Part shown: in pieces, positions 1-7,486 of the stretch
Layout: every line of letters begins with the position of its first letter
How positions within the stretch are numbered: the first letter of the stretch is position 1
Source of the DNA: Haloferacaceae archaeon
GTDB taxonomy: Archaea > Halobacteriota > Halobacteria > Halobacteriales > Haloferacaceae
DNA: 7,486 bases
Direction: 5' to 3'
Assembly (NCBI GenBank): GCA_018609965.1
Contig: JAHENP010000147.1
Location: 1-7,486, forward strand
The notes under the pieces: generated by a model
The model's database searches: none
The model's input: only the letters and a program-made list of their open reading frames with translations
Told to the model about the DNA's origin: nothing
Position numbers and translations under genes: made by a program

Positions 1-368
1 GAAACCCGAGCGGGTTGCTGTCGATCACCGCGACCGTCGACTCGTTGCAACGGGGAGAAAACCCACTGCGGGATTGAAACTTGAGGACACCGGGAGCGTG
101 AGCGTGGAGCCAGGTTGCAACGGGGAGAAAACCCACTGCGGGATTGAAACCGTGAAGCCCCCGTGTGCCGACCCCGAGGAGTGGTGTTGCAACGGGGAGA
201 AAACCCACTGCGGGATTGAAACTTGGTCCGCGAGCACGGTGAACTCCGCAACGACGTGGTTGCAACGGGGAGAAAACTCACTGCGGGATTGAAACGACGC
301 GGCCGACGACGCGCTCACCGGCGCCAGCGACGTTGCAACGGGGAGAAAACCCACTGCGGGATCGAAAC
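1..368 (+). CRISPR. CRISPR array, leader-distal end (5 full repeats, 37-base repeat)
   Basis: Five 37-base repeats lie at 44-80, 114-150, 186-222, 259-295 and 332-368. Bases 1-5 (GAAAC) are the end of a sixth that starts outside the window. Each repeat begins with the palindrome GTTGCAAC, followed by GGGGAGAAAAC, and ends ATTGAAAC. Spacers are 38, 33, 35, 36 and 36 bases (6-43, 81-113, 151-185, 223-258, 296-331), all different and GC-rich. The 259 copy has C to T at 278, and the 332 copy has T to C at 363 inside the handle. A degenerate last repeat marks the trailer, so the leader and newest spacers should lie to the left and transcription should run rightward. ATTGAAAC is the usual eight-base crRNA 5' handle left by Cas6 in type I/III systems. 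The repeat length and 35-36 base spacers suggest subtype I-D rather than the 30-base I-B repeats common in haloarchaea, but this is inference because no cas gene is in view. Confidence 0.98.
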
Positions 369-429
369 ACCACCCAACAACACCCACCGACTTTCATCAA
401 CGACACTCGGTGCTGTTTGCAACAACAAG

Positions 430-437
430 ATACAATA
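430..437 (+). promoter_or_regulatory. TATA-like box upstream of the structured RNA
   Basis: ATACAATA, preceded by a purine/A-rich stretch that could act as a BRE, is the most AT-rich patch between the array and the 550 gene. Archaeal transcription starts about 25-27 bases downstream of such a box, which would place the 5' end near 456-461. That is where the closing stem of the predicted three-way-junction RNA begins. This is inference from spacing only. Confidence 0.45.
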
Positions 438-460
438 GTCAACAGCTACGTCGTCAAAGT

Positions 461-526
461 ACGACGCGCGGGTTGTCGCCGCAAGGCGGCGAGGGAGCCT
501 AGGACCTCCCTCACCTCGCGTGTCGT
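461..526 (+). ncRNA. Predicted three-way-junction RNA (leader element or small RNA)
   Basis: The transcript folds almost completely by simple pairing. A 12-bp closing stem joins 461-472 to 515-526 (ten Watson-Crick pairs and two G-U pairs), with a possible thirteenth U-G pair at 460/527. Hairpin A pairs 475-480 with 485-490 and is capped by the GNRA tetraloop GCAA (481-484). Hairpin B pairs 491-497 (GAGGGAG) with 506-512 (CTCCCTC), loop CCTAGGAC. Hairpins A and B abut without spacer; the other junction strands are UU (473-474) and AC (513-514). About 50 of 66 bases are paired. I do not recognise the fold: the junction lacks hammerhead core sequences, and I see no motif of the archaeal riboswitch classes I know. 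It lies 24 bases before the start codon at 550, so it is either a structured leader of that gene or a processed small RNA. Most haloarchaeal mRNAs are leaderless, so a folded leader is uncommon. Confidence 0.6.
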
Positions 527-549
527 GGCCGCTGTAACGAGCCAACGAC
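522..549 (+). promoter_or_regulatory. Hairpin abutting the start codon, competing with the RNA closing stem
   Basis: GTCGTGGC (522-529) can pair with GCCAACGAC (541-549) as eight base pairs with one bulged A (544). The stem ends at the base immediately before the ATG at 550. Bases 522-526 are the same ones that close the three-way junction with 461-465, so the two structures cannot coexist. Upstream, 449-454 (CGTCGT) can pair with 461-466 (ACGACG), which also breaks the closing stem. This is a candidate translational on/off arrangement and an inference from pairing. Confidence 0.4.
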
Positions 550-1008
550 ATGTGTTCGAACGATTCTCCGTCACAAAAGCGTGACGGCGCGACAGAGGCA
601 GGAGTACAGACAACGATCACCACCGAGCAGCTGCAGGCGGACTACGGCGCCACCATCGACGATCTGCGACACACCCCACTCCCGGACGCGCGGATTGAGG
701 AGCTGGTCGCCTCGTGTGTCGACATGCAGCAACGACTCGACACCCACGGCGTCGTCGGCCACGAGGCCGCCTTGGAGTTGGTCACCACCGTCACCGAGGC
801 GGTCGAACAGGTTCGCGACGCGACGGTCGTCGCGGCCGACGATCTCCCCGACTCACGCGCACTCGACACGGGCCTGCCGAACGAGGAGTACGTCCTGACG
901 CCCGAGGAGCGCGACGAGACGCTGGGCGTGTTGTCGGCGTTGTTGTTCACCGCCGTCGAGACACCCGGCGCGGGTGACGCGACCGCCGCGACAGGCGTCG
1001 TCCAGTAA
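550..1008 (+). CDS. Uncharacterised acidic haloarchaeal protein, 152 residues
   Basis: I do not recognise the family. The protein is acidic and alanine/threonine-rich. It has no signal peptide, membrane segment, Cys/His metal motif or Walker motif. Residues 1-25 are polar and probably disordered. Residues about 25-95 look helical and contain TEQLQADYGATIDDL. A loop containing LPNEEYVLTPEERDE (about 110-124) precedes a hydrophobic helix with LGVLSALLF and a flexible Ala/Thr-rich tail. ATG 550 is the only reasonable start: an in-frame TAA lies at 535-537, and the next ATG is far inside the helical region. Codon choice and acidity match the neighbouring genes, which argues for a real gene. It lies directly downstream of the CRISPR trailer, behind an unusually folded leader, and ends just before a hairpin/T6 terminator, so it appears monocistronic. 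A CRISPR-related role is possible but nothing in the protein itself shows it. Confidence 0.75.
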   Translation: MCSNDSPSQKRDGATEAGVQTTITTEQLQADYGATIDDLRHTPLPDARIEELVASCVDMQQRLDTHGVVGHEAALELVTTVTEAVEQVRDATVVAADDLPDSRALDTGLPNEEYVLTPEERDETLGVLSALLFTAVETPGAGDATAATGVVQ

Positions 1009-1035
1009 CGCGCTGGGCGACCCTCCGAGACTCGC

Positions 1036-1057
1036 CGCCGTTCTCCCGGCGTTTTTT
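1036..1057 (+). terminator. Hairpin plus T6 terminator of the 550-1008 gene
   Basis: CGCCG (1036-1040) and CGGCG (1047-1051) form a stem with the loop TTCTCC, followed directly by TTTTTT (1052-1057). It begins 28 bases after the TAA stop at 1006-1008. A T-run is the essential archaeal termination signal, and the stem is an added feature. Confidence 0.75.
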
Positions 1058-1195
1058 CCGCGACTGCCGCAGAGCACACGAGGGTCGGCCGATCAGGACG
1101 CCCCGATCTGTCGCCAGACGGCTCCGCCGCTATCGTCCGAACGTTGTCGGTCATCTGCACATCGTCGAGTAGCACTGAACGGGTCGTGGCGCGGA

Positions 1196-1245
1196 GCGGT
1201 GCGGAGGCGGAGCGGAGGCGGTGCGGTGCGGAGGCGGAGCGGAGG
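1196..1245 (+). repeat. G-rich tandem repeat, 27-base period
   Basis: A 23-base unit starting GCGGTGCGGAGGCGGAGCGG is identical at 1196-1218 and 1223-1245, a period of 27 bases. Each unit is built from shorter GCGGAG/GCGGTG steps that extend to about 1265. The strand is nearly free of C in runs and full of GG pairs, giving marked purine asymmetry. It may have arisen by slippage. Confidence 0.8.
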
Positions 1246-1289
1246 TGGCCGCGGCGCGGAGCGGAACAGCACTACGACAGCAGACGCGA

Positions 1290-1310
1290 GCGAGCGGCTC
1301 CGCCGCTCGC
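1290..1310. repeat. 9-bp perfect inverted repeat (stem-loop)
   Basis: GCGAGCGGC (1290-1298) and GCCGCTCGC (1302-1310) are perfect inverted copies with the three-base loop TCC. The structure lies in the gene-free interval. Confidence 0.6.
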
Positions 1311-1347
1311 GAGCGCCCGCTCACGAGTCGTCCCTCCCCGTTCGCGT

Positions 1348-1383
1348 CGAGGCTCGCCCGGACGGGCGAGCCTCGCCCTTTTT
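1348..1383 (+). terminator. 12-bp stem-loop followed by T5 (plus-strand terminator)
   Basis: CGAGGCTCGCCC (1348-1359) and GGGCGAGCCTCG (1364-1375) pair perfectly around the tetraloop GGAC. After CCC comes TTTTT (1379-1383), with a second run TTTTTT at 1392-1397. This is a strong termination signal on the plus strand although no plus-strand gene precedes it after the 1057 terminator. It could be a back-up terminator, mark the end of an unannotated RNA, or protect the minus-strand gene from read-through. Confidence 0.6.
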
Positions 1384-1391
1384 GATCGACA

Positions 1392-1441
1392 TTTTTTCCT
1401 TGGGTGGCCGACCGCAGGGAGGCCACCCAAGGAGTGAAAAA
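1392..1441. terminator. Bidirectional 12-bp stem-loop flanked by T and A runs
   Basis: CCTTGGGTGGCC (1398-1409) and GGCCACCCAAGG (1421-1432) are perfect inverted copies around an 11-base loop. TTTTTT (1392-1397) precedes the stem and AAAAA (1437-1441) follows it. The A-run is a T5 tract on the minus strand beginning 9 bases after the stop codon of the 1905-1450 gene, so it is the likely terminator of that gene. Confidence 0.6.
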
Positions 1442-1449
1442 GGTCGGTT

Positions 1450-1905
1450 CTAGAACTCGGGGAGATCGTCAGGCGCGTCGAACTCGGCTTCCCAGTCGAC
1501 GTAGTCGTCTTTCAGAATCTCACACACCAGTTGGCCGAGTTCGGTGAGGCCGGCGTTGATCCCGGAGACAGTCTCCCAAGAGTCCAGCTCCGGGTGGAGA
1601 TCACGTTCGCGCCAGTCCTCCGGGAGACCGGGGGCGTGGTAGCCGACACGGTCGGCGAAGTCGTCCCAGAAGAAGTCGAACCGGTCGAGCAGGTCGAGCT
1701 CCTCGACGATCACCCAGTCGGCGGCGTCGAGAGAACTGTCGGCGGCCCACTGCTCGAAGGCGGCCTCCCACGCGCCCTGTTGCAGAAACCGTTCGAGATC
1801 GTCGCGGTGGTACTCGTCGTCCCCGCCGACTTCGGCGTCGTCGTACTCGTTGGGGTCGACCTCGTTCAGCACCGGCGGCTCCGGAACGGCGACATCCAGT
1901 GACAT
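1450..1905 (-). CDS. Uncharacterised acidic haloarchaeal protein, 151 residues
   Basis: I place the start at ATG 1905, giving a protein that begins MSLDVAVPEPPVLNEVDPNE. The open frame continues to 2049, but those 48 extra codons encode a basic, Cys/Arg/Ser-rich stretch unlike haloarchaeal protein, while the acidic composition begins sharply at this Met. The protein is very acidic and unusually rich in Trp, Phe and Tyr. A short Pro-rich N-terminus leads to DPNEYDDAEVGGDDEYHRD, then helices with LERFLQQGAWEAAFEQWAAD and LDLLDRFDFFWDDFAD, a conserved-looking GYHAPGLPEDWRERDLHPE segment, and a C-terminal helix. No signal peptide, membrane segment or catalytic motif is visible. From memory it resembles a widespread haloarchaeal family of unknown function. 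It is monocistronic and divergent from the MBL hydrolase at 2130. The stop is TAG at 1452-1450. Confidence 0.85.
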   Translation of the reverse strand: MSLDVAVPEPPVLNEVDPNEYDDAEVGGDDEYHRDDLERFLQQGAWEAAFEQWAADSSLDAADWVIVEELDLLDRFDFFWDDFADRVGYHAPGLPEDWRERDLHPELDSWETVSGINAGLTELGQLVCEILKDDYVDWEAEFDAPDDLPEF

Positions 1906-1907
1906 GC

Positions 1908-1943
1908 CCGGCAGTTCGAGCGCGGCGGACTTGTGACTGCCGG
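1908..1943 (-). promoter_or_regulatory. 8-bp inverted repeat just upstream of the 1905 start
   Basis: CCGGCAGT (1908-1915) and ACTGCCGG (1936-1943) are perfect inverted copies separated by 20 bases. They begin three bases upstream of the start codon of the minus-strand gene. This could be an operator or, if transcribed, a leader hairpin. No clear TATA box is visible in 1944-1990, so the transcription start is unknown. Confidence 0.3.
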
Positions 1944-1997
1944 CACACACCACCGAGCGCACACAACCAAGCAGACACCAGCGAGCAAGCGCGAGGC

Positions 1998-2129
1998 TGT
2001 GCGCGGGTGAGGCGCGGGTGAAGTGCGGAAGCCCCAGTTGGAACCGCACCGCACCGCAGCCGCTCGCGAGGCACTCCCACCACTCGCGAGAGTCGCAACC
2101 CGGAAGCCGCCGCCGGGCGAACCACAGAC
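1998..2129 (+). promoter_or_regulatory. Upstream region of the MBL hydrolase with repeated motifs
   Basis: GCGCGGGTGA occurs at 2001-2010 and 2012-2021, an 11-base (one-turn) period. The perfect palindrome CTCGCGAG occurs at 2063-2070 and 2083-2090, with centres 20 bases apart (about two helical turns). Such same-face spacing is typical of dimeric regulator sites. No convincing TATA box lies close to the GTG at 2130, so the promoter is not defined. Confidence 0.3.
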
Positions 2130-2753
2130 GTGATCAGAAACATCGCACAGGACGCACAGGGGATGACCAGCAACGCCTTCCTCGTGACCGGGCGGCCGGG
2201 GAGCCGCGCGCCGGCAGCAGACGATGGGGATGCGGGCCGACGGGTGCTCGTCGACTGTGGCGCAAACTACGACGCCGTCGCGGCCGTCCGCGAGCAGGTC
2301 GACGATCTCGACGCAGTCGTGTTCACGCACACCCACCCGGACCACGTCGGGACACTCCCCGCACTGCGTGAGGCGTTCGACGTGGAGACGCAGGGGTACG
2401 ACACGAGCCACGACACGGTCGACGAGCAGTTGGGCGACCGCGAGATGGTGCAGATAGGGACCGCGACGTTCGAGACACTCCACACACCGGGCCACAAGAA
2501 CGACCACCTCTGTCTGTTCGACCGCGACAGTGGGACGTTGTTCGCGGGTGATCTGGTGTTCGCCGACGGCGCGTTCGGCCGGACGGACCTCAAACAGGGG
2601 GACCGCGAGACGCTGATCGACAGCATCGAGCGCCTGCGCGAGTGGGTCGCGGGCGATCTCGACGCGATCCACACCGGCCACGGCCGGAGCATCGAGACGA
2701 CCCCCGAGGAGAGTCTAGAGCTGTCGGCACGCGCCGCACAGACCCGGATGTGA
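2130..2753 (+). CDS. MBL-fold zinc metallo-hydrolase
   Basis: This 207-residue cytoplasmic protein has the complete metal site of the metallo-beta-lactamase fold. HTHPDH (H67, H69, D71, H72) is followed by TPGH (H122), the bridging Asp in FAGDLVF (D141) and the late His in HTGHGRS (H184), a layout suited to two zinc ions. The family hydrolyses thioesters, lactones and phosphoesters. The compact single-domain form resembles the glyoxalase II/lactonase side of the family, but the substrate cannot be read from sequence. I use the GTG start at 2130 because the segment before the internal ATG at 2163 (IRNIAQDAQGMTSNAFLVTG) forms the first beta strands of the fold. Residues 22-37 (Gly/Ala/Asp-rich) look like a loop insertion. 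The gene is divergent from the 1905 gene and convergent with the NTPase gene ending at 2787, with 33 bases between and no obvious T-run. Confidence 0.92.
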   Translation: MIRNIAQDAQGMTSNAFLVTGRPGSRAPAADDGDAGRRVLVDCGANYDAVAAVREQVDDLDAVVFTHTHPDHVGTLPALREAFDVETQGYDTSHDTVDEQLGDREMVQIGTATFETLHTPGHKNDHLCLFDRDSGTLFAGDLVFADGAFGRTDLKQGDRETLIDSIERLREWVAGDLDAIHTGHGRSIETTPEESLELSARAAQTRM

Positions 2754-2786
2754 CTGGCGACCGCCGACTGTTTGGCACCGACCGAC

Positions 2787-3593
2787 TCACACCGCCGCCA
2801 GCAGCGCGTCGTAGGCGTCGGCGTTGGCCGCCGCGACACGCTCGGGCGCCTCGCGGACGGCCCCCGGGAGCGGATCGAGCGCATGGGTCGCCACTGGCTC
2901 CAGCCGGTCGGTAACGGCACCGACACGTTCCTCCAACTGGCCGTCCGTGCGGTCCTCGACCGCGTCGCAGGCGATCCCCCACCGGCGGCCGTCGTACACC
3001 CGACAGCGGGTCGGCTCGACGACCGCGACGGCGTCGTACGCGACATCCTGCAACGGGTCGGCGACGTTCGCGTACGACTCGACGACGACCGGGCGGTCGG
3101 CCGCGCGGACGCGGTCGCGGAGCCGGGCGAACGCGTCGAGATGCCAGTCCGCCATCAGTTCGTTGAACCCGGCGACGGAGTCGACGCGCGGAGCGTCGGC
3201 GAGCGGCAGTGACTCACAGACGAGTTCCGGGAGGTCGATCCGGTCGTTGACGACGAATCGGTCCTCATCCCCGATCCGCACCCGGTCGAGGAGGAACGTC
3301 CGGCCACGCTCCCCGAGCAGTCCCGTCCGGCCGGGCGTGGGGCGCCACAGGCGGTGGACCGGGTTGTGTGTCTCCGGTGGACCGTCGTCCGTCGCGTTCG
3401 TTAGTCGGGCGACATCCTTCCCGTAGAGCCGGCCGCGTTCCAACGCCGTCCGGGCGTCGTCGTGGTCGAACCAGAGGTCGTTGCCGGCGCGGGGTTTGAC
3501 CGCCAGCGCGTCGTCGAGTCGGGCGGCGAGTCCGACCGCGAAGGTGGTCTTCCCGGCGTCGACACGGTCCCCGCCGGCGACGAGTAGTCTCAC
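2787..3593 (-). CDS. BioD-like P-loop NTPase, function unknown
   Basis: This 268-residue protein opens with a P-loop, AGGDRVDAGKTTF (residues 6-18). Five residues lie between the Gly and GKT, as in dethiobiotin synthetase (GTDTxVGKT). Further BioD-like marks are KPRAG (K33-G37), which matches the KPxxxG loop, and VVVES (169-173) with E172 where BioD has its VEG loop. The protein is longer than BioD (about 225 residues), and its middle (RTGLLGERGRTFLLDRVR, FNELMADWHLDAF) is not BioD sequence. No biotin gene is nearby, so I do not assign biotin synthesis; the SIMIBI class of ATP-dependent ligases and GTPases is the safe level. It starts with GTG (3593-3591), which overlaps the TGA stop of the preceding gene in a GTGA junction, implying translational coupling. 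The protein is cytoplasmic with no membrane segment, and ends at TGA 2789-2787. Confidence 0.85.
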   Translation of the reverse strand: MRLLVAGGDRVDAGKTTFAVGLAARLDDALAVKPRAGNDLWFDHDDARTALERGRLYGKDVARLTNATDDGPPETHNPVHRLWRPTPGRTGLLGERGRTFLLDRVRIGDEDRFVVNDRIDLPELVCESLPLADAPRVDSVAGFNELMADWHLDAFARLRDRVRAADRPVVVESYANVADPLQDVAYDAVAVVEPTRCRVYDGRRWGIACDAVEDRTDGQLEERVGAVTDRLEPVATHALDPLPGAVREAPERVAAANADAYDALLAAV

Positions 3594-3934
3594 GAGTCGG
3601 CGTCGGCGTCCGGCTCGCTGGCCCCGTTCGTCGCCGGGTTCGCCGCAGACTCCGTCGGCGCGTCCTCATTCGTCCGGAGACCGTAGAACCCTGGGTCGGC
3701 GTCCGTCGGCGGCTCCGCGATCACCAGTTGGTCGGCGTGGTCGATCACCCACGGGATCGCCCAGTCGAGGAGAATCTCCTCCTCGCCGGGCTCCAAGGCG
3801 GCGTCCGGGTCGAGATCCTGGAGCAGCCGGGCAATCTCGTACACGGTGTACATCTGGTCGTCCGCCAGCAGTTCCTCGGGCGCGTAGAAGTCGCAGGGGT
3901 AGACCGCGTCGAACTCTGATTTGGGCTTCGGCAC
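3590..3934 (-). CDS. Small uncharacterised haloarchaeal protein, 114 residues, upstream partner of the NTPase
   Basis: I start it at GTG 3934, reading VPKPKSEFDAVYPCDFYAPE. The open frame extends upstream to an ATG at 4048, but that extension covers the 36-base repeats and a TATA-like box (3961-3969) that would direct transcription from about 3940. GTG 3940, two codons earlier, is an equally possible leaderless start. The folded core runs to about residue 85 (PEELLADDQMYTVYEIARLL, EEEILLDWAIPWVIDHADQL, DPGFYGL). The rest is an Ala/Asp/Thr-rich, probably disordered tail. A helical, winged-helix-like shape is possible but no known motif is certain. I recall similar proteins across haloarchaea with no known role. 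Its TGA stop overlaps the GTG start of the P-loop NTPase, so the two are co-transcribed and probably work together. Confidence 0.8.
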   Translation of the reverse strand: MPKPKSEFDAVYPCDFYAPEELLADDQMYTVYEIARLLQDLDPDAALEPGEEEILLDWAIPWVIDHADQLVIAEPPTDADPGFYGLRTNEDAPTESAANPATNGASEPDADADS

Positions 3935-3960
3935 ACCCACGGGTGGCGGCCGCTGGCGCA

Positions 3961-3969
3961 AGTATGATA
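3961..3969 (-). promoter_or_regulatory. TATA-like box of the 3934-2787 operon
   Basis: On the minus strand this reads TATCATACT, the most AT-rich patch in a GC-rich intergenic stretch. It is centred about 25 bases before GTG 3940 and 31 before GTG 3934, fitting a leaderless or nearly leaderless haloarchaeal transcript. Confidence 0.5.
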
Positions 3970-4077
3970 CGGTCGTGGTGTCGCGCTCGCCGCGTGAGGT
4001 GGATGCGGTCGTGGTGTCGCGCTCGCCGTGTGAACCGGACGCGGTCACGGCGTCGCAGCCGCCACGCGAGACGGTGG
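3970..4077. repeat. Three 36-base tandem repeats between divergent promoters
   Basis: Units are 3970-4005, 4006-4041 and 4042-4077. Units 1 and 2 share the 23-base start (CGGTCGTGGTGTCGCGCTCG and three more) and differ at 5 of 36 positions. Unit 3 has decayed to about 24 of 36 matches but keeps CGGTC..GG.GTCGC in register. The block exactly fills the space between the minus-strand TATA-like box (3961-3969) and the plus-strand one (4078-4083). It looks like repeated regulator sites shared by both promoters. Because 36 is a multiple of three, the repeats also read as a 12-residue protein repeat in the minus-strand open frame, so a longer coding start cannot be fully excluded. Confidence 0.7.
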
Positions 4078-4083
4078 TTTAAT
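4078..4083 (+). promoter_or_regulatory. TATA-like box of the 4110 gene
   Basis: TTTAAT at 4078-4083 lies about 29 bases before the ATG at 4110, fitting a leaderless transcript. It follows directly after the 36-base repeats. Confidence 0.55.
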
Positions 4084-4109
4084 CACCTCCCGCATCGTTC
4101 ACAGTTCAC

Positions 4110-4511
4110 ATGGCCCACGGGCGTGACGAGATCCTGGCCGTCCTCCAGGATGCTGGCGGCGACAGCCTACGTGACGCGTGGCTGTTCGACGACGGTGGAC
4201 ACGAGTCGTTGTATCTCCGGCCGGACGTGCGCGACCGGGTCGCGGAGTTGGACGTGGAACGCTACATCGACAACGAGCGGTACGGCTACGTTACCCGGGA
4301 GACGTGGGAGTCGCTCCACTACACGGACTACGAGTTCACCATCCGCGGCTTCGACGAGTTCACGCTCTACCGGACGTTTCTGGGGACGGACGACGACCGG
4401 GTCGGACTGATGGCCAGCTTCGACCCCGGCGCGTCGGTGGCGTTCCAGACGGTGACCCGCGAACTGTACGAGCAGTTCGAGCACACGCCGATCACAGTCG
4501 AGCCGGAGTAG
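4110..4511 (+). CDS. Uncharacterised acidic haloarchaeal protein, 133 residues
   Basis: I do not recognise a functional family. The N-terminal helix (GRDEILAVLQDAGGDSL) is followed by an acidic, aromatic-rich body. This includes WLFDDGGHESLYLRPDVRD, LDVERYIDNERYGYVTRE, LHYTDYEFTIRGFDEFTLY and a C-terminal alpha/beta-looking stretch, VGLMASFDPGASVAFQTVTR. No signal peptide, membrane segment, Cys pairs or catalytic motif is visible. The protein has the size and pattern of small single-domain haloarchaeal proteins of unknown function, possibly sensing, since the last segment resembles the end of a small alpha/beta ligand-binding fold, but that is a guess. ATG 4110 fits the TATA-like box at 4078. 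The gene is divergent from the NTPase operon and convergent with the broken MBL gene, and ends at TAG 4509-4511. It probably shares regulation with the divergent operon through the repeats between them. Confidence 0.85.
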   Translation: MAHGRDEILAVLQDAGGDSLRDAWLFDDGGHESLYLRPDVRDRVAELDVERYIDNERYGYVTRETWESLHYTDYEFTIRGFDEFTLYRTFLGTDDDRVGLMASFDPGASVAFQTVTRELYEQFEHTPITVEPE

Positions 4512-4513
4512 CC

Positions 4514-4590
4514 GCAGTTCTGGTGGCGAGTGAGTCGGCTCTGGTTCGCGTGGCGAGCGAGTCAGTTCCAGTTCTCGTAGTGACTCACTC
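4514..4590. repeat. Imperfect tandem repeats between convergent genes
   Basis: Three related blocks of about 25-28 bases carry the motif GTGGCGAG(T/C)GAGTC, at 4523-4536 and 4550-4563, with a decayed third version up to the stop codon of the minus-strand gene. The spacing of the two clear copies is 27 bases. The repeats fill the gap between the 4511 stop and the 4585 stop. No T-run is present. Confidence 0.4.
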
Positions 4591-5267
4591 TTGATCGGCG
4601 ACCGCGGCCGCGTCGGCGGCCGTCGCGGCGACTGTCCCGCCGTGGAAACACACCACCGACTCGAACGTGAGCGCCGCCAACCCCTCGACGGAGTCGAGTG
4701 CCGTCTCCATCTCGGGGGTGAACCCCGCCGGCGGCCCGGCGAGTTCGCCGTCGACGACGGTGAGCGCGTCGGCCGCCAGCAACAGCTTCTCGTCGGGAAG
4801 GTACACGAGACGTGACCGGGCGTGTGACCCGGCGTCTCGACGACTCGCATCGGGCCGGCGTCCGTCCGGAACACCGTTCCGCCGACCAGTTCCACGTCGA
4901 CGGCCGCCGGCGGGTAGCGGTCACCGTCGGATTTGATCGGCTTCGCTCGCCCGTCGACGTACGGTGCGTCGGCGACGTGTGCGTACACCGTCGGCGGCGT
5001 GCCGCGCGCGTCGGCAGCACGCTCCCGGAGCGCGACGAGACAGCCGGCGTGGTCCGGGTCCTGGTGGGTGAGCACCACCCCGGCCACGTCACCCAGATCG
5101 GCGCCGGCGGCCGCCAACGCGTCCACGAGATCGTCCGTCTGTCCCGGGAGACCGGTGTCGATCAACAACAGTCCCGTTGGCGTCTCGACGGCGACGGGGT
5201 GGGTGGTGAGTTCGCGGTCGCCCTGTCGTCCGGTCAGGGTGAGATCGTAGACCGTGTCGGGGAGCAT
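4585..5267 (-). pseudogene. MBL-fold metallo-hydrolase broken by a one-base frameshift
   Basis: The gene starts at ATG 5267 (MLPDTVYDLTLTGRQGDREL) and reads in frame for about 154 residues. This covers LTHQDPDHAG (H68, D70, D72, H73) and ETPGHTPGHVS (H148). The frame then turns into Arg/Ser-rich nonsense. The adjacent minus-strand frame continues the same protein from 4806: YLPDEKLLLAADALTV with the bridging Asp (D167 in the joined count), and VVCFHGGTV with the last His (H209), ending VADQE at TGA 4587-4585. Joining the frames gives about 227 residues, a normal length. The break is at about 4804-4811 and needs one added base, or a -1 shift, to give GHVS-x-YLPDEK. No slippery heptamer is visible, so deletion or sequencing error is likelier than programmed shifting. 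HQDPDH, with Asp for the usual second His, is a known variant of this fold. The gene lies downstream of sod on the same strand, separated by a T6 tract. Confidence 0.85.
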
Positions 5268-5348
5268 CGTCGGAGTGAAACGCGCCAAACGAGTGAACGT
5301 ACCGTTCGCGGCGACGCAGGCGAGAGCTACCGCTGACCGGAAGCGCCC

Positions 5349-5354
5349 AAAAAA
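5349..5354 (-). terminator. T6 terminator of sod
   Basis: AAAAAA at 5349-5354 is a T6 run on the minus strand, 25 bases after the sod TAA stop. A plain T-run of this length is enough for archaeal termination and separates sod from the MBL gene that starts at 5267. Confidence 0.6.
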
Positions 5355-5379
5355 GGTGAACGCGAGCGACGGAGTCGGC

Positions 5380-5982
5380 TTACTCGAACAGCTCGACAGC
5401 CTGTTCGAACCGAGTGGTCGGCTCGTCCCAGTCGACGACCTCGAAGAAGTTGTCGACGAAGTCACCACGGGCCGGCCCGTAGTCGTAGTAGTAGGAGTGC
5501 TCCCACACGTCGATGGAGAGAATCGGGTGACTCCCCCACATCGCGCCCTCGTCGTGGTTGTCGACGGCGACGTTCCGGAGCTGGTTCGAGAAGCTGTCGT
5601 ACACGAGCAGGGCCCAGCCAGAGGCGTCGGCGGCGGCGGCCTCGAACTCACCACGCCACGCCTCGTAGGAGCCGAAGTCCTCCTCGATGCGGTCGGCGAG
5701 CGCCCCCTCCGGCTCGTCGCCCCCCTCGGGCGACATGTTCTGCCAGAAGAGGTCATGGAGGATGTGGCCCGACGAGTTGTGGGTCACGTCGCGGATGGCG
5801 CCGGCAGACGAGCCGAAGTCGTGGTTCTCACGGTTCTCGGCCAGCGTCTCCTCGGCGGCGTTCCAGCCGTCAACGTAGCTCTGGTGGTGGGTGTCGTGGT
5901 GCCACGTCAGCACCTGCCCTGAGATGTGCGGTTCCAGTGCGTCCTTCTCGTACGGGAGCGGATCGAGTTCGTAGTTGGTCAT
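5380..5982 (-). CDS. sod: Superoxide dismutase (Fe/Mn family)
   Basis: This 200-residue cytoplasmic enzyme converts superoxide to oxygen and hydrogen peroxide. The full metal site is present: H28 in LTWHHDTHH, H76 in ILHDLFW, and D158 and H162 in DVWEHSYYYDYG. The N-terminal half has the helical hairpin (YELDPLPYEKDALEPHISGQ) and the C-terminal half the alpha/beta domain with GAMWGSHPILSIDVWEH. H152 in that segment sits where bacterial Mn-type enzymes have the outer-sphere Gln; archaeal enzymes often have His here, so metal preference cannot be called Fe or Mn from this alone, although haloarchaeal enzymes studied are mostly Mn-dependent. Length is normal and there is no signal peptide. ATG 5982 is preceded by GGAGG at 5992-5996 with about nine bases of spacing, one of the few Shine-Dalgarno-like sites in the window. 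The gene is divergent from the sensor kinase. Confidence 0.98.
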   Translation of the reverse strand: MTNYELDPLPYEKDALEPHISGQVLTWHHDTHHQSYVDGWNAAEETLAENRENHDFGSSAGAIRDVTHNSSGHILHDLFWQNMSPEGGDEPEGALADRIEEDFGSYEAWRGEFEAAAADASGWALLVYDSFSNQLRNVAVDNHDEGAMWGSHPILSIDVWEHSYYYDYGPARGDFVDNFFEVVDWDEPTTRFEQAVELFE

Positions 5983-5991
5983 CGTGTATCG

Positions 5992-6025
5992 CCTCCACTT
6001 CTACTGAGGGCCGGGAATCCCTTAA
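5992..6025 (-). promoter_or_regulatory. Ribosome binding site and possible TATA box of sod
   Basis: On the minus strand GGAGG (5996-5992) precedes ATG 5982 at normal Shine-Dalgarno spacing. Upstream, the only AT-rich candidate is TTAAG (6025-6021) within CCGTTAAGGGATT, which would place the transcription start close to the GGAGG. The RBS is clear and the TATA assignment is weak. Confidence 0.45.
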
Positions 6026-6136
6026 CGGTTGATGAGCCGGACGCTATCACGGCACACACACACTCTCGTCGACGTATTCGTTACTGATCTCCAGAGTATA
6101 TGCTTTTTGTTGGTGAAAAGTTGAACCCGCAGTTAC

Positions 6137-6193
6137 ACGGTGAACGGTCGAATGACAACGTTTTTGAAATTTGGAACCGTTCTGGAACCGTCG
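6137..6193 (+). promoter_or_regulatory. Sensor kinase promoter with repeated ACGGT/ACCGT operator-like sites
   Basis: TTTTTGAAATTT (6161-6172) is centred about 28 bases before ATG 6194 and fits a TATA element of a leaderless transcript. It is flanked by the inverted pair GAACGGT (6142-6148) and ACCGTTC (6176-6182). ACGGT is also repeated at 6137-6141, and TGGAACCGT is directly repeated at 6172-6180 and 6183-6191 with an 11-base, one-turn period. Sites overlapping the start region would suit a repressor. Confidence 0.45.
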
Positions 6194-7486
6194 ATGGACA
6201 GTGGTGGGGGGAATCAGCCGCAGAGCGTGTACGACGTGCTTCTCGTCGGGGGTCGAAGACTCGTCTCGGCAGTGTCTCACGCCTGCGGTGACTGGTGTGG
6301 ACTGCACCGCGTGGGAGACGCGGCGACTGCACGACCGTTGTTCACACGGCGACGGCCGGACTGTCTGGTCACCGACGAGACAGTCGAGTGGGAGGAACTC
6401 TCGTCGTCTCCGGCGCCGGTCGTGCTCGTCGCCGGCGACGAGACGGACGCCGCGGCGGCACTGGACGGGCCGGTGACGGCCGTCGTCCGGTGGTCGGACC
6501 CCGACTACCGGGCGCTCGTGGCCGCCCGGGTGCGTGCCGCCGCCGAGCGTCACCGCACGGAGACGAGTCACGAGCGCGACCGGGAGTGGCTCGACACGGT
6601 GTTGCGCCACTCCACGGACTCGATGAGCGTGCTCGACAGGGAGGGGTGTGCCGTCTACAACACGCCCGCGGTCGAAGACCAGCTGGGGTACGACCGGGAG
6701 AAACTCCGCGGCCAGAGCCTCCTGAAACACGTTCACCCGGAAGACCGCGAGGAGACCCGAGAGACGTTCTCGTGGGCAGTCGACCAGCCGGACGGAACGT
6801 ACGCGACGGCCACCTACCGCCGGCGTCACGCCGACGGCTCCTGGCGGTGGATCGAGGCCGTCGGCAACGTCCAGTTCGACAACCCCGCGGTCGGCGGGCT
6901 GATCCTCAACCGACGGGACGTGACCGAACGAGAGCGCCACCGGGAACGACTCCGGGAACAGGAGGCGTACGTCGGCAGCCTGCTTGACGCCCAGCCGGAC
7001 GTGTTCTACGTCGTCGACGAGGACGGACGGCTCCGGGAGTGGAACACGCGGTTGGTGTCCGTGTTGGGGTACGACGACGGCGAACTCGACAAACTGGACA
7101 TCGTCAGGGTGGTTGCCCCCGACGACCGCCAGACCGTCCGCGACTCGATCGGGCGGGTCCGCCGCGAACGCGAGCGGGTCCAGTGTGAGGTCGATCTCCA
7201 GACTGCCGCCGGGGAGCTGATCCGCTACCGGCTCAGCGGCGCGCCGCTGACCGACGGCGACGACAACGTCACCGGCGTCGTCGGCACCGGCCAGGACATC
7301 TCCGACCGACTCCGGCGCGAACAACGACTCTCGGTGCTCAACCGTGTGCTCAGACACAACGTCCGCAACCGGGCGAACGTCGTCGCCGGCCGCGCCCGCG
7401 GCCTCCGTGAACGACTCGACGGGGATGCGGCCGACCACGCCACGGAGATCGAACGTGTCGGCGCACAGCTTGACCGACTCGGTCGA
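6194..7486 (+). CDS. PAS-domain sensor histidine kinase (3' end outside the window)
   Basis: 431 codons are present with no stop before the window edge. Residues about 12-115 resemble a degenerate receiver: VLLVGG replaces the acidic-pair strand, but D61 in RPDCLVTDE sits where the phospho-acceptor would be. PAS domain 1 spans about 131-245 (LDTVLRHSTDSMSVLDREG, LKHVHPEDR, RRHADGSWRWIEAVG, RRDVTERER). PAS domain 2 spans about 256-372 (LLDAQPDVFYVVDEDGRLREW, VVAPDDR, GQDISDR). The dimerisation/phospho-acceptor box LNRVLRHNVRN follows, with H388. This RHNxRN form is typical of haloarchaeal kinases. The HATPase domain should lie beyond the edge. No membrane segment is present, so it probably senses a cytoplasmic, redox or light-related cue. 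ATG 6194 fits the AT-rich element at 6161-6172; an in-frame ATG at 6152 would add 14 residues but lies upstream of that element. Confidence 0.92.
   Translation, partial: MDSGGGNQPQSVYDVLLVGGRRLVSAVSHACGDWCGLHRVGDAATARPLFTRRRPDCLVTDETVEWEELSSSPAPVVLVAGDETDAAAALDGPVTAVVRWSDPDYRALVAARVRAAAERHRTETSHERDREWLDTVLRHSTDSMSVLDREGCAVYNTPAVEDQLGYDREKLRGQSLLKHVHPEDREETRETFSWAVDQPDGTYATATYRRRHADGSWRWIEAVGNVQFDNPAVGGLILNRRDVTERERHRERLREQEAYVGSLLDAQPDVFYVVDEDGRLREWNTRLVSVLGYDDGELDKLDIVRVVAPDDRQTVRDSIGRVRRERERVQCEVDLQTAAGELIRYRLSGAPLTDGDDNVTGVVGTGQDISDRLRREQRLSVLNRVLRHNVRNRANVVAGRARGLRERLDGDAADHATEIERVGAQLDRLGR

Follow-up and report, generated by a model that had tools for sequence, protein, structure and literature searches.

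A covarying three-way-junction leader RNA, and its candidate role as a translational switch, upstream of small-protein genes in haloarchaea

The stretch of DNA analysed here (the window) comprises 7,486 nucleotides of contig C147 of a draft haloarchaeal genome. Five CRISPR repeats occupy 44..368 on the plus strand and, on the trailer side of this array, a leader RNA of 66 bases (461..526, plus strand) precedes an open reading frame for an acidic small protein of 152 amino acids (550..1008, plus strand). A TATA-like box, TACAATA, lies about 27 nt upstream of 461 (431..437, plus strand) as a predicted promoter. Elsewhere in the window, GC-rich repeats made up of GCGGAGCGG-type units follow the small gene, ahead of the next one (1191–1264), and two perfect 13-bp inverted repeats beside T runs (1348–1375 and 1397–1433) are possibly terminators of converging genes. 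On the minus strand, a metallo-beta-lactamase-like protein (4585–5267) appears, from the list of open reading frames, to be split over two frames near 4800–4860, as either a broken gene or an assembly error.

RNA folding of 461–526 gives a three-way junction as both the minimum free energy (MFE) and the centroid structure, at –42.9 kcal/mol compared to –27.0 ± 3.1 for dinucleotide shuffles (z –5.2), none of 200 of which folded as low. In this structure the 5' strand of the closing stem P1 (461..473) pairs with 513–515 and 517–526 of its 3' strand (513..526), leaving U516 bulged, and the stem encloses hairpin P2 (475..490; 6 bp, 475–480/485–490, with GCAA loop 481–484) and hairpin P3 (491..512; 7 bp, 491–497/506–512, with an 8-nt variable loop), all on the plus strand. 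An earlier note on this DNA, made from the letters alone, had described both hairpins in this form and counted about 25 bp in the 66 bases, where folding gives 26; the closing stem it reported is present, but as 13 bp with a bulge and not as an unbroken helix of 12 bp (461–472/515–526). Folding energy by itself is weak evidence, since the longer stretch 440–560, for which the note had proposed a comparison with dinucleotide shuffles, is less extreme (z –3.5, 1/200 shuffles as low) and the minus strand of 461–526 scores nearly as well as the plus strand (z –4.3); nor does energy fix the strand, as the reverse strand also folds well. It is the comparative support that is decisive, namely the presence of the leader before 34 of 36 homologous genes together with covarying pairs, and we consider the junction at 461–526 confirmed. 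The note's view that such pairing is hard to explain by chance is borne out by shuffles and covariation alike, which rule out a chance fold in GC-rich DNA.

A DNA search within the same genome located five more similar copies of 440–560, as well as ten further places with a 16-base motif that surrounds the start codon. The 152-amino acid protein has 38 matches in four genomes of the same genus and none in 56 other relatives; setting aside two matches cut by contig ends, the leader is present at 34 of the remaining 36. The two homologues that keep the gene but lack the pairing (L012 and L018), a combination that the note had named as counting against it, also lack the usual N-terminus. One of these, L018 (G002 C1 2048780), has no normal start and looks decayed, retaining part of a coding hairpin described below. 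When the leaders were folded one by one the junction formed in 33 of 34, the exception (L034) having its 5' strand clipped in the folded stretch.

Covariance models were built from 14, 58 and 54 cores (R1, R2 and R3, respectively). R1 located the RNA before known open reading frames and, unexpectedly, gave 22 matches in genome G003, compared to one from the protein search there. R2 gave 20, 13, 10 and 27 matches in genomes G000 to G003 (70 in total, E up to 0.01), two of which are Halobaculum sp. MBLA0147 (G001) and Halobaculum sp. MBLA0143 (G002), both in the genus of the window. It had no matches in the other 166 of 170 genomes of the family (Haloferacaceae, to which Halobaculum belongs), while among 293 genomes of the order it matched four from another family, Haladaptataceae: Halorussus salilacus, H. 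pelagicus, H. salinus and H. halobius. R3 found no further genus carrying the RNA among 391 genomes of the class. The RNA is thus present in all four genomes of the window's genus and in four Halorussus genomes, as judged by searches that were run with stricter filters wherever more than 40 genomes were involved and may therefore have missed weak copies. We dropped as chance one weak match in G001 (C6:42252, E 0.003, no AUG within 60 nt), and also dropped an order-mate match in G058 (E 0.04) and antisense matches. The antisense strand also scores with the covariance model, so the orientation of the leader rests on open reading frame and start-site evidence. Our copy table holds 67 copies, omitting those cut by contig ends and L120; copies within one genome are related, hence these counts overstate independence. 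Scans of named genomes and viral contigs, in which near relatives may be missing, found neither the protein nor the start motif.

The RNA family of the leader is not represented in Rfam. In agreement with the note, which could assign it to no named class, 461–526 has no match among the 4227 families of Rfam 15 (E up to 5); the leaders of six divergent loci have none at E up to 1, and permissive thresholds return CRISPR repeats and weak matches elsewhere, with none at the leader. Literature searches by organism, peptide or theme returned related work only and did not find the family.

Pairing in P1–P3 covaries above the shuffled level, the outcome sought by the covariation check on homologues that had been suggested for this locus. 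In alignments that were fitted to the model, and therefore favour the structure, 95.7% of cells are paired among 53 distinct cores including those of Halorussus (at most 53.5% in slid controls), and double changes occur in 19 of 27 pairs, amounting to 163 cells compared to 50.5 ± 7.4 after shuffling (0/500 shuffles). These are distributed over 12 of 15 modelled pairs in P1, 3 of 6 in P2 and 4 of 6 modelled pairs in P3. Similarly fitted sets of 33 and 58 cores display double changes in 11 of 27 pairs (69 cells, shuffled 21.1 ± 5.4) and in 19 pairs (151 cells, shuffled 43.4 ± 8.1), respectively. An unfitted MAFFT alignment analysed with RNAalifold recovered P1, with P2 and P3 only as 3-bp parts and double changes in 5 of 26 pairs. 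One P2 pair and two P3 pairs are invariant in all 53 cores. The junction linkers, examined by eye in the printed alignment rows, are short and vary in both length and letters, as do the loops, and inspection of the aligned leaders by eye reveals no conserved, unpaired core for a ligand.

A small open reading frame starts 7–24 nt after the leader in each of the 67 tabulated copies and in five Halorussus copies (72 in all). At one locus, L097 (G003 C54), the start position reads ACG and not ATG. Averaging 34 A-group and 24 E-group copies reveals an A+T-rich box at approximately –33 to –25 relative to the stem, and transcription is therefore predicted to start at P1 (about 458–461). The RNA thus has a conserved, covarying structure in what is predicted to be the 5' leader of genes, as is expected of a riboswitch.

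In the window copy the end of the P1 3' strand (519–526, CGUGUCGU), which is common to both folds proposed below, is complementary to the start-site strand ACGACAUG (545..552, plus strand) containing the AUG (550–552); eight pairs can form (519–526/545–552) if G-U is allowed, of which five before the AUG are consecutive and Watson-Crick only. In most copies the P1 5' strand recurs in the letters that precede the AUG, which gives the P1 3' strand two alternative partners. These letters read CACGAC(A) in the A group and in Halorussus (CACGACG in one Halorussus copy), and CACAGCA in five G003 copies in which P1 is changed to CACAGCAC/GUGCUGUG; they read ACACAGC in L103 and ACAGC in L118. The start site thus acts as a third strand that changes together with the P1 stem between lineages.

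We counted Watson-Crick pairs between the last 10 nt of P1 and the 9 nt before the AUG, a test in which about 0.4–1% of other AUG contexts reach six pairs. At least six are present in 34 of 36 A-group copies (random AUG contexts 1.0%) and in 5/5 Halorussus copies (0.8%), and there are seven in 5/5 B-group copies, where CACAGCA faces UGCUGUG (0.05%), and in the single C-group copy (0.03%). The D group has five (2%), while in the E group (24 copies, mostly from G003, with ACCC before the AUG facing GGGGUGU) at least six are found in 13 copies (0.8%) and four or fewer in nine; four E-group copies (L092, L098, L114 and L115) have a changed P1 with no matching change at the start site. When G-U pairs and a wider window are admitted, six pairs are reached by 20–39% of random AUG contexts, and so shorter start-site matches alone mean little. 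In a column-shuffle test the A group scored 7.67 compared to 4.28 ± 0.60 (0/200), and shuffles reached the observed level in 0/200 cases for D, 7/200 for B, 8/200 for C and 15/200 for E.

The two folds are close in energy in several of these groups. In the window copy the MFE structure is the start-paired one, at –63.6 compared to –61.2 kcal/mol with the start free (a difference of 2.4 kcal/mol). Forced folding, which covered 35 of 36 A-group and 23 of 24 E-group copies, gave differences (start-paired minus start-free) averaging +1.7 kcal/mol in A (range –5.1 to +5.8) and +5.9 in E, with +0.1 in B, –2.6 in C, +8.2 in D and 0.0 to +4.3 in Halorussus. By this measure the two folds of A, B, C and Halorussus are near-isoenergetic, and those of D and E are not. 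It is in the former four that a switch between the folds is best supported; it is doubtful in D and E, whose energies favour the free start and of which E also has weaker start pairing.

A further hairpin, P6, lies inside the coding sequence of the window's small gene (CCGUCAC AAAAGC GUGACGG, 568..587, plus strand, codons 7–13). Hairpins of 6–7 bp, with the sequence CCGUCAC-N6-GUGACGG or a variant of it, occupy this place in 48 of 57 A- and E-group copies, and seven of the nine exceptions are of one G001 type; the B, C and D copies lack it. The place is 95.2% paired, compared to 19.5–47.1% in slid controls. Pair 4 changes from U-A to C-G in 5 of the 48 copies, together with S8P and D12G, and pair 7 from C-G to G-C in 12 of them, together with Q9E/V and R11A/P. 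Since the changes on both sides alter the protein, it is the pairing and not the peptide that seems to be kept, which would make this a clean case of RNA structure shaping an N-terminus.

The small proteins that share the leader are fast-evolving. Alignment of A-type with E-type proteins is confined to residues 1–21, the hairpin-coded part (E 1.3e-5), and those of Halorussus align with neither (E 0.18 and 0.12), hence the same leader precedes protein bodies that do not align. Of the 28 genomes of Halorussus and its family, four encode the protein, and these are the very four that carry the RNA. An AF2 model of the 152-amino acid protein is a four-helix bundle (pLDDT 81.2) with approximately the first 24 residues unstructured and of low confidence; the model of an E-type protein is poor (pLDDT 51.6). 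Neither this protein nor the scanned family members match any Pfam or NCBIfam family above cut-off; Alanine_zipper and DUF1843 were rejected as weak, below-cut-off matches, and no ribosomal protein family was matched by the scanned downstream proteins. Foldseek returned no match to the AF2 model at E 0.001, while VIA-align paired it with a variety of helix bundles at middling Z scores (10.0 at best, with rmsd 2.9 over 105 aligned residues); values under about 13 may reflect only a common helix arrangement.

We propose that the leader is probably a conserved cis-acting translational switch of the small-protein gene. Transcription from the TATA-like box would start at the first base of P1, and the resulting RNA would adopt both folds in the cell. 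With the P1 3' strand paired inside the junction the start codon would be free (ON), and with the same strand paired around the AUG it would be hidden (OFF). A trans-acting factor would set the balance, the most likely being an RNA-binding protein that grips the sequence-conserved P2 and P3 arms and so stabilises the junction; a protein is a tentative choice over a metabolite, made because there is no visible unpaired core and because paired letters in P2 and P3 are constant. The earlier note's interpretation is therefore supported in part. Of the identities that it offered, the riboswitch-like leader agrees with an RNA that is fixed in position before the open reading frame, whose fold covaries and can give way to a pairing extending to the AUG; the RNA may instead be a free small RNA.

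The same constancy of P2 and P3 would suit a simpler arrangement, in which the junction is a protein-binding autoregulatory site, bound by the small protein itself or by a common RNA-binding protein so that translation is repressed or activated, with no true two-fold switch. The co-occurrence of gene and leader in Halorussus is consistent with this, as is the AF2 four-helix bundle, whose weak matches include bundles such as Avd and ROP; Avd and ROP are RNA-linked helix bundles. We regard such a site as unlikely, and more so a strict riboswitch with a metabolite or ion as ligand. While the latter would account for a covarying three-way junction in a 5' leader, with an alternative pairing to the start codon and many copies per genome, the short and variable linkers and the variable loops (by eye) are unlike known aptamers, the downstream genes encode small proteins with no recognisable metabolic or transport genes among them, and the leader has no Rfam match. 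A type III toxin-antitoxin system was rejected, there being one RNA copy per gene and no ToxN-type Pfam or NCBIfam family in the scanned proteins.

Many of the genes that carry the switch candidate lie beside defence or toxin-like genes. In G001 (97% complete, 6 contigs), which has 16 eCIS_core domains, 9 of 12 copies have such a domain no more than 1 kb away, for which a simple binomial with 1.2 kb gives approximately 2e-16, although the units may have spread together. Eight of these nine copies are divergent from the toxin-like gene, and of five of the adjoining eCIS_core genes that were scanned one has a GH-E nuclease domain. The eCIS_core toxin-like genes of this genome are scattered genome-wide over 16 places, nine of them beside a leader gene. 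The tenth G001 copy (750230) follows cas1, cas2 (and, by eye, a cas4-like gene) and a long CRISPR array, the eleventh comes after an nSTAND3-like NTPase whose score barely exceeds the Pfam cut-off, and no defence or toxin-like gene adjoins the twelfth.

In G002, 3 of 10 copies directly follow type IIG-like or HmaB-like genes and two lie near pentapeptide-repeat proteins, the other five being without a clear defence neighbour. In the draft genomes, copies are found after a type IIG gene on C104, a SIR2-TPR gene on C241 and a split HmaB-like gene on C141, while others are at CRISPR trailers and several contigs break at a copy. Downstream of the type IIG gene on G003 C104, two leader genes of groups B and E (L080 and L173, at 6617–6698 and 7650–7729) face each other. 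In Halorussus one of five copies is beside a type IIG-like gene and the others are near ordinary-looking genes (two loci by eye only). PADLOC names are used here as family resemblances and not as proven systems, and the neighbours scanned were chosen ones and not random controls, so that the defence association outside eCIS is descriptive.

The small proteins are likely accessory or regulatory parts of the adjoining defence and toxin loci, which is the least certain step in our reading. More speculatively, the leader cassette (comprising promoter, three-way junction and start-codon strand, plus a hairpin in the first codons of most copies) might be a portable RNA switch that sits on unrelated small proteins at haloarchaeal defence and weapon loci (CRISPR, type IIG restriction-modification, Hma, SIR2, nSTAND and eCIS toxins) and serves as a common translational alarm; we put this forward as a possibility on the doubtful side. 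If true, it would place a whole set of guard and accessory proteins under one shared RNA-read signal in archaeal immunity.

Many dispersed, near-palindromic copies per genome, some of them at CRISPR trailers and the 3' ends of defence genes, could also be a DNA-level feature, such as a recombination site or a mobile element's termini or target, that also carries a small open reading frame. This is highly improbable given that the covariation of P1–P3 and the amino-acid-changing compensations in the coding hairpin point to RNA, while the spacing from stem to AUG is steady and no transposase is seen in the unit.

The earlier note had also allowed for a CRISPR-associated RNA, which fails as a general identity: in a test confined to the window's type of repeat, and to at most 450 nt upstream (some stretches being short), such repeats precede only 4 of 34 copies, clearly so at the window, C50 and C281 and in degenerate form at C202. 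These four at array trailers, with two loci of the genus by other arrays (G001 copy 750230 and G003 C194), are what would suggest a CreTA-like guard or an array trailer RNA, the least probable explanation, since the other 30 copies lack the repeat and, at four loci, shuffled sequence matches the promoter as well as the spacers do. A CreA-like guide was rejected on that same spacer-promoter comparison (6, 15, 26 and 50 of 100). The array at G003 C194 (L095, 328–1578) has 19 repeats of GCTTCAACCCCACAACGGGTTCATCTGGAAC and lies between two leader genes. The G001-type leader itself matches the window's repeat at 22–23 of 37 bases in most copies.

Many haloarchaeal messages are without leaders. The excerpted text of PMC7247131 puts the archaeal cis-regulatory RNAs that have been confirmed or predicted at only a handful. 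The ribosomal protein leaders (S15 of Halobacteria, eL15 and L4) treated in that excerpt are like ours in being covarying 5' leaders found by comparison alone but precede ribosomal protein genes, whereas those described here precede small proteins and reach up to 27 matches per genome.

Two known systems bear on the genomic setting. The DUF4157/eCIS_core toxin-immunity pairs (PMC11566945) are comparable in that nine G001 copies lie beside eCIS_core genes; in the excerpt of that source the immunity genes are downstream of the toxin, whereas 8/9 of these copies are divergent, and for this difference in geometry we rejected a role as immunity gene to eCIS toxins. CreTA guards, as outlined in excerpts of PMC9458426 and PMC8501985, resemble the present units as small RNA-centred units beside a haloarchaeal defence system, in which degenerate repeats give rise to the guide CreA, and CreT is a toxic RNA; unlike CreTA, the leader here belongs to a protein-coding gene and is mostly without CRISPR repeats upstream. 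The leader is frequently found next to CRISPR, restriction, Hma-like, SIR2 and eCIS toxin-like genes, an arrangement through which possible RNA-coordinated defence in archaea could be studied.

As to mechanism, the fluoride riboswitch of Thermococcus kodakarensis is like the present RNA in being a natural archaeal leader thought to act on translation, and unlike it in gene class and lineage and in that the leader here is without an Rfam match. We take its fold to differ from the three-way-junction leader as well. It is given as the only experimentally determined natural archaeal riboswitch in the excerpted text of PMC8241225, where hiding the Shine-Dalgarno sequence and AUG in a fold is described as controlling translation in Haloferax volcanii by means of a synthetic switch. 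This theophylline riboswitch E (PMC8241225, in the same excerpt) shares with our proposal a leader fold that hides or frees the Shine-Dalgarno sequence and AUG in a haloarchaeon; it is man-made with a known ligand and aptamer, whereas this leader is natural and, unlike riboswitch E, most of its A- and E-group copies have a further hairpin in the coding sequence. A multi-copy, covarying leader with a built-in competitor for the start codon would be a natural haloarchaeal translational switch.
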